From Phycisphaerales bacterium (lineage in GTDB: Bacteria > Planctomycetota > Phycisphaerae > Sedimentisphaerales > UBA12454): a stretch of DNA of 64,000 nt. A program made the position numbers and the translations under genes. Of the stretch, positions 1 through 64,000 are shown one piece after another (the stretch's first letter is position 1; every line of letters starts with the position of its first letter). The stretch spans positions 102,795-166,794 of the forward strand of contig PLMU01000013.1 of NCBI GenBank assembly GCA_003142595.1, in the 5' to 3' direction. The notes under the pieces are model-generated. The model was given only the letters and a program-made list of their open reading frames with translations. It searched no databases and was not told where the DNA came from.

Positions 1-1
1 C

Positions 2-454
2 CCTGAAAAAATGATTCCGCTGATGATAAACAATGCTCTGAATGATAAACCGCTGCCTGTTTATGGCGACGGCCTGAATGTCCGCGACTGGATACACGTC
101 GAGGACCACTGCAAAGCTATCTGGAAAGTTCTGACTGATGGAAAGCCCGGCGAAATTTACAACATCGGTTCAAGCAATGAAAAAACAAATCTCGAGGTGG
201 TCAGAACGATACTTAAACTCATCGGCAAACCGGAGTCGTTGATAACTTATGTCAAGGACCGGCCCGGCCACGACAAACGATATGCGATAGATTCTACCAA
301 GACAAACAGCCAGCTCGGCTGGAAAGCCGCTGTAAAATTCGAACAAGGCATGAAAAATACGATTGACTGGTATCTGCAAAATAAAAAATGGCTGGCCGAC
401 GTTACCAGCGGCCAGTATCAGAAATATTATCAGCAGATGTATGCCAACCGTTAG
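2..454 (+). CDS. rfbB: dTDP-glucose 4,6-dehydratase, C-terminal part (cut by window edge)
   Basis: The frame is open from base 2, so this is the 3' part of a gene that starts before the window. The visible segments PEKMIPLMINNAL, YGDGLNVRDWIHVEDHC and YNIGSSNEKTNLEVV are characteristic of the C-terminal substrate-binding half of RfbB/RmlB, a short-chain dehydrogenase fold enzyme that converts dTDP-glucose to dTDP-4-keto-6-deoxyglucose for rhamnose and related sugars. The NAD-binding Rossmann part and catalytic Tyr-x-x-x-Lys lie outside the window. A glycosyltransferase resembling rhamnosyltransferases starts 5 bases downstream on the same strand, which fits a deoxysugar/O-antigen operon. A related NDP-sugar epimerase is possible but the segments fit RfbB best. 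Confidence 0.85.
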   Translation, partial: PEKMIPLMINNALNDKPLPVYGDGLNVRDWIHVEDHCKAIWKVLTDGKPGEIYNIGSSNEKTNLEVVRTILKLIGKPESLITYVKDRPGHDKRYAIDSTKTNSQLGWKAAVKFEQGMKNTIDWYLQNKKWLADVTSGQYQKYYQQMYANR

Positions 455-458
455 CCCA

Positions 459-1424
459 ATGATGAAACTTTCCATTATTATAGTAAGTTGGAATGTTAAA
501 AATGATTTGCTGAACTGTCTTTCATCACTGGATAAAAATCGGCCTTCTTTTCCTTTTGAGCAAATCGTCATTGACAATATGAGTTCCGATGGAACCGCAA
601 AAACAGTAAGGCAGGAGTATCCTGCTGTTAAAGTAATTGAAAATCAGGAAAATAAAGGTTTCGCCCAAGCAAACAATCAGGGCATAAAACAATCAAGCGG
701 CGAATATATTCTGTTCTTGAATCCTGATACAATTATTCATCCTAATTCTCTTGGTACGTTAGTAGAATTTTTAGATAACAATCCGGATGTTGGAGCCTGC
801 GGTCCCAAATTGTTAAACGCCGACGGTTCCGCCCAGGCATCTGTAAGGCAATTTCCTACTTTCAGAGGAGTTTTGTACGGCCATACTGTTTGCAGATTAA
901 TCGGTCTTTTCTGGTATCAACATCGAAAATGGATGATGAAGGATTTCAGGTATGATCGCCAAATGGACGTAGACCAGATTATGGGCGCTGCGATGATGGT
1001 CAGGCGTTCCGTAATCGATAAAGTCGGAGGTATGGACGAAAATTTCTTTATGTATTTTGAAGAAATTGATTTGTGCTATAGAATCAAGCAGGCTGGCTGG
1101 CGCATCGTATTTTTGCCTGATGCTGTGATTACCCACCTGGGCGGACGCTCTTCATCGCAGGTGCCGCTGAGAAGAGTTATGATGCTCAAAAGCCTGATAT
1201 CGTTTTTCCGAAAACACCGCGGAAGGGTCGAAGCCGAACTATTCGCTGTTGTATTTAAAATCGGGGTTATCCTGCGAAATATCTGCCATTTAATAATTGG
1301 GCTTTTTACTTTTATAATTGCGTCCGTGATATTTGACCAAGAGAGAAAGAAAAAAGCGAAAGAAAAGGTTGTCCTGCATACGCTTTTGCTTACGAAATAT
1401 CTTTGGCAAATTATTACAATGTAA
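459..1424 (+). CDS. family 2 glycosyltransferase, rhamnosyltransferase-like
   Basis: About 321 residues. The start is one of two adjacent ATGs (459 or 462), 4-7 bases after the rfbB stop. An in-frame ATG further upstream would overlap rfbB and is not needed. The N-terminus LSIIIVSWNVKNDLLNCL is the first strand and helix of a GT-A fold; LFLNPDTIIHP carries the DxD-equivalent; MGAAMMVRRSVIDKVGG and FFMYFEEIDLCYRIKQ are the acceptor-side motifs of the WbbL-type rhamnosyltransferase group. A hydrophobic stretch near residues 265-300 suggests membrane attachment at the C-terminus. It probably adds a sugar to a lipid-linked glycan on the cytoplasmic membrane face. The donor cannot be read from sequence; dTDP-rhamnose is suggested by the neighbour. 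Confidence 0.85.
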   Translation: MMKLSIIIVSWNVKNDLLNCLSSLDKNRPSFPFEQIVIDNMSSDGTAKTVRQEYPAVKVIENQENKGFAQANNQGIKQSSGEYILFLNPDTIIHPNSLGTLVEFLDNNPDVGACGPKLLNADGSAQASVRQFPTFRGVLYGHTVCRLIGLFWYQHRKWMMKDFRYDRQMDVDQIMGAAMMVRRSVIDKVGGMDENFFMYFEEIDLCYRIKQAGWRIVFLPDAVITHLGGRSSSQVPLRRVMMLKSLISFFRKHRGRVEAELFAVVFKIGVILRNICHLIIGLFTFIIASVIFDQERKKKAKEKVVLHTLLLTKYLWQIITM

Positions 1425-1460
1425 AATCAGCCCATAGATAACTTACACCAGCTTATTGGT

Positions 1461-3410
1461 TTATTTTCGTTCAAGAAGATACAATTTATTACCAGGAACA
1501 GATAATTCTTCACACAGGCGAAATCCTATCCCATTTCCAATCGAACCCAATTGGCCGGCATAAATCGAATTTTCAGGGAGATGCGTCAGAAACTCGTCAC
1601 CGGTAGTCCCAAAACTCTCGGTCGCCAACAAATATCCACCCGGTTTTAACAAACTATAAATATGTTTCAAGACTTCTGTAGGGTCGGGTAAATGTTCCAG
1701 AACTTCCGTACAATAAACCGCATCAAAGGAAGATGGTTTTAACACATTTAAATCAGAAACAATATCTACAACAACTCCCGATGAAACCGATTTTATTTTC
1801 ACAAATTTTCGTGAAAATTCATTGACATCAAAATGCGTCACATGAATGCCTGATTTGGCAAAATAAATACTGTCCATCCCAATACCCGCGCCATAATCCA
1901 ATACGGAATCACATCCCATACGTTTTAAGACAGACAGGGCGACCTTTCGCCATTGATTACGCTCCCACGCCGTATGACCAGTATGAGCAACTAATAAGTC
2001 ATATAGATAGGCGTCATTGGATTGATAAAACGACAGGACATCATTCGGATTCTTGGGGGAACCGTATTCTGTCCATGCTGCGTTGACCGTACTGCCTGGA
2101 TTTTGGGCTTCCTCCAATAACCGTTTTTCCACCTTATTACATGGTACCCCTGTGATTTTGCTAATGATATCAATGTCGCTTTTTCGCTCAAAAAACAACC
2201 CGTTTACAAATTGCTTTTCGCCAATGGCCCTACATACATCGAGAATGATATCTCTATGATTTGCATCTGCATTAAAATCAAACATAACTTTACCTTGCAG
2301 CGCTTCGAAGTTCTTATAGATGTAGGTTAATTTTTCTGCAACAGCTCCCGCATTGCCAGGCTGAACCAGAAAGGCATTAACGCCATCAACTAAACGCTCC
2401 GCCATCCCGCCGATATCAGACGCAAGAACGAATACCTTGCGCTCAAGAGCCTCATCTATGACTCGACAGTAGGTTTCAGGCCATACGGAAGGAGCCGCCA
2501 ATATATCAATTTTGGAAAAAATTTGATCCAAATCCTTTGATTCATACGAACCATGAGTATAAATTTTATCCTCGAACCCTCGAAATATATGAAAAACATT
2601 TTCTTTCTGTTTTTCATTTTGAATGCCGTATATCTCTAGTAGCCATGGAAATGTTAAAGTTTTGAGAGCTTTTGCTAATACATTAAATCCTTTATGTTCT
2701 GATTTACCGTTTAAAAATCCAATTCGTAAAACACCATCGGCAGGAGCCTTCTTTGGCGATGATACCGTCTTCCACGCCTGAACTGGAGATACACGTATGA
2801 CATTTTCCCGTCTAAGACCATACTTGGAATAAATTTTCGCACTGTGTTCAGAAACACAAAATACGACTCGAGCATTGATTAAAAGCGACTTAGCAAGAGC
2901 TATACGGTCATTGAATCTTATCACCTTCTTAAGAAAAGATATAGGGTGCCTGATTTTCGCTAAGCATTTCGCACAAACCAAACACTTTGGCTTTTTACAT
3001 GACATCCCATTACTTTGTCTTAATATTGCACGTGGACAGATCAAAGAAAAATCGTGCAAATGTAAAATATAAGGAATATTTATACCTTCCAGAATGCGCA
3101 ATGGAAGCATAAAGGTACTCATGATGTAGATTAAATCCGGTTTAAGCGATTCCAAAAGAGACCTGAAATGTAATGAAGTAAATCGCTTATCAGGTATCTG
3201 ATCCCGTGAACCCGGAACAGTTATTGTATTGATATTTTCAACCTTACAATGAAAAGGAGATGGTTTATCCGAGTTCTTGGTAGTAGAGAATATCAACACA
3301 GACAAATCATGCTGCTTAGATAATTCATGGACTATCTCAGAGGCATAGAGTTCAACCCCTCCCACCTTATTAAGCGGATAAATTCCATGGATAATCATCA
3401 AAATGCGCAT
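1461..3410 (-). CDS. fused GT4 glycosyltransferase and SAM-dependent methyltransferase
   Basis: 649 residues. Residues 1-395 are a GT-B family 4 glycosyltransferase: the N-terminus MRILMIIHGIYPLNKVGGVE has the acceptor-side glycine loop, and the C-terminal half has the E(x7)E pair in PETYCRVIDEALERKVFVLA. A cysteine-rich insert (CKKPKCLVCAKC, about 138-149) is unusual for the family and could bind a metal. After a linker, residues 497-620 form a class I methyltransferase with motif I VLDYGAGIGMDS (503-514) and the later CTEVLEHLPDP and LKPGGYLL motifs. A protein that adds a sugar and then methylates it, or methylates to end a chain, fits the surrounding polysaccharide locus. Both domains keep recognisable motifs; substrates are unknown. 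Confidence 0.85.
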   Translation of the reverse strand: MRILMIIHGIYPLNKVGGVELYASEIVHELSKQHDLSVLIFSTTKNSDKPSPFHCKVENINTITVPGSRDQIPDKRFTSLHFRSLLESLKPDLIYIMSTFMLPLRILEGINIPYILHLHDFSLICPRAILRQSNGMSCKKPKCLVCAKCLAKIRHPISFLKKVIRFNDRIALAKSLLINARVVFCVSEHSAKIYSKYGLRRENVIRVSPVQAWKTVSSPKKAPADGVLRIGFLNGKSEHKGFNVLAKALKTLTFPWLLEIYGIQNEKQKENVFHIFRGFEDKIYTHGSYESKDLDQIFSKIDILAAPSVWPETYCRVIDEALERKVFVLASDIGGMAERLVDGVNAFLVQPGNAGAVAEKLTYIYKNFEALQGKVMFDFNADANHRDIILDVCRAIGEKQFVNGLFFERKSDIDIISKITGVPCNKVEKRLLEEAQNPGSTVNAAWTEYGSPKNPNDVLSFYQSNDAYLYDLLVAHTGHTAWERNQWRKVALSVLKRMGCDSVLDYGAGIGMDSIYFAKSGIHVTHFDVNEFSRKFVKIKSVSSGVVVDIVSDLNVLKPSSFDAVYCTEVLEHLPDPTEVLKHIYSLLKPGGYLLATESFGTTGDEFLTHLPENSIYAGQLGSIGNGIGFRLCEELSVPGNKLYLLERK

Positions 3411-3542
3411 ATTACTGCTTTCTTTAAGTTTTTCATATAGTTCATTTTAGATGTCTGCCAAACGAATTTATTGATCCTTTGCCCTTTACTTAACATTATA
3501 TCATGGAACACAATTTTTTGACAATTATATCCCTTGTGCAAT

Positions 3543-4586
3543 TCAGGAAAAGATGCCCCACGGGGCTTGATATTGTCCCGTATCAATCATGTCCAGAATA
3601 TAACCTGCAATTTTGACGCAATTGAACTGTTCATGCATCCACTTCATACCGGCATCCGCTATTTTCTTTCTTTCCTCCTCGTGTTTGAGATACCAGTCGG
3701 CCAGCTCGAAAAACTCTTCGACAGTATCAAAAAATTTCAAATGCTGTCCGTCTTTGTACAGTCCATCACAATCCTTCATCCTTTTTGCCATCACAAAAGT
3801 CCCGCAGGCCAAATAATGCGTAAGCCTGTCTGAATGGTAAAATTTGATGTCGTCGCGAACGTTGGAATTGACGCCTATTTTAGCGCCGCTAATGGCATAA
3901 AAATAGTCTAATCCGCCTATCTTTGGCCAGCCCAAACAGCCGTAAATAGAACAGTTTTTCATACCTATTAGTTTATTGGCAAGTTGATATCTTATATCAC
4001 TTGTGGGATAATCTCTTTTAAGTTTGAGTTGACCTGTAAATAATATGTCGCTTTTCCACTGTTCGCCGACATCGTACCTATGATCAGTGTCGGGGTCGCA
4101 TATATTAGGCAGAAAAACGCATCTGCGAACGCCGGCATCGCGATAATCCTGTAGAAATTCGCCGTCGTTTGTGGCCGTCATTATATCAAGTCCCCTGGCG
4201 GTTTCTATACGTTTGTCTTTTTGCAGTTTAGGCCAGGGATCCCCGTCTCCGCCGACAAGCACCGCCGAGGGAACCTCTTCACGCAGCAGCGATATTGTCG
4301 CACTGTCCAGATATTTTGCGAAACCGACAAAAATGATATCCGGTTTATACTGTCTCACAAATTGCGCGATGATTTCATCTGCTTTTCGTTTGCACAAAAA
4401 GCCGGAAAGCAAGCGGCTTTTGAAATGGCTTAGCTGGGATAAAATACTGCAATAACTGAGATGACGAACATCATGACCGAGACGAATGAAACCCTTTGCC
4501 AGCTTGGGCGCCTGATCCAAATACATTTTTACAGGTTTGTTATTTGTATCTGATAAAATTAATATTTTATGAATTCCCTCTGTCAT
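3543..4586 (-). CDS. CgeB-like glycosyltransferase
   Basis: About 347 residues. ATG at 4586 is preferred over a TTG two codons earlier because AGGAG lies about eight bases before it. The N-terminal half has a Rossmann-like layout (HKILILSDTNN, YKPDIIFVGFAKYLDS, AVLVGGDGDPWPKL) and the C-terminal half has SDRLTHYLACGTFVMAKRMKD followed by a helical tail, the layout of CgeB/DUF3880-type glycosyltransferases (GT-B fold) used for protein or surface glycans in many bacteria. It lies between two other minus-strand glycosyltransferase genes. Acceptor and donor cannot be inferred. The call rests on fold-level motifs rather than a decisive catalytic signature. Confidence 0.7.
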   Translation of the reverse strand: MTEGIHKILILSDTNNKPVKMYLDQAPKLAKGFIRLGHDVRHLSYCSILSQLSHFKSRLLSGFLCKRKADEIIAQFVRQYKPDIIFVGFAKYLDSATISLLREEVPSAVLVGGDGDPWPKLQKDKRIETARGLDIMTATNDGEFLQDYRDAGVRRCVFLPNICDPDTDHRYDVGEQWKSDILFTGQLKLKRDYPTSDIRYQLANKLIGMKNCSIYGCLGWPKIGGLDYFYAISGAKIGVNSNVRDDIKFYHSDRLTHYLACGTFVMAKRMKDCDGLYKDGQHLKFFDTVEEFFELADWYLKHEEERKKIADAGMKWMHEQFNCVKIAGYILDMIDTGQYQAPWGIFS

Positions 4587-4618
4587 CCGCAATACTCCTG
4601 TTTAATGCGTTTATCCCA

Positions 4619-5590
4619 TTAAATTATCTTTTTTATGATTTGACTTTTATACTCAGGATCATCCAACGGACGTATTATTCTGCCCTCTTTAGTGCTATCA
4701 ATGTACTTAAACTTCAACGGTATATCTGGTGCGCCTCTTGTCAAAAACCGTTCATACTCAAGGTCGAGATGTCCTATATCTATGGCCTGATATCCCTTAT
4801 TGCACAAATCATAAGCTAAAACAGTTGCCGTTGGTCCAAGCGCAATTAATACAAGTTTGTCCTTACCAATATCATTAAAGGCAGACAAAATTTCGTCATA
4901 TTTATCAAATGCGCTGACAGCGGGGCAAAGAATGCGGGATATGGATTTGGCGCTGCTTAATAAATCGTTAAACATACCAAATCGCGTCCCTTCGCCTTCA
5001 CATATAATCACATCTCTGCCTGCCCATATTTTCTTAATTTTCTCAAAATATTCGCTGCACTTTTTGTTATGCTCTTCCGTTTTATTAAAAAGCATATAAA
5101 TCCGGCTAAAAAACGCGTTATAATAAACACGGTTCATATCAAGATAAGAATATGCCATCTCTCTTTTTTGAGACATCCATTTCCTCCAAAAATCAGCTCC
5201 AGACGGAACACAATTATCCAAAGAACCAAAACAATCCGGCAAACCAATCAATAAATTCGAGGCATCTGACGCAATAACTTCTTTCAGCCGCTGAGCAAGT
5301 TTGACCGAGCGGTTCTGAAAATGAATATGGCCGCCGTTCATAACACCAAATTCTCCATCGCCAAAACGGGAAAGGGAACATTTATCCTGCAGAATTTTAT
5401 CTAATGTTTCATCCTCAGTTTTTATCGTAGGTATCGGAACAGTAAAATTGCTGTTTTTTATTTTATCATATATTTCATAAGGCAGATTATTCAGCTTATA
5501 CTGAGTTTTCTCAAGCTCTTTATAAACTTTGCCGAAAAAAGGCAGCTTTTTCTTGAAACGCTCGAATTCTTTTTTTATTTTTGTCAGCAT
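4619..5590 (-). CDS. SP_1767/DUF1792-type (GT-D) glycosyltransferase
   Basis: About 323 residues from the ATG at 5590 (MLTKIKKEFERF). The frame stays open for another 133 codons upstream, but that part lies opposite the divergent gene at 5702 and its translation does not look like protein. The core CSLSRFGDGEFGVMNGG, FQNRSVKLAQRLKEV and LIGLPDCFGS, then VIICEGEGTRFG and LVLIALGPTATVLAYDL, matches the DUF1792 GT-D domain first defined in serine-rich repeat adhesin glycosylation. The C-terminal GYQAIDIGHLDLEYE is also typical. In this locus it more likely acts on a surface polysaccharide than on an adhesin. Confidence 0.8.
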   Translation of the reverse strand: MLTKIKKEFERFKKKLPFFGKVYKELEKTQYKLNNLPYEIYDKIKNSNFTVPIPTIKTEDETLDKILQDKCSLSRFGDGEFGVMNGGHIHFQNRSVKLAQRLKEVIASDASNLLIGLPDCFGSLDNCVPSGADFWRKWMSQKREMAYSYLDMNRVYYNAFFSRIYMLFNKTEEHNKKCSEYFEKIKKIWAGRDVIICEGEGTRFGMFNDLLSSAKSISRILCPAVSAFDKYDEILSAFNDIGKDKLVLIALGPTATVLAYDLCNKGYQAIDIGHLDLEYERFLTRGAPDIPLKFKYIDSTKEGRIIRPLDDPEYKSQIIKKII

Positions 5591-5701
5591 ATCGCCGAAA
5601 ATAATACAATATTCCTCCGGTTTGTCAAGCTCAAAGCACAAATTCGCCTTGACAATCAGCGGTAATTTGGACAATATGACATAAAATTTACTTGAGGTTG
5701 A

Positions 5702-6688
5702 ATGGATTATATACTTGAGACTGTAAACTGCCCGGTATGCGGCGGAAACAACTATAAGCCGTATATAACAAATGCCAAAGAGCTCTACGGCGGAACCGAT
5801 AATTTCTTCAATGTCGTAAAATGTTGCGACTGCCAAATGATTTTTACCAATCCCCGGCCGACAAAAGACACCATAGGCTTCTTTTATCCCGACTCGGCGG
5901 GTTATTATCAGCCGGATTCGAAGAATAAAGATAATACCATCGAAGAAAAAATTATTAGAACCGTTTTGGCCAATTATTATGGCTATCAATTCAAATCGCC
6001 CTTCAGCAAATCCTGGGCTTTTCTATTTAAAAAATTATTCCGCCACAAATTGGCTGTCAGCCACATTCCCCGCTTTGTCCCCGGCGGCAGACTTCTTGAT
6101 ATCGGCTGCTCCTGGGGTTCCTATATTTACAAAATGAGTAATTATGGCTGGAAAGTCTATGGTGTTGAGATTAATAAAAAGGCCGCTGAATATGCAAAAA
6201 ATACTTTAGGTATAGAGAACATTTTTAACGGATCTTTCAATGAATATAAATGTCCGGAGGATTTTTTTGACGTTGTTCATATGAGTATGGCCCTTGAGCA
6301 TCTACACGAGCCGGCACAGTGCCTGAAACGAATACATAAATTTATGAAAACAGGCGGACAATTAATCATTTCTGTGCCGGATATATCGGGGTTCGAGGCC
6401 GGAATTTATGGCAGATACGCATATACGCTTCAGGTTCCTCAGCATCTGAACCATTTTTCGCCGGCCACAATCAAATCAATGTTGAATAAAACAGGTTTTA
6501 CCGTTGAAAAAATTGTTCATCAGAGCTCCGCAAAGGACCTTGTCGCATCAGCACAGTATCTTGACAACAAACTGCCGCATAATATTTTGAAATCGTCGCT
6601 GATTCGTAAAATATTCGTTAAGCCTTTTGTCTTTTTGCTGTCAAGATGCGGAAAAACAAGCAGAATGAGCATATACGTCGGGAAATGA
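5702..6688 (+). CDS. class I SAM methyltransferase with N-terminal zinc-binding motif
   Basis: 328 residues, starting six bases after a GAGG ribosome-binding site. The N-terminus has CPVCGGNNYKPY and, about 30 residues later, CCDCQ, a four-cysteine zinc site common in methyltransferases of sugar and O-antigen loci. Motif I is LLDIGCSWGSY, followed by VYGVEINKKAAEYA and a typical later motif MSMALEHLHEPAQ. The C-terminal part (QVPQHLNHFSPATIKSMLNKTGF) is characteristic of the Methyltransf_23/13 group. It probably methylates a nucleotide sugar or glycan residue. It is divergent from the gene at 4619 and convergent with the one ending at 6689, so it is a single-gene unit inside the polysaccharide region. 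Confidence 0.85.
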   Translation: MDYILETVNCPVCGGNNYKPYITNAKELYGGTDNFFNVVKCCDCQMIFTNPRPTKDTIGFFYPDSAGYYQPDSKNKDNTIEEKIIRTVLANYYGYQFKSPFSKSWAFLFKKLFRHKLAVSHIPRFVPGGRLLDIGCSWGSYIYKMSNYGWKVYGVEINKKAAEYAKNTLGIENIFNGSFNEYKCPEDFFDVVHMSMALEHLHEPAQCLKRIHKFMKTGGQLIISVPDISGFEAGIYGRYAYTLQVPQHLNHFSPATIKSMLNKTGFTVEKIVHQSSAKDLVASAQYLDNKLPHNILKSSLIRKIFVKPFVFLLSRCGKTSRMSIYVGK

Positions 6689-8566
6689 TTATTTTTTCTG
6701 GATGTTTTCTTTTATAATTTTGCACAGCCTTTCGCCAAGAACTGCTAAATCATATTGTTGAACAAATTGCTTTGCGTTTCGGCCTAATTCGTCTCGTAAA
6801 GCCGCGTTCTGAACCATTTTTATGACTTTCTCTTTCCATTGTTCAGGCGTTTCCGCAACAACTCCCGCTTTGCTGCAATAAATAAAATCACCATTGACCT
6901 TTACAGGTGAAGCAATAACAGGCAGACCGGCTGCGAAATATTGAAGGATTTTGAAACCGCATTTGCCTCGTGTAAATCTATCGTCTGGAAGCGGAGCCAG
7001 GCCGATATCGCATTGTAATAAATCATGAATTTGAGTTTCCAGAGACCACTCATGTTTTTCTACTGCCATATTATTCAGCTCAAAAAAATCATCTGCTATG
7101 ATGCGCAGAACCACTCGCGAATCTTCTTTCCCAATCTGTTCAAGAGCATCTTTAATTTCTGAAAGATATTTCAGTGTACTTTTGCTTCCTATCCAGACTA
7201 AGCGGATTTTATCATCTGGCTTGGTTTTTTCTGCTTTGTGAAATGCTTTTGTGTCGAGTCCGGTCGGCAACATGTAAACATTTGAACAGTAACCTCTGGC
7301 ATGTTCTGCCAGATATTCATTGCCCGCAATCATCACATCCACCATTTTTGCTGTCCGCCTGAATAACCGAAAATGGCTCGTCCGATCACTGTCAGGTTTT
7401 GTGGGGCTATACATAATCGCATCGTCAAAATCGTAAATTATTATTTTGCTGCAAAAACGCAAAATCCTCGCATCAAAAAGATTTAAACATTTTTTATGTA
7501 GGAAAACAGCGTCAAATTTTCGAGCCGAGTAAAACAATTTCCAGCGAATTAATATATTCCCCGGCAATTGTCGGACTTCTGTTTGTATCCCTGCTTCGTG
7601 TAGATACGGCAAATATTCGCCGATACGCTGACGAAAGCTTGCGCGAGAAAGATTGTTGCTTATGATAAGAATTCCGGCCGATTGCGGCTTCGTTAATTGT
7701 CGCGTCTCCGCTATAAGCAGCCATACAAACGCCTTTAAATTAAAATGCCTTTTCAGCGAACTTTTTAACAAATCACAGGCGGTTTGTTTCATTGATTCTC
7801 TAACAGCACTTTTGGCGGCTCTATACTGCTCTTTACTCAATCTCTTCATTGCCAATTTGTATGGAATTACATTTTTGCCGCCGCCTTCAAAATAAAATTT
7901 TTCCAGAACCCTGTATTCTGCATATCGATTTCGGAAAGATGGCTGAGAAAGATTTCCAAGGTGTCTTCGCCTCTTGAAAACCGGCTTATTAATCGCGATA
8001 AAATCATATTTTAATGAAAGCTTCAGCCATAAATCATAATCGCAGCAAACAGGCAGAGAGGTATCGAAGCCGCTGGACTCAAGAAGCATTTTTTTTGGAA
8101 AAAGCGAACCGCAGGAATGCATCAAAATATTTTCGAAAAGATGCCTGGTTATTTTTCCGCTATATAGCTTTTTCTTTTTTCTTCGAAGAGCGTTCCCATA
8201 TTCATCGATTGCAGTATATGGCCCATAAACAATAACATTCTCAGCGTTTTGCGGCATAACATCGACCATTTTTTCCAGCGCGTCCGGATACAACAGGTCG
8301 TCCGAATCAAGAAATGAGATATATTTACCGTTTGCGAGTTCAATAAGTTTATTCCTGGCCGCTGCGTCTCCTGCATTTTCCTGCCAATAGTAGCGCACAT
8401 TATAGCCGTTTTTTTCCAGCATCTGTTTTGTGCCGTCGGTCGAACCGTCATCGACGATTACCACTTCGAAATCTTTGTATGTCTGCGCGAATACACTGTC
8501 GAGAGTTTCTTTAAGAAGATATTCTCTGTTATAAGTCGGAATGCAAACGCTGACTTTTGGTGACAT
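6689..8566 (-). CDS. two-domain glycosyltransferase (GT2 plus GT4)
   Basis: About 625 residues. The ATG at 8566 (MSPKVSVCIPTYNRE) is chosen because AGAGGT lies just before it; the earlier in-frame start adds nine residues of no family resemblance. Residues 1-270 form a GT2 domain: VSVCIPTYNRE, VVIVDDGSTDGT, SFLDSDDLLYPDAL with the DxD. From about residue 290 a second, GT4-like GT-B domain follows (AGILIISNNLSRASFRQR at its start, then RLVWIGSKSTLKY, GLAPLPDDRFTRGKCGFKILQYFAAGLPVIAS). One polypeptide could add two successive sugars. The start abuts the stop of the ABC exporter gene (8595), so the two are probably co-transcribed. Confidence 0.85.
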   Translation of the reverse strand: MSPKVSVCIPTYNREYLLKETLDSVFAQTYKDFEVVIVDDGSTDGTKQMLEKNGYNVRYYWQENAGDAAARNKLIELANGKYISFLDSDDLLYPDALEKMVDVMPQNAENVIVYGPYTAIDEYGNALRRKKKKLYSGKITRHLFENILMHSCGSLFPKKMLLESSGFDTSLPVCCDYDLWLKLSLKYDFIAINKPVFKRRRHLGNLSQPSFRNRYAEYRVLEKFYFEGGGKNVIPYKLAMKRLSKEQYRAAKSAVRESMKQTACDLLKSSLKRHFNLKAFVWLLIAETRQLTKPQSAGILIISNNLSRASFRQRIGEYLPYLHEAGIQTEVRQLPGNILIRWKLFYSARKFDAVFLHKKCLNLFDARILRFCSKIIIYDFDDAIMYSPTKPDSDRTSHFRLFRRTAKMVDVMIAGNEYLAEHARGYCSNVYMLPTGLDTKAFHKAEKTKPDDKIRLVWIGSKSTLKYLSEIKDALEQIGKEDSRVVLRIIADDFFELNNMAVEKHEWSLETQIHDLLQCDIGLAPLPDDRFTRGKCGFKILQYFAAGLPVIASPVKVNGDFIYCSKAGVVAETPEQWKEKVIKMVQNAALRDELGRNAKQFVQQYDLAVLGERLCKIIKENIQKK

Positions 8567-8594
8567 CGTTACCTCTAACCGGACAAATGCCAAA

Positions 8595-10796
8595 TCAGGC
8601 TACAATCAATTGTGTTTCATACAGACTTTTGTACAGGTTGCATTTTTTTACAAGTTCTTCGTGCGAACCCTGTGCAACAATCCGACCCTTATCCATTACG
8701 ACTATTACATCCGCATTGAGAATTGTGCTGAATCTGTGTGCGATAATAAAACAGGTTCTGTTGTGCATTATTTTCTCAATTGCCTTGTGAATTTTTGATT
8801 CGCTGTCGGCGTCGACCTGGCTTGTGGCCTCATCAAAAATCAAAATTGCAGGATTCTTCAGAATCGCCCTCGCTACGATAATTCTCTGTAACTGTCCGCC
8901 GCTCAGACCGCTGCCTTGTTCACCGATTACCGTATCATAGCCGTTCGGCAGAGGAACAATAAATTCATCCGCGAAAGCGTATTTTGCGGCCTGAATAATC
9001 TCATCTTTTGTAGCATTCAGTTTACCGTATGCGATATTTGCCGCGACAGTGTCATTAAATGTTACTACGTTCTGCGTTATCATACCAATCTGGTCTCTGA
9101 GGCTTTTTAAAGTAACATCTCGCACATCGTGTCCGTCAATAAGAACAGACCCGCCGTCAACGTCGTAAAATCTCGGAATCAGGTTCACCAAAGTTGTTTT
9201 CCCTGAGCCGTTAGGCCCGACAATCGCAACAGTCCTGCCTGCTTTTACCGTAAGATTAACGCTGTTTAATACGGTTACATCTCTGCCCGGATAGGCAAAA
9301 ACCACATTTCTGAATTCTATTTGATCTCTCAGCGATGCCATCTCTATTGCATCTGGTTTTTCAATTTCAAGCGGCTCATCCATAAGTGTAAATACTCTTT
9401 CGGCCGCCGCGTTTGCTTCCTGAATCTTGTTCCAGACATCGCTTGTTTTTCTCACCGCTTCTGCAGCAGCGCCGAGGAAAAACAAAATCACAAAAAATTC
9501 CGTAGCATCTAATCGGCCTTTGTTTATCCAGACGGTGCCGAATATTATCGCGACAGCGCCCGCCGCCATTCCAATGACTTCCAGCGCCGGCATTGTTGCC
9601 GCATCGACTCTCGAGCTTTGAAGCAGTTGTTTGAGTAATTTTTTATTTATAGCCTCAAAAGCGTTTGTTTCGCTTGTCTCCCGATTATAAACTTTCACAA
9701 CCTTCAAACCTGTCACTGTTTCCTGCAGTTTTGAAAGCATTTGCGCCCACGACAATAGCGTTTTCTTTGTGGCCCGCCGCATTTTATTTCCAAGGGAAAC
9801 TGTCAGCCATAGAGTGGCCGGCGCTCCGCCTAAAAATACTAAAGTCAATTGCCAGTTCAGCAGCATAGCGGAACCTAAAAAGAAAATCGCATTGAGAGGT
9901 TCACGTAGCGCCTTGCCAAGAAGAATTTTTATCCCGCTGCCCATAGCACCGCTGTCCCTGATAAGTCTGCTGACAGTATCGCTTGGCTGTTCATTTATAA
10001 AATATCTTATCGGCATCTTCATCACATGCTCAAAAGCGTCCCGCCGCAAATTATTCGTCGCCACCTGCACTACCTTTTGAGCTAAATAATCCTGGTAAAA
10101 CTTCGCGATGCAGCGAATCATGGTTAGTATTAATATCCCTACCATAATATAGCAGACCGCCATGGTCTTTTCTTCATTTGCCTTTTCCCTCGGAAGCAGG
10201 CTTAATGCTTTTTGTGTTTTTTCAAAAAACCATTTCCCCATATTCCACTGGATACGCTGAATACCTCCCCATTTCGCCGAATTCATAGATGCTTCGTTTA
10301 CTGTCGTTTCTACCTCGACTTGCCTGATTTCAAAATTTTCTTTGTTGGCTGATTGCAATTGGATTGTTATCCGGTCTTTTGTTGTAGTAGCCATTTCCTG
10401 TACCAGCCTGGCTGAAGAATGTTCCCCGCCCTGCTCTTTTATCAAAAAATCGCCCGCTCCGATAATTCTGTCATCCACTTTTAATCCTGCCGTCTTGGCC
10501 AGGCCGTCTTTTTTTACTTTGTTTATAAGCAGACTATGCACAAAGTCCTGCCCGTTTTTATTGGACAAATCTGCCATATCAGGAACATAAAAGTCCACGC
10601 CGTATCGCCAGTTGCACATCTTCCTGTCCACCCAGCCATGCAGTCCCTCTTCGCCCATCATAACTTTCAGCAATGGGATAACTGTCATAAAGCTCAATGA
10701 CAAAAGCAGCGAAACGACCAGCGCGCCGGTAACGACCGCAGCAATTCTGGGCCACTGAGGCCAGATATACTTAAATATTCGTCTGAATGCTTTCAC
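8595..10796 (-). CDS. MsbA-like ABC exporter with PDZ-like periplasmic insert
   Basis: 733 residues, GTG start with GGAG about ten bases upstream. It is a half-size exporter: TM1 about 17-45, remaining membrane segments about 210-450, and a nucleotide-binding domain with Walker A GPNGSGKT (527-534), Q575, signature LSGGQ (631-635), Walker B ILIFDE (651-656) and His687. Such proteins flip lipid-linked glycans or lipid A across the inner membrane. The odd part is the TM1-TM2 loop, about 155 residues (50-205) rather than a short one, containing VKKDGLAKTAGLKVDDRIIG (94-113), which reads like the carboxylate-loop and post-loop segment of a PDZ domain. Location at the end of the glycosyltransferase cluster supports a glycolipid export role. 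Confidence 0.9.
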   Translation of the reverse strand: MKAFRRIFKYIWPQWPRIAAVVTGALVVSLLLSLSFMTVIPLLKVMMGEEGLHGWVDRKMCNWRYGVDFYVPDMADLSNKNGQDFVHSLLINKVKKDGLAKTAGLKVDDRIIGAGDFLIKEQGGEHSSARLVQEMATTTKDRITIQLQSANKENFEIRQVEVETTVNEASMNSAKWGGIQRIQWNMGKWFFEKTQKALSLLPREKANEEKTMAVCYIMVGILILTMIRCIAKFYQDYLAQKVVQVATNNLRRDAFEHVMKMPIRYFINEQPSDTVSRLIRDSGAMGSGIKILLGKALREPLNAIFFLGSAMLLNWQLTLVFLGGAPATLWLTVSLGNKMRRATKKTLLSWAQMLSKLQETVTGLKVVKVYNRETSETNAFEAINKKLLKQLLQSSRVDAATMPALEVIGMAAGAVAIIFGTVWINKGRLDATEFFVILFFLGAAAEAVRKTSDVWNKIQEANAAAERVFTLMDEPLEIEKPDAIEMASLRDQIEFRNVVFAYPGRDVTVLNSVNLTVKAGRTVAIVGPNGSGKTTLVNLIPRFYDVDGGSVLIDGHDVRDVTLKSLRDQIGMITQNVVTFNDTVAANIAYGKLNATKDEIIQAAKYAFADEFIVPLPNGYDTVIGEQGSGLSGGQLQRIIVARAILKNPAILIFDEATSQVDADSESKIHKAIEKIMHNRTCFIIAHRFSTILNADVIVVMDKGRIVAQGSHEELVKKCNLYKSLYETQLIVA

Positions 10797-10877
10797 TTAT
10801 TTTTACTCCGGATATAAACAGCCTCATAAGATAACAGAACTATAACTTTCGGTCAAGAATTGATTTGCGCCCGGTAC

Positions 10878-10897
10878 AGACGCATGGCAATGCGTCT
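10878..10897. repeat. REP-like palindrome, solitary copy
   Basis: An 8-bp stem AGACGCAT/ATGCGTCT around GGCA, followed at once by an extra partial copy (GTGCGTCTCT). It is the same family as the palindromes around the transposase gene at 12963. It lies between the 192-residue membrane protein stop (10908) and the ABC exporter start (10796), in an otherwise gene-free gap. Confidence 0.75.
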
Positions 10898-10907
10898 CTG
10901 TGCGTCT

Positions 10908-11486
10908 CTATGAATGTAACTCGCCCCAATTAACAGCCTTTCTGTCAAGTTCGAGCACTTCGCAGTTGTTTATCAGCCATTTTTTGTCAGCCGTTTTCTC
11001 GAAATGAAAGCTCGCTTTAACAATCAGAAATGGCTTTCCCATCTTCGATATTTCGCTCTCTTCTGCAAATTTCACAACCATTTCAGCGGTAAACGTCGCC
11101 TTATTGCCTTCTATTACCATTTCATTGCTGAGAAATGTCACTCTATCCACCATTGCCCTCTGCATCATTGTCTGGCAATACGCGACTATATATTCTTTCG
11201 AAGTATTAAATGGGTCGCTGTAATCATCCGCGATTACTTCCCTGATTGGCTCAATTTTCTGATCTTCGAATGCCTTAATGCCTTTATTAATTGCCCCGCG
11301 TATCTTTTCATTATCGGTCTGAACAAAATACGCGACCGCAACGGACGCGAGAATAATTAAAAGAGGTATCAGGTTATATACGCGATGCTTTCTTTCAGGC
11401 CGAAATGCCCAATATATCCTCATTCCAATTGCAGTTATAATTGCTATCGCAATTCCCGTAAACGGATATTCAAAAACATTCCACAT
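10908..11486 (-). CDS. membrane-anchored NTF2/SnoaL-like protein of unknown function
   Basis: 192 residues. Two N-terminal membrane segments (about 7-27 and 41-58, the second being LIPLLIILASVAVAYFV) are followed by a soluble alpha+beta domain whose order (helix with INKGIKAFEDQKIEPIREVI, DDYSDPF, then strands KATFTAEMVVKFAEE and FLIVKASFHFEKTADKKWLI) resembles the NTF2/SnoaL cone fold. No catalytic residues of a known enzyme are visible, so it may be a ligand-binding or scaffold protein on the membrane face. It starts four bases after the DUF711 gene stop and is probably translated from the same message. I do not recognise a named family. Confidence 0.6.
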   Translation of the reverse strand: MWNVFEYPFTGIAIAIITAIGMRIYWAFRPERKHRVYNLIPLLIILASVAVAYFVQTDNEKIRGAINKGIKAFEDQKIEPIREVIADDYSDPFNTSKEYIVAYCQTMMQRAMVDRVTFLSNEMVIEGNKATFTAEMVVKFAEESEISKMGKPFLIVKASFHFEKTADKKWLINNCEVLELDRKAVNWGELHS

Positions 11487-11490
11487 ATCT

Positions 11491-12852
11491 TTAGTTCCTT
11501 AATGCCTGAACCTGCGCCGGTATTCTTCCTTTTCTATGAATGAAATCCGCCGACGCGATTTTCGATACCTTCATAATCGGCGCCGAGCCAAGCAATCCGC
11601 CGAAATGAACAATCTGCCCCGCCTTCTTCCCCGGCACCGGGATAACCCTCACACTGGTCGTCTTATTATTCACAACGCCGATTGCAAGCTCATCCGCGAT
11701 TATCGCGCTCAAAACATCCGCAGGCGTATCTCCGGGGACCGCAAACATGTCTAAGCCTACCGAGCAAACGCTCGTCAAAGCCTCAAGTTTATCAAGACTA
11801 AGCGCACCCGTCCGCACCGCCCGAATCATTCCCGCGTCTTCACTCACCGGAATAAACGTACCCGACAACCCGCCGACGTTTCCCGACGCCATCGCCCCGC
11901 CTTTTTTCACCGCGTCCATCAGCAGCGCAAGCGCAGCCGTCGAACCAGGCCTGCCCATCCGCGATACCCCCATCGCTTCTATTATCTCCGCTACCGAATC
12001 GCCCTTCTTCGGCGTCGATGCCAGCGAAATATCCACAATGCCAAATTCGACCTTCATCAGCTCCGCAATCTCTCTGCCGATAAGCTCGCCCGCCCTTGTG
12101 ATTTTGAAAACCGTCCGTTTTATAACCTCCGAAAGCGCCGTCAAATCGCATTTCGGATTGTTCGCGACAACATCCCTTACAACGCCCGGCCCCGATATTC
12201 CAATATTCAACGAAAAGTCCGGTTCGCCAATCCCGTGATGCGCACCTGCCATAAATGGATTGTCCTCCGGCACATTCGCGAACACCGCAAGTTTCGCGCA
12301 GCCGATTCCGTTTTTGCTCCACCTTGCAAGCTCTTTAATTATATGCCCGACCTTTTCAATCGCCGTCATATTCATTCCGGCCCTCGACGATGCGAGATTT
12401 AAAAATCCGCATAATCTTTGAGTCTGCGACAACGCCTGCGGAATTGAATCGATTAAAAGCTCATCCGCTTTTGTCATTCCTTTATGAACAAGCGCTCCGT
12501 ATCCGCCAATAAAATCTATTTTCGCAGCCCTTGCCGCCCTATCTAATGTTTTGGCAACTGAAACGGCAGTCGAAATCTTTCGCGGCAGCGATTCAATCAG
12601 CAGTGCCACCGGCGTTACGCTTATTCTCCTGTTTGTTATGGGAATGCCGTATTTCTGCTCTAACTGGTCGGCACATTGATTCAGATGTTTGCCCATTTCG
12701 GAAATGCGTTTGTATATTCGTTTATTGAATGCCGCGGTGTTCCTGTCGACGCAGTCTTTCAGATTGACTCCCAGCGTAACGGTCCTGATATCGAAATTCT
12801 GCTCGATAGTCATCCTTACCGTCTCAAAAACCTCTTCAACCGATATTCTCAT
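11491..12852 (-). CDS. DUF711 / PFL family protein (UPF0210)
   Basis: About 453 residues from the ATG at 12852 (MRISVEEVFETVRMTIEQ), the length usual for the family. An earlier start at 12996 would add 48 residues that cross a REP palindrome and have no family match, so it is rejected. Family segments are DIRTVTLGVNLKDC near the N-terminus, FIGGYGALVHKG, NIGISGPGVVRDVV, and the glycine-rich SGNVGGLSGTFIPVSEDAGM. Structures of this family show a pyruvate-formate-lyase-like barrel, but the biochemical role is not established to my knowledge. It is followed at four bases by the NTF2-like membrane gene. An ORF of 160 codons on the other strand within it is a shadow. Confidence 0.85.
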   Translation of the reverse strand: MRISVEEVFETVRMTIEQNFDIRTVTLGVNLKDCVDRNTAAFNKRIYKRISEMGKHLNQCADQLEQKYGIPITNRRISVTPVALLIESLPRKISTAVSVAKTLDRAARAAKIDFIGGYGALVHKGMTKADELLIDSIPQALSQTQRLCGFLNLASSRAGMNMTAIEKVGHIIKELARWSKNGIGCAKLAVFANVPEDNPFMAGAHHGIGEPDFSLNIGISGPGVVRDVVANNPKCDLTALSEVIKRTVFKITRAGELIGREIAELMKVEFGIVDISLASTPKKGDSVAEIIEAMGVSRMGRPGSTAALALLMDAVKKGGAMASGNVGGLSGTFIPVSEDAGMIRAVRTGALSLDKLEALTSVCSVGLDMFAVPGDTPADVLSAIIADELAIGVVNNKTTSVRVIPVPGKKAGQIVHFGGLLGSAPIMKVSKIASADFIHRKGRIPAQVQALRN

Positions 12853-12935
12853 AGGCCGTTCCTTAAATGTTTCATTTAATAGTCCTGCATCGTTGATTAT
12901 ATTGATTTGTACGTTTTTTGCGAATGTTTTATTGT

Positions 12936-12958
12936 AGAGACGCATGGCATGCGTCTCT
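12936..12958. repeat. REP palindrome, copy next to the transposase 3' end
   Basis: A near-perfect palindrome with a 10-bp stem AGAGACGCAT/ATGCGTCTCT around GGC. It sits four bases beyond the stop codon of the RAYT gene and 84 bases upstream of the DUF711 start, where it could also act as a weak terminator. Confidence 0.85.
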
Positions 12959-12962
12959 TCCT

Positions 12963-13529
12963 CTATGGATTGCGGTTTTGTTCGTCCGTTTGCCAATTCA
13001 TTGGATTATTGACGATATATTCTCTTATTCTTTGTAATGATTTTTCATCGCGTATAATATGGTCGTAAAACCGGTTTTGCCATATGGCGGCGCCGGGGGT
13101 ATGCCGGATTTCGTTTACACGTTTGGTCACGGCCGATTTAAAACCGCCAATAAACGATGAAACCGATTTTGGCATCCGATGTGGTTTATTATTATCCTGT
13201 AGAGACGCAAGGCCTTGCGTCTCTATCCCGTGGCCAGACGCATTGCCATGCGTCTCTACCAATTTTTCGATAATAACAATTCCGTGTATATGATTGGGCA
13301 TAATTACAAATTGATCGCAGGATAATTCTTTGCGCATAACAAATGAATCATTCCAACACTGTAAAACAATTTCGCCTATCGTCGACAATTGCATTTTCTC
13401 GCCGGCAATATTGCCAAATAAACATTCCCTATTTTTTGTACATATCGTTATATAATAATATCCATTCGAAGAATAATCCCAATTTTTTAATCGGGTTGTT
13501 TCAATACGATATTTATTCTCAAACAACAT
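12963..13529 (-). CDS. REP-associated tyrosine transposase (RAYT, Y1/HUH superfamily)
   Basis: 188 residues. The N-terminus has GYYYITICTKNRECLFG, the HUH metal motif is NHIHG (His80, His82) and the nucleophile is Tyr171 in REYIVNNP, the standard RAYT layout. RAYTs bind and nick the REP hairpins that flank them and are related to IS200/IS605 transposases, but are usually domesticated and single-copy. REP palindromes lie four bases past its stop and in a cluster upstream of its start, and two more are inside the gene (13201-13255), encoding about residues 92-110 (VETHGNASGHGIETQGLASL), which is the hypervariable segment of the family. The frame and catalytic residues are intact, so the gene is likely functional. 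Confidence 0.92.
   Translation of the reverse strand: MLFENKYRIETTRLKNWDYSSNGYYYITICTKNRECLFGNIAGEKMQLSTIGEIVLQCWNDSFVMRKELSCDQFVIMPNHIHGIVIIEKLVETHGNASGHGIETQGLASLQDNNKPHRMPKSVSSFIGGFKSAVTKRVNEIRHTPGAAIWQNRFYDHIIRDEKSLQRIREYIVNNPMNWQTDEQNRNP
13201..13255. repeat. pair of REP palindromes inside the RAYT coding sequence
   Basis: 13201-13224 is a 24-base palindrome (AGAGACGCAAGG and its complement); 13236-13255 is AGACGCATTGCCATGCGTCT, in the inverted sense relative to the copies at 12936 and 13705. Together they resemble a two-REP unit (BIME) and are read through in frame by the transposase gene. Confidence 0.85.
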
Positions 13530-13555
13530 TATAATTTTTCCTGATACATATCATT

Positions 13556-13727
13556 GTGGAGAGGCATGGCATGCGTCTCCATGCCTCTCTTTCATGACAA
13601 TACGTCTTTTGCCTCTTGCCGCCCTCTGGTTTAATATATCATTCATCCGCATGGCAATGCGTCTCTTGTCTCTTACACACGGCTCTCTGCCTTAATATCA
13701 TTGTAGAGACGTATGGCATACGTCTCT
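13556..13727. repeat. REP cluster upstream of the RAYT gene (three copies)
   Basis: Three copies lie between the start codons or ends of neighbouring genes. 13556-13590 is a compound hairpin with nested stems (GAGAGGCATGG pairing with CCATGCCTCTC, and an inner GGCATGGCATGC). 13649-13662 is a shorter CGCATGGCAATGCG stem. 13705-13727 is AGAGACGTATGGCATACGTCTCT, where both arms changed together (GCAT/ATGC to GTAT/ATAC), so the hairpin is preserved. Nothing protein-coding is visible in this 214-base gap. Confidence 0.85.
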
Positions 13728-13743
13728 ATTGCTCAATTGTTTA

Positions 13744-14658
13744 TTATTTATTCTTCCTGTAAGATTGCTTTATCAGTGATAAAATATATTCAAAATCATT
13801 ATCATTCAAAAGTTTTATTTCATAATCACCATTGCCCCAATGGCCAACACTTGAAACATCCCTGGCAATTTTTTTGGGGTCATCAAGTTCGCCCTTGCCG
13901 AGATTAAGCCACATTTTTATTGCGCCTCGTTGAATGAGAATATCAACTATATTGGTGCTTCCTACAAAAGCCATATATTTTTTCTTTGGTTTCAATTCAA
14001 CATTTTCAAAATTAAGCAGTGCTGTCTTTAATTTTTCATATAATTCTATGCACTCATCAGAACCTATCCGTATATGTTCTTCTTCTGTATAAACTTTGAT
14101 TTCTTTACTAACCTTTTGTATAGTTGTATTTTGCCGCGAAATTGTTTTCACACTTTCTTGCGCCCCGGCAGCAATAATTTGTGAGTAGCTAATTATATTA
14201 TTTTGGTACTTTTTGAATTCCCATAATTCAATAGGCAAATCGTTAAAATTTATTGCTTTTTTTTGAAACTTCGTAAAAAAAGGGCAAATGAAAATAACTT
14301 TTGATTGTGACCAATCTATATCTCCACGTTTCAAACTGTTTTTTTGTTTTTCATTATATTCAAGAATAAAATCAGCTTTGTTATTTAGCATCAATGAAAG
14401 ATACGCATATCCTTGGTCTATAACACTCATATTTTTCTTATTTTTGTATTCAATGATTACAAAGGCCTTAGAATTACTGTCATATGCCAATGTACCTATG
14501 CGTAAATTGTTTAAGTAAAATTCAGTCCGTATAAAATCAAGGGCAAAAATGGTTTTGAGATTTTTTTCAGTTAAACTCTGGATTTCATCTTCCCATTTAA
14601 AAGGACTTTCATTGATTTGATTCAATTCACTTCTCTTATTTAATGCAAATATCTTCAT
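13744..14658 (-). CDS. DUF5655 protein with N-terminal nuclease-like domain
   Basis: 304 residues. The C-terminal third, from YEKLKTALLNFENVELKPKK through KMWLNLGKGELDDPKKIARD and GHWGNGDYEIKL, matches the DUF5655 domain. The N-terminal half has GTLAYDSNSKAFVIIEYKNK, which resembles the Asp...Glu-x-Lys core of a PD-(D/E)xK nuclease (DUF91/NucS-like), followed by SVIDQGYAYLSLM, a typical helix after that motif. Proteins of this layout are often annotated as endonuclease-like, and some sit near restriction or defence genes, but no partner is adjacent here. It is AT-richer than its neighbours and sits next to a REP cluster, so acquisition by transfer is plausible. Function is inferred only from the fold-level motif. 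Confidence 0.65.
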   Translation of the reverse strand: MKIFALNKRSELNQINESPFKWEDEIQSLTEKNLKTIFALDFIRTEFYLNNLRIGTLAYDSNSKAFVIIEYKNKKNMSVIDQGYAYLSLMLNNKADFILEYNEKQKNSLKRGDIDWSQSKVIFICPFFTKFQKKAINFNDLPIELWEFKKYQNNIISYSQIIAAGAQESVKTISRQNTTIQKVSKEIKVYTEEEHIRIGSDECIELYEKLKTALLNFENVELKPKKKYMAFVGSTNIVDILIQRGAIKMWLNLGKGELDDPKKIARDVSSVGHWGNGDYEIKLLNDNDFEYILSLIKQSYRKNK

Positions 14659-14988
14659 AAATTCCTTTTTTGTTTTAGAATAATGTATTTTGCTCTTTGA
14701 TATTTAACTTTTAAGTTTCTTCTTCCGATGCCGTTCCTCAAAGTAGATTTATTTTACTCTCTCTTTTTTCAAACTCAATGGTTATTCTGCCATGCCATAG
14801 GTACCGATTTTATCCAAATACCAAAGTCTGTTTTGTGTCTTCGTGACTTGGTGGCTGCAGTAATTCCAGACATTATGGATTGCCCAATCTCGCGCCCAAA
14901 AACTATGATTTTCGCCATATTTTTCACTACTTTTGTATGAATTTCTTGAATTTTCCGTCACTTTTTGATGAAAAATTTCCATTTTCCG

Positions 14989-15010
14989 CCTGTCCTGAGC
15001 CTGTCGAAGG
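14989..15010. repeat. dispersed repeat CCTGTCCTGAGCCTGTCGAAGG
   Basis: Twenty-two bases related to 35803-35825 within cinA (complement CCTGCCCTGAGCGGAGTCGAAGG). From general experience this sequence family (translations such as PEPVEGKK, RQAQDRR, ALSGVEG) is a short interspersed repeat found in many unrelated bacterial genomes. Confidence 0.6.
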
Positions 15011-15557
15011 AAAAAAAAAGAATGTTTCGCGCAAGAACTTGCGCGCTTTGTTAAAAAAAAGATCACCTTTTGCCGAAGGGATTCCTATAACTCCTTATTT
15101 TTCAAAATAAAATAAAGAGTTATAGCAAAATAAAATTTTTTTTATAACCCGAAGATCGGAGTCGCAACGGAGACCCCCGCCCCAATGAAGTTCTCCGATT
15201 TAATTTTCTTTTCCGCAGAAAAGGAAATTGCGGGGGCTACTTTTATACCATCTGACCATTTTGCGTCGATTCTAGGATCAAAAACTCCCCGTTTTCGGGG
15301 GGGTTGCAGGATTTTAAAATTCCTATCTTGTTTACCAGCCGGAGGTTACCCCACCGTTTTTTTTGTTTGCAACGGCACTTCTCTTAGATTGCCGTAACAG
15401 CTTATTTCAAATAAGCTTATGCAGCTATCGCTGCATTATAATTTATCGTAGCCGTAGCGTTGGAGCCGTTGAAGCCGTAGCGGAAACCCCCGCAAGGGGG
15501 CAGACCCCTCAGGGGCAACTTTTCTCTAGATTTTCCTGCTGACTATTCATTAAGTTA

Positions 15558-15572
15558 TTGTTACACTAACAA
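15558..15572. promoter_or_regulatory. short inverted repeat upstream of the NifU-like gene
   Basis: TTGTTA-CAC-TAACAA, an exact 6-3-6 inverted repeat 31 bases before the start codon, between the hairpin-rich stretch and the AGGAG ribosome-binding site. It has the form of a small regulator operator, but no regulator is identified. Confidence 0.3.
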
Positions 15573-15602
15573 ATTCAATATCATTTTTTCAGGAGTTAAA
15601 TT

Positions 15603-15863
15603 ATGTGTGAAAATTGTGGATGCAATGCTGATAAGTCTATAAAAGACAAGGTGATAGAAGTAATTGACGGTATCAGGCCGATGCTGCAAAATGACGGCGG
15701 AGACATTGAATTGGTGGAAGTTACTGCTGACAATTCGGTTAAGGTTCGTCTTCAGGGCGCCTGCAAGGGCTGTCCCTCAGCGGCCATGACGCTTAAGATG
15801 GGCGTTGAAAGAATGTTAAAGCAGCGTGTGCCGGAAGTTAAGGAAGTTATCGCAGTTCCGTAA
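15603..15863 (+). CDS. NifU-like (Nfu) iron-sulfur cluster carrier
   Basis: 86 residues, AGGAG seven bases before the ATG. The single NifU C-terminal domain has the order VIEVIDGIRPMLQNDGGDIE, then VRLQGACKGCPSAAMTL with the cluster-binding CxxC, then MLKQRVPEVKEV. This small standalone Nfu protein receives a [4Fe-4S] cluster from the assembly machinery and passes it to apoproteins in the cytoplasm. The N-terminal CENCGC adds extra cysteines not normally needed for Nfu function, which could bind a second metal. No ISC or SUF genes adjoin it. It starts a plus-strand run with the glycosyltransferase 18 bases downstream. Confidence 0.92.
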   Translation: MCENCGCNADKSIKDKVIEVIDGIRPMLQNDGGDIELVEVTADNSVKVRLQGACKGCPSAAMTLKMGVERMLKQRVPEVKEVIAVP

Positions 15864-15880
15864 AGATGGAGTTATCTTAA

Positions 15881-16636
15881 GTGTCTTCGACAAGCAGCAA
15901 CAACTTAAAAACCATCATAGTAATGCCGGCCTATAACGCCGCATCTACATTAGAGGCGACAGTCCGAGATATCCCGGAGCAATTTCGAAGCGATATTATT
16001 CTCGTTGACGACTGCAGCAAGGACAACACGGTGGAAATGGCGACCCGGCTTGGACTTACGGTAATCAAACACGAAAAAAACGGCGGCTACGGCGCCAATC
16101 AAAAAACCTGTTATGACGCGGCGCTGGCAAAAGGCGCTGATATTATTGTTATGCTTCATCCCGATTATCAGTATGACGGCCGGCTGATTCCATATTTCAT
16201 AGGTTTTTTGCAGACAGGGGTTTGCGATTTTATGCTCGGCAGCAGGATTCGCACAAGGGCTGAAACGATACAATCCGGAATGCCAATTTACAAATATTTG
16301 AGCAACAGATTTTTGACTATTACAGAGAACTTCATATTGGGCCAGAACTTAGGCGATTTCCACAGCGGCTTTAGAGTTTATAAACGAAGCGTTTTAGAAA
16401 AAATTCCATTTCATAAAAATTCCGACGATTTTGTTTTTGATTCTCAGATGCTCGCCCAGGCGGCGTATTTCGGTTTTAAAATTGCCGACGCTCCGGTTCC
16501 GTGCCGATATTTCGACGAAGCTTCGAGCATTAATTTCTCACGGAGTACAAAATACGGCCTGCTCACACTTTATACGATGCTGCAGTTTATTCTTCAAAAA
16601 CTCAAATTAGCGAAATTCAGCATTTTCCAGGCTTAA
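15881..16636 (+). CDS. family 2 glycosyltransferase, DPM1-like
   Basis: 251 residues from a GTG preceded by GGAG. The motifs are those of polyprenyl-phosphate sugar transferases and other DPM1-like GT2 enzymes: [57 protein letters not shown] (DxD position) and [15 protein letters not shown]. There is no obvious C-terminal pair of membrane helices of the ArnC type, so it is probably a soluble or peripherally bound enzyme that charges a lipid carrier or extends a glycan. It lies between Nfu and an aldolase gene, outside the main polysaccharide locus, so its pathway is not given by context. Confidence 0.85.
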
Positions 16637-16646
16637 CTTAAAAAAA

Positions 16647-17729
16647 ATGGACAAATGTCTAAATGAACTGATTAAAATTTCCCGCAGGGTCGGCAGAAAT
16701 CCACTTCTGGCACAGGGGGCATCGGGCAATACAAGCGTCAAAACCGACGATGGAAAATTTATGTTCATAAAGGCAAGCGGCACTGCACTTGCGGATATGA
16801 GCAAAAATAAAGGCTGGCGAAGAATAAATCTCGAAAAGGCCCGCGGCATAATAAAAGATAAAAAATTCGCGGGTATGGCTGGGCAAAAACGAGAGGCCCA
16901 GATTGCCAAACGACTGGTTGGCTGCTGTGAAGACAGGACAAAAGGAAATTGCCGCCCTTCCATAGAGGCCAATCTTCATGTATTGCTCGACAAATACGTA
17001 ATTCATATTCATCCGATTGCGGTCGGAGCTTTTCTAAACGCAAAAAACGGAAAGGCCGAACTGGAAAAACTCCTGGCGAATGAAAAATTTCCGCCTTTGT
17101 GGATTCCTTATGCCAATCCGGGATACAGCCTTGCAAAAAAAATCATAAACCTAACCGGCAAATATCAAAAAAAATATCGCCGATTGCCTGAAATTCTCTT
17201 TCTTGAAAAGCACGGTCTTTTTGTCTCCGCCGCAAATTCCGTCGATGCTCTGCAACTTGTTTCAAAAGTAATAAAAAAATGTTCCAGTAAATTAACCTGC
17301 CCTACTGTCAAACAGATTAAAAAACCAAACGCCGAGGAAATCAAAAATGTGAAACTAATAATCAGGCATGCTTTTCCCACGGAAGCGGTGCACTTTTTCT
17401 ATAATAAAAATTTAGCTGCTTATCTCCAAAAAAATCTGACCGGCGAATTACTCAAAGCGGGAGCATTAAATCCAAACGAAATTATTTATTTAAAAGGCCA
17501 TATAGTATGGGCAGAATCAAAAAAACAAATCGCAAAGAGCCCAAAGCCATCTATCGCTTTTCTAATTAAAAACCTCGGCTTATTCGTCATCGGCAGCGAT
17601 AAAGCCGCTTCGATAGCCCGGCAGGTTGTTGAGGCGTCGCTTTTTATGAGGTATAACGGGCGCAAATTCGGCGGCATTGTCGCTTTGACAAATTCCGAGC
17701 AGAATTTCATCCGTAATTGCGGGGCTTGA
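16647..17729 (+). CDS. class II aldolase/adducin-fold protein
   Basis: 360 residues, starting ten bases after the preceding glycosyltransferase. Motifs of the zinc-dependent class II aldolase/epimerase fold: LAQGASGNTSVKTDD (phosphate-binding region), FIKASGTALADM, SIEANLHVLLDKYVIHIHP with two metal-ligand histidines, and FLEKHGLFVSA with the third. The length exceeds that of a fuculose or ribulose phosphate aldolase (about 215-230) and resembles the aldolase half of RhaD-type fusion proteins; the C-terminal 130 residues are not recognised. A role in rhamnulose- or other sugar-phosphate cleavage is likely; the substrate is not readable. Confidence 0.75.
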   Translation: MDKCLNELIKISRRVGRNPLLAQGASGNTSVKTDDGKFMFIKASGTALADMSKNKGWRRINLEKARGIIKDKKFAGMAGQKREAQIAKRLVGCCEDRTKGNCRPSIEANLHVLLDKYVIHIHPIAVGAFLNAKNGKAELEKLLANEKFPPLWIPYANPGYSLAKKIINLTGKYQKKYRRLPEILFLEKHGLFVSAANSVDALQLVSKVIKKCSSKLTCPTVKQIKKPNAEEIKNVKLIIRHAFPTEAVHFFYNKNLAAYLQKNLTGELLKAGALNPNEIIYLKGHIVWAESKKQIAKSPKPSIAFLIKNLGLFVIGSDKAASIARQVVEASLFMRYNGRKFGGIVALTNSEQNFIRNCGA

Positions 17730-17732
17730 TAT

Positions 17733-17760
17733 TTGACGCAAGATTCATTTCTGTTATAAT
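17733..17760 (+). promoter_or_regulatory. sigma-70 type promoter for coaD
   Basis: TTGACG at 17733-17738 and a perfect TATAAT at 17755-17760, spacing 16 bases. Transcription would begin near 17767, leaving a leader of about 24 bases with a GAAAGGAG ribosome-binding site before the coaD ATG. The promoter begins four bases after the aldolase stop, so coaD need not depend on the upstream genes. Confidence 0.7.
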
Positions 17761-17790
17761 CTCCATATACTTCCAATCGAAAGGAGCAAT

Positions 17791-18297
17791 ATGGCAAAGA
17801 GATTTGTCAGAGCGGTTTTCCCGGGTTCTTTCAACCCGATAACCAACGGCCATCTTGACGTAATCAGCCGCGGCATAAAACTTTTTAATGAGCTGATTAT
17901 CGCTGTCGGAAACAGCCCTGTAAAAAACCAGCTTTTTACTCTCGCTGAGCGCGTTGAAATGATTAAGCCGCTTGTCGCAGGTATAGAGGGCGTAACTGTT
18001 CAAAGTTATGACTGTTTGACTGTCGAATATGCGGCAAGCGTCGGTGCAACTGCTATCCTCAGAGGTTTGAGAAATCTTACCGATGTTCAGTATGAATTTC
18101 AGCTTGCGATGACCAACCGTGCCGTTGCGGGAATTGAAACTGTTTTTGTTATGACCGGCGAACAGTACGGCTTTACAAGCTCAACGCTTATCAGAGAGGT
18201 AGCGAGCCTCGGCGGCGACGTATCGAATTTGATTCCGCAGGGCATCTATGAAAAACTGCAAAAAAGACTTGCTGAAATAAACCTTAAAAAAGGCTGA
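17791..18297 (+). CDS. coaD: pantetheine-phosphate adenylyltransferase
   Basis: 168 residues, usual CoaD length. It has FPGSFNPITNGHLDVI with the T/HxGH nucleotidyltransferase signature, AILRGLRNLTDVQYEFQLA, and FTSSTLIREVASLGGDV, which holds the second ATP-binding motif (ISSTxxR type). The enzyme transfers AMP to 4'-phosphopantetheine, the penultimate step of coenzyme A synthesis, in the cytoplasm. It is preceded by a strong promoter and a GAAAGGAG site. The downstream PTPS-like gene starts four bases after its stop, so the two form an operon. Confidence 0.96.
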   Translation: MAKRFVRAVFPGSFNPITNGHLDVISRGIKLFNELIIAVGNSPVKNQLFTLAERVEMIKPLVAGIEGVTVQSYDCLTVEYAASVGATAILRGLRNLTDVQYEFQLAMTNRAVAGIETVFVMTGEQYGFTSSTLIREVASLGGDVSNLIPQGIYEKLQKRLAEINLKKG

Positions 18298-18301
18298 AAA
18301 A

Positions 18302-18676
18302 TTGTATACGATATCTGTTACAACAACTTTTCGGGCCGGCCATCAGCTTAAATTATCCGATGCTGCCGAGCCATATCATATTCATGATTGGATAGTTGAG
18401 GCTGCCGTCGGAGGACAGGGTCTTGACGAAAATGAAGTTCTCTTTGACTTCCATAAACTCAAAAAAATCCTGGATGAAATTGTCGGTCCTTTTAATGACC
18501 AGCCGCTTGAAGATTTTCAATGCTTTAAAAATATGAATACTTCGACCGAAAATATCGCCCGATATATCTTCGATAACGCAAAAAAACAGCTGCCAAAGCA
18601 CGTAAGTCTTTTATTCATAGAACTTACGGAAACTGCCGGCTGCAAAGCGAGATATGGTGAAAAAGAGTCCATTTAG
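18302..18676 (+). CDS. 6-pyruvoyl-tetrahydropterin synthase/QueD-like protein
   Basis: 124 residues from TTG, four bases after coaD; AAAAAAGG lies before it. The T-fold layout is clear: TTTFRAGHQLKL with a zinc-ligand histidine, EPYHIHDWIVEAAV with the two-histidine motif, FDFHKLKKILDEIVGPFNDQPL and the C-terminal IELTETAGCKARY. QueD makes 6-carboxytetrahydropterin for queuosine and 7-deazapurine synthesis; PTPS makes pyruvoyl-tetrahydropterin. The usual catalytic cysteine of the CxxxHGH motif is replaced here: the position four residues before the first His of HIH is Ala. That makes the standard reaction doubtful, while metal binding seems kept. No other queuosine genes are nearby. Confidence 0.8.
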   Translation: MYTISVTTTFRAGHQLKLSDAAEPYHIHDWIVEAAVGGQGLDENEVLFDFHKLKKILDEIVGPFNDQPLEDFQCFKNMNTSTENIARYIFDNAKKQLPKHVSLLFIELTETAGCKARYGEKESI

Positions 18677-18753
18677 TCGCTTTCTTTTAATGTCGATATA
18701 AAGAATGGGTGCCCTTTTAAAGAGATTCTTTAGTATAATAAAATAGGATAAAT

Positions 18754-19260
18754 ATGCAGTGCGAAATTTGTAAAGCAAGAACAGCAACGGTTCATTTGAC
18801 CGAAATAATTGACGGCCAGAGAACCGAAAGTCATCTGTGCCAAAACTGTGCGCAGAAAGAGGGAGTTACCATAAAAAACCAGCTCTCGCTGAACGAACTT
18901 TTAAGCTCTCTTATCGCCGCGCACCAGCAGACAGATGAAAATTCCGGCTCCGAAAAATCCCGCAAAGCTTGTCCAGAGTGCGGCATAACAATGGAGCAGT
19001 TCCGCAAGCAGGCGCTTCTCGGCTGTCCGAAAGATTATGACGTCTTCGAAAGCGACCTGCGGGAAATTATCGAAAAGACCCAGGATAATAACTCAACACA
19101 TAAAGGAAAAGTTCCTGTCCAAACACATATCAGCCCGACAAGCAAACATGAAGAACAGAGCAAAATGGAAGATCTGAAAAAACAGCTTAGCGAAGCTGTC
19201 GAGAAGGAAGATTACGAGCTGGCCGCGAAAATCAGAGACCAGCTGAAAAAAACGCAATGA
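18754..19260 (+). CDS. mcsA: McsA-like protein with zinc fingers and UvrB/UvrC motif
   Basis: 168 residues. CEICKARTATVHLTEIIDGQ with CxxC, CQNCAQKEG, then CPECGI and GCPKDYDVFE give the four half-sites of the McsA zinc region; the C-terminal KMEDLKKQLSEAVEKEDYEL is the UvrB/UvrC-type motif. McsA activates the McsB protein-arginine kinase in the Firmicutes stress system. AGGA lies seven bases before the ATG. The stop overlaps the mcsB start by four bases (ATGA), so translation is coupled and the pair very likely forms a complex. No ctsR or clpC gene is adjacent. Confidence 0.93.
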   Translation: MQCEICKARTATVHLTEIIDGQRTESHLCQNCAQKEGVTIKNQLSLNELLSSLIAAHQQTDENSGSEKSRKACPECGITMEQFRKQALLGCPKDYDVFESDLREIIEKTQDNNSTHKGKVPVQTHISPTSKHEEQSKMEDLKKQLSEAVEKEDYELAAKIRDQLKKTQ

Positions 19261-20306
19261 GACTTACGGATTTAAGTTCGAAAACGAGTCGTTGGTTCGA
19301 CCCTGCAGCCCCGCTGTCGGACATAGTCATTTCCTCAAGAATAAGACTTGCCAGAAATCTTGCGGGTCACAGGTTTACCTGCCGATGCGATGACGAAGAA
19401 AAAAAGAACATCCTGCAGACCCTCAGGGAAACAATACTTTCACTGAGCCAGCCCGGCGACATTTCCTTTATAGATATTGCCGTGGGAAGCAATCTCGAAA
19501 GAGATTTTCTCATCGAAAGACAGCTTATAAGCCGAAACCTGGCGGCAAGTAAAGGCCCGCGAGGCGTCGTTATCGCCGAAAATGAGCTTTTCGCCGCACA
19601 GATAAACGAAGAAGACCATCTGAGGCTCTCTGTTTTGGCCGCAGGTCTTAACGCCGATAAATGCTGGCAGCGAATCAACAGTATAGATGATGAAATCAGC
19701 GAAAAAATCGAATATGCCTTCAGTCCGCGCTATGGTTTTTTAACCGCCTGCCCTACAAACGTCGGCACAGGAATCAGAGTTTCCGTGATGCTGCATCTGC
19801 CGGCGCTGAAATTGACAGACCAGCTCAAAAAGCTGTTCGACTCAGCCAAAGATATGAACCTTACCGTCCGCGGTTTGTTCGGCGAAGGAACTGAGGCGGT
19901 CGGCGACTTTTTCCAGCTTTCAAATCAGGTTACCCTGGGCGTCCGCGAAGAAAAAATCGTCGAAGATTTTCAGGCACTGATAATTCCAAAAATTGTCGAA
20001 TATGAAAGAATTGCCCGCGACAGGTTATTGGTAAAAGACGCTAATATTCTCGACGACAAAATCGCGCGTGCATTTGCCGTCCTGAAAAACGCAAGACTCA
20101 TCAGCTCTCACGAAGCGATGTTCCTGCTGAGCAATCTTCGGATGGGCATCAATATGGGCAGAATAAAAGAAATCCCAATCGAGACAATAAATGAACTGTT
20201 TATGCTCACCCAGCCTGCTCATCTGCAGATAAATAAAGGCCAACTCCTCAACGCCGAACAAAGAGATATTTTGCGGGCTGAAACTATAAGAGCAAAACTG
20301 AATTAG
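19257..20306 (+). CDS. mcsB: protein-arginine kinase McsB
   Basis: 349 residues, typical McsB length. DIVISSRIRLARNLAGHRF is the ATP-guanido phosphotransferase N-terminal signature, SRNLAASKGPRGVVIAENE and INEEDHLRLSVLAAG match the arginine kinase active-site region, and LTACPTNVGTGIRVSVMLHL contains the reactive cysteine and guanidinium-binding loop. McsB phosphorylates arginines on proteins, marking them for degradation by ClpCP and inactivating the repressor CtsR. It begins inside the last codons of mcsA. A stem-loop terminator follows 35 bases after the stop, closing this transcription unit. Confidence 0.95.
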   Translation: MRLTDLSSKTSRWFDPAAPLSDIVISSRIRLARNLAGHRFTCRCDDEEKKNILQTLRETILSLSQPGDISFIDIAVGSNLERDFLIERQLISRNLAASKGPRGVVIAENELFAAQINEEDHLRLSVLAAGLNADKCWQRINSIDDEISEKIEYAFSPRYGFLTACPTNVGTGIRVSVMLHLPALKLTDQLKKLFDSAKDMNLTVRGLFGEGTEAVGDFFQLSNQVTLGVREEKIVEDFQALIIPKIVEYERIARDRLLVKDANILDDKIARAFAVLKNARLISSHEAMFLLSNLRMGINMGRIKEIPIETINELFMLTQPAHLQINKGQLLNAEQRDILRAETIRAKLN

Positions 20307-20340
20307 TCATAATTTATGGGGCACAATTCGTCACTTTTTT

Positions 20341-20370
20341 GCTAAAAAACCGGTTTTTTAGCGTTTTTTC
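20341..20370 (+). terminator. intrinsic terminator after mcsB
   Basis: Perfect 22-base palindrome (20341-20362, GCTAAAAAACC and its complement) followed by GTTTTTTCCTG. It is placed 35 bases after the mcsB stop and can also act in the other direction. Confidence 0.75.
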
Positions 20371-20413
20371 CTGTTTTTTGCACTAATTTTTAGAGGAAAA
20401 ACGCAATTTTTTG

Positions 20414-20590
20414 TTGCAAATTTTGAATTTTTATGGTCTAATACTGCATTGAATTTTTTTGGATATTAAAGAGTACGATTATGTTAAAAGTAGTAAAGGG
20501 ATATTATTTCATCTCTCAATAGTACTTCCCATAAATATAAATGTCATAGAGAGATAATAGTTTTTTTTAACAGTATTAAGGAGTAATCAC
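20414..20590 (+). promoter_or_regulatory. promoter and long leader of the cold-shock gene
   Basis: A possible promoter TTGCAA (20414-20419) and TAATAC (20439-20444) with a long 19-base spacing would give a 5' leader of about 140 bases, a length typical of cspA-type messages whose leader acts as a thermosensor. Within it, CATCTCTC near 20510 can pair with GAGAGAT near 20550. An AAGGAG site lies seven bases before the GTG start. The folding proposal is inference. Confidence 0.4.
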
Positions 20591-20794
20591 GTGAGTACAG
20601 GTAAAGTAAAATGGTTCAATTCGAGTAAGGGCTACGGCTTCATCACCCCAGACGACGGCGGAGCAGATCTGTTCGTCCATCATTCAGAAATTAAGGCGGC
20701 CGGTTACACATCGTTAGATGAAGGCCAAAGCGTTAGTTTCGAGGTTGGCGAGGGCAAAAAAGGTCCATGCGCGACCAATGTAGTCCCAGCTTAA
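20591..20794 (+). CDS. cold-shock domain protein (CspA family)
   Basis: 67 residues from [24 protein letters not shown] carries RNP1 (KGYGFI) and DLFVHHSEI carries RNP2 (VHHS), then [19 protein letters not shown]; this is the complete single oligonucleotide-binding fold. It binds single-stranded RNA and DNA as a chaperone that prevents secondary structure in the cytoplasm. It is monocistronic, flanked upstream by the mcsB terminator and downstream by two terminators. Confidence 0.97.
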
Positions 20795-20798
20795 CTGA

Positions 20799-20901
20799 GG
20801 AGTTAACATCTTGAACTTAAGGCCCCGCCAAATGACGGGGCCTTTTTTATTTGGGAGTTAACATCTTGTAAAATGAAGGCCTCTCTAAGAGAGGCCTTTT
20901 T
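20799..20901 (+). terminator. tandem terminators behind the cold-shock gene
   Basis: Two units each start with GGAGTTAACATCTTG (20799-20813 and 20854-20868) and end with a hairpin plus a T run: 20819-20850 (AAGGCCCCG and complement, TTTTTT) and 20876-20901 (AAGGCCTCTC and complement, TTTTT). The second also faces the convergent gspK-like gene and can stop it. The shared 15-base lead-in indicates a local duplication. Confidence 0.85.
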
Positions 20902-20920
20902 GTTTGCCTATTTTTATATT

Positions 20921-23473
20921 TTATCTTGCCTGGGGGACAGGCTGAAATGCTATAATCTTAACTTTGTCCGAAGGATTTTTTACGCCGCTGCGGTCGAGAA
21001 TTACCATATACCTTTTCTGCGGACCATCTGTGCCAATTCTCACTAATATATAAGCGGTAAAAATATCGCTGCGAACAGTAACGAGGTCGCTGATTCGCGC
21101 GAAAATTAAATCACGCTCTTCAAAATCATCCGCCGCATCATCCGGCGTAAGGTCAGGAAATCCTGTCTGGTTTCCAATCCTTATTCCTCGGCTATAATAA
21201 TCAATTCTGTAATTGGGGTCAGTGCCTAGATTAACATTGCAAAGCTGGCCAATATTTCCAAAACCGCAAGGGTCCGGCCGATTTCTGTAATCACCGCCGC
21301 CAGTTGCTGAAAGATTTTGTTTATCTCTATATGCAACTATGGCTTTAGCCAGATTGGCATTGTTGTAGTCGGGCGGATTACTTCTAAGCGAAACCCACGG
21401 CAACTGCGCTATGACGGAGGCTGGCGCAGTGTTGATATTTATTCTGCCTTTGACTCTTGTTTCATTGATATAATTGGGGTTGCCCAGATGGAACTTGTTC
21501 GGGTCCATAACAGTCAGATATTTGAAAAGTTTCTGATAAGTGAGGTCAGTCAAATCCAGACGAACCTGGGCTTCCGTATTATTAGTGCCATAGCCGATTA
21601 CATTTGAGCATGGGTCGCCAGGTTTTAAATAAGCGGGTTTGCGGAAAATCATTCCTATTTCGCCGATATTTGTAAAGGGGCCATTCTTCGGATGATCCTG
21701 AATATAAGTTAAGTCTCCATTTATAAAAGGATGAGCAACATTGTCTCCAAGCGATGTAAAAGGGCTCATCGGTCCCCATAGTCTTCTTATGCATTTTGCC
21801 GGCGTTATATCCCTCTTAGTACTATTAATAATAGCAACACTCGGCTGAACAAAAGTAAGAGGAACAGCAACAGAATCAACTATAATAGGGGTGCCTCCCG
21901 CCGTGCGTCTCAATGAAATAGTATCTCCATCGATAAAAGAAAGAGAAGGTTCAATCTGTGGGACACCAGTTATGGCAAATGGTGCTAACGGCGACACTAT
22001 AACATGAAACTGCTGCCCTGCCGGCCAGTTAATGGTTATCGGCGGTATTCCACCTACAGCGAGTTGCCATCCAACGGGGTCGGCATCTCCTGAATAAGGC
22101 TTATAAAGTTCAATTGCATAAGAAAAGGCGGCTGCGCCATCGCTTTGGTAAGCCAGTTCCGAAATATAAACGCAGGGACTTTCGAAGCCGTAATAATCAA
22201 CACCATCAACCTTAAAAACGGTCACATTCGAGTCGGTATCGCGATAATCGATTACATTAACGGCAATCTGGGCGGCGATTTTATTCGCATCGGAATGAAT
22301 CATTCCAGCGTTATAAAGTCCTTTACGGATTGCGCTGTTTATATCATTCACATCAGCAGTATTCAAATTTATCATCTTCGCGCCGTTGGGTTCGATAATA
22401 CGGTCAAGATTGTATGCGGTCAAAATATGCCTGCGGTCTGTTAGGTCATTGAACTCTGTAATCCTTGTCTGCCAGTTTGCAAGTTTCCAGATGCCCGTAT
22501 TATCATAGAGTTTCCCGTAATTCGGCCAGCCGGGACTTTCGGATGTTTCAGGTGCATTAACTTCAAACCGTGAAACAAATTTGCTGTCTATGCAGTAGCG
22601 GTATCTCAATTCGAGTTCATCGGAGATATCATAGGGAATATAATTGCCGTCCGGAACACCGTTATAATCCCAGATAACATTTCTTTCATAATTCGGCCAG
22701 TATCCCGAATCGTTGTTGCAGCGTGCCTTGTTTATATCATCAATTTGAGCGTTCATCTGCGCTGTTGGCTTAAGCAGGCCTTTAAGATTAATCTGCATCT
22801 GGGATGAGCCGTTGATTTTATTGGCATCAGCGCTACTGGGCCAGAAATTATAAGCGGTATTGACATTAACCATCCCGCTGTTGTCAATGACGCGAACGGC
22901 GGCGTAAATCTTCCGGCCTTTGGACGATTGAATATTTGCAAATTCAACCCATTTGGAATCCGCTATTCCATCACCGTCAGCATCGGCTAACTGATCCTGA
23001 AGAGTACCGTTTGTATTAAGGTTAATAGCAGGATTGTCTTTAACAACATTAGAAGTCGACGGCTTAACCGGCACATTCTGGCGGACGAAGCCATTACTTC
23101 TTAAATAACCATTTACATCGCTAATCTGGAGCCAGTTATAAACGGTTTTGGTACTATTCGAATTCGGCTCAAGACTTGCGAGCCAGGGGTTGCAGGGGTC
23201 GGGATAATCGGAATAATTGTTGGGGTCGTTGGAGTCGCGTCCGGCAACGCCGGGGGTGTCGCGGAGGAGGTCTTTGCTGATAATTTCGGTAATGGATTTT
23301 GCGGCTAAGTCGAGCGATTTGTTATCGGCGATATTGCTTGTCGATGCCCTGTCCATTCTCGCGACGGCCACGAACATCACGGCAATAATCGCAAGCAGAA
23401 CGGTCAGGACTATCGTCATAATCAGAGCGGAGCCGCGTTTGACAGACTTAATTTGTATTTTTTTATTTTTCAT
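20921..23473 (-). CDS. gspK: GspK-like minor pseudopilin (general secretion protein K)
   Basis: 850 residues, much longer than typical GspK (about 320). A positively charged N-terminus KRGSALIMTIVLTVLLAII forms the class III signal and membrane helix, but there is no Glu at position 5, as is usual for GspK. Helix-hairpin-helix-like segments MINLNTADVNDINSAIR and RGRININTAPASVIAQLPW match the GspK SAM-like domains. Large Asp-Pro-Asn and Gly-rich inserts account for the length, which is common in Planctomycetes. It would cap the pseudopilus tip on the periplasmic side. It is the last gene of the pseudopilin operon. Confidence 0.8.
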   Translation of the reverse strand: MKNKKIQIKSVKRGSALIMTIVLTVLLAIIAVMFVAVARMDRASTSNIADNKSLDLAAKSITEIISKDLLRDTPGVAGRDSNDPNNYSDYPDPCNPWLASLEPNSNSTKTVYNWLQISDVNGYLRSNGFVRQNVPVKPSTSNVVKDNPAINLNTNGTLQDQLADADGDGIADSKWVEFANIQSSKGRKIYAAVRVIDNSGMVNVNTAYNFWPSSADANKINGSSQMQINLKGLLKPTAQMNAQIDDINKARCNNDSGYWPNYERNVIWDYNGVPDGNYIPYDISDELELRYRYCIDSKFVSRFEVNAPETSESPGWPNYGKLYDNTGIWKLANWQTRITEFNDLTDRRHILTAYNLDRIIEPNGAKMINLNTADVNDINSAIRKGLYNAGMIHSDANKIAAQIAVNVIDYRDTDSNVTVFKVDGVDYYGFESPCVYISELAYQSDGAAAFSYAIELYKPYSGDADPVGWQLAVGGIPPITINWPAGQQFHVIVSPLAPFAITGVPQIEPSLSFIDGDTISLRRTAGGTPIIVDSVAVPLTFVQPSVAIINSTKRDITPAKCIRRLWGPMSPFTSLGDNVAHPFINGDLTYIQDHPKNGPFTNIGEIGMIFRKPAYLKPGDPCSNVIGYGTNNTEAQVRLDLTDLTYQKLFKYLTVMDPNKFHLGNPNYINETRVKGRININTAPASVIAQLPWVSLRSNPPDYNNANLAKAIVAYRDKQNLSATGGGDYRNRPDPCGFGNIGQLCNVNLGTDPNYRIDYYSRGIRIGNQTGFPDLTPDDAADDFEERDLIFARISDLVTVRSDIFTAYILVRIGTDGPQKRYMVILDRSGVKNPSDKVKIIAFQPVPQAR

Positions 23474-23487
23474 ATCTGCCTTTTTGA

Positions 23488-24306
23488 CTATTGCCCTATA
23501 TAAACAATATGCTCAAATCTTCTGCCGTTTTTTAAAATCTTTTTGGAATCGTAAAGGGTAAAAGTAAATTTAATCATATCGGGATACTGCTTGAAATAAG
23601 GGTAACGCGGCCAAAAGCTGAAAAATATTTTTTGTCCAGCCACCGCTTTTCTCCATTGCAGAAAACCTTTTACAAGATCAATATCATTCCTGCTGCAGAA
23701 CGTTATCGAAAAATCATTTACATCTTTTGCAAGATACATTGCAATGGAACCAGCATTAGTTGAATTGATATCTATCGGACGAGCAATCCATTTATTAGCA
23801 ATATTGCCGTTTGTGATAGTATTCGGGTCACTGGCAAGATACCTATTTACCAACTGCAAAAGACTGTTAGGCTCATATTCATTCGTAGAAATATGGTTCG
23901 GCTCTAAAATTACCTGCTTTCTGAGAAGAATCTTATTGGGGTCAATAACACTGGCGGTGCGCATCCCGGACTGGCCGTAATAAATTCTGGCGACAGGGCC
24001 CCGCACCATTCCGTTGGAATCCTGAAAATCTCCTGCGGCAAAAAATACAATCGAATCTGCTTCGTTGGCATCATTCGGGTTGCCGTGAAATTTTATAATC
24101 ATCGGGGCATCGGATGTTCGCAGGCCCGCAAAGTCCATATTGAGCTGGTCGGTAATCGCCCGCATAGTTCGCATAATCTCGGCGGTAGCCATCGCGGTCC
24201 TTTGGGCTTCAATCGCATAATGAAATATCATCGTCGAAGCGGCAAGGACGGCGGCGAGAAGGCCGACGGCGACTAATAACTCAGTTATCGTAAACGCTTT
24301 TTTCAT
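23488..24306 (-). CDS. type II secretion pseudopilin, GspJ-like
   Basis: 272 residues. Prepilin signal KKAFTITELLVAVGLLAAV with Glu at position 5 of the mature protein. The body is compatible with GspJ: helix MRTMRAITDQLNMDFAGLRT, then strands around IVFFAAGDFQDSNG and KDVNDFSITFCSRNDIDL. Pseudopilins of this kind assemble at the inner membrane into a short fibre that pushes substrate through the secretin. It starts 9 bases after the GspI-like stop and ends 14 bases before the GspK-like start, so translation is tightly spaced. The J assignment rests on order and topology. Confidence 0.75.
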   Translation of the reverse strand: MKKAFTITELLVAVGLLAAVLAASTMIFHYAIEAQRTAMATAEIMRTMRAITDQLNMDFAGLRTSDAPMIIKFHGNPNDANEADSIVFFAAGDFQDSNGMVRGPVARIYYGQSGMRTASVIDPNKILLRKQVILEPNHISTNEYEPNSLLQLVNRYLASDPNTITNGNIANKWIARPIDINSTNAGSIAMYLAKDVNDFSITFCSRNDIDLVKGFLQWRKAVAGQKIFFSFWPRYPYFKQYPDMIKFTFTLYDSKKILKNGRRFEHIVYIGQ

Positions 24307-24314
24307 ATTAATAC

Positions 24315-25037
24315 TTAGAACCTTATTATTTCCTGATAGACTTCGATATCGGCGTTTTTTCCGCCTGATACAGGCGGAGGAATAAGCCAGATAGGTTTTA
24401 CGCCGGTTCCATCTTCCCAGGGTCTGTCAATAGTTACTATTTGACTTACGCCTGATTCCTTTCTGTCAATAATATGGTATATTTTGCCGGTTGCATCATC
24501 GAGTATTATCGTCGGCGGATTTATATATTTCGCTTCAGCGGCAGTATTAACCGTCAAATCAGTACCTATTGCCGGAACATTTACAGCAATATTAATCAAT
24601 TTAGGTCTTATTCCGCCGTCTCTGCCGTCATAATACGTATGACCGGGCGAAGTTTTTCTGGCGACAAAGACTGTAACCTGATATTCGCATGGGTCTGTGC
24701 TTTTGCATAATGCCGACCAGTAATACTGGCGCAAATACGTCGAACAGGGGTCAACAGATGGATATGAAAATTCATTATGGTCCATTATCGCCAGCTTATT
24801 CATATCGTTATAGTCGCTGATGTTGGGAGGATGAGGATGTGCAAGACCAAAGAGCTGAATCTTGGCAAAGGCCTCGTCTGCGACAATTGCAGCCATAGTC
24901 CTTTCCGATGCGACGGTCGTAAGATAAAGCGCAGCCGGGAACATCGTGGCTATCAGCATCAGGCCGATAGAGAGAATCCCCACGGCCATTAAGACCTCGG
25001 CAAGAGAGAAACCGTTATTTTTAACTGTCGTTTTCAT
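24315..25037 (-). CDS. type II secretion pseudopilin, GspI/PilV-like
   Basis: 240 residues. The prepilin signal NGFSLAEVLMAVGILSIGLM is followed by LIATMFPAALYLTTVASERT, the GspI/PilV helix pattern. Its first four bases overlap the end of the GspH-like gene (ATGA), indicating translational coupling. It probably forms a minor pseudopilin subunit with the GspJ- and GspK-like products. Confidence 0.78.
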   Translation of the reverse strand: MKTTVKNNGFSLAEVLMAVGILSIGLMLIATMFPAALYLTTVASERTMAAIVADEAFAKIQLFGLAHPHPPNISDYNDMNKLAIMDHNEFSYPSVDPCSTYLRQYYWSALCKSTDPCEYQVTVFVARKTSPGHTYYDGRDGGIRPKLINIAVNVPAIGTDLTVNTAAEAKYINPPTIILDDATGKIYHIIDRKESGVSQIVTIDRPWEDGTGVKPIWLIPPPVSGGKNADIEVYQEIIRF

Positions 25038-25891
25038 TTTTTAATCAACTGGCCGGTATAGGGATTTATATATTTGACATCAAGCCCACTAAGGTAATTC
25101 CATCTTTGATAACCTGTCGTCATTGTTTTAAATTTTTCCCGGTCATATATGACAAACTTCGTTCGACTGGTCTCAACACCTATTCCAAAATCATCGTGAT
25201 TATCCTGAATAAATCGCCCTGTCGGAGGCTTGGCAATAATATTACCTCTTGTGTTAAAAACATCATCATCTCCGGTGCTTTTTCTTCCACATCTTATTGC
25301 ATGATAAACAAGTTTTCCTGCCGGAGAAAAAACAATGGAGAAAGTTGAAATATCGGTAATGTTCCGGTTATAATTATCATTAGGGTCAAGGTTTGCCGCT
25401 ACGCTGTCGTCCAAATTCGGTTCGGCCAGCGGGTGTTCACTAACCTGATCGCAATGTCTGGGGGTAGTACTACTATGCGAAGTTCTTACCATTTTATCCA
25501 TTACACCAATATTTGAAGGAAGTTTTATCGGTTTATAACCTTCAACCGCAACGAAACCGCACACCCAACCGGTTGAACCGGTTAATTCGTTGCTGTCAAA
25601 AATAATAAAAATCATATACTGGTCTGCATTGTTGGCGTCGCTGTTGTATGCCTTTTGAAATCGGACGCCGGCATACTGATGATTGCTGATAGCCAGTGTC
25701 CGTGCGGTTTCAAGGGCCGCGCTTATCATACTGTCTGCTCCGGTCGAATCGTAAGACTTCTGCAGGGCGTTTATCGCAGGGATAGTAAGGCCGATGAGGA
25801 CAGCGATTATCCCTGCGACGACAAGCATCTCGACAAGCGAAAACGCCGTTTTGTATTTGAGGTTTCGTTTTTTTTTAATTATAAATTTCAT
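25034..25891 (-). CDS. type II secretion pseudopilin, GspH-like
   Basis: About 285 residues from ATG 25891. An ATG at 25927 is also in frame but would overlap the preceding gene by 23 bases, so the inner start is preferred; neither has a strong ribosome-binding site. The signal AFSLVEMLVVAGIIAVLIGL and the following SMISAALETARTLAISNHQY are typical of the GspH (FimT-like) group. Asp-Pro-Asn and Asn-rich loops follow. Confidence 0.75.
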   Translation of the reverse strand: MKFIIKKKRNLKYKTAFSLVEMLVVAGIIAVLIGLTIPAINALQKSYDSTGADSMISAALETARTLAISNHQYAGVRFQKAYNSDANNADQYMIFIIFDSNELTGSTGWVCGFVAVEGYKPIKLPSNIGVMDKMVRTSHSSTTPRHCDQVSEHPLAEPNLDDSVAANLDPNDNYNRNITDISTFSIVFSPAGKLVYHAIRCGRKSTGDDDVFNTRGNIIAKPPTGRFIQDNHDDFGIGVETSRTKFVIYDREKFKTMTTGYQRWNYLSGLDVKYINPYTGQLIKK

Positions 25892-25904
25892 TTTTAAATT
25901 TTTA

Positions 25905-26540
25905 CTAACGGCTGGTAATATCATCATTCTTTTTAGCAGGAATCGTGTCTCCGAAATCTCTGTCAGGACCGGCGGATTCTATCAGTGGAAAATTGTTGCC
26001 TGCGGTCTTGCTGTATGTATATCTAAACGGAGTGCCCCAGGCGTCAACGAAATGCAGCAGCGGATAAAGCGTTTGTACCAAATCAGTATTGAAATAGTAA
26101 AAATATTCTCTTTTCTGGTCGTCTTTATTGGTAATCAACGAGGAATTTATAGAACCTATAATCTTTCTGCTGGCAGGGATTCGATTGAGAAAATAATACA
26201 ACGCCTCGCTTGAAGCATATAAATTGTTATAGTTGGCGGCAGTCAACTGAACCTTGTTCTTATCTGTAACCTTAATGTTAAGGCCGTTAGAATCAGCCCC
26301 TTCAAGTTTGGTTTGGTTATAAGTTAAGCCGGCCTTGAAAGGAAAACAATTGCTGTTTGCATCATAATACTGTTCGAGGGCGGCAGAGAGCATTTCGATA
26401 GTGGACTGGGTCTGTTTAATTTTGGCCTGGGTTTCAGCGTAATCGCCGGCAATATAGAGCCCGGCCGAGAGAATCACCACAATGGCTACAGCCACCAGCA
26501 ATTCGACAAGAGTTATACCGTTTGTTTTAATCTTAATCAT
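25905..26540 (-). CDS. type IV pilin-like pseudopilin
   Basis: 211 residues. Signal NGITLVELLVAVAIVVILSA with Glu5, helix AETQAKIKQTQSTIEMLSAA and ALEQYYDANSNCFPF, the GspG-style pattern of a helix ending in Tyr-Pro-like residues. The C-terminus VDAWGTPFRYTYSK and ESAGPDRDFG is the conserved end of GspG-like major pseudopilins (WGxP, SxGPD). It is the most GspG-like of the set and could be the major subunit. Confidence 0.78.
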   Translation of the reverse strand: MIKIKTNGITLVELLVAVAIVVILSAGLYIAGDYAETQAKIKQTQSTIEMLSAALEQYYDANSNCFPFKAGLTYNQTKLEGADSNGLNIKVTDKNKVQLTAANYNNLYASSEALYYFLNRIPASRKIIGSINSSLITNKDDQKREYFYYFNTDLVQTLYPLLHFVDAWGTPFRYTYSKTAGNNFPLIESAGPDRDFGDTIPAKKNDDITSR

Positions 26541-26575
26541 AAATCTATATAAATCTGCTAAATAAACACCCGCAT

Positions 26576-26690
26576 TGAAAATTGAAGATTTAAGATTTAA
26601 GATTTTTGGAATCCGCCTTGCCTGCGGCGAGCAAGCTTCGGCGAAGCAGTTTTAAATTTTCAATTTTAAATCTTCACTTTTAAATTAAAA
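26576..26690. repeat. AT-rich inverted repeat element with GC hairpin centre
   Basis: Imperfect inverted arms (TTGAAGATTTAA near 26582 and TTTAAATCTTCA near 26666) enclose GCTTC-GGC-GAAGC at 26635-26647. It fills the gap between two pseudopilin genes. It may be a miniature mobile element or a processing or termination signal. Confidence 0.4.
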
Positions 26691-26696
26691 AACGCA

Positions 26697-27641
26697 TCAC
26701 TGAATATTGGGCGCAAAATTACAAATATCATCTTTTGTTCCGTATATGCCGTCAGGGCCTGCGGAAATCAGGATAAACGAATCGGGGTGAACAGGCCTGC
26801 CGCAGCTTCCGGCAGGGGCTGTTGGTGGAATAGGAATCATCGGGTCGCTGATAAAATTGTAAAATGTGCTGCCATCGGGAAATGGCTGTTCATAAAACTT
26901 ATGGTCTTTTCCTCCATTAGCCGGGGATCTCGCAGTTATTATAACATCGTAATTATCTGTATAATTGTATATATTCGCTATATGATATTTCAGATCAGAA
27001 GTGCTAACATCTCGAATCAACTGGGTATTTACCGCAGAGGGATTAGCCCTGAAATACAGGATAGGTGTTCCGATTTTGTAATATTTAGCGCCAATTTTTA
27101 CGCTTTGAGTGGTAAAAGTATCACAAATCATATGTCCGTCCGACTTCAAAGCACCAATAGAAGCGGGTTTGAATATCTGGTTTGGCTGGAAAACACCAAT
27201 GTTTGCCCTGTCCAGATATGGCCCCTTTCTTTTATCGAGATTTGCCTTTGTAGGATTGGGAGGATATAAGATGTCAGCGGAATTTATACCTTTGGCGTCT
27301 GACCTGAAAGTAGAATTTGGTTCAACGCCGAGCAGGTCCATACCGCACATCGCCTCGGCAAGGGTCTGAACGCCGCTGTATGCATAGTCTGGGTGATTAG
27401 GGTCCGGTGGGGAGAGATTATTAGGGTCATAGCCGTGCGAAGGCGGATATTGGCCGAAATCCATTTTGTAGAGAGTCAGGGCGATTTCGATACTGCCGAT
27501 TTGCGATTTTTGTTTGACGTTGCCGGCGTATTTTCTTACCTGGCCCAGGGCGGGCATAAGCAGTCCAATCAGAGCCGCAATAATCGCAAGCACAACCAAA
27601 AGTTCGATAAGAGTAAACCCCTTAATTTTTTCAGCCTTCAT
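26697..27641 (-). CDS. type II secretion pseudopilin with planctomycete C-terminal motif (copy 1)
   Basis: 314 residues. Signal KGFTLIELLVVLAIIAALIG with Glu5, then KSQIGSIEIALTLYKMDFG and QYPPSHGYDPNN, GspG-like helix and proline motif. The protein ends ILISAGPDGIYGTKDDICNF. A paralogue with the same ending lies upstream at 27778. It is longer than the usual 140-residue GspG because of a large central domain with Asp-Pro-Asn repeats. Whether these two copies form one fibre or two cannot be told. Confidence 0.75.
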   Translation of the reverse strand: MKAEKIKGFTLIELLVVLAIIAALIGLLMPALGQVRKYAGNVKQKSQIGSIEIALTLYKMDFGQYPPSHGYDPNNLSPPDPNHPDYAYSGVQTLAEAMCGMDLLGVEPNSTFRSDAKGINSADILYPPNPTKANLDKRKGPYLDRANIGVFQPNQIFKPASIGALKSDGHMICDTFTTQSVKIGAKYYKIGTPILYFRANPSAVNTQLIRDVSTSDLKYHIANIYNYTDNYDVIITARSPANGGKDHKFYEQPFPDGSTFYNFISDPMIPIPPTAPAGSCGRPVHPDSFILISAGPDGIYGTKDDICNFAPNIQ

Positions 27642-27663
27642 AATAAACCCCTTTTTATTTTTT

Positions 27664-27763
27664 TAGCCACTAAGACGCTCCCGTAAGGGACACTGCGTGC
27701 AAGACACGAAGCGTTAAGATAATTATTCTTTTTTTTCTTAGTGACTTAGTGCCTTTGTGGCTA
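27664..27763. repeat. inverted-repeat element TAGCCAC...GTGGCTA
   Basis: Ends TAGCCACTAAG (27664-27674) and CTTAGTG plus CCTTTGTGGCTA (27737-27763) are complementary, with an inner TCCC-GTAA-GGGA stem (27679-27690). From general experience, related TTAGCCACTAAG-type repeats are dispersed in several bacterial genomes. It lies between two pseudopilin paralogues. Confidence 0.5.
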
Positions 27764-27777
27764 TTTTTGCCTGCTTA

Positions 27778-28743
27778 TTAGAAATTACAAACATCGTCCC
27801 TTGTGCCGTAGATACCGTCAGCACCGGCTGAAATAAGGATATAGCCTGTCATATTGTATGGCCGGGCCTGATTAGTTATTTTCCTGTCTGTAATGGTCTT
27901 GTAAAACCACCATCTTCCTCCGTTGTTGGAGCCGGATAAAGATCCGGGAGATGGCAGGGCATTAAAATAATGCTGGACAGCCTGATTTTTTACCGTTCCC
28001 AGAGTAATGAGCTCTTCGTTATCTATGCTGTTATATATATAGGTATTGGCATCTTTGTCAGCAATTGTTATAACCGACGGGTCATTGGTATCTGGAAATA
28101 ATTTTGAACTGGTATTGGCCTTGTAATACAGAATCGGCGTTCCGGCCATTACGGTTTTTCCTTTTGCAACAACATTTCTTACACGATAGATATCCGTTAA
28201 AACCGGCGCCGGCGTAGTCGAGCCGGGATAAGCGTAACTAAGATTAGGAGCAGTAGTAAAATTTGTAAATAATTGGTAAAGCTGAAACACCTCGACATTG
28301 GCGGGATTAAGGTAAGGCCCTTCTCTTCTGGCCAAAGAAGAGTCTATAAGGGATTGAGTTGAACTTTTTGGAGCATTTTTACTTGCGTAAACATCCGGCT
28401 TTTTTTCATCGGCAAACGCATCCCAGGTTGAATTGGGGTCAAAGCCGACCAAATCCCTGCCCAAAAGCGCCTCTGTAAGTCTTTGAGCGCCAACCGTTCT
28501 GCCGTTGGCCGCTGCAGTTCCTAACATTCCCGAGTCCGGATACTGCTGGGTCGGGCTTTCGTTGACGTAAGTTTCCAGCGCGACATCGATGCTGTGAAAC
28601 TCAGCCTTTTGATTGACGTCCTTGGCCAGTTTCCTGACAAGATTAAGCGCGGGCACAAGGATACCCATCAACATAGCAATAACAGCCATAACCGTTAAAA
28701 GCTCGACAATCGTAAACCCAATTTTTCTTTGTTTAGTTTTCAT
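27778..28743 (-). CDS. type II secretion pseudopilin with planctomycete C-terminal motif (copy 2)
   Basis: 321 residues. Signal IGFTIVELLTVMAVIAMLMG with Glu5, and QKAEFHSIDVALETYVNES, closely parallel to the product of the gene at 26697. It ends ILISAGADGIYGTRDDVCNF, almost the same motif as copy 1. The two genes are separated by an inverted-repeat element. They most likely arose by duplication and have diverged in the middle. Confidence 0.75.
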   Translation of the reverse strand: MKTKQRKIGFTIVELLTVMAVIAMLMGILVPALNLVRKLAKDVNQKAEFHSIDVALETYVNESPTQQYPDSGMLGTAAANGRTVGAQRLTEALLGRDLVGFDPNSTWDAFADEKKPDVYASKNAPKSSTQSLIDSSLARREGPYLNPANVEVFQLYQLFTNFTTAPNLSYAYPGSTTPAPVLTDIYRVRNVVAKGKTVMAGTPILYYKANTSSKLFPDTNDPSVITIADKDANTYIYNSIDNEELITLGTVKNQAVQHYFNALPSPGSLSGSNNGGRWWFYKTITDRKITNQARPYNMTGYILISAGADGIYGTRDDVCNF

Positions 28744-28813
28744 TTTATTGGCCTTTCATATAATTGCTTTCTTTATTTTTAATTCCGACTACCGGACTTT
28801 ATATTCTTTTAAA

Positions 28814-30058
28814 TTACATCAGCGATGTAATAATCTTTACCATCGGCAGGAATATCGCGATAACAATGGTGCCGACAACGCCGCCCAGGCCGATAATCAT
28901 AATCGGTTCGAGCAGAGACATAAGCGAGCCGACCAGCACATCGACTTCTTCATCGAAGTTGCCTGCGATTTTGAGAAGCATCTTGTCCATATCGCCTGTT
29001 TCTTCGCCGACATCAATCATATTGACGACAAGGCTGTCGGTAGTTTTCGACAGTCGCAGCGGATTTGCGAACGTATCGCCCTGGCGGATGGCGTTGTGCA
29101 CCTTGCGAAGCATAGTGGAATAGACTTCATTGCCGGATGTGTCGGCGGTGATGTTTATCGCTTCGAGAATCGGAACGCCTGCGCTGATTAGTGTGCCCAG
29201 CGTTCTTGTCCAGCGGGCAACGACAGTTTTATAGGCAATTCTGCCTATAACCGGCATGTGAAGGTTAACGACATCGAGAATATATCTTCCGATGGCAAAC
29301 CTTCTTATCAGCTTCAAAATAAAAACTATCGCAAGCGGAGTGAAAAGAAGCACCGCCCAGCCGTATTGGTATGCAATCCAGTTACTGATTGAAATAAGAA
29401 TATTAGTAATAGCCGGCAGGTCTCCGCCGGACATATCCTTTAATACGGCGCTGAATTTAGGAATAACGCCGAGCATCAAACCCAGAACTATGCCAAAGGC
29501 TGCGCCCATAACAACAACGGGGTAAACCATCGCGCCTTTGATTTTGGCTTTGAGCTTTTGTGCTTTTTCCATAAAGTCCGCAAGTCTTGCCAGAATGACA
29601 TCGAGCACGCCGCCGACTTCGCCTGCGGCCACCATATTGACAAATAGTTTGTTGAAGGCCTTTGGATACTTTGCAAGGGCCTCGGAAAGAGTTGAGCCGC
29701 CTTCGATATCATCGGCAACATAACCGATAACCCTCTTAAAAGTCCCTTTCTTTTGCTGTTCCTCCAAAATCCTCAGCGAGCGTAAAATCGGCAAACCGGC
29801 GTCCTGAAGCGTAGAAAGCTGTCTTGCAAACTGCGTAAGCTGCTTAACTTTTACTCTTCCGCCGGCCCCCTTTCGTGACTTAGGTTTTGCTGCCGTTGCT
29901 TTTCTCTCACGGCCGGCCTCTTTTGTCTTGGGAGGCTTGGTGGGAAAATACCCCATATTGCGGACTTTGCTCAGCGCTTCCTCGCCGCTGAGGGCTTCAA
30001 TTTGGCCTTTCACTTCCTTTCCGCCGGCATCCATCGCTTCATATTGAAAAATCGGCAT
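28814..30058 (-). CDS. gspF: type II secretion/type IV pilus inner-membrane protein GspF/PilC
   Basis: 414 residues, family length about 400. N-terminal MPIFQYEAMDAGGKEVKGQI and the linker rich in Lys and Ala, then the first GspF domain RQLSTLQDAGLPILRSLRIL and the repeat in the second half, WTRTLGTLISAGVPILEAIN, with three membrane segments (KGAMVYPVVVMGAAFGIVLG, an internal one, and the C-terminal VGTIVIAIFLPMVKIITSL). It anchors the ATPase and drives pilus or pseudopilus assembly from the inner membrane. It lies directly after a GspE gene. Confidence 0.95.
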   Translation of the reverse strand: MPIFQYEAMDAGGKEVKGQIEALSGEEALSKVRNMGYFPTKPPKTKEAGRERKATAAKPKSRKGAGGRVKVKQLTQFARQLSTLQDAGLPILRSLRILEEQQKKGTFKRVIGYVADDIEGGSTLSEALAKYPKAFNKLFVNMVAAGEVGGVLDVILARLADFMEKAQKLKAKIKGAMVYPVVVMGAAFGIVLGLMLGVIPKFSAVLKDMSGGDLPAITNILISISNWIAYQYGWAVLLFTPLAIVFILKLIRRFAIGRYILDVVNLHMPVIGRIAYKTVVARWTRTLGTLISAGVPILEAINITADTSGNEVYSTMLRKVHNAIRQGDTFANPLRLSKTTDSLVVNMIDVGEETGDMDKMLLKIAGNFDEEVDVLVGSLMSLLEPIMIIGLGGVVGTIVIAIFLPMVKIITSLM

Positions 30059-30077
30059 ATATCACCTTTTTTACTTT

Positions 30078-31826
30078 TTACTGTTCTTCCATTACCGTTT
30101 CCTTGACAACTTCTTCTATCGTTGTCAGGCCGTTATATATTGCGTTAAGTCCTTTTTCACGGAGCGTTGTCATACCTGTTTTTTTTGCCGCATTTCTAAG
30201 GACGTTTGTCGATGCGTGATTCATTACTAATTCTCGCATCTCATCGGTAAAAGTCATTATTTCGAATATTCCCAATCTGCCTCTGTATCCGGTCCCGTTG
30301 CACTGGTCGCAGCCTCTGCCGTAATAGAATGTTTTTCCCCGCACAACATCAGGCGTTAAGTTAAGCTCCAGAAGCTGCTCTTCTGTCGGCTCATAGGCCT
30401 CTTTGCAGTTTTTGCATATTTTCCTGACGAGCCTTTGCGCGATAATTCCTTCGAGAGTAGCGGTAATCAAAAACGGCTCAAGACCGAGATCGACAAGTCT
30501 TGCGATAACGCTCGGAGCGTCATTAGTATGAAGAGTAGTAAAAACAAGGTGGCCTGTCAGGGATGACTGAGCCGCAATCTGCGCAGTTTCAAGGTCGCGG
30601 ACTTCGCCGACCATTATGATATCAGGGTCCTGACGCAGGATAGACCGCAAACAGCTTGCAAAAGTAAGGCCAATGTCGGGCTTCATCTGCACCTGAATAA
30701 TGCCGTCGATATCATATTCGACGGGGTCTTCGGTGGTAATCAGTTTGCTGTCGATAGTATTAAGCTCTTTCAGGGCCGAATAAAGAGTAGTCGTTTTTCC
30801 ACTGCCGGTCGGGCCTGTTACAATTAAAATACCGTTGGGTTTTTGTATAAGTTGTCGGACAATATTCATATCTTCCGTGCTCATTCCGAGATTTTCAAGT
30901 TTCAAATCGAGCTGCGACCTGTCAAGAATACGCAGCACGACGCTTTCCCCGAACATCGTCGGCAGAATACTTACACGCAGGTCCACCTGGTTGCCCTGAA
31001 CCGTCAGCGGAATTCTGCCGTCCTGCGGCATTCTTCTCTCGGCAATGTCAAGATTTGCCATAACCTTAATTCTGGAACTTATGGCAACGGCTATATGTTT
31101 CGGCGGCGGTATCATCTCATAAAGCACGCCGTCTATTCGATAACGCATCTTGTATTCATCTTCAAAAGGTTCAAAGTGAACGTCAGAAGCCTTGTCCTTT
31201 ATGGCCTGCAAAAGAACAAGGTTGAGGAGTTTTTTTACCGGGTTTGATTCGGCAAGCTCCTTAAGTTGACTAAGGTCGATACTCTGGTCTCTGCCCTGAA
31301 ATTCGGCCAGAAAATCATCCTGCTCGAGCTTGCCAATCAGGTCATTTATGCTCTCTTCTTCTTTGGAATAATATTTTTTGAGCATCTCATCAAGGTCGGA
31401 CGGCGAGGCAACCTTGGCTTTTACCTTAAAACCCATTAGTGTGCTTAAATCGTCGGTGGCCTTGTAATTGTCGGCGCTGTCTATTGCAACCGACATCGTG
31501 CTATTTGATTTATCATAATCCAGCGGTATTACTCTATAGGCGTTAGCCATCTGAGCAGGTATCTGGCTGATAATAGCCTGGTCGATTTCCAAGCCGGCCA
31601 AATCCACATATTCCATACCGCCCTGCGCAGCCAGTGCCTTCTTCAGTTGTTTTTCGTCCACCATTCCCAGTTCGAGCATTACTTGTCCGAGTTGAACCTG
31701 CCCACCTTTTTTCTTTTGAACCGCTAGACATTGATGAACTTTTTCCCTCGTCAGGATTCCCATTTTAACAAGGATTCTCCCAATCGCTCTGCCCCGCAAC
31801 TGCTCCGTTGGAATGTCTTTGGCCAT
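30078..31826 (-). CDS. gspE: type II secretion/type IV pilus ATPase GspE/PilB (copy 1)
   Basis: 582 residues, GGAGG before the ATG. An MshEN/GspE N-domain (RAIGRILVKMGILTREK) is followed by the ATPase: GPTGSGKTTTLYSALKELN (Walker A), ITTEDPVEYDIDG (Asp box), RQDPDIIMVGEVRD (Walker B), GHLVFTTLHTNDA (His box) and the tetracysteine zinc site CKNCKEAYEPTEE with CDQCNGTGYRGR. It powers pseudopilus or pilus assembly from the cytoplasmic side. Its gspF partner lies 19 bases downstream. Confidence 0.95.
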   Translation of the reverse strand: MAKDIPTEQLRGRAIGRILVKMGILTREKVHQCLAVQKKKGGQVQLGQVMLELGMVDEKQLKKALAAQGGMEYVDLAGLEIDQAIISQIPAQMANAYRVIPLDYDKSNSTMSVAIDSADNYKATDDLSTLMGFKVKAKVASPSDLDEMLKKYYSKEEESINDLIGKLEQDDFLAEFQGRDQSIDLSQLKELAESNPVKKLLNLVLLQAIKDKASDVHFEPFEDEYKMRYRIDGVLYEMIPPPKHIAVAISSRIKVMANLDIAERRMPQDGRIPLTVQGNQVDLRVSILPTMFGESVVLRILDRSQLDLKLENLGMSTEDMNIVRQLIQKPNGILIVTGPTGSGKTTTLYSALKELNTIDSKLITTEDPVEYDIDGIIQVQMKPDIGLTFASCLRSILRQDPDIIMVGEVRDLETAQIAAQSSLTGHLVFTTLHTNDAPSVIARLVDLGLEPFLITATLEGIIAQRLVRKICKNCKEAYEPTEEQLLELNLTPDVVRGKTFYYGRGCDQCNGTGYRGRLGIFEIMTFTDEMRELVMNHASTNVLRNAAKKTGMTTLREKGLNAIYNGLTTIEEVVKETVMEEQ

Positions 31827-32138
31827 TTCAGACCTCCAAGTAAATGTTTTCTGGTAAAACTTTATTTACCCTTCTATGAGTAAATATACGCTCATAACAT
31901 CATTATAGCAAGAAAATTACAAATCAGACATCTGGTATTTAATAAAATATAATAAAAACAAACCCACTATTGCATGTTTTATTTTAACTCAAAATAGTCA
32001 AAATAATAGTTATATTTTAATTTTTTAAAATATAACTATCGTCCTGACAGGCACTTTTATTGACATCAAAAAAATCACCAAAATTAGAGACACAACATAT
32101 CTGCTATATCTTATCTCTACCTTGACTGTTACAAAAAA
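31827..32138. other. 312-base gap between pilT and gspE with an AT-rich hairpin
   Basis: No gene is visible. The gap is AT-rich. It contains a 15-bp perfect stem at 32006-32020/32025-32039 (ATAGTTATATTTTAA around TTTT), the best candidate for the end of the pilT transcript. The ATPase gene that follows has its own GGAGG site. Confidence 0.6.
32006..32039 (-). terminator. possible AT-rich hairpin terminator after pilT
   Basis: Perfect 15-bp inverted repeat with a 4-base T loop. It lacks a clear downstream T run in the minus-strand direction, so it may be a processing or attenuation element instead. Confidence 0.35.
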
Positions 32139-33275
32139 TTAGGTAGCAGCCCCAATAATAGGACCGATATTTTCGAGTTCTCTTTTCATTTCCTCGGTCC
32201 TTCCGCCCTGCTTCTTTTCGGCTTTTTCGAGCATAGCACTTGGCTGTCTAGCCTTGTCGAGCAGCTCTTCAAGACTTATTTTATCTTTATCGTAGAGTTC
32301 CCATAGATGGTCATCCAGCAACTGCATACCGAGGTTCTTTCCGGTTTGAATGCTCGACTCAATTCTATAGGTTTTGTTCTCACGAATAAGGTTGGCAATC
32401 GCAGGCGTAACAACCATAAATTCAAAGGCCGCAACTCTACCCTTGCCGACCTTTAATGGACAAAGTGCCTGGCTTAAAACCGCAATAAGATTCGTGCTCA
32501 TTTGCACTCTTATTTGCTCCTGCTGGGCAACCGGGAAAGTATCGACTATTCTGGTAATCGTACCCTGGCAGCCTGTGGTATGAACCGTGCTGAAAACAAG
32601 GTGGCCCGTTTCTGCCGCCCGGAGAGCAGCTTCCATCGTTTCAAGGTCTCGCAACTCGCCGACAAGAACCACATCAGGGTCCTGTCTTAGAACTCTTCTT
32701 AGCGCCTCGGAGAAACTGGGCACATCAACGCCGACCTCTCGCTGGTTAACGATAGATTTTTTGTGCGGATGGTAATATTCGATAGGCTGCTCAACCGTTA
32801 CGATATGGCGGTCGAGGTTTTCATTAATATAGTTAATCATACTGGCAAGTGTTGTGGTTTTGCCGCTGCCGGTAGGACCTGTAACAAGGAATAGACCTCT
32901 CGGTCTGCGACAAAGCGCTGAACAAATCTTAGGCAATCCAATTTTGTCAAAGCTCATCAATTCAGAAGGTATCAATCGCAATACAATTGCTACATTGCTT
33001 CTCTGGCGGAAAATAGATGTTCTGAACCGTGCTTTGTCTCCGAACGCGAAGCCAAAATCTGCTCCGCCGACTTCCTGAAATTCCTCCTGTTTTTTTTCAG
33101 GGGTAATACTCTTCATAATAGCGGCAGTATCCTCAGGCTCGAGGACCTTGGTCTCCAGCGACCTTAGCCTGCCGCCAACTCTCAATGTCGGCGGTCTGCC
33201 GACAGTAAGATGCAGGTCGGAACCGCCCATTTTTATACATGCGTCAAGAAGCCTGTCTATATGTACTGTTGCCAT
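32139..33275 (-). CDS. pilT: twitching-motility ATPase PilT
   Basis: 378 residues, AGGATT before the ATG. The PAS-like N-domain (GGSDLHLTVGRPPTLRVGGR) precedes the ATPase: GPTGSGKTTTLASMINYINE (Walker A), VTVEQPIEYYHPHKK (Asp box), RQDPDVVLVGELRDLETMEA (Walker B) and GHLVFSTVHTTGCQGTITR (His box). PilT retracts type IV pili. Its presence beside two PilB/GspE ATPases argues for a dynamic pilus rather than only a type II secretion apparatus. Confidence 0.93.
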   Translation of the reverse strand: MATVHIDRLLDACIKMGGSDLHLTVGRPPTLRVGGRLRSLETKVLEPEDTAAIMKSITPEKKQEEFQEVGGADFGFAFGDKARFRTSIFRQRSNVAIVLRLIPSELMSFDKIGLPKICSALCRRPRGLFLVTGPTGSGKTTTLASMINYINENLDRHIVTVEQPIEYYHPHKKSIVNQREVGVDVPSFSEALRRVLRQDPDVVLVGELRDLETMEAALRAAETGHLVFSTVHTTGCQGTITRIVDTFPVAQQEQIRVQMSTNLIAVLSQALCPLKVGKGRVAAFEFMVVTPAIANLIRENKTYRIESSIQTGKNLGMQLLDDHLWELYDKDKISLEELLDKARQPSAMLEKAEKKQGGRTEEMKRELENIGPIIGAAT

Positions 33276-33295
33276 AGTAAAATCCTATCAAAATA

Positions 33296-35008
33296 TTAAT
33301 CCAGCATAAGACCTTCCGCCTGTGAATGTTTGGAAACTTCCTCAGGCGTAGTAATTCCTTTAAATATTTTTTGCCTGCCGTCTTCAAGCAGGGTTTTCAT
33401 ACCCGCCGCCTTAGCCGCTTTTCGTATTTCCGAGGCGGGAGCCCTGGCAAAGGCAAGTTCTCTTAATTCAGTATTCATTTCGAGTATCTCAAAGATACCC
33501 TGCCGGCCTTTATAACCGAAATTATGACATTTGGCGCAGCCGGCACCTTTATATACAGGATATTTTTTAACATCATCCGGCCCGATATTAAGCAGCCGCA
33601 GATAATGCGGGTCGGGATGTTCATCGACAATCTTGCAGTTTTTACAAATTACTCTAACGAGCCGCTGTGCCATAATGGCCTGAATAGAACTGGCAACAAG
33701 GAAAGGTTTAACGCCCATATCAATCAAACGTGTAATAGCGCTGGATGCGTCATTTGTGTGCAGCGTGCTGAATACGAGGTGGCCTGTCAAAGCGGCTTGA
33801 ATAGCAATATCGGCAACCTCGCCGTCACGAATTTCGCCGACGAGAATCACGTTCGGCGCCTGTCGCAACATAGCCCGCAAAATCTTGGCAAAAGTAAGCT
33901 CAATTTCCTCTTTCACCTGACATTGGTTAATGCCGGCAACGTTATATTCGACCGGGTCTTCAGCGGTAATAATTTTCTTGTCGGGCTTATTCAGCTCCTT
34001 CAGGGCCGAATAAAGCGTCGTGCTTTTACCGCTACCGGTCGGGCCTGTAACAAGAAATATGCCGTTGGGCCTTTTGATAATCTTCAAAAATTTCTGATTG
34101 TCCTCATCGCCCAGACCCAGCGCCTGAATACCGATATTAATCGATTCCGGCTCCAAAATACGAAGCACTGTGCTTTCGCCGTGATAACCCGGAAGCGCAG
34201 ATACACGAAAATCTATTTTTCTGCCGTCTATGTCTCTCTGAATTCTGCCGTCCTGAGGTAAACGTCTTTCGGAAATGTCCATTCCCGACAAGATTTTTAA
34301 TCTGGCCAGGACCGACGACTGCATATGTTTTGGAATATTATCTCTTTGGCTGCAAACACCATCAATACGATACCGCACCCTTACACGGTCAGTCATCGGC
34401 TCAATATGAATATCGCTTGCCTTCAGATGCACAGCTTCGTCAATTATTAAATTAACAAGCCTGATAATCGGTCCTTCGTCATCATCCTCCGCATCCTCCG
34501 CTCTTCTTACTTCCGCTTCAATAGTATGGCCTGCCTCGGCCAGTTCGGCAGCGGTAGCATCAATGCTGGTTCTTACATCGTCAATGGTCCGGTTGAGATA
34601 AGCACGAATTTTTGAAGGACTTGCAACGCAGCAGTCAAGTTCGCTATTGAGCCTGAAACGGAGCGTATCAAGCATATCCAAATCAAGCGGGTCGCTGATA
34701 ATCAGCTTCAGCCTGCCGTTCCCTTTACTCAATGGCAGAACGTTATATTTTTGAACAACTTCCTGAGGAATGAGATTTAATGATTCTTTTGAAATTTGCT
34801 GCCTGTCAAGGTCTATATACGGCAGCCCAAACTGATGGGCAATCGCCTTGCTGATGTTGTCTTCCGAAACCAGCCCCAGTTCTATCAATGTTTCGCCGAG
34901 TCTTTTATTTTTCTGTTGGCTGGTCTTTATCGCATCAATCAGGGCTTCTTTGCCGATCAATCCGCTTTTGTAGAGTATTTCGCCTAATTTTCTCCGGTTT
35001 TTAGCCAT
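33296..35008 (-). CDS. GspE/PilB family ATPase (copy 2)
   Basis: 570 residues. Same domain order as the product at 30078: MshEN-like N-domain (RKLGEILYKSGLIGKEALI, LGLVSEDNISKAIAHQFGLP), GPTGSGKSTTLYSALKELN, ITAEDPVEYNVAGI, RQAPNVILVGEIRD, GHLVFSTLHTNDASSAITR, and zinc cysteines CKNCKIVDE and CAKCHNFGYKGR. It is the first gene of the run pilT, gspE, gspF and the pseudopilins. The two ATPases are clearly paralogous; they may serve separate assembly systems or cooperate with PilT. Confidence 0.93.
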   Translation of the reverse strand: MAKNRRKLGEILYKSGLIGKEALIDAIKTSQQKNKRLGETLIELGLVSEDNISKAIAHQFGLPYIDLDRQQISKESLNLIPQEVVQKYNVLPLSKGNGRLKLIISDPLDLDMLDTLRFRLNSELDCCVASPSKIRAYLNRTIDDVRTSIDATAAELAEAGHTIEAEVRRAEDAEDDDEGPIIRLVNLIIDEAVHLKASDIHIEPMTDRVRVRYRIDGVCSQRDNIPKHMQSSVLARLKILSGMDISERRLPQDGRIQRDIDGRKIDFRVSALPGYHGESTVLRILEPESINIGIQALGLGDEDNQKFLKIIKRPNGIFLVTGPTGSGKSTTLYSALKELNKPDKKIITAEDPVEYNVAGINQCQVKEEIELTFAKILRAMLRQAPNVILVGEIRDGEVADIAIQAALTGHLVFSTLHTNDASSAITRLIDMGVKPFLVASSIQAIMAQRLVRVICKNCKIVDEHPDPHYLRLLNIGPDDVKKYPVYKGAGCAKCHNFGYKGRQGIFEILEMNTELRELAFARAPASEIRKAAKAAGMKTLLEDGRQKIFKGITTPEEVSKHSQAEGLMLD

Positions 35009-35072
35009 AGAACCTATAGATACACTTTTATCGAGTAACTTATCATAACTATATCAATATCGGCCAACCAGG

Positions 35073-36338
35073 TCAATCGCCCAAGTTTAATCTGAGTAAA
35101 TTAAGTGCGTGTTGAGAAGTTCTTAGTCTGATAAAATCTCTATCCCTCGGCCCCAATAACATTTTCTCCGTATTTACGCCATCCTTAAAAGCTATGGAGA
35201 TATATACCAACCCTACAGGTTTTTGTTCACTTCCGCCTTCTGGACCCGCAATGCCGGTAATCGATATGGCAAAATCGGCACCGGATTTTTTCCTGGCACC
35301 TTCGGCCATAGCGGCGGCAACTTCGCTGCTGACGGCGCCAAATCTATCTATAAGTCCTTTTTCTACTCCAAGTTCCGATATTTTGGCTTCATTGCTGTAG
35401 GTTACCCAGCCGTAAGTAAAATAGCCGCTCGAACCAGGCACATCCGTAATCATTTTTGCTATAAGACCGCCTGTGCAGGATTCGGCGATCGCTAAGGTAT
35501 TTTTTTTCTCTAAAAGTTTCTGACCGACGACCTTGGCAAGGGTTTGTTCATCAAAACCGTAAACAAGCCGGCCAAGAATTCCGCAAAGTCTTTCAATATC
35601 TTTTGCCGCCATTGTTTCAGCGGTGCGTTTGTCTTTTGCCCGCGCGATAATATGCAGCGTGATAATTCCGTGGTCAACAGTGCAGTTTATCAAAGGGTTT
35701 CTTTGGCGATTCATCATATCGCCCATCATTTCAGCAATAGCCGATTCGCCTGCGCCGATACATCTGATTTTTCTGGTAATTATTACATCGCCCTGAGAAA
35801 ACCCTTCGACTCCGCTCAGGGCAGGTTTTTTCAGACGCGGCAGGATTGATTTGTCGAACATTTGTTTCATCTCGGAAGGCACACCCGGAAACGAAGCGAT
35901 TATTTTTTTATTACCTTCGTAAAATATTCCCGGCGCGGTACCGAGGTCGTTTTCAATTTCGCTCGTGCCGGCCGGCAGAAAGGCTTGTATTTTGTTCTTT
36001 TCAACCATCGGCCGATTAATAGCGATGAAAAACTTTTTTATTTTGTCTTCTATTTCAGAATGATATTCAAGTTTGACACCAAGAAATTCCGCAATTGCCT
36101 GTCTTGTAAGGTCGTCATCTGTCGGGCCAAGACCGCCGGTGATTAAAATGATATCCGCTTTGCCGGATGCATATTGGATTGCGTTTTTAATCTCCTCAAT
36201 AGCATCTGTAATTGCACAGGAAAAAACTACAGGTATGGAGACTGTAAGCAATCGGTTTTGCAGCCAATTGCTGTTTGTGTCAACAGTGTTGCCGTTTAAA
36301 AGCTCATTTCCAACGCTTATAATCGCAGCATTTGCCAT
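35073..36338 (-). CDS. cinA: CinA-like protein (competence/damage-inducible A)
   Basis: 421 residues. The N-terminal molybdopterin-binding-like domain (AAIISVGNELLNGNTVDTNS, ILITGGLGPTDDDLTRQAI) and the C-terminal nicotinamide-nucleotide amidohydrolase domain (LAIAESCTGGLIAKMITDVP, GSSGYFTYGWVTYSNEAK, ISITGIAGPEGGSEQ) are both complete. Such two-domain proteins hydrolyse ADP-ribose and/or deamidate NMN in pyridine-nucleotide recycling. Residues 171-180 (KPALSGVEGF) are encoded by an inserted dispersed repeat in the linker between the domains (35803-35825). It follows the alcohol dehydrogenase gene by three bases. Confidence 0.93.
   Translation of the reverse strand: MANAAIISVGNELLNGNTVDTNSNWLQNRLLTVSIPVVFSCAITDAIEEIKNAIQYASGKADIILITGGLGPTDDDLTRQAIAEFLGVKLEYHSEIEDKIKKFFIAINRPMVEKNKIQAFLPAGTSEIENDLGTAPGIFYEGNKKIIASFPGVPSEMKQMFDKSILPRLKKPALSGVEGFSQGDVIITRKIRCIGAGESAIAEMMGDMMNRQRNPLINCTVDHGIITLHIIARAKDKRTAETMAAKDIERLCGILGRLVYGFDEQTLAKVVGQKLLEKKNTLAIAESCTGGLIAKMITDVPGSSGYFTYGWVTYSNEAKISELGVEKGLIDRFGAVSSEVAAAMAEGARKKSGADFAISITGIAGPEGGSEQKPVGLVYISIAFKDGVNTEKMLLGPRDRDFIRLRTSQHALNLLRLNLGD
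35803..35825. repeat. dispersed repeat inserted in frame in cinA
   Basis: CCTTCGACTCCGCTCAGG followed by GCAGG, the complement of the family represented at 14989-15010. It is read in frame on the minus strand as PALSGVEG. An insertion with no frameshift suggests it was tolerated in a flexible linker. Confidence 0.65.
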
Positions 36339-36341
36339 AAA

Positions 36342-37376
36342 TCAAAATTCAATCATTGCCTTGATAACGCCGTCTTTATAGCCGGCGGCAATTTCAAAAG
36401 CCTTTATTGCATCCTTAAAAGTAAATTTGTGCGTAACCATAAAATCGATATTCGCTTTTTTATCTATAAGCAGCTTAATCGCATCCTCGGTTGAGCGATT
36501 TTGCCGGCGGATATTTACAATCGTAATTTCTTTTCTGCGTGTCTGGTCGATACTGACTGCTATGCGGTTATCGCGCGGAATGCCGACAAGAACAATTTTT
36601 CCGCCCGGCCTTAAAAGTTTAATGCCTTCATCAATTGTGCTTTGCTGGCCGGCACATTCATAAACAACATCAATTCCCAACGGCTCAAGTTCACTTATCT
36701 GTTTGACAATATCGCTTTCATCGGGATTGCCCGTCCAGTCAGCGCCATGCTTTTTTGCGACAGCGAGTCTTTCGTTAATTTTATCCGTCATATAAATTTT
36801 CTTTGCGCCAAGTAATTTTGCAGCTGTCATACAGCTCAGTCCTATCGGCCCTGAGCCGAGTATCGCTATTTTCTCGCTATACGCTCCCTGACCCTGTTTT
36901 GCAGAATATAAACCTATTGTGAAAGGCTCGCACAATGCCGCCTGGATAAGTGTCAGCTTGTCGTTGATTACAAGACAGGCTTCTTCGGGCATAACCAAAT
37001 ATTCGCACAGGCAGCCGTCGCCCTGGCCGGGTGTGCCGAGAAATTGCAGTTTTCTGCAGGTATTTTCCCTGCCCATTTTGCACTGGTCGCACTTGTGGCA
37101 GGAAACGGCAGGTTCAACGACAATTTTATCGCCGACTTTAACATTTTTTACCGCCTTGCCGACCTGCTGGACAATCGCGGAACATTCGTGGCCGATTCGA
37201 TACGGATATATCACAACCTGCGTGCCGACTTTGCCGTCCTCGTAATAATGTATATCGCTGCCGCATATTCCAACGGCGGCGATTTTGAGCAGCACATCAG
37301 TATCATTTTTTATCTGCGGCTGCGGAACTTCCATAAATTCCAACTTCTTCAAACCTGTCAGCGCCAATGCTTTCAT
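36342..37376 (-). CDS. zinc-dependent medium-chain alcohol dehydrogenase, sorbitol dehydrogenase-like
   Basis: 344 residues. AVGICGSDIHYYEDGKVG has the catalytic-zinc Cys and SDIHYY typical of polyol dehydrogenases; GHECSAIVQQVG the His-Glu; VEPAVSCHKCDQCKMGRENTC the structural-zinc cysteines; and ILGSGPIGLSCMTAAKLLG the NAD-binding loop. Sorbitol or another polyol is the likely substrate, oxidised to a ketose. It ends three bases before cinA starts and begins 18 bases after the ychF stop, so all three may be one transcription unit. Confidence 0.9.
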   Translation of the reverse strand: MKALALTGLKKLEFMEVPQPQIKNDTDVLLKIAAVGICGSDIHYYEDGKVGTQVVIYPYRIGHECSAIVQQVGKAVKNVKVGDKIVVEPAVSCHKCDQCKMGRENTCRKLQFLGTPGQGDGCLCEYLVMPEEACLVINDKLTLIQAALCEPFTIGLYSAKQGQGAYSEKIAILGSGPIGLSCMTAAKLLGAKKIYMTDKINERLAVAKKHGADWTGNPDESDIVKQISELEPLGIDVVYECAGQQSTIDEGIKLLRPGGKIVLVGIPRDNRIAVSIDQTRRKEITIVNIRRQNRSTEDAIKLLIDKKANIDFMVTHKFTFKDAIKAFEIAAGYKDGVIKAMIEF

Positions 37377-37394
37377 TTCAAAACTCCGATGATT

Positions 37395-38450
37395 TTAAAC
37401 ATTAAACCTGAAATTCATTATATCGCCATCCTGAACAATGTATGTTTTTCCTTCAAGACGAACTCTGCCGGCGGCTTTTACAGCTTTTTCATCGCCATGC
37501 TTTTTCAAATCTTCATAACTAATCGTCTCAGCCCTGATAAAGCCGCGTTTTATATCGCTGTGAATTTTTCCTGCCGCGTCGAGTGCTGATGTGCCTGCCA
37601 TTATTGGCCAGGCTCTTGTCTCGTCAGGGCCGACTGTAAAAAAGTTTATTAGTCCCAGTGCCGAATAGCAGCTCCTGACGAATTTATGCGCCGCCGATTC
37701 CGTCAGGCCCAAATCTTTCATAAAATCGGCTCTGCTTGTCGCGTCGAGCTGACTTATTTCATATTCAATCTCTGCACAAACAGAAATTACAGGTATGCTC
37801 GAATCTATTATGCCTTTGGTCTCAAAAGTTTGCGCCGGATTACTTTCCGAAGTATTAAATACAACTACCAATGGTTTCAATGTCAAAAATCCCAGCGGTT
37901 TTACAATCTCAAGCTCATGGTCGTCTGCAATCGCTGTCTTTAAAGGTTTTTCAGCCTCGATGGTCTGGCGAAGTTTTAATTGAAAATCAAGCTCTGCTTT
38001 TTGTTTAGCCTGGTCTTTTGAGGGTTTGCTGACCTGCGATTTAAGTTTGTCAATTCGAGTTTCGACAAGCTCAAGGTCGGCCAGGAGTATTTCAGTCATT
38101 AATTCCGAAAGTTCCTTTAAAGGCTCTGTTTTCATCCCTGCACTGTCAAACGCTCTTATAACAAGGACAAGCAATTCGGTAGTCCTGACGTTTCCAAGCA
38201 GTTTTCTGGCCGACGCTCTCGAATGGTCATCGGCAAAAGACAAGCCCGGCAAATCAAGACAGTCTATTGTCGCAGGGACATTTTTTTTCGGTTTATATAA
38301 ATTAAAAAGCCAGTCGAGCCTTTCGTCGGGGACTTTTGCGATAACTTCTTCAATCTGCGAAACACCGGTTGTGTTTACTTTCCTGCCGCTGACCGCCGCC
38401 AGAAGTGTGCTTTTGCCTGAACCTGTTATGCCAAGAAATGCTGTTTTCAT
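37395..38450 (-). CDS. ychF: YchF/OLA1 family ATPase
   Basis: 351 residues. Walker A GITGSGKST, the conserved CLDLPGLSFADDHSRAS switch region, LLVLVIRAFDS, then a coiled segment and a C-terminal TGS domain (LINFFTVGPDETRAWPIMAG, AETISYEDLKKHGDEKA, IVQDGDIMNFRFNV). YchF is an Obg-related protein that prefers ATP over GTP and associates with ribosomes. Position G4 is NTSE here rather than NKxD, consistent with lack of GTP specificity. The start overlaps the fumarase-subunit stop by one base. Confidence 0.9.
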   Translation of the reverse strand: MKTAFLGITGSGKSTLLAAVSGRKVNTTGVSQIEEVIAKVPDERLDWLFNLYKPKKNVPATIDCLDLPGLSFADDHSRASARKLLGNVRTTELLVLVIRAFDSAGMKTEPLKELSELMTEILLADLELVETRIDKLKSQVSKPSKDQAKQKAELDFQLKLRQTIEAEKPLKTAIADDHELEIVKPLGFLTLKPLVVVFNTSESNPAQTFETKGIIDSSIPVISVCAEIEYEISQLDATSRADFMKDLGLTESAAHKFVRSCYSALGLINFFTVGPDETRAWPIMAGTSALDAAGKIHSDIKRGFIRAETISYEDLKKHGDEKAVKAAGRVRLEGKTYIVQDGDIMNFRFNV

Positions 38451-38983
38451 TATTTTCCAACCTTTTTAAAAACTGTATTGCCGAAAGAATCATACGCTAC
38501 AATTGCAGGAAAATCTTTCAACTCAAGTTTCCTTATTGCTTCAGTCCCCAAATCCTCATACGCGACAACTTCGGCGGAAATTATATATTGACTTAAAAGC
38601 GCCCCTGCCCCGCCGAGTGCGGCAAAATGAACCGCACAATATTTTTTCAGCGATTCTCTTACGGCATCGCCCCGATAGCCTTTGCCAATCATACCTTTTA
38701 AACCTGCGGCCAAAAGAATCGGAGAAAAATTATCCATCCTTGACGAAGTAGTGGGGCCTGCGGAGCCAATTACTTTCCCCGGCGGCGCCGGTGTCGGTCC
38801 GACAAAATATATCACCGAGCCCTGGAGCGGTATCGGAAGTTTTTTGTCCTGTTCAATAAGCTCGCAAAGCCGTTTATGAGCCGCGTCGCGAGCGGTGTAA
38901 ACAACGCCGCTTATGGCCACTTCGTCGCCGGCTTTTAAAGAGCGGACAATTTCATCTGTTAACGGTGTTATTATTTTTTTCAT
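38450..38983 (-). CDS. class I fumarase/tartrate dehydratase beta-type subunit
   Basis: 177 residues. Typical FumA/TtdB C-terminal-domain segments: ISGVVYTARDAAHKRLCELI, YFVGPTPAPPGKVIGSAGPT, TSSRMDNFSPILLAAGLKGM, IGKGYRGDAVRESLKKY, AALGGAGALLSQYI. Class I two-subunit fumarases need an alpha subunit carrying the iron-sulfur cluster; no alpha gene is next to this one. It overlaps ychF by one base (TAATG), so it is translated together with it. Confidence 0.88.
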   Translation of the reverse strand: MKKIITPLTDEIVRSLKAGDEVAISGVVYTARDAAHKRLCELIEQDKKLPIPLQGSVIYFVGPTPAPPGKVIGSAGPTTSSRMDNFSPILLAAGLKGMIGKGYRGDAVRESLKKYCAVHFAALGGAGALLSQYIISAEVVAYEDLGTEAIRKLELKDFPAIVAYDSFGNTVFKKVGK

Positions 38984-39095
38984 AAAATTCCACGGCTAAA
39001 TCAACTCAAAGGGCTTATTTTACACAAAAACCGCTATATTGCACGTTAATTAATTCGTTGCCCCATCACTGAAATCGTGGTATTATATGTGCATT

Positions 39096-39737
39096 ATGAA
39101 ATACCCCATATTTTTAGAACTGAAGTCGAAGCGCGCAGTGGTCGTCGGCGGAGGCCCTGTCGCCGCAAGGAAGGTGTTAGGTCTCCTTCAGGCAGAGGCT
39201 CGCGTGGTTGTTGTCGCTGAACATATCGACGATGCACTGGAAACCAGATGCAAAAACACAAATACAGAATTCGTGGAAGCGAAATACTCAAAAGAATATC
39301 TTGTCGGCGCGACAGTTGTTTTTGCCGCGACCAACAGCAGAAAAGTAAATGAGCAGGTTTACAGGGATTGCCAGGAGCTTGAGATATTCTGCAACACAGC
39401 GGATGACCCGGACCTCTGCGATTTCTATGTTCCTGCCGTGGTCAAAAGAGGCGATTTGCAGATTGCCATCTGCACCGAAGGCGATTTCCCGGCTTACGCG
39501 GGTCATCTAAGAAAAAAACTCGAAGACATTTTCACGGAAAAGCACGGCCAGTTTCTGACCGAACTTCAGGACGTCAGAAAACATGTTATGGAAATTATGT
39601 CCGATTCGGCCGAGCGAAAAGCAATATTGGGCGAAATTGCCGGCGATGTGTCATTCGAATTTTTTACCGCACGCGGAGCTTCCGAATGGCGAAATAATAC
39701 TGAAGAAATGATAAAGTCCCACACAGAAAAAACATAA
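39096..39737 (+). CDS. siroheme synthase N-domain type protein (precorrin-2 dehydrogenase)
   Basis: About 213 residues from ATG 39096 (MKYPIFLELKSKRAVVVGGG); an ATG three codons earlier is possible. VVVGGGPVAARKVLGLLQAE is the NAD-binding loop, FAATNSRKVNEQVYRDCQEL and CNTADDPDLCDFYVPAVVKR the substrate region, and the C-terminal half has the CysG-N dimerisation and chelatase segment. It converts precorrin-2 to sirohydrochlorin (and may insert iron) in siroheme or corrinoid synthesis. There is no SUMT domain, so the methylation step is elsewhere. Confidence 0.9.
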   Translation: MKYPIFLELKSKRAVVVGGGPVAARKVLGLLQAEARVVVVAEHIDDALETRCKNTNTEFVEAKYSKEYLVGATVVFAATNSRKVNEQVYRDCQELEIFCNTADDPDLCDFYVPAVVKRGDLQIAICTEGDFPAYAGHLRKKLEDIFTEKHGQFLTELQDVRKHVMEIMSDSAERKAILGEIAGDVSFEFFTARGASEWRNNTEEMIKSHTEKT

Positions 39738-39768
39738 TAGATTCGCATTCTAATCTGATACAATTCAA

Positions 39769-41598
39769 ATGATAACCGGAAAAATCGAATTATTAGCTCC
39801 CGCAAAAGATATTTCAACCGCAATGGCAGCGATACGAAGCGGCGCAGATGCGGTCTATATCGGCGCTGAAAGATTCGGCGCCCGCCAGGCAGCGGCCAAT
39901 ACGATTGATGATATTCGCCAGGCCGCGGATTTCGCCCATCAGTTTTATGCGAAAATTTATGTAACGCTCAATATCCTGCTTTACGATGACGAATTGCCGG
40001 TCGCGGAAAAAATGATCCATCAATTATATGAAGCGGGAATTGACGGACTGATTATCCAGGATGTCGGGCTTTTGGAACTGGATTTACCGCCTTTGCCGCT
40101 GATTGCCAGCACGCAGATGGACAACAACACGCTCGAAAAAGTTAAATTCCGTCAGGATGTCGGTTTCAGCCGGGCGATTTTGGCACGTGAACTGACGCTT
40201 AAGGAAATTCAGCAAATCCGCAGCGGAACATCATTAGAACTGGAATGTTTTATTCATGGCGCGCTGTGCGTCGGAGCAAGCGGACAATGCTATATGAGCT
40301 GCGCACTGGGCTATAGAAGCGGAAATCGCGGCCAATGCGCCCAGCCGTGCAGAAGGCAATACAGCCTCAAAGATAAAAGCGGCAAAACTATTGTTAATGA
40401 CCGCCACCTGCTGTCGCTCAAAGACCTTAATCTTTCCGAGCATCTGGAACAGTTGATTGACGCGGGAGTCAGCGCCTTTAAGATTGAAGGCCGACTGAAA
40501 GATATTCCTTACGTCGTCAACACCACAGCTTTTTATCGAAAGCAGCTCGACAAAATCCTGGCAAAGAAAAACCTTCAGAAGAACTCGTCCGGTTCGGTGG
40601 TGCTGGATTTTGAACCGAATCTGGAAAAAACTTTTAATCGCGGCTTTACGGATTACGGCCTTACAGGCGAGAGGGGTAAATACGGCTCAATTAATACGCC
40701 AAAATCAATCGGCGAATTTATAGGAGTTGTAAAAAGAGCGGATAGAACGTTTTTCATAATCGACAGCAAAATTGATTTGCACAACGGCGACGGGATTTGC
40801 TTTTTTGACCGGCTGCAGAATTTGTCAGGCTCTACGGTCAGTCTCGTTGAAGGGCAAAAAATTTATCCGAACAAGATAAATGAGATTTATGCAGGACAAA
40901 AAATCTATCGCAATTACGACCATCTGTTTGCCGACAAACTTTTGAGCATACCGGCCCAGCGTAAAATCGGCTTGTCGATAACAATTCAGGAAACGCAGAA
41001 TGAACTGGTTATAAGCGGGACAGATGAAGATGGAAACAATGCCAGGGTAGAAATAAAAGACAAAAAACCTGCCTTGAAAAAGGACGTAGCCACAGAGGCA
41101 TTTCGTAACCAGCTTACGAGATTGGGAAATACAATTTTTGAATGTTCCGATTTGAAAATTGAAACGCAGGAAATGTATTTTGTGCCTGTTTCTCAGTTGA
41201 ACGATGCCAGACGGCAGCTTGTTGAACAACTGCTGCAAGTACGCCAGACTAATCGGCCGCGTCAGACCGGAAGTGTTTTAAAAAACAATATTGCTTACCC
41301 GCAGAAACATTTAACTTTTACCGGCAATGTATTAAATAAAAAAGCTGGGGATTTTTATCGCCGCCATGGCGTTGAAACAATCGAGCCTGATGCCGAATCC
41401 AGACAGGATTTAACGGGACGAGTAGTTATGAGGACAAAACATTGCTTGCGCAGGGAGCTTGATCTTTGCCAGCGAAGTGATGGAAAAACTGTTGCCGAGC
41501 CGCTGATTTTACAGGATGAAGACGGCAGGGAATATGAAGTTCGCTTTCTCTGCGGTCAGTGCGGAATGGAAATATCTTTAGGATACGAGGAAGATTAG
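39769..41598 (+). CDS. peptidase U32 family protein (RlhA/TrhP-like)
   Basis: 609 residues. IELLAPAKDISTAMAAIRSG, ADAVYIGAERFGAR, the cysteine motif ALCVGASGQCYMSCALGYRS with GQCAQPCRRQY, and GVSAFKIEGRLKD are the U32 core. Members now assigned a function catalyse prephenate- or Fe-S-dependent RNA hydroxylation, such as RlhA on 23S rRNA C2501 and TrhP on tRNA uridine 34; others act in ubiquinone hydroxylation. The long C-terminal extension with DUF3656-like segments resembles RlhA. The final four bases overlap rplU on the other strand. Confidence 0.85.
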   Translation: MITGKIELLAPAKDISTAMAAIRSGADAVYIGAERFGARQAAANTIDDIRQAADFAHQFYAKIYVTLNILLYDDELPVAEKMIHQLYEAGIDGLIIQDVGLLELDLPPLPLIASTQMDNNTLEKVKFRQDVGFSRAILARELTLKEIQQIRSGTSLELECFIHGALCVGASGQCYMSCALGYRSGNRGQCAQPCRRQYSLKDKSGKTIVNDRHLLSLKDLNLSEHLEQLIDAGVSAFKIEGRLKDIPYVVNTTAFYRKQLDKILAKKNLQKNSSGSVVLDFEPNLEKTFNRGFTDYGLTGERGKYGSINTPKSIGEFIGVVKRADRTFFIIDSKIDLHNGDGICFFDRLQNLSGSTVSLVEGQKIYPNKINEIYAGQKIYRNYDHLFADKLLSIPAQRKIGLSITIQETQNELVISGTDEDGNNARVEIKDKKPALKKDVATEAFRNQLTRLGNTIFECSDLKIETQEMYFVPVSQLNDARRQLVEQLLQVRQTNRPRQTGSVLKNNIAYPQKHLTFTGNVLNKKAGDFYRRHGVETIEPDAESRQDLTGRVVMRTKHCLRRELDLCQRSDGKTVAEPLILQDEDGREYEVRFLCGQCGMEISLGYEED

Positions 41599-41924
41599 GC
41601 TGTAATCTTTTCGATGGTTATTTCCATACGTTTCTGGCGATGGCCGATGCGCTTCTTGCTTGCCTTGCGACGCCTGAAATATGTTGGAAATAATTTCTGA
41701 CCCTTTACAACTGATTCGCCTGCTGTCTTGGCGAATTTGCCTGTAACCTTTGCCCCGTCCAGATAAGGATTGCCTATTTTTATATCTTTGCCTTCGCCTA
41801 CGAGCAGAACTTTATCGATTTCTATCGTTTTAGCATCAGCGGCAACATCAGCAAGCTCGATTAGAAGCCTATCGCCCTGCTTAACTTTAAATTGTTTACC
41901 GCCCTGTTCAATTATCGCATACAT
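41595..41924 (-). CDS. rplU: 50S ribosomal protein bL21
   Basis: 109 residues from ATG 41924, with GGAG eight bases upstream; a GTG one codon earlier is also in frame. MYAIIEQGGKQFKVKQGD, IDKVLLVGEGKDIKIGNPYL and FRRRKASKKRIGHRQKRMEI cover the complete protein. In most bacteria rplU is followed by rpmA (bL27); here it is alone and convergent with the U32 gene, whose stop it overlaps by four bases. Confidence 0.97.
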   Translation of the reverse strand: MYAIIEQGGKQFKVKQGDRLLIELADVAADAKTIEIDKVLLVGEGKDIKIGNPYLDGAKVTGKFAKTAGESVVKGQKLFPTYFRRRKASKKRIGHRQKRMEITIEKITA

Positions 41925-42112
41925 CACATTAACTCCAGTCTTGCCCGCCTATGGCGGATATTAAACTAATCTAATCTTATCCAAAATTAAGGGGCGTATT
42001 ATAGACACAGGGGGTATCTATGTAAAGCAAATTCTTTGCCTGAAAAACAGTGGGTATATCCACGGATTTTGACCGGCACCTATTTGCACAAGGATAAATT
42101 CCAGCCGGAATG

Positions 42113-42439
42113 TTATGCGAACTGGACAGCGACGCCGATAGTAGCGTCACTTGTGATAGAATCGCGTTCTACCCGTATAACTCTTCCGGACTTTATCCTG
42201 GCAAACTGTCCTTTTTTCCTGGCAAGACTAACGGTGCGCGGAAAATTAATTTCAACGACGTGTCCGGGCTTTACCGGCGCCGCCATTGGCAGTGAAAGCA
42301 ATACGCCGCCCTTTGCGACATTAATCGTTTTGCCGTTAAAGAACCTGTTTGCCTCAGGCAGCCAAAGGCTTACCGGCCAGGTGAGTTCTGTGCGATTACA
42401 CTTGCGATTCTCAATTACTGTTTCTAATGTCTGCGTCAT
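42113..42439 (-). CDS. PilZ-like domain protein
   Basis: 108 residues. ENRKCNRTELTWPVSLWLP matches the RxxxR beginning of a PilZ domain, and TINVAKGGVLLSLPM corresponds to the D/NxSxxG motif. Two features argue for weak or no cyclic di-GMP binding: the serine of that motif is Ala and only two arginines of the first motif are clear. C-terminal GRVIRVERDSITSDATIGVA completes the barrel. It may act on pili or surface polysaccharide, both of which are encoded in this window. Confidence 0.65.
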   Translation of the reverse strand: MTQTLETVIENRKCNRTELTWPVSLWLPEANRFFNGKTINVAKGGVLLSLPMAAPVKPGHVVEINFPRTVSLARKKGQFARIKSGRVIRVERDSITSDATIGVAVQFA

Positions 42440-42717
42440 AATGTCAACTCCCTTTGATTTAATAAGTAGTTTAATCCTGATGATATTTTATCGTCATTGT
42501 TAAAATAGGTAAAGCAGGATATTTGGCTAATTTAACGAAAATAGTTAAGATTGTTAAAGAATTGAGTTTTTAAAACTATAATGAATTTTTTATCGGATGT
42601 TTTGAAATAAATTTTTTCAAAAATTAAAAGACAATTTTAGTCGGTTATGGTTTTAGCGTAAAAAATTAAGTTTTGGAAGCAATTTAAGGGTTTTACGAAA
42701 GCCGCCGTTAATACCTC
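42440..42717. other. AT-rich gap before the tRNA gene
   Basis: No coding sequence or family of repeats is visible in these 278 bases. It is rich in A and T (runs such as GAATTTTTTATC and AAATTTTTTCAAAAATT) and probably contains the promoter of the PilZ-like gene, which reads leftwards. Confidence 0.5.
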
Positions 42718-42744
42718 TTGCAATATTCAACTGATGAATATAAA
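42718..42744 (+). promoter_or_regulatory. probable promoter of the tRNA-Lys gene
   Basis: TTGCAA (42718-42723) and TATAAA (42739-42744) with 15-base spacing end 15 bases before the first base of the tRNA. The spacing is short, so the assignment is moderate. Confidence 0.45.
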
Positions 42745-42759
42745 GTATCGCCTCTTGCA

Positions 42760-42832
42760 GGGCGATTAGCTCAGTTGGTAGAGCAGCTGATTCTTAATCA
42801 GCGGGTCACTGGTTCGAGTCCAGTATCGCCCA
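42760..42832 (+). tRNA. tRNA-Lys (CUU anticodon)
   Basis: GGGCGAT pairs with ATCGCCC (acceptor stem). The anticodon arm is GCTGA-TTCTTAA-TCAGC, which puts CTT at positions 34-36, so it reads AAG lysine codons. The T arm is CTGG-TTCGAGT-CCAG. CCA is not encoded. An integrative element occupies the 3' end: the last 21 bases of the tRNA fall within the 23-bp attL repeat, so the tRNA sequence is kept intact by the element's copy. Confidence 0.95.
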
Positions 42833-44137
42833 TTCTGGGTCTTTTTGCACCATTTCGCAAGCTCCTGCAAATTGCAGGTTATTGTCGCAATCATCAGGAC
42901 TTACAGTAATTGGTTCAGATGTTTCGTGCAGCCCTGTGCTATCTGATTCAGCGGCAGTATGTACCTGATTCTGTACCTCTTCCTGCACCTCTTTTTCGGC
43001 TTCATTCAACAAGGTCATTTTTGCGGCTTCCTGCATATCACTTTCGGTTACTTGAGCATAGTGTGTCATTGCAACCGCCGGGCTGTTTCCTATCCACTGG
43101 CAAACTGCTTTTACATTGCCGCCGGTCATTTTGAATAGCTCTGTTTCGCGTGTACTTCTTAGGTTCTGGAAAAGTTTCGGCCAAGATTCAAGACCGGCAC
43201 GTTTGATTATCCGGGCTAAGTGTGTCCGCAAATTGATTTCCGTAGCCCGGTGTTGCTCAATACAATAAACCGCCCCGTCTTTCGCTAAGTCAAAGGCTTC
43301 CTGAAACAGCGGCTTTAGCTCTGGAAACATCGGGACGATACGGATTCCGCTGCCAGCGTGATGTTCGGTCTTTGAGGCGTGTACTGTAAACCGTTCTTTC
43401 TCAAAGTCTATATCGACCCATTTAAGCCGCAAGACTTCGCTGGGACATCGCAGGCCGCCAAAGCGTGCCAAGCCAAAGATAAGCCGCCATTCCGCGTCCG
43501 GGCAAGCCTCAAGGACTTTTCGGGCTGTTTCAGCGGTTACATAGTAAAACCGGCTTTCGTTTGCCCGAATAGAAACAGATTGCCCCCTGAATGGATTCTT
43601 GCTGATATGCTCAGCGTCAACCGCTGAAGTGAAAAACTGCCGGGTAATCCCGATATGCCGCCGCAGCGTATTCTCTGAAAGTTTAACTGTGCTTTGCAGA
43701 TATACCCTAAAGTTTTTGGCGTGCTGGACAGTAACATCGCTAAGAGTATCATTTCGGAAAAACGCCCCCAGTTTGCTTTCGACATCTCGCCATTTTCGCA
43801 ATGTCGCGGCTTTTACGTCCGGGCGGCTTTCAATGTAATGCCTTACCCAAGCAGCAACCGTCCATCTCTTGCCGCCTCTGATTTCAACAAGCTGGAGTTT
43901 TTCTAATCGCTCCCGCATACTTTCAGGGATACCGGCAAGCCATTCCCGCGTTGCCAATTTCAATTCGCCTGTTTTGCAATTTGCTATCAGGTCATCAATA
44001 AATGCCTGTGCGGATTCGGCCTGCTTTTTTGAAACAGCCCCTAAGTGAATTTTAGGCCGCTGTTTGTTTTCGCCGGGACTAAGAAAAATAAAATACCGCG
44101 TCCCTGTTTCCGTTGTCTGTTTTCCTATGCTTGACAT
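42806..44137 (-). CDS. tyrosine recombinase (integrase) of the tRNA-Lys element, N-terminal part
   Basis: 443 residues, ATG overlapping the stop of the upstream HTH gene by one base. Catalytic residues: Arg230 (FGGLRCPSE), Lys256, Arg327 in FQNLRSTRETELF (the usual first His is Gln), and the nucleophile Tyr360 in MTHYAQVTESD; this pattern is the planctomycete integrase type. The last residues PEWAILDSNQ are encoded by attL and the tRNA gene, and the stop (42806-42808) lies in tRNA sequence. In a circle, the frame would continue for 69 codons into 50710-50501. All catalytic residues lie on this side, so the integrated form may still excise. Confidence 0.93.
   Translation of the reverse strand: MSSIGKQTTETGTRYFIFLSPGENKQRPKIHLGAVSKKQAESAQAFIDDLIANCKTGELKLATREWLAGIPESMRERLEKLQLVEIRGGKRWTVAAWVRHYIESRPDVKAATLRKWRDVESKLGAFFRNDTLSDVTVQHAKNFRVYLQSTVKLSENTLRRHIGITRQFFTSAVDAEHISKNPFRGQSVSIRANESRFYYVTAETARKVLEACPDAEWRLIFGLARFGGLRCPSEVLRLKWVDIDFEKERFTVHASKTEHHAGSGIRIVPMFPELKPLFQEAFDLAKDGAVYCIEQHRATEINLRTHLARIIKRAGLESWPKLFQNLRSTRETELFKMTGGNVKAVCQWIGNSPAVAMTHYAQVTESDMQEAAKMTLLNEAEKEVQEEVQNQVHTAAESDSTGLHETSEPITVSPDDCDNNLQFAGACEMVQKDPEWAILDSNQ
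42812..42834. repeat. attL core of the integrative element
   Basis: 23-bp direct repeat identical to 50711-50733, made of the last 21 bases of tRNA-Lys plus TT. It marks the left junction. Confidence 0.93.
42960..42981. repeat. 22-bp repeat, left arm copy
   Basis: TGTACCTGATTCTGTACCTCTT, identical at 50613-50634. The sequence contains TGTACC twice. In the circular form the two copies would lie on either side of the attP core, in the same orientation. Confidence 0.8.
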
Positions 44138-44343
44138 TATTTCACCTGCTTTTTTGATTTGGTTTTTTTGGCTGTAAGTTCAAGCCCTAAGTATTTACAA
44201 AGAATATCCAGCGTTTTAACGCTTGCTGTTCCGCCGTGGAAAATTCTATGCAGGACGGCTTCATTTATGCCGGTATCCTGCCATATTTGATAGCGGGTTT
44301 TGCCTGATTGTTCCATCGCTCTAAGTATATTTTTCATTATCAT
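44137..44343 (-). CDS. small Xre/Cro-type HTH regulator
   Basis: 68 residues, one-base overlap with the integrase start. TRYQIWQDTGINEAVLHRIF is a helix-turn-helix, followed by VKTLDILCKYLGLELT, the final helix of the fold, and a lysine-rich tail. It likely represses the integrase operon. An inverted repeat TTACTTT...AAAGTAA lies just upstream (44361-44383). Confidence 0.75.
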   Translation of the reverse strand: MIMKNILRAMEQSGKTRYQIWQDTGINEAVLHRIFHGGTASVKTLDILCKYLGLELTAKKTKSKKQVK

Positions 44344-44360
44344 AATTTACATTTTATCCC

Positions 44361-44383
44361 TTACTTTATACTTTGTAAAGTAA
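44361..44383. promoter_or_regulatory. inverted repeat upstream of the HTH-integrase operon
   Basis: TTACTTT at 44361-44367 and AAAGTAA at 44377-44383 are separated by nine bases; the inner part also repeats ACTTT. The position, 18 bases upstream of the HTH gene start, fits an autoregulatory operator. Confidence 0.4.
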
Positions 44384-44537
44384 AAAAACAAAATTTTTCT
44401 TTTTTTATAAGAAAATCTTGCTCATTCGTTCGCTTGCTTTCGCTCTCTTAATGGCTTCGCTTCGCTCTCTCATTCGCAGTAACCGATTTCCTTATAGTGC
44501 TATTGACAATAAAGCTCTTACTTATGGCTATCTATAG

Positions 44538-44720
44538 AACGTTGTTATGCGCTAACATAGCTTCAAAATAGGTAATTTTGAAACATAACTATTTTATTTA
44601 TAAAGAGCTTATCCAAAAAATACCCTGAAAAGCTATGTTGTTCCGCTAACATAGCTTTGATTATCTAAATTAACGCTATGTTGCTCCGTAACAGTTGAGC
44701 TATGTTGTTCCGTAACAGTA
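44538..44720. repeat. cluster of GCTATGTTG(T/C)TCCG repeats at the 3' end of the wHTH gene
   Basis: Copies begin at 44633, 44676 and 44700, with a related complement near 44545-44563 (GCTAACATAGC). The 44633 copy is half of a 10-bp hairpin (44631-44640/44649-44658) that covers the stop codon of the wHTH gene. The copies at 44676 and 44700 are 24 bases apart and encode the protein repeat VTEQHSST/VTEQHSVN. Confidence 0.55.
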
Positions 44721-45172
44721 GTCTTTTTCTCTTTACAACAGTTTCGGCCATATTGATTGCCTTTTTGAAAACCTCTATTTACTGATTTTGGTCTGGGTTT
44801 CGGCTGCTCATAGTCCGGCGTGTCATAGTTTCTCCAACGGTTACTTATGCTGTAGAGGCTCTTGACTTTGTATATTCCTTGTCCGCTTGCTGCAATATCA
44901 ATAAAACCTTTGTCGATAAGGTCATCTATCGCCGTGCCAAATTTATCGCGAGAGATTCCATACTTATTTTGGGCTTCCAAGTAAGTAAATTCAATCTGTC
45001 CGTTATTTTTTATAATCCAATTTTCTTTCCCTTTTCGGCCTATCTGTTCGCATTGCCGTTTTGTAAAGAAAAAAGACAAAACCTTGTGAGTGGCAGCGGT
45101 CTTTAATGCCAGAAAAGCCTTTGATTCTATCAAAGCCCTCTCAAACCAGATAATTTTGCCTTTACCTGCCAT
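44633..45172 (-). CDS. winged-helix protein of the element, function unknown
   Basis: 179 residues. FERALIESKAFLALKTAATH at the start, then FTYLEAQNKYGISRDKFGTAIDDLIDKG (winged-helix recognition helix), and a Lys- and Gln-rich C-terminal tail ending in the two-fold repeat VTEQHSS/VTEQHSV. Proteins like this in planctomycete elements are DNA-binding and may act in replication or in control of the element, but no replication initiator domain is recognised. It begins three bases after the next cysteine-rich gene's stop. Confidence 0.55.
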   Translation of the reverse strand: MAGKGKIIWFERALIESKAFLALKTAATHKVLSFFFTKRQCEQIGRKGKENWIIKNNGQIEFTYLEAQNKYGISRDKFGTAIDDLIDKGFIDIAASGQGIYKVKSLYSISNRWRNYDTPDYEQPKPRPKSVNRGFQKGNQYGRNCCKEKKTTVTEQHSSTVTEQHSVNLDNQSYVSGTT

Positions 45173-45175
45173 ACC

Positions 45176-45460
45176 CTATCCGATGTACCCTTGCTCTGAA
45201 TTTTTTGATTCTACAGCGGAAAAAGCCTCATTATGGCCGTCCTGTAAGATTTCCTGATACGGTCTAATGGCATATAGCGGACAGGCTTTGGCTGTGCAAA
45301 GTGTTATCTCTTTCCGCTGCCAGCCGGTACATTCAAGGCATTGAGCATTTACAGCGGCTCTTAGACTTTTGCCCTGTACAGCTTTTTTGTAAATCCCTTT
45401 ATATGCCTTTGGTATTTGTGAAAGCCGCTGATTAATTTTTTGTATCGGGTCATTACTCAT
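45176..45460 (-). CDS. small cysteine-motif protein of the element
   Basis: 94 residues. AAVNAQCLECTGWQRKEITL and CTAKACPLYAIRPYQ contain four cysteines in two pairs, which probably form a single zinc site. I recall this type from Planctomycetes mobile elements, without a function. Its start is three bases after the stop of the Xis-like gene. Confidence 0.5.
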   Translation of the reverse strand: MSNDPIQKINQRLSQIPKAYKGIYKKAVQGKSLRAAVNAQCLECTGWQRKEITLCTAKACPLYAIRPYQEILQDGHNEAFSAVESKNSEQGYIG

Positions 45461-45463
45461 AAT

Positions 45464-45661
45464 TCATAGCCCCTCATTTTTTGCTTTAGTAATAAAGCCG
45501 TCCAAGTCGTTTAAATCATACCGCACGGCGCGGCCTATCCTGACGGCTGGTAGTTTTTTTGTTTTGGTAAGCTCAAAAAGATTTCTTTCGCAAATAGCCA
45601 GATACTTTGCTGCATCGCTTACAGATAAAAGCCGGGTGATTGTGCTGCTTTCGTTTGCCAT
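45464..45661 (-). CDS. excisionase-like HTH protein
   Basis: About 65 residues from the ATG at 45661, after a GGGGG ribosome-binding site; a longer frame reaching 45778 overlaps the preceding small gene and is not used. RLLSVSDAAKYLAICERNLF is a MerR-type recognition helix, and RIGRAVRYDLNDLDGFI is the wing of the excisionase fold. It is likely Xis or a transcription regulator of the element. Its start codon overlaps the stop of the 50-residue gene upstream (TAATG). Confidence 0.75.
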   Translation of the reverse strand: MANESSTITRLLSVSDAAKYLAICERNLFELTKTKKLPAVRIGRAVRYDLNDLDGFITKAKNEGL

Positions 45662-45813
45662 TAAAACCCCCGTCTGCAATAACTGATACGAATACCAAGC
45701 TCTAATAATTTTTTTCTCGCAAGTTTGATTCTTAGTTTGTCTTTTCTTTTTTTTGCCGCTTCCAAAACGGTAAACCACACAATCGGACAGTCTGTAAATT
45801 TCTTTTTTATCAT
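45661..45813 (-). CDS. 50-residue protein coupled to the excisionase-like gene
   Basis: Start ATG at 45813 (MIKKKFTDCPIVWFTVLEAAK). It is basic, with a CPIVWF motif followed by an amphipathic helix rich in Lys and Arg. The one-base overlap with the Xis-like start supports translation. Similar small genes next to Xis occur in planctomycete elements as I recall; no function is known to me. Confidence 0.45.
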   Translation of the reverse strand: MIKKKFTDCPIVWFTVLEAAKKRKDKLRIKLARKKLLELGIRISYCRRGF

Positions 45814-45950
45814 AGCCTTTTCCTTAATGCTTAACACTTTCGGAAAATGGCCGTATGTCGTAAGGGTGTCGCGCAGCAAAAATGATAACCATTTTTAAAA
45901 TAAGGATTTAAAATTTTGAAGTGTCGCGCAAAGTGTCGCGCAGGTGCTTG

Positions 45951-46640
45951 CTATTCGTTCCAAGCCTCAATATCGCCGTCTTTGCTTTTTGAGCCTTTTG
46001 GTAAGTCTGCCTTTGAGCTTTGTAATACCTCTTTAACCTGTTTAAATTTTTTCATTCTATAAAGACTTGTTCGGCTAATACCTGCTTTTTTAGCAATTTC
46101 GGTATCTGATAATTTAGGATTATCAGCAAATATGGCTAAGACTTGCACCTCTTTGCTTAGCTCTTTTTCTTTTCCGCTGTTTTGCTTTGTATCGGTCAAA
46201 TTTTCCTGTACAGTTTGACGGACTTGTTCTAAGATTTTCGGGGCATATTCATTGTGCTGCTTTACAAGGGCTTGCCCCGCTTGTTGTTCAATCCGGCCTG
46301 CGATTTCTAATTTGTCCGCAATCTTCATAAGTTCTCTTAGCCAAATGCCCACTGTTTCATCCCAAAAGAATTGAGCAATGCTCTTTTCTCCTGAAAAAAC
46401 TTTGTCGGTTTTTTGCCTAAGCTGTATAAGCAATTGCAAAATTCCTGCGTTTTTTATTTTGGCCGCAAGTGAAATACCGTCTTCAAGCAGGGGCAAACAA
46501 GACCTCAATTTTTCCTCAACTCCGACAGGCACAGTGTGTTTTTCTTGGTTAAATAGCTGGTAGGCCGCGTTATATTGGTCGCGGATTGTGCGTATTTTCT
46601 CTGCAAGCTGCAAAGTTAGTGGTTTGTTTAATTCAGTCAT
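45951..46640 (-). CDS. coiled-coil protein with C-terminal HTH, function unknown
   Basis: 229 residues. The N-terminal 150 residues are largely helical (LAEKIRTIRDQYNAAYQLFN, EKLRSCLPLLEDGISLAAKI). The C-terminal part, LAIFADNPKLSDTEIAKKAG and ISRTSLYRMKKFKQVKEVLQ, is a helix-turn-helix similar to those of resolvases or sigma-like regulators. It lies between the restriction-modification gene and the small Xis-like genes and is probably a regulator or partitioning-type protein of the element. Confidence 0.55.
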   Translation of the reverse strand: MTELNKPLTLQLAEKIRTIRDQYNAAYQLFNQEKHTVPVGVEEKLRSCLPLLEDGISLAAKIKNAGILQLLIQLRQKTDKVFSGEKSIAQFFWDETVGIWLRELMKIADKLEIAGRIEQQAGQALVKQHNEYAPKILEQVRQTVQENLTDTKQNSGKEKELSKEVQVLAIFADNPKLSDTEIAKKAGISRTSLYRMKKFKQVKEVLQSSKADLPKGSKSKDGDIEAWNE

Positions 46641-46767
46641 TTTTCACCTGTCTGTTTTCGGGTCGGCCTGAGGCTAATGCCGGACAGGTGAGCCACAGCA
46701 AAAGCCTCAAACCGCTTAGCGGGTAGCTACCCCGCAAGCCCGATTGAATCTTTTATAATTCACCGCT

Positions 46768-49647
46768 TCATTTCTGCTGATACCTTCCTTCAACGATTTC
46801 GATTTCTTTGGCGGTAAGGTCGTAGAGGTCGTAAACGAGCTTGTCGATTTGGGCGTCGGTGGTATCGATTTGCCGCTGGAATTTGGTTTTTTCATCGGGA
46901 ACTTTTGCGGCATTTAATTTTTTGTGCAAATCCAGTATTTGCTCTACAAACGAAATCATTTTGTCGTGCTTGGCCTTATCACTACGGATAGAAAAGTTAA
47001 TGCGCAATATTGGCAACTGTTTGAGGTATGTGCCTTTAATTTTTGGGAACGTCCGTCTTTGGTCATAGAAATGGTCTAACCAAAAAATGTGCATAAACTT
47101 AGAATTAAGAATGCCAAGTACATATCGTGGGTCAGGTTCCGTTGAGTGAAGATTTACCATGAACATTGTGTTAAGGCAATGCCATCCAATTTGGTCAATA
47201 GCAAAATCAGGATATCGGCCAATTTGTCTTGTAACAAGTTTATTTTTCCCGTCGTGTTTGCTTTTTTCCCAACAGCCCCCACAACGAGCTATCTCGTCAT
47301 TCAGACAGGCGAGATTACCCCAAGCCAAGGAATAGCGATTTACATCACGTCCTGTATAGCAGGGGCGATGGCTTGCTGGAATTGCACGTACACTTGATAC
47401 AGAGATTACATCCTTAACAAACTTTTTCCTATCGCGAAGTTGCTTTCCAAAATTTACATCGGCAATTTCACCTAATACCCAACTTTTGCCCGCAATTCTT
47501 TTCCAGAGATTGGTATATGTCTTTTCGCTAGTCCCAGTGAAAAGAACATGTTCATCTGCAAGAACTCTATCCGGGGAGACTTTGCTAATGCTTGTTTGAC
47601 ATAATTGACCGGTATCAATTTTAGCGTGGGCTATCTCGAAGTCTTTACTGGTGGGTTTACCAGGGCTAATGACAAAGATTGCATTATCTACGCTGATTCC
47701 TTGGAAAACTCCACCATCAATGACAAGTAGTTGCTGGATGTTAGACCGTTCAAGCATCAGACGACGCAATTTATCAAGATGATTATTTGTCAGGATATTT
47801 GCAGGTATAATCATTGAGCAACGTCCTCCAGACTTGCTCACTCTGATTATTTGCTCAATAAAGAGGTGGTATGTGTCAATCTTGTGGGAGGCAGAGATAA
47901 ATTTGGAACGAAAATATTCCAATTGACGGTCATCTCGAAATTCATCTTGGAGCAATACATAAGGAGGATTCCCAATTATAACGTCAAATCCGCCTTGTTT
48001 GAAAATTTCAACAAATTCTTTCTGCCAGTCGAAGGCGTTAATTTTATATTTTTCCTCCTCACCGAAAAGACTAAGCTGCTGGTTCTGGTAAAAATCCGGC
48101 GCGATAAGCGAATTGCCGCATTTGATATTTTCTGCCAAGTCCGGCAATGCCCGCTCATGGAACAATTTTAAGGTCTGCCCTAATGTCTCCTGCGTCTCAT
48201 CCGCTAAGACTTTCAGGAGCAAACTTAATTTCGTTACCTCGACGGCCTGTGAGTCGATGTCCACGCCGTAAATATTGCTAAGCAGAATCCGCTTTTTCTC
48301 TGCAATGGTCAAAAACCATTGTCCGCCCTTACCCTGATAAATCTGCTTTGTGTATTTGGCGGGGTCGTTTTCGACATACCAATCACGATGATAATCCAAC
48401 AGGTATGTATATGCGCCAAGCAAAAATGAACCGCTGCCGCAGGCGGGGTCAAGAATCTTTAGTTTAGAAATCTGCTTTGGTGTCTTGTTTTCGCAGAGTT
48501 TGCCTACGGTATTTTTCACGATGTATTTGACGATATATTCCGGTGTGTAATAAACGCCGCCCGCCTTTTTGACTTCCGGCTTTTCCTCGACCTTTGCCTG
48601 GTGCGATTCCGTCAGGCGGATTACCTTGCCCAAAAACTGCTCATAAACATTGCCGAGTATTTCGGCAGGCATAACGGAAAAAACATAAGGACTGTGTGGG
48701 TAATAAAGCGATTTGATTATCTGCACAAGCGGCTTATCGTCAATATCAAGATTTGGCGTCAGGTCATCAGGCGGCTCAGACCTGCCTTTCTCCGACATAA
48801 AATGAAAAAGACCCGAATTGTATTTCTCATCAGCCCTCTGAAAAACCTGATAAAGCTTCTTGTATATCTTAGCGTTATCCGTCAGATTAGAAAGCTGTTT
48901 CTCTGGTTCAATCCCGTTGTCTTCGCACATCCGCAAAAAGAGGATTCTATCGATTGTCAACTGAACCGAATAATTTAACTGGCGATTAGTCAGCGAATCA
49001 TTCCTAAGAGCGATATTCTTGGCGAGCATTTCTCGCCACGATTCGATTTCAGAAAGGAATTCTTTGTCAACGGTGGTTGTGCCTCGTTTGCCTTTTGTTG
49101 TTACGGCGTACTTATCAAAAGAGCCTTTGAGAATCGCGTCCCTGCTGAATATATCTGCGATTTGGTCCCATTTATCGGCATAATCTTTGTAGTTGAAAAA
49201 CAGTATTCTTGCCGTTGAGGGCTTATCGTTTACGTTTGGTCTAATTCGGCAGTCATAAACGGCGAATTCCTCAAAGTCGGTGAGAATTGACAGAGGTAAT
49301 TTTGCGCTCCATGCGTAACGGCGAAGCTGGTAAGCGGGATGGATGTCGTTTTTAATATCTACGGAAGGCTTTTTGGCTTCGACGAAAAATTTACGAGTAC
49401 CACCTATGCGGAAACTGTAATCTGGGGCTTTTGTTGCGCTGCCGACTTTTATCGCGTCCTCGTGAATAACTTCTCTATAGGCCGGTGCGTAGGCTCTTTC
49501 GTTTGTTATATCCCATCCAAGGGCTTTGAAAAAAGGATTGAGAAATTCCTGCCGAAGCTGAGTTTCGTTGTAACTTCCATTTTTATAGGATTCAAGGTTG
49601 CTATCGAAGGCTTTAACAAGCTGGCGAATCGTTTCTGGAACGCCCAT
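46768..49647 (-). CDS. single-chain type II restriction-modification enzyme (Eco57I/MmeI-like)
   Basis: 959 residues from ATG 49647 (MGVPETIRQLVKAFDSNLES) with AGGA before it; a TTG at 49704 would add 19 residues. An N-terminal PD-(D/E)xK nuclease has Asp76 and Glu90-x-Lys92 (APDYSFRIGG, FFVEAKKP). The N6-adenine methyltransferase carries motif I DPACGSGSF (400-408) and NPPY (560-563). A C-terminal target-recognition region follows (YTGRDVNRYSLAWG, FPKIKGTYLKQLP). It would cut and methylate the same asymmetric site. This is the cargo gene most likely to benefit the host by defence against phages. Confidence 0.9.
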   Translation of the reverse strand: MGVPETIRQLVKAFDSNLESYKNGSYNETQLRQEFLNPFFKALGWDITNERAYAPAYREVIHEDAIKVGSATKAPDYSFRIGGTRKFFVEAKKPSVDIKNDIHPAYQLRRYAWSAKLPLSILTDFEEFAVYDCRIRPNVNDKPSTARILFFNYKDYADKWDQIADIFSRDAILKGSFDKYAVTTKGKRGTTTVDKEFLSEIESWREMLAKNIALRNDSLTNRQLNYSVQLTIDRILFLRMCEDNGIEPEKQLSNLTDNAKIYKKLYQVFQRADEKYNSGLFHFMSEKGRSEPPDDLTPNLDIDDKPLVQIIKSLYYPHSPYVFSVMPAEILGNVYEQFLGKVIRLTESHQAKVEEKPEVKKAGGVYYTPEYIVKYIVKNTVGKLCENKTPKQISKLKILDPACGSGSFLLGAYTYLLDYHRDWYVENDPAKYTKQIYQGKGGQWFLTIAEKKRILLSNIYGVDIDSQAVEVTKLSLLLKVLADETQETLGQTLKLFHERALPDLAENIKCGNSLIAPDFYQNQQLSLFGEEEKYKINAFDWQKEFVEIFKQGGFDVIIGNPPYVLLQDEFRDDRQLEYFRSKFISASHKIDTYHLFIEQIIRVSKSGGRCSMIIPANILTNNHLDKLRRLMLERSNIQQLLVIDGGVFQGISVDNAIFVISPGKPTSKDFEIAHAKIDTGQLCQTSISKVSPDRVLADEHVLFTGTSEKTYTNLWKRIAGKSWVLGEIADVNFGKQLRDRKKFVKDVISVSSVRAIPASHRPCYTGRDVNRYSLAWGNLACLNDEIARCGGCWEKSKHDGKNKLVTRQIGRYPDFAIDQIGWHCLNTMFMVNLHSTEPDPRYVLGILNSKFMHIFWLDHFYDQRRTFPKIKGTYLKQLPILRINFSIRSDKAKHDKMISFVEQILDLHKKLNAAKVPDEKTKFQRQIDTTDAQIDKLVYDLYDLTAKEIEIVEGRYQQK

Positions 49648-49760
49648 AAACTGTTTTTCCTTTTGTGTTTTTGTTACCTTCCTTTGGCTAAAAACCTTCG
49701 TCAAATCTTACCACCTAACCCCTTCCAAAGCAACTTAACAAATTTCTCAGGTTATGTAAT

Positions 49761-50134
49761 TTGTAGCTTTTTGTAGCCTCTAAAATGCAACTTTTTGCAA
49801 CCAGTTGTAGGTTGAAACCTGAAAATTTTTGCCGCTTTTGAAAGTTGCAAAATGTCAGGTTTTGTCAGGAGTGAGCAGACTTAGCAATATCGCCTTTTAT
49901 CGCTCCCCGCTCGTTTCTGAACCTTAACATTTCTTAACATTTTAATGTTAACTTTTGTTAACAGCTTCGCCGGTTCTTATCCCTTTTTAGGGACTGGAGA
50001 AATAACGAAAAATGTTAGGTTTTGTTAGGGGTTCAAAAGTATATTCCGGTTTCAAGTTTTATCAAGTTCAAAAATGCAAGGTTTTAAAGGTTTTTTCTCT
50101 GCAAAATCGCTGTAAACCTCAACATTTCTCAACA
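49761..50134. repeat. eight paired repeats with exact 10-bp period, upstream of the restriction-modification gene
   Basis: Each pair is a short word repeated ten bases later: TTGTAGC (49761/49771), TGCAAC (49786/49796), TGTCAGG (49853/49863), CTTAACATTT (49923/49933), TGTTAAC (49946/49956), TGTTAGG (50013/50023), TCAAGTT (50052/50062), CTCAACA (50118/50128). The words differ between pairs but agree within each pair, and in most the gap between words is T-rich. A ninth, weaker pair (AAGGTTTT at 50078 and 50087) has a 9-bp period. The 10-bp period places both words on the same face of the helix. The stretch 49648-50192 has no protein-coding gene. Confidence 0.7.
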
Positions 50135-50192
50135 GGTATAGAGGTAACAAAAAGACACATTTTGAGCCTTTTTAAGTGGCGACATTCAGCGG

Positions 50193-50498
50193 TTAGCCAT
50201 ATCCCCGCCTTGCCCAAAATTCTTTCCTTTTTCGCCGTCTTTCAGCCCAGCCATAAACCCAGTCTGGACAGCGTTTGACTCTGATATGGTTTTCCCTGCT
50301 CCAGCGTTGTAAAGTCCGGCGTTGTACTTTTAAAATCCTTGCTGTTGCTCTTATGCCATATTCAGCTATGAGTTCAAAGGCGTATTCTTTTTGCTCTTGG
50401 CTGTACTGCCCGCCATTGCCATAGCTAAGAAATTCAAACCGCTTATTCTCATACTCTTCATAAATGAACAATCGAATAGCGATGTTCCTTGCCTGCAT
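50193..50498 (-). CDS. 101-residue HTH protein of the element
   Basis: The start is two bases after the stop of the displaced integrase 3' end, so in the circular form this gene would follow the integrase directly. YSQEQKEYAFELIAEYGIRA and TARILKVQRRTLQRWSRENH form a helix-turn-helix similar to those of transposase subunits and terminase-like regulators; the C-terminus is basic (RRKRKEFWARRGYG). It lies immediately upstream of the eight paired repeats, which are candidates for its binding sites. Confidence 0.6.
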   Translation of the reverse strand: MQARNIAIRLFIYEEYENKRFEFLSYGNGGQYSQEQKEYAFELIAEYGIRATARILKVQRRTLQRWSRENHIRVKRCPDWVYGWAERRRKRKEFWARRGYG

Positions 50499-50612
50499 AG
50501 TTATTTCCCTTTGCAGCTTTCGATTAAGGCTTTGATTTCCGCTTTGATAGATTCTGGCAGGCGTTCCCAGCTTTCGACAATGACCTGCAATTCGGGGTAA
50601 ATCGTCAAAATG

Positions 50613-50634
50613 TGTACCTGATTCTGTACCTCTT
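50613..50634. repeat. 22-bp repeat, right arm copy
   Basis: Identical to 42960-42981. It lies 76 bases from the attR core, while the other copy lies 125 bases from the attL core. Repeats on both sides of the core would fit arm-type integrase or excisionase sites. Confidence 0.8.
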
Positions 50635-50710
50635 GACTTTTTTGGCAGTCATCGGTTTTTGCTATAGGTTCTTTGTTGTCAATTGGTTGTGATTGTTTTG
50701 AAGATAAATT

Positions 50711-50733
50711 GTTCGAGTCCAGTATCGCCCATT
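50711..50733. repeat. attR core of the integrative element
   Basis: 23-bp direct repeat of 42812-42834; bases 50711-50731 match the 3' end of tRNA-Lys. Sequence right of 50733 is the original chromosomal flank of the tRNA gene. Confidence 0.93.
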
Positions 50734-51411
50734 ACAATCATCTCTCATATTCTCCAACATTTATTTCACTCCTCTTTATTCAAAGAAAGTTAAATACCTC
50801 AATGATTAAAATATGAAACGGGAAATATTAAGATGGGTAAAATATAAGGCGCAAAAGAAATGGAACTGCCTCCTCCCGGCCAGTTCCATATCTACGTCAT
50901 CTATATTTAACAGGGCTCATTTTTATATTTTTAGCCCTGGATGCGTTTACAGGCGGGCTTGTACACTTCTTCCTCCTCCAGGAACGAAGCACAGCCCACC
51001 CGGCAAAGTATAAAGTATCTATATATTAAGCAAAGCCTGTGCCAGAAGTTTTCCAATTCACAGGGCTGATTATTTTATGTTCGCAACATTCGATTTCTGA
51101 AAAACTTAACGCGCCATTGGCTCATTTAATTCACCATTAGCTTGTGATAAACTTTATCACCGTGTTGCTTTTTGGCAACACTGAAGCCTTTTACAATATT
51201 ATAATCTATGTTTTTATAGGTGCTAAAGGTTTGGTAAATACAAATGTTAAAAAATGTTTACAAAAAACAACGTAAACTCCCCCGCAGTCCAACAAAGTGT
51301 CTGATTCTGTCCAGCTTATCTATTCTTAGCGGAAGACAAACTTCCAGCCTAAAAAATCTTGCTAAACCGTTATTAACCCATATAAACAATAATTCATAAA
51401 TAAGGAGTTGA
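50734..51411. other. 678-base gene-free stretch after the element
   Basis: No coding sequence is convincing. The stretch is the chromosomal flank of the tRNA-Lys gene. It contains four successive hairpins between 50861 and 51067, listed separately as a possible small RNA, followed by about 330 bases in which I see only weak AT-rich promoter-like words before the kinase-like gene. Confidence 0.55.
50861..51067 (+). ncRNA. possible small RNA with C-rich hairpin loops
   Basis: Four hairpins in succession: 50861-50888 (8-bp TGGAACTG stem, loop CCTCCTCCCGGC), 50911-50939 (CAGGGCT stem, AT loop), 50952-51000 (GGCGGGCTTGT against ACAGCCCACC, apical TTCC-TCCTCCA-GGAA) and 51034-51067 (AGCCTGTG against CACAGGGCT, then AT-rich). 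CCTCCTCC in the two loops is complementary to Shine-Dalgarno sequences. That is the loop type of the alphaproteobacterial CUCCUCCC (cuckoo) sRNAs. No promoter is certain, and the strand is assumed. Confidence 0.35.
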
Positions 51412-52137
51412 ATGGAAAAACGTTTAATAACCTTGTCTGGGCCATCGTGTGTCGGCAAAGGTCCTCTAACAGCGGCAGTGAAAAAGTTCAGGCCGGATAT
51501 AAAATTTGTTAAACTGGCGGTTACCAAAAGCAAGCAATCCAGAAATCATATACCCCGGCCGGATGAACAGGATGTCTGGGATAATCGAAGCTGCTGGCAA
51601 TCAGAAGAACAAATCAAGGCATTGAAAGATAACGACCGCTATATCGTCGGCAACTGTTATGCTTTCAGCCAGGCTGTTGATTTAGATATGATTGTCAATT
51701 CATCAGAGCAAACAATATTGATGGAAATGTATTATGCTCTCGTGCCGCAATTGCTCGGCTCGCAGCGGCTTAAAAATATTAAAATTGAAACAGTTTTTTT
51801 ATCTCCTATAAGCAAACAGGAATTAGAATTTTTCAATTCCTGCGGAATTGATATTTACTCAGCGATTAAATCATTGATGGCAGCAAAACAATATCAGCGT
51901 GCGGTATTTCACAAAAGAACTATCGACCGGAACTTTCTGCAGGATATAAAGACCAGAATTGACGATTCGGTTTGCGAACTTGGGAGTGCTAAAAACTTTA
52001 AATATGTAATTGTCAATCACGATGGCGAAGGTTCGCCGAACTGGAATCGACTGGCGGATGGAACTTTCACGACGCCGCCGGTGGGCGACGCGAAACTTGC
52101 GGTTGAGTCTTTGGCAAAGATATTATCTGGTGATTAG
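51412..52137 (+). CDS. P-loop kinase-like protein (guanylate-kinase-like)
   Basis: 241 residues, AAGGAG before the ATG. RLITLSGPSCVGKGPLTAAV is a Walker A similar to that of guanylate kinases; KFVKLAVTKSKQSRNHIPRP and EEQIKALKDNDRYIVGNCY match the regions that bind the nucleobase in that family but with changes (no typical TTR-x-x-R-x-G-E). Its nucleotide or other phosphate acceptor is therefore uncertain. The C-terminus is not recognised. It is alone on the plus strand between the element flank and the AT-rich cassette. Confidence 0.55.
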   Translation: MEKRLITLSGPSCVGKGPLTAAVKKFRPDIKFVKLAVTKSKQSRNHIPRPDEQDVWDNRSCWQSEEQIKALKDNDRYIVGNCYAFSQAVDLDMIVNSSEQTILMEMYYALVPQLLGSQRLKNIKIETVFLSPISKQELEFFNSCGIDIYSAIKSLMAAKQYQRAVFHKRTIDRNFLQDIKTRIDDSVCELGSAKNFKYVIVNHDGEGSPNWNRLADGTFTTPPVGDAKLAVESLAKILSGD

Positions 52138-52197
52138 TTATGAACGTATATTACTGGAACATCTTCGGTTCGAGAATCTCGGCATCACATAACTATT

Positions 52198-53094
52198 TTA
52201 TGTGAAGTTAATTATATCAAGCGGTGTTAATACATTGTTTTTCTTAAGTATAATTTCAATATGTTTTTTCTCGGCAAAATCTTTATTGATACAACATTTT
52301 TTAAACTTTTTACCGCTTCCACATGAACATATTTCGTTTCTTCCAATCCTACTATCTTTAATTTGAATTCTACGAACAGTTTCTTCTGTATGAGAAATAA
52401 ACAATGGATTAACTTTTTTGGTTAATAAGGATTCAGTTAAATAATTAAGGCAAGGAAATATAATTGGCTTCCCATCTATATTACCCATTTTACATCTTTT
52501 GTTTGCAGGATTTTCAACTAAAGCTACTGCTATGCAATCTTTGATTTCTCTAACTATTCCATAAGCTAATTTTCCTCTATATAACTCCCCTTGAATATGG
52601 TCACATTCCATACTATCTATGTTATTTCCACAAATACCACACTCTACCTTGCTAACAATTATTTCAGTGCTTGCGAAAAGTTTATAAGGATAAAGTCGTT
52701 CTAATCCTAATGCTTGTTTTTCCAAAAATTTAAACAAAAAAGTCTTATCAAAAATAGTAAATTTCTTTATTGTTCGAAGTAAATCTAAAACATCTTGAAG
52801 GGCATCCCAAGATTGATCATACGCACCTGTACAAACTTGTGACCAATATTCAGAATAAGAGGAAAGTAAATTTGCTAATTCTTTAAAGATAAAGCAATCA
52901 TTATAGAATTCGTCAGGATAATTATTGCAATTAGAACTTTCATAATCGTTTATAAATTTATTAAGTTTATCAGCCGATTGTACAGCTGAATTAAAATTGA
53001 AATCAACTATGCCTTGATAGTATGATTTGAATATCTCTGAACAATCAATCCAACATTTCTGTAATTGTGCCGTTTGGAACAATAATTTACTCAT
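52198..53094 (-). CDS. SEC-C motif protein with internal zinc-finger-like segment
   Basis: 298 residues, AT-rich. The C-terminus has RIGRNEICSCGSGKKFKKCC, a SEC-C metal-binding motif as in SecA. The middle has VECGICGNNIDSMECDHIQG and later NPANKRC, which look like an HNH/McrA-type metal centre. The N-terminal 120 residues are helical without a recognised family. The gene overlaps the upstream gene by eight bases and may form a unit with it. Function unknown; an HNH-like nuclease role is possible but unproven. Confidence 0.5.
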   Translation of the reverse strand: MSKLLFQTAQLQKCWIDCSEIFKSYYQGIVDFNFNSAVQSADKLNKFINDYESSNCNNYPDEFYNDCFIFKELANLLSSYSEYWSQVCTGAYDQSWDALQDVLDLLRTIKKFTIFDKTFLFKFLEKQALGLERLYPYKLFASTEIIVSKVECGICGNNIDSMECDHIQGELYRGKLAYGIVREIKDCIAVALVENPANKRCKMGNIDGKPIIFPCLNYLTESLLTKKVNPLFISHTEETVRRIQIKDSRIGRNEICSCGSGKKFKKCCINKDFAEKKHIEIILKKNNVLTPLDIINFT

Positions 53095-53560
53095 TTTTCA
53101 TAAAATTGTTTATGGCAGATTTTTTAATTTTTTCCAATCCTTCAACACTGCCGTTGTAATCGAGTTCTTTAAATTTTTCCTTGTCCTTGTAAATGATTTT
53201 TAAATGAACTTTAGAGGCGTCACCCGAAAGATTACTTCTAAATACGAATTTAAGATAATCATAAACCACATTAAGGAAAAGAGGTAATGCAACACTATTT
53301 GCCAAAAAAATTAAAGGAATCCAAATTTCATGAGACTTTAAATCAATAATATTCTCACATTTTGCGATTTCTACATTTATTTCCGAATTATTTTGTCGTA
53401 ACCACTTAGCAAATTGAAACGTATCTTGTTTAAGAACTTCCTTACCTTTTCTAAAATCGTGTTCAGAGGAAAGAAAAACGCCTTTAGAATTTTCGATGAA
53501 ATTAACGCAACTTGTAGATGGTTCAATATCCTTTAATATAAATTCATCTTCTTTATTCAA
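53087..53560 (-). CDS. 157-residue protein of the AT-rich cassette, unknown
   Basis: Acidic N-terminus, one possible membrane helix (IWIPLIFLANSVALPLFLNV) and a C-terminal alpha/beta segment (KVHLKIIYKDKEKFKELDYN). No family is recognised. The overlap of eight bases with the SEC-C gene implies coupled translation, so the two products may act together. Confidence 0.45.
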   Translation of the reverse strand: MNKEDEFILKDIEPSTSCVNFIENSKGVFLSSEHDFRKGKEVLKQDTFQFAKWLRQNNSEINVEIAKCENIIDLKSHEIWIPLIFLANSVALPLFLNVVYDYLKFVFRSNLSGDASKVHLKIIYKDKEKFKELDYNGSVEGLEKIKKSAINNFMKNE

Positions 53561-53614
53561 TGAATGCTCCTTTCCAATACTATTATACGATATGAATTAC
53601 CCAACTAAAAACAA

Positions 53615-54643
53615 CTAAGGCGATTCAATATTTTTATTAGTTCCTAACAATATCGCTGCTTTATAATACCTCTCTACAAGTTCATCCATTTTTTGGTTTT
53701 CTAATGCTACATTTCTTAATATTATTTTTTCTGAAGTCTCTTTACTTCTCAGTTTGTAGTCTATTTCTGCCATTCGGCTGTAAATTCTACCAACAAATCC
53801 ATGTAATAAACATTCAGTTTCATAAAGATAACGTTTAGGAGGCAATTTATTTTTTCTGCATTCTTCTATTGTTTGGTCAAAAACTTCTTTTATTGCATCT
53901 TCGATGATAGGCGGCATAAACTTTTCGCCCCAAAAAAACATTTGTGGTGAACCACTATAATTTATTCCTTTTGGAATAGGTTTACCATTGTAATCTGTGA
54001 TTTGGGGTCCTTTGTCTGGAATCCTAATAAAAAGCCACGGTTCAAGTTTCTCATTTCTAATTTTTTCATAAATATCATCTATTCGTTTTTTTGTTCGTAT
54101 ATTTAACGGAGTCTCCCAGTTATTTGTATCGATGACTTCCCCTGTTGCACTTTTACTTATTTTGGCATGAGACAAAAGGCCATTAACGGTTTCAGATTCA
54201 TAGATTTGTATAGCAGTATATATAACACCCAACAAAATACCTGTTCCTACAACTATAGCACAAATTATGGCCCACATTCTCTTATACAACGGTTTCTTAT
54301 TTTTTTTAGTTTCAGGAGATATAGCATTGTTAATTGTTGACTCCCGCAATTTTATTTCTTCTATCATTGCAAGAATTGATACTTTCGCATTATCTAATGT
54401 TCGATTATACGCCGAGACTTTGTCCGCAGGCGAGTTCCCAGAAAGAGCAATTATAAATGGCCTAAAAATGAAATCAAATTTCTCCAATTTTTTATCAACG
54501 GAATCAGAAAATATTGCAGCGACGAGCGATTTTGTTGTTTCTATCCATAAATTAAAGTCTTGATTCTCATAATTTAAAGTTTTCAGCCTGGGAATGTCAT
54601 TCAACTTATCTTGAAGTTTTGAAATTGCCTCTTTATTTGTCAT
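53615..54643 (-). CDS. single-pass membrane protein of the AT-rich cassette, unknown
   Basis: About 342 residues from ATG 54643, with AGAG upstream; an earlier start at 54667 is possible. The N-terminal domain begins ISKLQDKLNDIPRLKTLNYE and continues FNLWIETTKSLVAAIFSDS, a helical layout that I recall at the start of several prokaryotic signalling and defence proteins. A membrane helix follows (MWAIICAIVVGTGILLGVIY), and the C-terminal half is globular without known motifs. The codon use and A+T content differ from the flanking genes. It may be a membrane-linked effector, but the evidence is thin. Confidence 0.45.
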   Translation of the reverse strand: MTNKEAISKLQDKLNDIPRLKTLNYENQDFNLWIETTKSLVAAIFSDSVDKKLEKFDFIFRPFIIALSGNSPADKVSAYNRTLDNAKVSILAMIEEIKLRESTINNAISPETKKNKKPLYKRMWAIICAIVVGTGILLGVIYTAIQIYESETVNGLLSHAKISKSATGEVIDTNNWETPLNIRTKKRIDDIYEKIRNEKLEPWLFIRIPDKGPQITDYNGKPIPKGINYSGSPQMFFWGEKFMPPIIEDAIKEVFDQTIEECRKNKLPPKRYLYETECLLHGFVGRIYSRMAEIDYKLRSKETSEKIILRNVALENQKMDELVERYYKAAILLGTNKNIESP

Positions 54644-54667
54644 ACATATTACTCTTTGATATCTCAC

Positions 54668-54949
54668 TCATAATTTTTCGTTATGTTCAATATGGATTCT
54701 GACATTATCGCTTCTGTCGTCGTTTTCACTTTTTCCTGATTTCCACGTGCCGAAGAATATCCTGACAGCGTTAAAGCAGCAGCCGGCGCCGACAATTACA
54801 AAGATGGCCGCGGCAATCAGGGCCAGGACTTCTTTGAAAAGCCAGACAAGCGTGCCAAAACCGATGAGCAAAAGCCCCACAACAAAAAGCCCTTTCGCAT
54901 AGCCTTTTGAAATCTGGTTGAACGAATCTGAATACAATTTAAAAAACAT
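54668..54949 (-). CDS. small two-pass membrane protein, unknown
   Basis: 93 residues. Two hydrophobic helices (LFVVGLLLIGFGTLVWLF and VLALIAAAIFVIVGAGCCFN) with a short turn, and a charged C-terminus (DDRSDNVRIHIEHNEKL). It resembles other short membrane proteins of unknown role. Composition agrees with core genes, so it appears to belong to the chromosome rather than to the cassette. Confidence 0.5.
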   Translation of the reverse strand: MFFKLYSDSFNQISKGYAKGLFVVGLLLIGFGTLVWLFKEVLALIAAAIFVIVGAGCCFNAVRIFFGTWKSGKSENDDRSDNVRIHIEHNEKL

Positions 54950-54975
54950 TTTTTTCCCTTTCCTGATAAAAGGAA

Positions 54976-55002
54976 AAGGGCAGGTTTTTGAGGCCTGCCC
55001 TT
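54976..55002 (-). terminator. terminator after groEL
   Basis: Hairpin AAGGGCAGG/CCTGCCCTT with a 9-base loop. In the minus-strand direction it is followed by TTTTCCTTTT and lies ten bases past the groEL stop. Confidence 0.75.
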
Positions 55003-55011
55003 CGATTTTTG

Positions 55012-56634
55012 TTAGTACATTCCGCCGCCTTGAGGCATTGGAGGTGCTTCCTTCTTTTCAGGAATTTCGCTCACAATGGCATCGGTTGTCAGCAGAAGCG
55101 AGGCAATTGAAGCACCGTTCTGCAAAGCGATTCGCTCGACCTTTGTCGGAACGATAACGCCGAAATCAATCATATTGCCGTATTCTTTTCTCAATGCATC
55201 GTAGCCGAAGTTCGCATCACTGCTTTCCATAACTTTTTGAGCAACGATTGAGCCATCGAGGCCGGCGTTTGTAGCAATCTGTTTGATTGGCGCAACGATC
55301 GCTCTTTTTACGATATCGATGCCGATTTTTTCATCGTCTTTGGCCTTAATTTTGTCAAGAGCCTTGAGCGTCCGCAGCATTGCGACTCCGCCGCCCGGAA
55401 GAATACCTTCTTCGGCAGCGGCCCTGCAGGCGTGCAGAGCATCTTCGACGCGGGCTTTTTTCTCTTTCATTTCCGCTTCTGTCGCAGCCCCTACGTTAAT
55501 CTGTGCGACGCCGCCGGAAAGTTTCGCAAGTCTTTCCTGAAGCTTTTCGATATCGTAATCACTCGTCGTGGATTCGATTTCTTTTTTAATCTGTTCGATT
55601 CGACCCTTGATAGCTTCGGTGCTGCCTGCGCCTTCGACTATCGTGGTATTATCTTTATCGACTGTTACACGTTTTGCCTGGCCGAGTTTGGTCAGGTCAA
55701 CTTTTTCAATATCCATGCCGAGATCTTCGAAAATCGGTTCGCCGCCTGTCAGAACGCCTATATCAGCGAGCATCGATTTTCGCCTGTCGCCAAAGCCCGG
55801 TGCTTTTACCGCGGCACATTGCAAAACGCCGCGAAGTTTATTCACCACCAGCGTCGCCAGCGCTTCGCCTTCGATATCCTCAGCGATGATAAGCAGAGGT
55901 CTGCCGGCTTTAGCAATTTTTTCAAGCAGCGGAACAAGTGATTTTATCAAGCTGATTTTCTTTTCATTAATCAGGATATATGGTTTTTCAAGGACACAGG
56001 TCATATCCTCGTAATTATTGATGAAGTGAGGGCTGATGAAACCTTTATCGAACTGCATGCCTTCGACAAGCTCAACGACGGTTTCAAGGCTTTGGCCTTC
56101 TTCAACGGTGATAACGCCGTCTTTGCCGACCTTATCCATTGCCTGTGCCATTGTCTTGCCGATTTCAGCATCCTGGTTTGCCGAGCAGGTAGCTACCTGT
56201 TCGATTTGTTTTACTGATTCGACTTTTGTGCTCATCTTTTTGAGCTCATCGACGATTTTCTCAACGGCCATATCGATGCCGCGTTTGACCTGCATCGGAT
56301 TTGCGCCTGCTGTAATATTTTTCAGACCTTCCTCATAAATCGCCTCGGCGAGAATTGTCGCTGTGGTTGTGCCGTCGCCTGCGACTGTGCTTGTCTTGCT
56401 TGCGACTTCTTTTACCATTTGCGCGCCCATATTTTCATAAGCGTCTTCAAGCTCGATTTCTTTTGCTACGGAAACGCCGTCTTTTGTTACAGTCGGCGAA
56501 CCATATGATTTTTCAAGAACAACATTTCTTCCGCACGGCCCCAGCGTAACTTTTACCGCCTGGGCAAGTTTCTTAATGCCCTGACGAATTGCCTCACGGG
56601 CCTCGGTATTATACGCGATTTTTTTTGCTGCCAT
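55012..56634 (-). CDS. groL: chaperonin GroEL
   Basis: 540 residues. [60 protein letters not shown] (nucleotide site), and the apical and C-terminal segments [17 protein letters not shown] and [12 protein letters not shown] are all present. The tail ends MPQGGGMY, shorter than the usual GGM repeat. Works with GroES to fold cytoplasmic proteins. It follows groES by 29 bases on the same strand. Confidence 0.98.
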
Positions 56635-56663
56635 TTTATAAACTCCTATATCTTAAATTACAT

Positions 56664-56954
56664 CTACTTTTCTATAACTGCCATAATATCGGTTTCATCC
56701 ATAATGATATACTCTTTGCCGTCGAGTTTCATTTCATTACCGGCATAACTCGTAAAGAGCACCTCATCACCCTTTTTCACCTGCATCTGACTTCGTGAGC
56801 CGTCTTCGAGCAGTTTTCCTTCGCCAACGCTGATTATTTTGCCCCTTTGGGGTTTTTCCTTTGCCGAATCCGGCAGGACAATTCCGCCGGCAGTTTTGCT
56901 TTCAGCCTCGATACGTTCGACAAGCACCTTGTCGGCTAACGGTCTTATTTTCAT
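56664..56954 (-). CDS. groS: co-chaperonin GroES
   Basis: 96 residues. [20 protein letters not shown], the mobile loop [18 protein letters not shown] and [16 protein letters not shown]. Caps the GroEL ring. No CIRCE repeat is seen in the short gap before it, nor upstream of the receiver-domain gene; a separate heat-shock sigma control is possible. Confidence 0.97.
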
Positions 56955-56967
56955 TTCCTAATTCCTT

Positions 56968-57360
56968 TCAACTATAAAATAAATTACTGTTATATCTTTT
57001 TACAAAAAGCCTGTGAAGCTGATTCTGAAGCAGCTGCATATCCACAGGTTTGTTCATCACGCTGAACACATCAAGTTCCAGCGCCATCGAGAGTAATTTT
57101 TCTTCTGCGCCGTCAGCCAGCAGGATACAGGGCAGCAGCGGAAAACTGCTGCGTATAATTTTTATCATACTAAGCCCATTTAGTATCTTCGAATCCATAT
57201 CAACAATAGCTGTATGGATTCGCCTCTGCTGGAGCACATTTAACGCCTCATCGGCACGTTTGACCGCCAGCAGTTCCACGCTTCGGGCTTTGAAAATCTG
57301 CCTGACCGCATCCGGCCAGGCCCAGTCAAAACCATTAATTAATACTTTTACATTATCCAT
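56968..57360 (-). CDS. degenerate response-regulator receiver domain protein
   Basis: About 130 residues (ATG 57360; a GTG two codons earlier is possible). The CheY-like order is kept: Asp54 in AIVDMDSKILNGL as possible phosphoacceptor and Lys104 in VFSVMNKPVDMQLL. The acidic pair normally near residues 8-10 is LING, and the conserved Thr/Ser is Ala82, so Mg binding and phosphorylation are doubtful. There is no output domain. It lies just upstream of groES and could be co-transcribed with it. Confidence 0.7.
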   Translation of the reverse strand: MDNVKVLINGFDWAWPDAVRQIFKARSVELLAVKRADEALNVLQQRRIHTAIVDMDSKILNGLSMIKIIRSSFPLLPCILLADGAEEKLLSMALELDVFSVMNKPVDMQLLQNQLHRLFVKRYNSNLFYS

Positions 57361-57519
57361 AGTCACAGTGTCTTTGTCTTGAACTTAATTATGCAAATAA
57401 TGTGCCATTAGGAGGATAAAAGCTGTTATTTTATATAACCTATTTATATGCAAAGACTTACAAACAGGTATTCAGAAATGTCTATTATCCGACTTACCGC
57501 CAGAATGGCAGGAAGTAAA

Positions 57520-58212
57520 TTATGCGCTGGTCTGTGTCTGGAGGTTTTCTTCTTTTTCAGAAGCTTTACAGAGTTTGCAATCGCATACTCCTGCTGTGTG
57601 AAGATGAGTTGAGCCGGCTATATTTTTGGTTTCAGCAAGAATCGCTCCCTTTGCTTTCATCTTCCGAAACGCGACATCAGCAGCGTGTCGGTCAATTGCG
57701 CCAATCGCATCGGTGAGAACGACCACTCTTTTTCCTCTTTGCAAAAGACCCAGAACCGTCGCCGCAACTGCTCCTTCTGCTATTGCGCCGATTACAATAA
57801 ACTCATCAGCTTTTAGCTCTGTCAGCAGTCTTTCGGCTCTTGGCTCATCGAACGGGTTTTCGCATCTCTTATTGAGTATTATCTGGTCAAAGCGGGTAAA
57901 GAGGTCTCTTGCGATGTCTGTGGAGTTGTCTGCCTCAAATATAAATCTCTTGTGGCGAAGGGTGTACGAAACCTTCTTTTGGCCTTCTCTGCCGATAATG
58001 CAGAGATTGTCGCCGTTTCTGCTCGCTTTGCACAGTGCGGTTGAAACAACTCTGATATGCTTTATTCTTGCCCAGGCGTAAGCTCTCCGGATATTCATAA
58101 GAACCCTGCGATGATTTTTTATGCAGGCTGAACCAGAAGCAACCAGAAAGTCCTTCTGGGTATCGACATCAATCAGCACTCGTTTCCTTCGTAATTTTAT
58201 CGGCCTTATCAT
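57520..58212 (-). CDS. isochorismatase-fold protein without the catalytic cysteine
   Basis: 230 residues. RVLIDVDTQKDFLVASGSAC contains the usual first catalytic Asp in DTQKDF. The region VIGAIAEGAVAATVLGLLQRG aligns with the isochorismatase/nicotinamidase Cys motif (G-x-x-x-D-x-C-V-x-x-T), but Cys is replaced by Ala and the preceding Asp by Glu or Gly. The C-terminal tail has four cysteines (AGVCDCKLCKASEK), which are not part of the standard family and may bind a metal. It is probably a regulatory or binding member of the family rather than a hydrolase. Confidence 0.7.
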   Translation of the reverse strand: MIRPIKLRRKRVLIDVDTQKDFLVASGSACIKNHRRVLMNIRRAYAWARIKHIRVVSTALCKASRNGDNLCIIGREGQKKVSYTLRHKRFIFEADNSTDIARDLFTRFDQIILNKRCENPFDEPRAERLLTELKADEFIVIGAIAEGAVAATVLGLLQRGKRVVVLTDAIGAIDRHAADVAFRKMKAKGAILAETKNIAGSTHLHTAGVCDCKLCKASEKEENLQTQTSA

Positions 58213-58382
58213 AATTTTAAGCCTAACTTTCTAATTCTCTTTCTTAAGTATTTACGATGTAAACAGTCCGATAGTTCCACAAAATATGTATCGTTTTTTT
58301 TAAAACTTGACTTAATTATTGTTTCGCGTAAAAAATCATCTGTTTGAAAAATTTATTAAAAAGAATATAAAAATGGTTATAG

Positions 58383-59009
58383 ATGGCTAAAAAACCCCTT
58401 AAAGACTATCCAAACATCGCCTTACGAGAGGAAGATATAAAGGGCAAAACCGACTTTTCAGGCGTTTTCGGACGTTCTGCGCCACTGCATATTGAAATCG
58501 GTTCAGGTAGCGGCACTTTTTTAGTTAATCAGGCAACCGCTTTTGGGCAGATTAATTTTCTTGGAATAGAATGGGCGAACAAGTTCTACAAATACATCGT
58601 AGATAGAATGGGGCGAAGAGACGTGGGGAATGTTCGTATCATACGAACTGAAGCGGCTCTTTTTGTATCCGAGCATATTAAGAATAATTGCGTTGAGTGT
58701 TTCCATATTTATTTTCCAGATCCCTGGCCGAAAAGGTCTCATCACAAAAGAAGATTTGTCTCCGCAAAAAACGTCGAGCAAATGATTCGCTGCCTGAAAA
58801 AAAACGGCCTGATAAATATCGCCACAGACCACGCTGAATATTACCAATGGATGAAGAATGTTTTCGAAAGTTTCGCTGATAAATTAAAACCAGTTGAATT
58901 TGTAAAACCCGCCGGTACAAAGAATGAAGAACTTGTCGGCACAAACTACGAAAGAAAGTATATGAAGGAAAAAAGAAGTGTTTTCACTCTCGCGTTTAAA
59001 AAGATTTAA
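58383..59009 (+). CDS. trmB: tRNA (guanine-N7)-methyltransferase
   Basis: 208 residues. LHIEIGSGSGTFLVNQATAF (SAM motif), FLGIEWANKFYKYIVDRM, the TrmB-specific HIYFPDPWPKRSHHKRRFV and INIATDHAEYYQWM, and the C-terminal GTNYERKYMKEKRSVFTLAF. It methylates G46 in the variable loop of tRNAs. It is divergent from the isochorismatase-fold gene and followed by rimO 77 bases downstream. Confidence 0.95.
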   Translation: MAKKPLKDYPNIALREEDIKGKTDFSGVFGRSAPLHIEIGSGSGTFLVNQATAFGQINFLGIEWANKFYKYIVDRMGRRDVGNVRIIRTEAALFVSEHIKNNCVECFHIYFPDPWPKRSHHKRRFVSAKNVEQMIRCLKKNGLINIATDHAEYYQWMKNVFESFADKLKPVEFVKPAGTKNEELVGTNYERKYMKEKRSVFTLAFKKI

Positions 59010-59086
59010 TCGCCATTTATAAACTAATCGCTTTTTTCACATAACCGAATATAATATATTCTCTAATTTAAGAAAGAAACCCGATT

Positions 59087-60445
59087 GTGTCTATAGTAAA
59101 CAAAAATGAACAAAAATCCCGCTCTGTGGGTTTTATCGCGATGGGCTGTCCGAAAAATGTTGTCGATTCGGAAAAAATGCTTGCACTTATTGCCGAGGCA
59201 GGCTTTGTTATCGATATGGACAGCGATAACGCAGATGTCGTTGTAATCAACACCTGCGGCTTTATAAAGCCGGCAATTGACGAGGCAACTGAAGTTATAA
59301 ACCAGACTCTTGCAAAAAAACGTAAAGGAAAAATCAAAAAAATCGTCGTCGCAGGATGTCTGCCCCAGAGATTAAAAGAAAAATTCCTTGAGCACTTTCC
59401 AAAAATAGACGCTGTCGTCTGTCTGGGCGCAAGAGACAACATAGTAAATGTGATTGAAAATCTTTTCAGCGAAAATCCCGCGAAATTTTACGCCAGCCCT
59501 GCCGACTGGGTAAATACAATTCAAAAAGATACTGACAGGCTGCTGATAACACCTTCGCATTGGTCGTATCTGAGAATAAGCGAAGGATGCGACAGGTCCT
59601 GCTCGTTTTGCACAATCCCGGCAATAAAAGGCAAATTCAGAAGCAAACCGCTGGACGACATTGTCGCGGAAGCAAATCAGCTTGCCGATGCGGGCGTTGT
59701 GGAATTATCAATTATCGCTCAGGACAGCGCCAACTGGGGGCGAGACCTCGATGAAAAAAACGGTCTTGTAAAAATCATCAATGAACTTGAAAAAATCGAC
59801 AAGCTCAAATGGATTCGGCCGATGTATCTCAATCCTTCCGGCATAACAGATGAACTCATCGAGGCAATCGCAAAAAATAAAAAAGTTGTCCATTATATTG
59901 ATATGCCGATTCAGCATATTAATAACGAAATTCTAAATGCAATGCACCGGCCTGATACGAAAGAGAAAATAACCGCTCTAATTGAAAATATTCGAAAAAT
60001 AATTCCTAACGTTGTTCTTAGAACAACTGTAATTGTCGGTTTTCCCGGCGAAACAGACCAGCAATTCAAAGAGCTTTTGGATTTTGTCAAGCAGGTTCGT
60101 TTCGACGCTTTGGGCTGCTTTGCTTTCTGGCCTGAAGAAGGCACAAAGGCCGCCCAGTTGTCCGGCCGGATTCCACAGAAAATCAAAGAAGAAAGAAGCG
60201 ATTCGATTATGCTCGCCCAGCAGCAGATAGCTTTCGAGAAAAATCAATCCCGCAAAGGCCAGATTATCGAATGTCTTATTGACGAAAACCAGCCCGGCCA
60301 GCCCGCCATTGGCAGATACTACGGCCAAGCCCCCCATATTGACAGCATTTGCCTTATTGACAACTGCACCGACCCGCCCGGCAGTTTTATAAAGGCCAAA
60401 ATAACAGACTTCAAAGACTACGATTTGCTCGCAGAAAAGATTTGA
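59087..60445 (+). CDS. rimO: ribosomal protein uS12 methylthiotransferase RimO
   Basis: 452 residues from GTG. N-terminal MTTase domain (GCPKNVVDSEKMLALIAEAG, VVVINTCGFIKPAIDEATE), then the radical-SAM cluster motif CDRSCSFCTIPAIKGKFRS, VELSIIAQDSANWGRD, and a C-terminal TRAM domain. It adds a methylthio group to Asp of uS12; MiaB differs by its CNNYCTFC-type motif and by lacking the CGFI segment. The enzyme holds two [4Fe-4S] clusters. It is followed by pgsA 39 bases downstream. Confidence 0.95.
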   Translation: MSIVNKNEQKSRSVGFIAMGCPKNVVDSEKMLALIAEAGFVIDMDSDNADVVVINTCGFIKPAIDEATEVINQTLAKKRKGKIKKIVVAGCLPQRLKEKFLEHFPKIDAVVCLGARDNIVNVIENLFSENPAKFYASPADWVNTIQKDTDRLLITPSHWSYLRISEGCDRSCSFCTIPAIKGKFRSKPLDDIVAEANQLADAGVVELSIIAQDSANWGRDLDEKNGLVKIINELEKIDKLKWIRPMYLNPSGITDELIEAIAKNKKVVHYIDMPIQHINNEILNAMHRPDTKEKITALIENIRKIIPNVVLRTTVIVGFPGETDQQFKELLDFVKQVRFDALGCFAFWPEEGTKAAQLSGRIPQKIKEERSDSIMLAQQQIAFEKNQSRKGQIIECLIDENQPGQPAIGRYYGQAPHIDSICLIDNCTDPPGSFIKAKITDFKDYDLLAEKI

Positions 60446-60484
60446 TTTTTAACTCTATATTCTATATTCTACCTTTTATATCCT

Positions 60485-61105
60485 ATGTGGAAGCAGATAC
60501 CAAACATCCTGACCGGCGGCAGACTTGTGCTTGCGGTGATTTTTCTGGTGATGATTTTTCTTGAGCCAGGCTTGGCGGCCAATCGTGACACATCATTTTA
60601 TCTTGATGTCGCTTTTGTAATTTTTCTTATCGCCGGTCTTACCGATATAATCGACGGACCAATTGCCAGAAAACTTAATGTAACAAGCAAATTCGGCAGA
60701 ATGGTTGACCCCCTTGCCGACAAAGTTCTAATATGCGGCGCTTTCATCGTTTTTGCTCTTATTGGCCAGCCGAAGCTTTTTAATTTAACTAAATTTCAGC
60801 TTGCCATAATCCAATGGGGTTTTGCGGCAATAATAATCGCAAGAGAAACCTTAGTTACAATTCTGCGGCACTGGAGTGAATCGAGAGGCATTAAATTCCC
60901 CGCCACTTTATCCGGCAAAATTAAGATGTTCGTCCAGGCTTTTGCCGTTGGAACGGTCCTTGTAAAAATGGCCCATGTCCAGACACCTGCCTGGGGTTAT
61001 TGGTTTACAACTATTACTTACCTGATTACGATTTCTATTACTGTTATCAGCGGTTTTATGAGCCTCAAAAAGATTAAAATACGGCCTGATTCTCCACTTT
61101 TGTAG
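60485..61105 (+). CDS. pgsA: CDP-diacylglycerol-glycerol-3-phosphate phosphatidyltransferase
   Basis: 206 residues. PNILTGGRLVLAVIFLVMIF at the N-terminus and the CDP-alcohol phosphotransferase motif DIIDGPIARKLNVTSKFG with RMVDPLADK following give the complete catalytic aspartate set. Four to five further membrane helices follow. It commits CDP-diacylglycerol to phosphatidylglycerol on the cytoplasmic membrane. The rimO-pgsA order is shared with several bacteria. Confidence 0.93.
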   Translation: MWKQIPNILTGGRLVLAVIFLVMIFLEPGLAANRDTSFYLDVAFVIFLIAGLTDIIDGPIARKLNVTSKFGRMVDPLADKVLICGAFIVFALIGQPKLFNLTKFQLAIIQWGFAAIIIARETLVTILRHWSESRGIKFPATLSGKIKMFVQAFAVGTVLVKMAHVQTPAWGYWFTTITYLITISITVISGFMSLKKIKIRPDSPLL

Positions 61106-61120
61106 ACATACTTTTAATCA

Positions 61121-61149
61121 TTGACAGCCGTTTTGCCTATCCTTATACT
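61121..61149 (+). promoter_or_regulatory. sigma-70 type promoter of ppdK
   Basis: Perfect TTGACA (61121-61126) and TATACT (61144-61149) with 17-base spacing, about 80 bases before the ppdK ATG. The leader has AGGAG eight bases before the start. Confidence 0.8.
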
Positions 61150-61233
61150 TATGCGCCTCAATTTGTTTCTACAGTATAATTTGTTTAACAGCCTTTATAG
61201 GGCTACTTCAATTATTTTAGGAGATTTAAAGAA

Positions 61234-63954
61234 ATGGCTAAAAGTATGAAAATGGTTTACTTTTTCGGCGGCGGTAAAGCCGAAGGTAACGCAAAGATGA
61301 AGGAACTCCTCGGCGGCAAGGGAGCTAATCTTGCCGAAATGGCAAGCCTCGGTGTGCCGGTCCCGCCGGGCTTTACTATCACTACTGAAGTCTGCACTTA
61401 TTTTTATAAAAATAAAAAGAAGTATCCGACAACTCTAAAAGCTGACGTGGAAAAAGCTCTCGCAAGAGTCGAGCAGATAATGGGCAAAAAATTCGGCGGA
61501 ACAACAAACCCATTGCTTGTTTCCGTTCGCAGCGGCGCTAGAAGCAGTATGCCCGGAATGATGGAGACCGTTCTCAATGTCGGTCTTACCGAAAAAACAA
61601 TCCCAGGTCTGGTCGCTCTCAGCGGCGATGAAAGATTTGTCTACGACGCCTATCGCAGATTGCTGATGATGTATAGCGACGTCGTTATGGAAAAGGCCGC
61701 CGGTATTGAGCCTGCCGATGATATGGGCATCCGCAAACAGCTCGACAGAATTATGGACCAGCTCAAAAAACAGAAAGGCTACAAAACCGACACCGAAATG
61801 ACGACCGAAGATTTGAAAGGTCTCTGCACAAAATTCAAGGCAACAATTAAAGAAGTTCTCGGCAAGGAATTCCCGGACGACGCCAACAAGCAGCTTTGGG
61901 GCGGTATCGATGCTGTGTTCTCATCGTGGAACGGCAAAAGAGCCATCTCATACAGAAGAATTGAAGGCATTCCAGACGAATGGGGTACTGCAGTTAACGT
62001 TCAGTCGATGGTTTTCGGTAATTTAGGCGAAACAAGCGCAACAGGCGTTGCTTTCACCAGAAACCCAGGCAACGGCGAAAATAAATTCTACGGCGAATAT
62101 CTCGTCAACGCACAGGGCGAAGACGTCGTCGCAGGTACAAGGACTCCGGGACCTGTAAACGAATCTTCAAAGAGCGAACACAATAAAACAGAAGTATCGC
62201 TCGAAAAGAAAATGCCGAAAGCCTACAAGGAATTGAACGCGATTCAGCAAAAGCTCGAAAAGCATTATCGTGATATGCTCGATATCGAGTTCACAATCGA
62301 AAACAACAGGCTCTTTATGCTCCAGTGCCGAGTCGGAAAACGTAACGGCCCTGCCGCTGTCCAGATGGCTGTTGATATGCTGAAAGAAAAACTCATCACA
62401 AAGGAAATGGCTGTTATGCGTGTTACGCCTTCTCAGCTTGATGAGCTTCTGCATCCGATTATCGACCCGGTTGCTGAAAAAACACACAAAGCACTTGCAA
62501 AAGGTCTGCCTGCAGGTCCGGGCGGCGCATGCGGCCAAATCGTTTTCAATGCTGTCGATGCAGTCGAATGGAAAAAACAGGGCAAGAACGTTATTCTCGT
62601 CCGTGAAGAAACAAATCCGGAAGACGTCGAAGGTATGCGTGCCGCACAGGCCATCTTGACCGCTCGCGGCGGTATGACAAGTCACGCCGCTCTGGTTGCT
62701 CGCGGCTGGGGCAAGTGCTGTATCGTCGGCTGCGGTGCGATAGAAGTCGATTACGCCAAAAAGCAGCTTCACGTCGCAGGCAAGGTTATGAACGAAGGCG
62801 ACTGGATTACGCTCAACGGAACGAAGGGTGTGTTCTATGAAGGTCAATTAACGATGATGGACGCATCGAAGGAAAATAAGGCATTCAATGACTTTTTGAA
62901 AATTTGCGATTCGGTCAGAACGCTTGGTATTCGCACCAATGCCGAAACGCCCGCTGACGCCGCCAATGCAAGACAGTTCGGCGCAGAAGGCATCGGTCTT
63001 TTCAGAACAGAACATATGTTCTACGGTAAAGGCGCAGACCAGCCGTTGTTCCTGCTTCGCAAAATGATTATGAGCAATACCCTTGCCGAGAGGCAAAAAG
63101 CTCTCGATGAGCTTTATCCTTTCGTTAAGAAAGATATAAAAGGAACACTCGAAGCGATGGACGGCCTGCCGGTAGTAATAAGGCTGCTTGACCCGCCGCT
63201 GCATGAATTTGTTCCACAGGACGCCGCCAAACGCGCAGCCCTCGCAAAAGACCTTAACATCAACGCTGATGAGTTTAACAAGCGTGCCGATTCTCTGCAC
63301 GAATCGAACCCGATGATGGGACACCGCGGCGTAAGGCTCGGCATCACTTATCCGGAAGTAAGCAGAATGCAGATAAAGGCTATTTTCGAATCTGCCGCTG
63401 AATTGCTAAAGGACGGAAAGAAACCGTATCCGGAAATTATGATTCCGGTCGTCTGTGATGTAAAGGAAATCGAATTCCAGCAGCAGATTATTAATGAAGT
63501 TTACGCCGAAGTCTGCAAAAAGACCGGCGTCAAAAAGATTCGCTATATGTTCGGCACAATGATTGAGATTCCAAGAGCCGCTCTTGTCGCAGGTGAAATC
63601 GCAAAAGTCGCTGAATTTTTCTCTTACGGCACAAACGACCTGACACAGATGACTTTCGGCTTCTCGCGTGACGATATCGGCGGTTTCGTGCCGGATTACA
63701 TCAGCAAAAAGATTCTGCCCGGCGACCCGTTCCAGAGTATCGACCAAATTGGCGTCGGCGAACTGATTAAAATCGGTATCGAACGCGGCAGAAAAACCCG
63801 CAAGAACCTCGAAGTCGGAATTTGCGGCGAACACGGCGGCGAACCGGCAAGTATTGAATTTTGCCATAAAGTTGGTATGAATTATGTATCATGCTCGCCA
63901 TTCAGGGTGCCGATTGCAAGACTCGCAGCGGCCCAAGCAGCAGTTAAAAATTAA
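61234..63954 (+). CDS. ppdK: pyruvate, phosphate dikinase
   Basis: 906 residues, within the usual 870-910. The N-terminal ATP-grasp domain (GGKGANLAEMASLGVPVPPG, SVRSGARSSMPGMMETVLN), the central phosphohistidine domain (ARGGMTSHAALVARGWGKCC) and the C-terminal barrel (RTEHMFYGKG, GTMIEIPRAALVAGEI, YGTNDLTQMTFGFSRDD, GICGEHGGEPASIEFCHKVG) are complete. It interconverts pyruvate, ATP and phosphate with PEP, AMP and pyrophosphate, in the pyrophosphate-linked glycolysis of many anaerobes or in gluconeogenesis. It is monocistronic with its own promoter and terminator. Confidence 0.97.
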   Translation: MAKSMKMVYFFGGGKAEGNAKMKELLGGKGANLAEMASLGVPVPPGFTITTEVCTYFYKNKKKYPTTLKADVEKALARVEQIMGKKFGGTTNPLLVSVRSGARSSMPGMMETVLNVGLTEKTIPGLVALSGDERFVYDAYRRLLMMYSDVVMEKAAGIEPADDMGIRKQLDRIMDQLKKQKGYKTDTEMTTEDLKGLCTKFKATIKEVLGKEFPDDANKQLWGGIDAVFSSWNGKRAISYRRIEGIPDEWGTAVNVQSMVFGNLGETSATGVAFTRNPGNGENKFYGEYLVNAQGEDVVAGTRTPGPVNESSKSEHNKTEVSLEKKMPKAYKELNAIQQKLEKHYRDMLDIEFTIENNRLFMLQCRVGKRNGPAAVQMAVDMLKEKLITKEMAVMRVTPSQLDELLHPIIDPVAEKTHKALAKGLPAGPGGACGQIVFNAVDAVEWKKQGKNVILVREETNPEDVEGMRAAQAILTARGGMTSHAALVARGWGKCCIVGCGAIEVDYAKKQLHVAGKVMNEGDWITLNGTKGVFYEGQLTMMDASKENKAFNDFLKICDSVRTLGIRTNAETPADAANARQFGAEGIGLFRTEHMFYGKGADQPLFLLRKMIMSNTLAERQKALDELYPFVKKDIKGTLEAMDGLPVVIRLLDPPLHEFVPQDAAKRAALAKDLNINADEFNKRADSLHESNPMMGHRGVRLGITYPEVSRMQIKAIFESAAELLKDGKKPYPEIMIPVVCDVKEIEFQQQIINEVYAEVCKKTGVKKIRYMFGTMIEIPRAALVAGEIAKVAEFFSYGTNDLTQMTFGFSRDDIGGFVPDYISKKILPGDPFQSIDQIGVGELIKIGIERGRKTRKNLEVGICGEHGGEPASIEFCHKVGMNYVSCSPFRVPIARLAAAQAAVKN

Positions 63955-63961
63955 TATTGAC

Positions 63962-63992
63962 CTCTAACCCCTGGCTTTGCCGGGGGTTAGAG
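63962..63992 (+). terminator. hairpin terminator after ppdK
   Basis: CTCTAACCCC (63962-63971) and GGGGTTAGAG (63983-63992) with GGC/GCC continuing the stem around a short TTT loop, seven bases past the stop. No T run is visible after it before the window ends. Confidence 0.65.
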
Positions 63993-64000
63993 CTTAACGG

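Follow-up and report, generated by a model that had tools for sequence, protein, structure and literature searches.

Results

Organization of the integrated element

The window analyzed here, a stretch of 64,000 nucleotides from a Phycisphaerales bacterium, carries an element of about 7.9 kb integrated in a tRNA-Lys gene. The repeat cluster described below lies inside this element, since the 3' end of the tRNA gene is found again on the far side of the cluster (Table 1). All recognized genes of the element are on the minus strand, in the order HTH_17 excisionase-like protein, Cys-rich protein of 94 residues, DnaD/O-like initiator candidate, XRE protein and integrase. In the excised circle, the integrase is followed by an integrase tail, the 101-residue HTH protein (HTH101), the cluster and the restriction-modification cargo. 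The initial annotation had located the cluster between an HTH gene and the restriction-modification gene, which agrees with this order. The integrase gene ends inside the att core (42806-42834), and in the circular form its frame seems to extend by about 60-70 codons; integration would therefore shorten the protein. The tail (50501-50733) recurs in relatives.

With regard to the small HTH proteins, the only PDB match of the HTH_17 protein was RdfS, with an E-value of 0.47, which is not significant. The structural model of HTH101 is all-helical and without a wing (mean pLDDT 86). HTH101 gave neither a confident fold match nor a significant sequence match in the PDB, and no relatives were found in viral contigs.

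The motif CTTTTTAAGTGGCGACA, located beside the 3' end of the HTH101 gene, has similar counterparts near the HTH101 3' end in the related elements L041, L090-L093, L095-L098, L101, L127, L129, L130 and L138. It is also present in a second such element, found on contig C16 of the same genome, where a zinc-ribbon gene with the same stop position replaces HTH101. The 13 matches to the motif in viral contigs look like chance, and none comes with a pair cluster. In C16, putative arm-type pairs are present on both sides of att as well, at lag 11 (L003 2805 and about 10915); their words differ from those of the window, each integrase having its own. A lone TTGTTAGGatTTGTTAGG pair is found at L003:2772, within the C16 integrase gene near attL.

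Table 1. Features of the integrated element and of the repeat cluster, in window coordinates
Feature	Position	Strand	Basis or remark
attL core, 3' end of tRNA-Lys(CTT) gene 42760-42832	42812..42834	+	tRNA 3' end
Tyrosine integrase	42806..44137	-	PF00589, PF13102
Putative integrase arm-type pair TGTACCTgattcTGTACCT, lag 12, attL side	42960..42978	+	repeat search
Small Cro/C1-type HTH protein	44137..44343	-	PF13443
Three copies of a 21-nt repeat, 3' end of rep gene	44632..44719	+	repeat search
DnaD/O-like replication initiator candidate	44633..45172	-	phrog_186, phrog_678
94-aa Cys-rich protein, family marker	45176..45460	-	protein searches
HTH_17 excisionase-like protein	45464..45778	-	PF12728 (E=9e-10); phrog_66 excisionase
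Eco57I-type restriction-modification cargo, next minus-strand gene after cluster	46768..49704	-	PF07669, PF12950
Pair 1, TTTGTAGC / TTTGTAGC	49760..49777	+	lag-10 run of 8
Pair 2, ATGCAAC / TTGCAAC	49785..49801	+	lag-10 run of 6
Pair 3, TGTCAGG / TGTCAGG	49853..49869	+	lag-10 run of 7; exact TGTNARSTTTTGTNARS match
Additional pair, ATATCGC / TTATCGC	49887..49903 (run at 49888)	+	lag-10 run of 6; absent from initial annotation
Pair 4, CTTAACATTT twice (reverse complement TGTTAAG aaa TGTTAAG)	49923..49942	-	lag-10 run of 10
Pair 5, TGTTAAC / TGTTAAC	49946..49962	+	lag-10 run; alignment
Pair 6, TGTTAGG / TGTTAGG	50013..50029	+	lag-10 run, TGTNARSTTTTGTNARS scan; lost in C16 element
Pair 7, TTTCAAG / TATCAAG (TCAAGTT twice)	50050..50068	+	lag-10 run of 7
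Decayed tenth pair, TGCAAGGtttTAAAGG (TGCAAGG ttt TAAAGG)	50075..50090	+	read from sequence
Pair 8, CTCAACA / CTCAACA	50118..50134	-	lag-10 run
Conserved boundary motif CTTTTTAAGTGGCGACA, beside HTH gene 3' end	50168..50184	+	conservation in relatives
HTH101, 101-aa HTH_17/HTH_28-like protein	50193..50498	-	profile matches, model
Integrase-tail reading frame, would extend Int in excised circle	50501..50711	-	read by eye from sequence
Identical TGTACCTgattcTGTACCT lag-12 pair, attR side	50613..50631	+	repeat search
attR core, tRNA-Lys 3' end copy	50711..50733	+	sequence

A cluster of 7-bp words doubled one turn apart

The cluster consists of about ten doubled 7-bp words in a non-coding stretch, with a repeat step of 10 bp, that is one DNA turn. 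Positions 49740-50140 hold nine exact lag-10 runs of at least 6 bp, whereas every other lag from 4 to 30 gives 0-2. In 20,000 dinucleotide shuffles of the cluster region, lag-10 runs averaged about 0.1 and never exceeded 3, which refutes the chance expectation that the initial annotation had named as its test. Elsewhere in the window, beyond the element, lag 10 is not in excess (15 runs, against 8-22 at other lags). The eight pairs listed initially were all recovered, with every word and all seven start-to-start distances exact, and one further intact pair and a decayed tenth were added; the C16 counterpart of the latter is intact (TGTAAGG / TGTAAGG). Pair 5 aligns with the position of CCTTAACtttTCTTAAC in C16 and of CCTTAGCattTCTTAGC in L161.

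Lag-10 identity spans the 7-bp word (7-9 of the nine sites at each position) and drops to background on either flank. The words vary between pairs, as had been noted, but the claim that nothing except the architecture is kept was too strong: most words also fit a loose consensus, TGYNARS, in either orientation, and the 3-bp spacer is A/T-rich. The suggested curvature is present in a modest form, the predicted 31-bp bend being 34.9 degrees against 27.9 +/- 3.4 in shuffles, about two standard deviations up; it is the highest among 80 chunks of the window, yet far under that of a phased A6 control (59-75). A terminator scan found none in the cluster, and promoter-like matches were at shuffle level.

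Agreement between the two halves of a site

Agreement between halves was measured on 69 candidate sites in seven clusters, which were picked by the TGYNARS consensus without requiring identity. The two halves share 4.61 of 7 letters, compared with 3.51 when halves are re-dealt among sites (permutation z = 9.2, lag 10). No such excess was found at lags 8, 9, 11, 12 and 13, nor elsewhere in the window at lag 10. At the fourth and freest word position, the halves match in 40 of 65 sites, with 20 expected (count made before L162 was added).

Orthologous sites change in step, in a small number of events. The C16 orthologue of pair 8, GTCAACA / GTCAATA, has its first base altered in both halves relative to CTCAACA / CTCAACA, and the CTTAGCA/CTTAGCA site of L161 has CTTACCA/CTTAACA as its counterpart in L162. 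A G-to-C change in both halves between pair 5 and C16 is ambiguous, as the C16 site may derive from pair 4 via a 24-bp deletion. A genome-wide scan for exact TGTNARSTTTTGTNARS gave four matches, all within the two elements; a half-site PWM, run at a low threshold, lacked specificity across the genome.

Recurrence in related elements

The C16 element has the right half of the cluster in common with the window element. When relatives were sought with the 94-aa, HTH101 and zinc-ribbon proteins, five other genomes yielded clusters as well: L041, which belongs to the same genus, and L043, L091, L092 and L162, which belong to other genera of the order. The paired layout is seen in six other elements, seven including that of the window, with changed words and at a recurrent position, between the integrase-tail, HTH101 or zinc-ribbon genes and the neighbouring cargo. 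Lag-10 counts exceeded those of shuffles in all of them (0/3,000 for the window and five others, p = 0.003 for C16); the tested regions were chosen for their lag-10 runs, and these p-values express strength and not an unbiased survey. Repeats at 8245-8352 of L090 lie beyond a tRNA gene and were excluded from the counts. Many related elements with HTH101 and the CTTTTTAAGTGGCGACA motif have no cluster, and a DNA search of 59 relatives yielded no more than the second element of this genome and a marginal match of 49 bp.

Inverted lag-10 pairs (TTTTGTATG, TTGGGAACAG) were observed in other elements, at L062 3334-3435 and L063 9505-9571, where they adjoin the 94-aa gene or lie upstream of it; they are possible autoregulatory operators.

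Discussion

The paired 10-bp cluster is a real, specific and recurrent feature. Among the processes that could generate it, slippage would produce 10-bp tandem duplications, trimmed later and of little function. This would account for the same word occurring in both halves, and the L162 site and the window pair at 50075 resemble decaying sites. Such duplications nevertheless predict lag-10 runs of at least 10, a length that only one of the nine window pairs reaches. Because identity ends at the 7-bp word and does not cover the 10-bp unit, the repeated slippage that had been put forward is, in its pure form, unlikely for the window cluster. Moreover, the period never departs from 10, and six other elements show the architecture at the same type of junction; we consider a mutational product distinctly unlikely. 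Insertion footprints, in which 7-bp duplications would surround a 3-bp remnant, are unlikely given the constant period, the shared consensus and the T-rich spacer. Pairing of oppositely oriented words in RNA or single-stranded DNA was also examined, as the region folds more strongly than shuffles on either strand (z = -4.8). However, complementary words are expected to fold strongly, and the fold is equal on both strands; the main predicted helix, between pairs 4 and 6, is missing from C16, which has lost pair 6, and Rfam gave no match. A structural role is very unlikely.

Arrays serving replication or partition are known, both as iterons of plasmids and satellites, such as the P4 decamers, and as ParR/parC centromeres. 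A cluster of short tandem repeats on a mobile element with a DnaD/O-like initiator resembles them and could belong to the excised circle. Iterons repeat one word throughout, whereas the half-sites of the window cluster vary from pair to pair, and no ParM, ParA or ribbon-helix-helix gene was recognized among the element proteins scanned. Both elements carry other repeats in and just past the 3' end of the rep gene (21 nt in the window, 27 nt at the same place in C16), and those of the window are more likely to be the replication iterons. Because of these separate repeats of different sequence, the replication region considered initially has become less likely, and we regard an iteron or centromere-like array as unlikely. 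Tyrosine integrase arm-type sites are often tandem direct repeats near attP. Arm-type repeats flank the att core at short distance, but the cluster lies 580-950 bp away from it; the TGTACCTgattcTGTACCT lag-12 pair, found on both sides at about 80-130 bp, would fit this role better, and arm-type sites in the cluster are extremely unlikely. The boxes of OmpR/PhoB-family response regulators, which bind as tandem dimers, are closer in appearance. The known sites of this family are without exception direct repeats, of 7 bp in the case of PhoP (PMC4832192). TGTCAGGtttTGTCAGG looks like such a box, and the host encodes one OmpR/PhoB-type protein (C11:7767-7985), although no such gene is on the element. 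In contrast to the PhoP box, with its single consensus word, 11-bp period and 4-bp spacer, the cluster exhibits variable words, a period of 10 and a 3-bp spacer, which for PhoP lowers affinity about 20-fold. Exact TGTNARSTTTTGTNARS matches are confined to the two elements, unlike a host regulon, and control by the host regulator is unlikely.

The cluster probably serves as a landing strip on which a DNA-binding protein assembles head-to-tail. Each of the approximately ten sites would offer two matching 7-bp half-sites, one turn (10 bp) apart, with a 3-bp A/T-rich spacer. Such an anatomy, in which several sites with loose words and A/T-rich spacers follow one another and each has its half-sites one turn apart, would fit head-to-tail binding by a small HTH protein. 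The initial annotation had proposed that a protein recognizes spacing and A-tracts on one face of the helix. This is the best-supported reading, because seven elements have the architecture but differ in their words, with the addition that a loose consensus is kept too. It also resembles known systems. BldC occupies degenerate direct repeats in a head-to-tail manner and relies on indirect readout (PMC5859096), and RdfS assembles into head-to-tail filaments that follow no consensus motif (PMC11963761). The BldC family and wHTH recombination directionality factors such as RdfS and lambda Xis share small HTH proteins and indirect A/T readout, and the window cluster has the corresponding direct repeats about one turn apart (at lag 10 only) and degenerate, A/T-rich recognition (TGYNARS, A/T-rich spacer and varied words). 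The element also encodes an HTH_17 excisionase-like protein, a candidate counterpart of RdfS and Xis. In contrast, BldC repeats are 9 bp long and read AATTXXXX(C), whereas the cluster has a 10-bp period and discrete pairs of matched words as its candidate sites.

From the observed pairs, period, consensus, half agreement, location and recurrence, we infer binding, a binder and a function. In its full form, a control array of tandem half-sites bound by a small HTH protein, with the HTH_17 excisionase-like protein (45464-45778) as the likeliest candidate, is a tentative proposal that we rate at somewhat under even. HTH101 and the host OmpR/PhoB-type regulator are the alternative binders. All four pair-bearing elements with visible core genes have an HTH_17 gene. 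No HTH101 was seen in the pair-bearing C16, L043 and L162, and both genes also occur in elements without pair clusters. Bound at this junction, where the integrase/HTH module meets the cargo, the protein would set the expression of the cargo or organize the excised circle, and the array may in this way regulate cargo or excision.

Tandem direct-repeat operator arrays are already known, and what sets the window cluster apart is the covariation of its half-sites. Agreement between halves goes far beyond the loose consensus, and additive binding to that consensus gives no explanation for matching variants. A reasonable guess is that local copying homogenizes the halves while selection acts on spacing. 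A stronger version, in which the maintained feature is the identity of the half-words and not any particular word, either because a protein assembly needs matching halves to bind or because 7-bp words one turn apart are repeatedly homogenized by copying, is quite doubtful.

If confirmed, the cluster would represent a recognizable control region for small integrative elements of planctomycetes. It would also provide a naturally varied set of head-to-tail sites, constant in spacing and with covarying words, with which it would become testable whether such proteins read spacing and shape over sequence, and why the halves coevolve.
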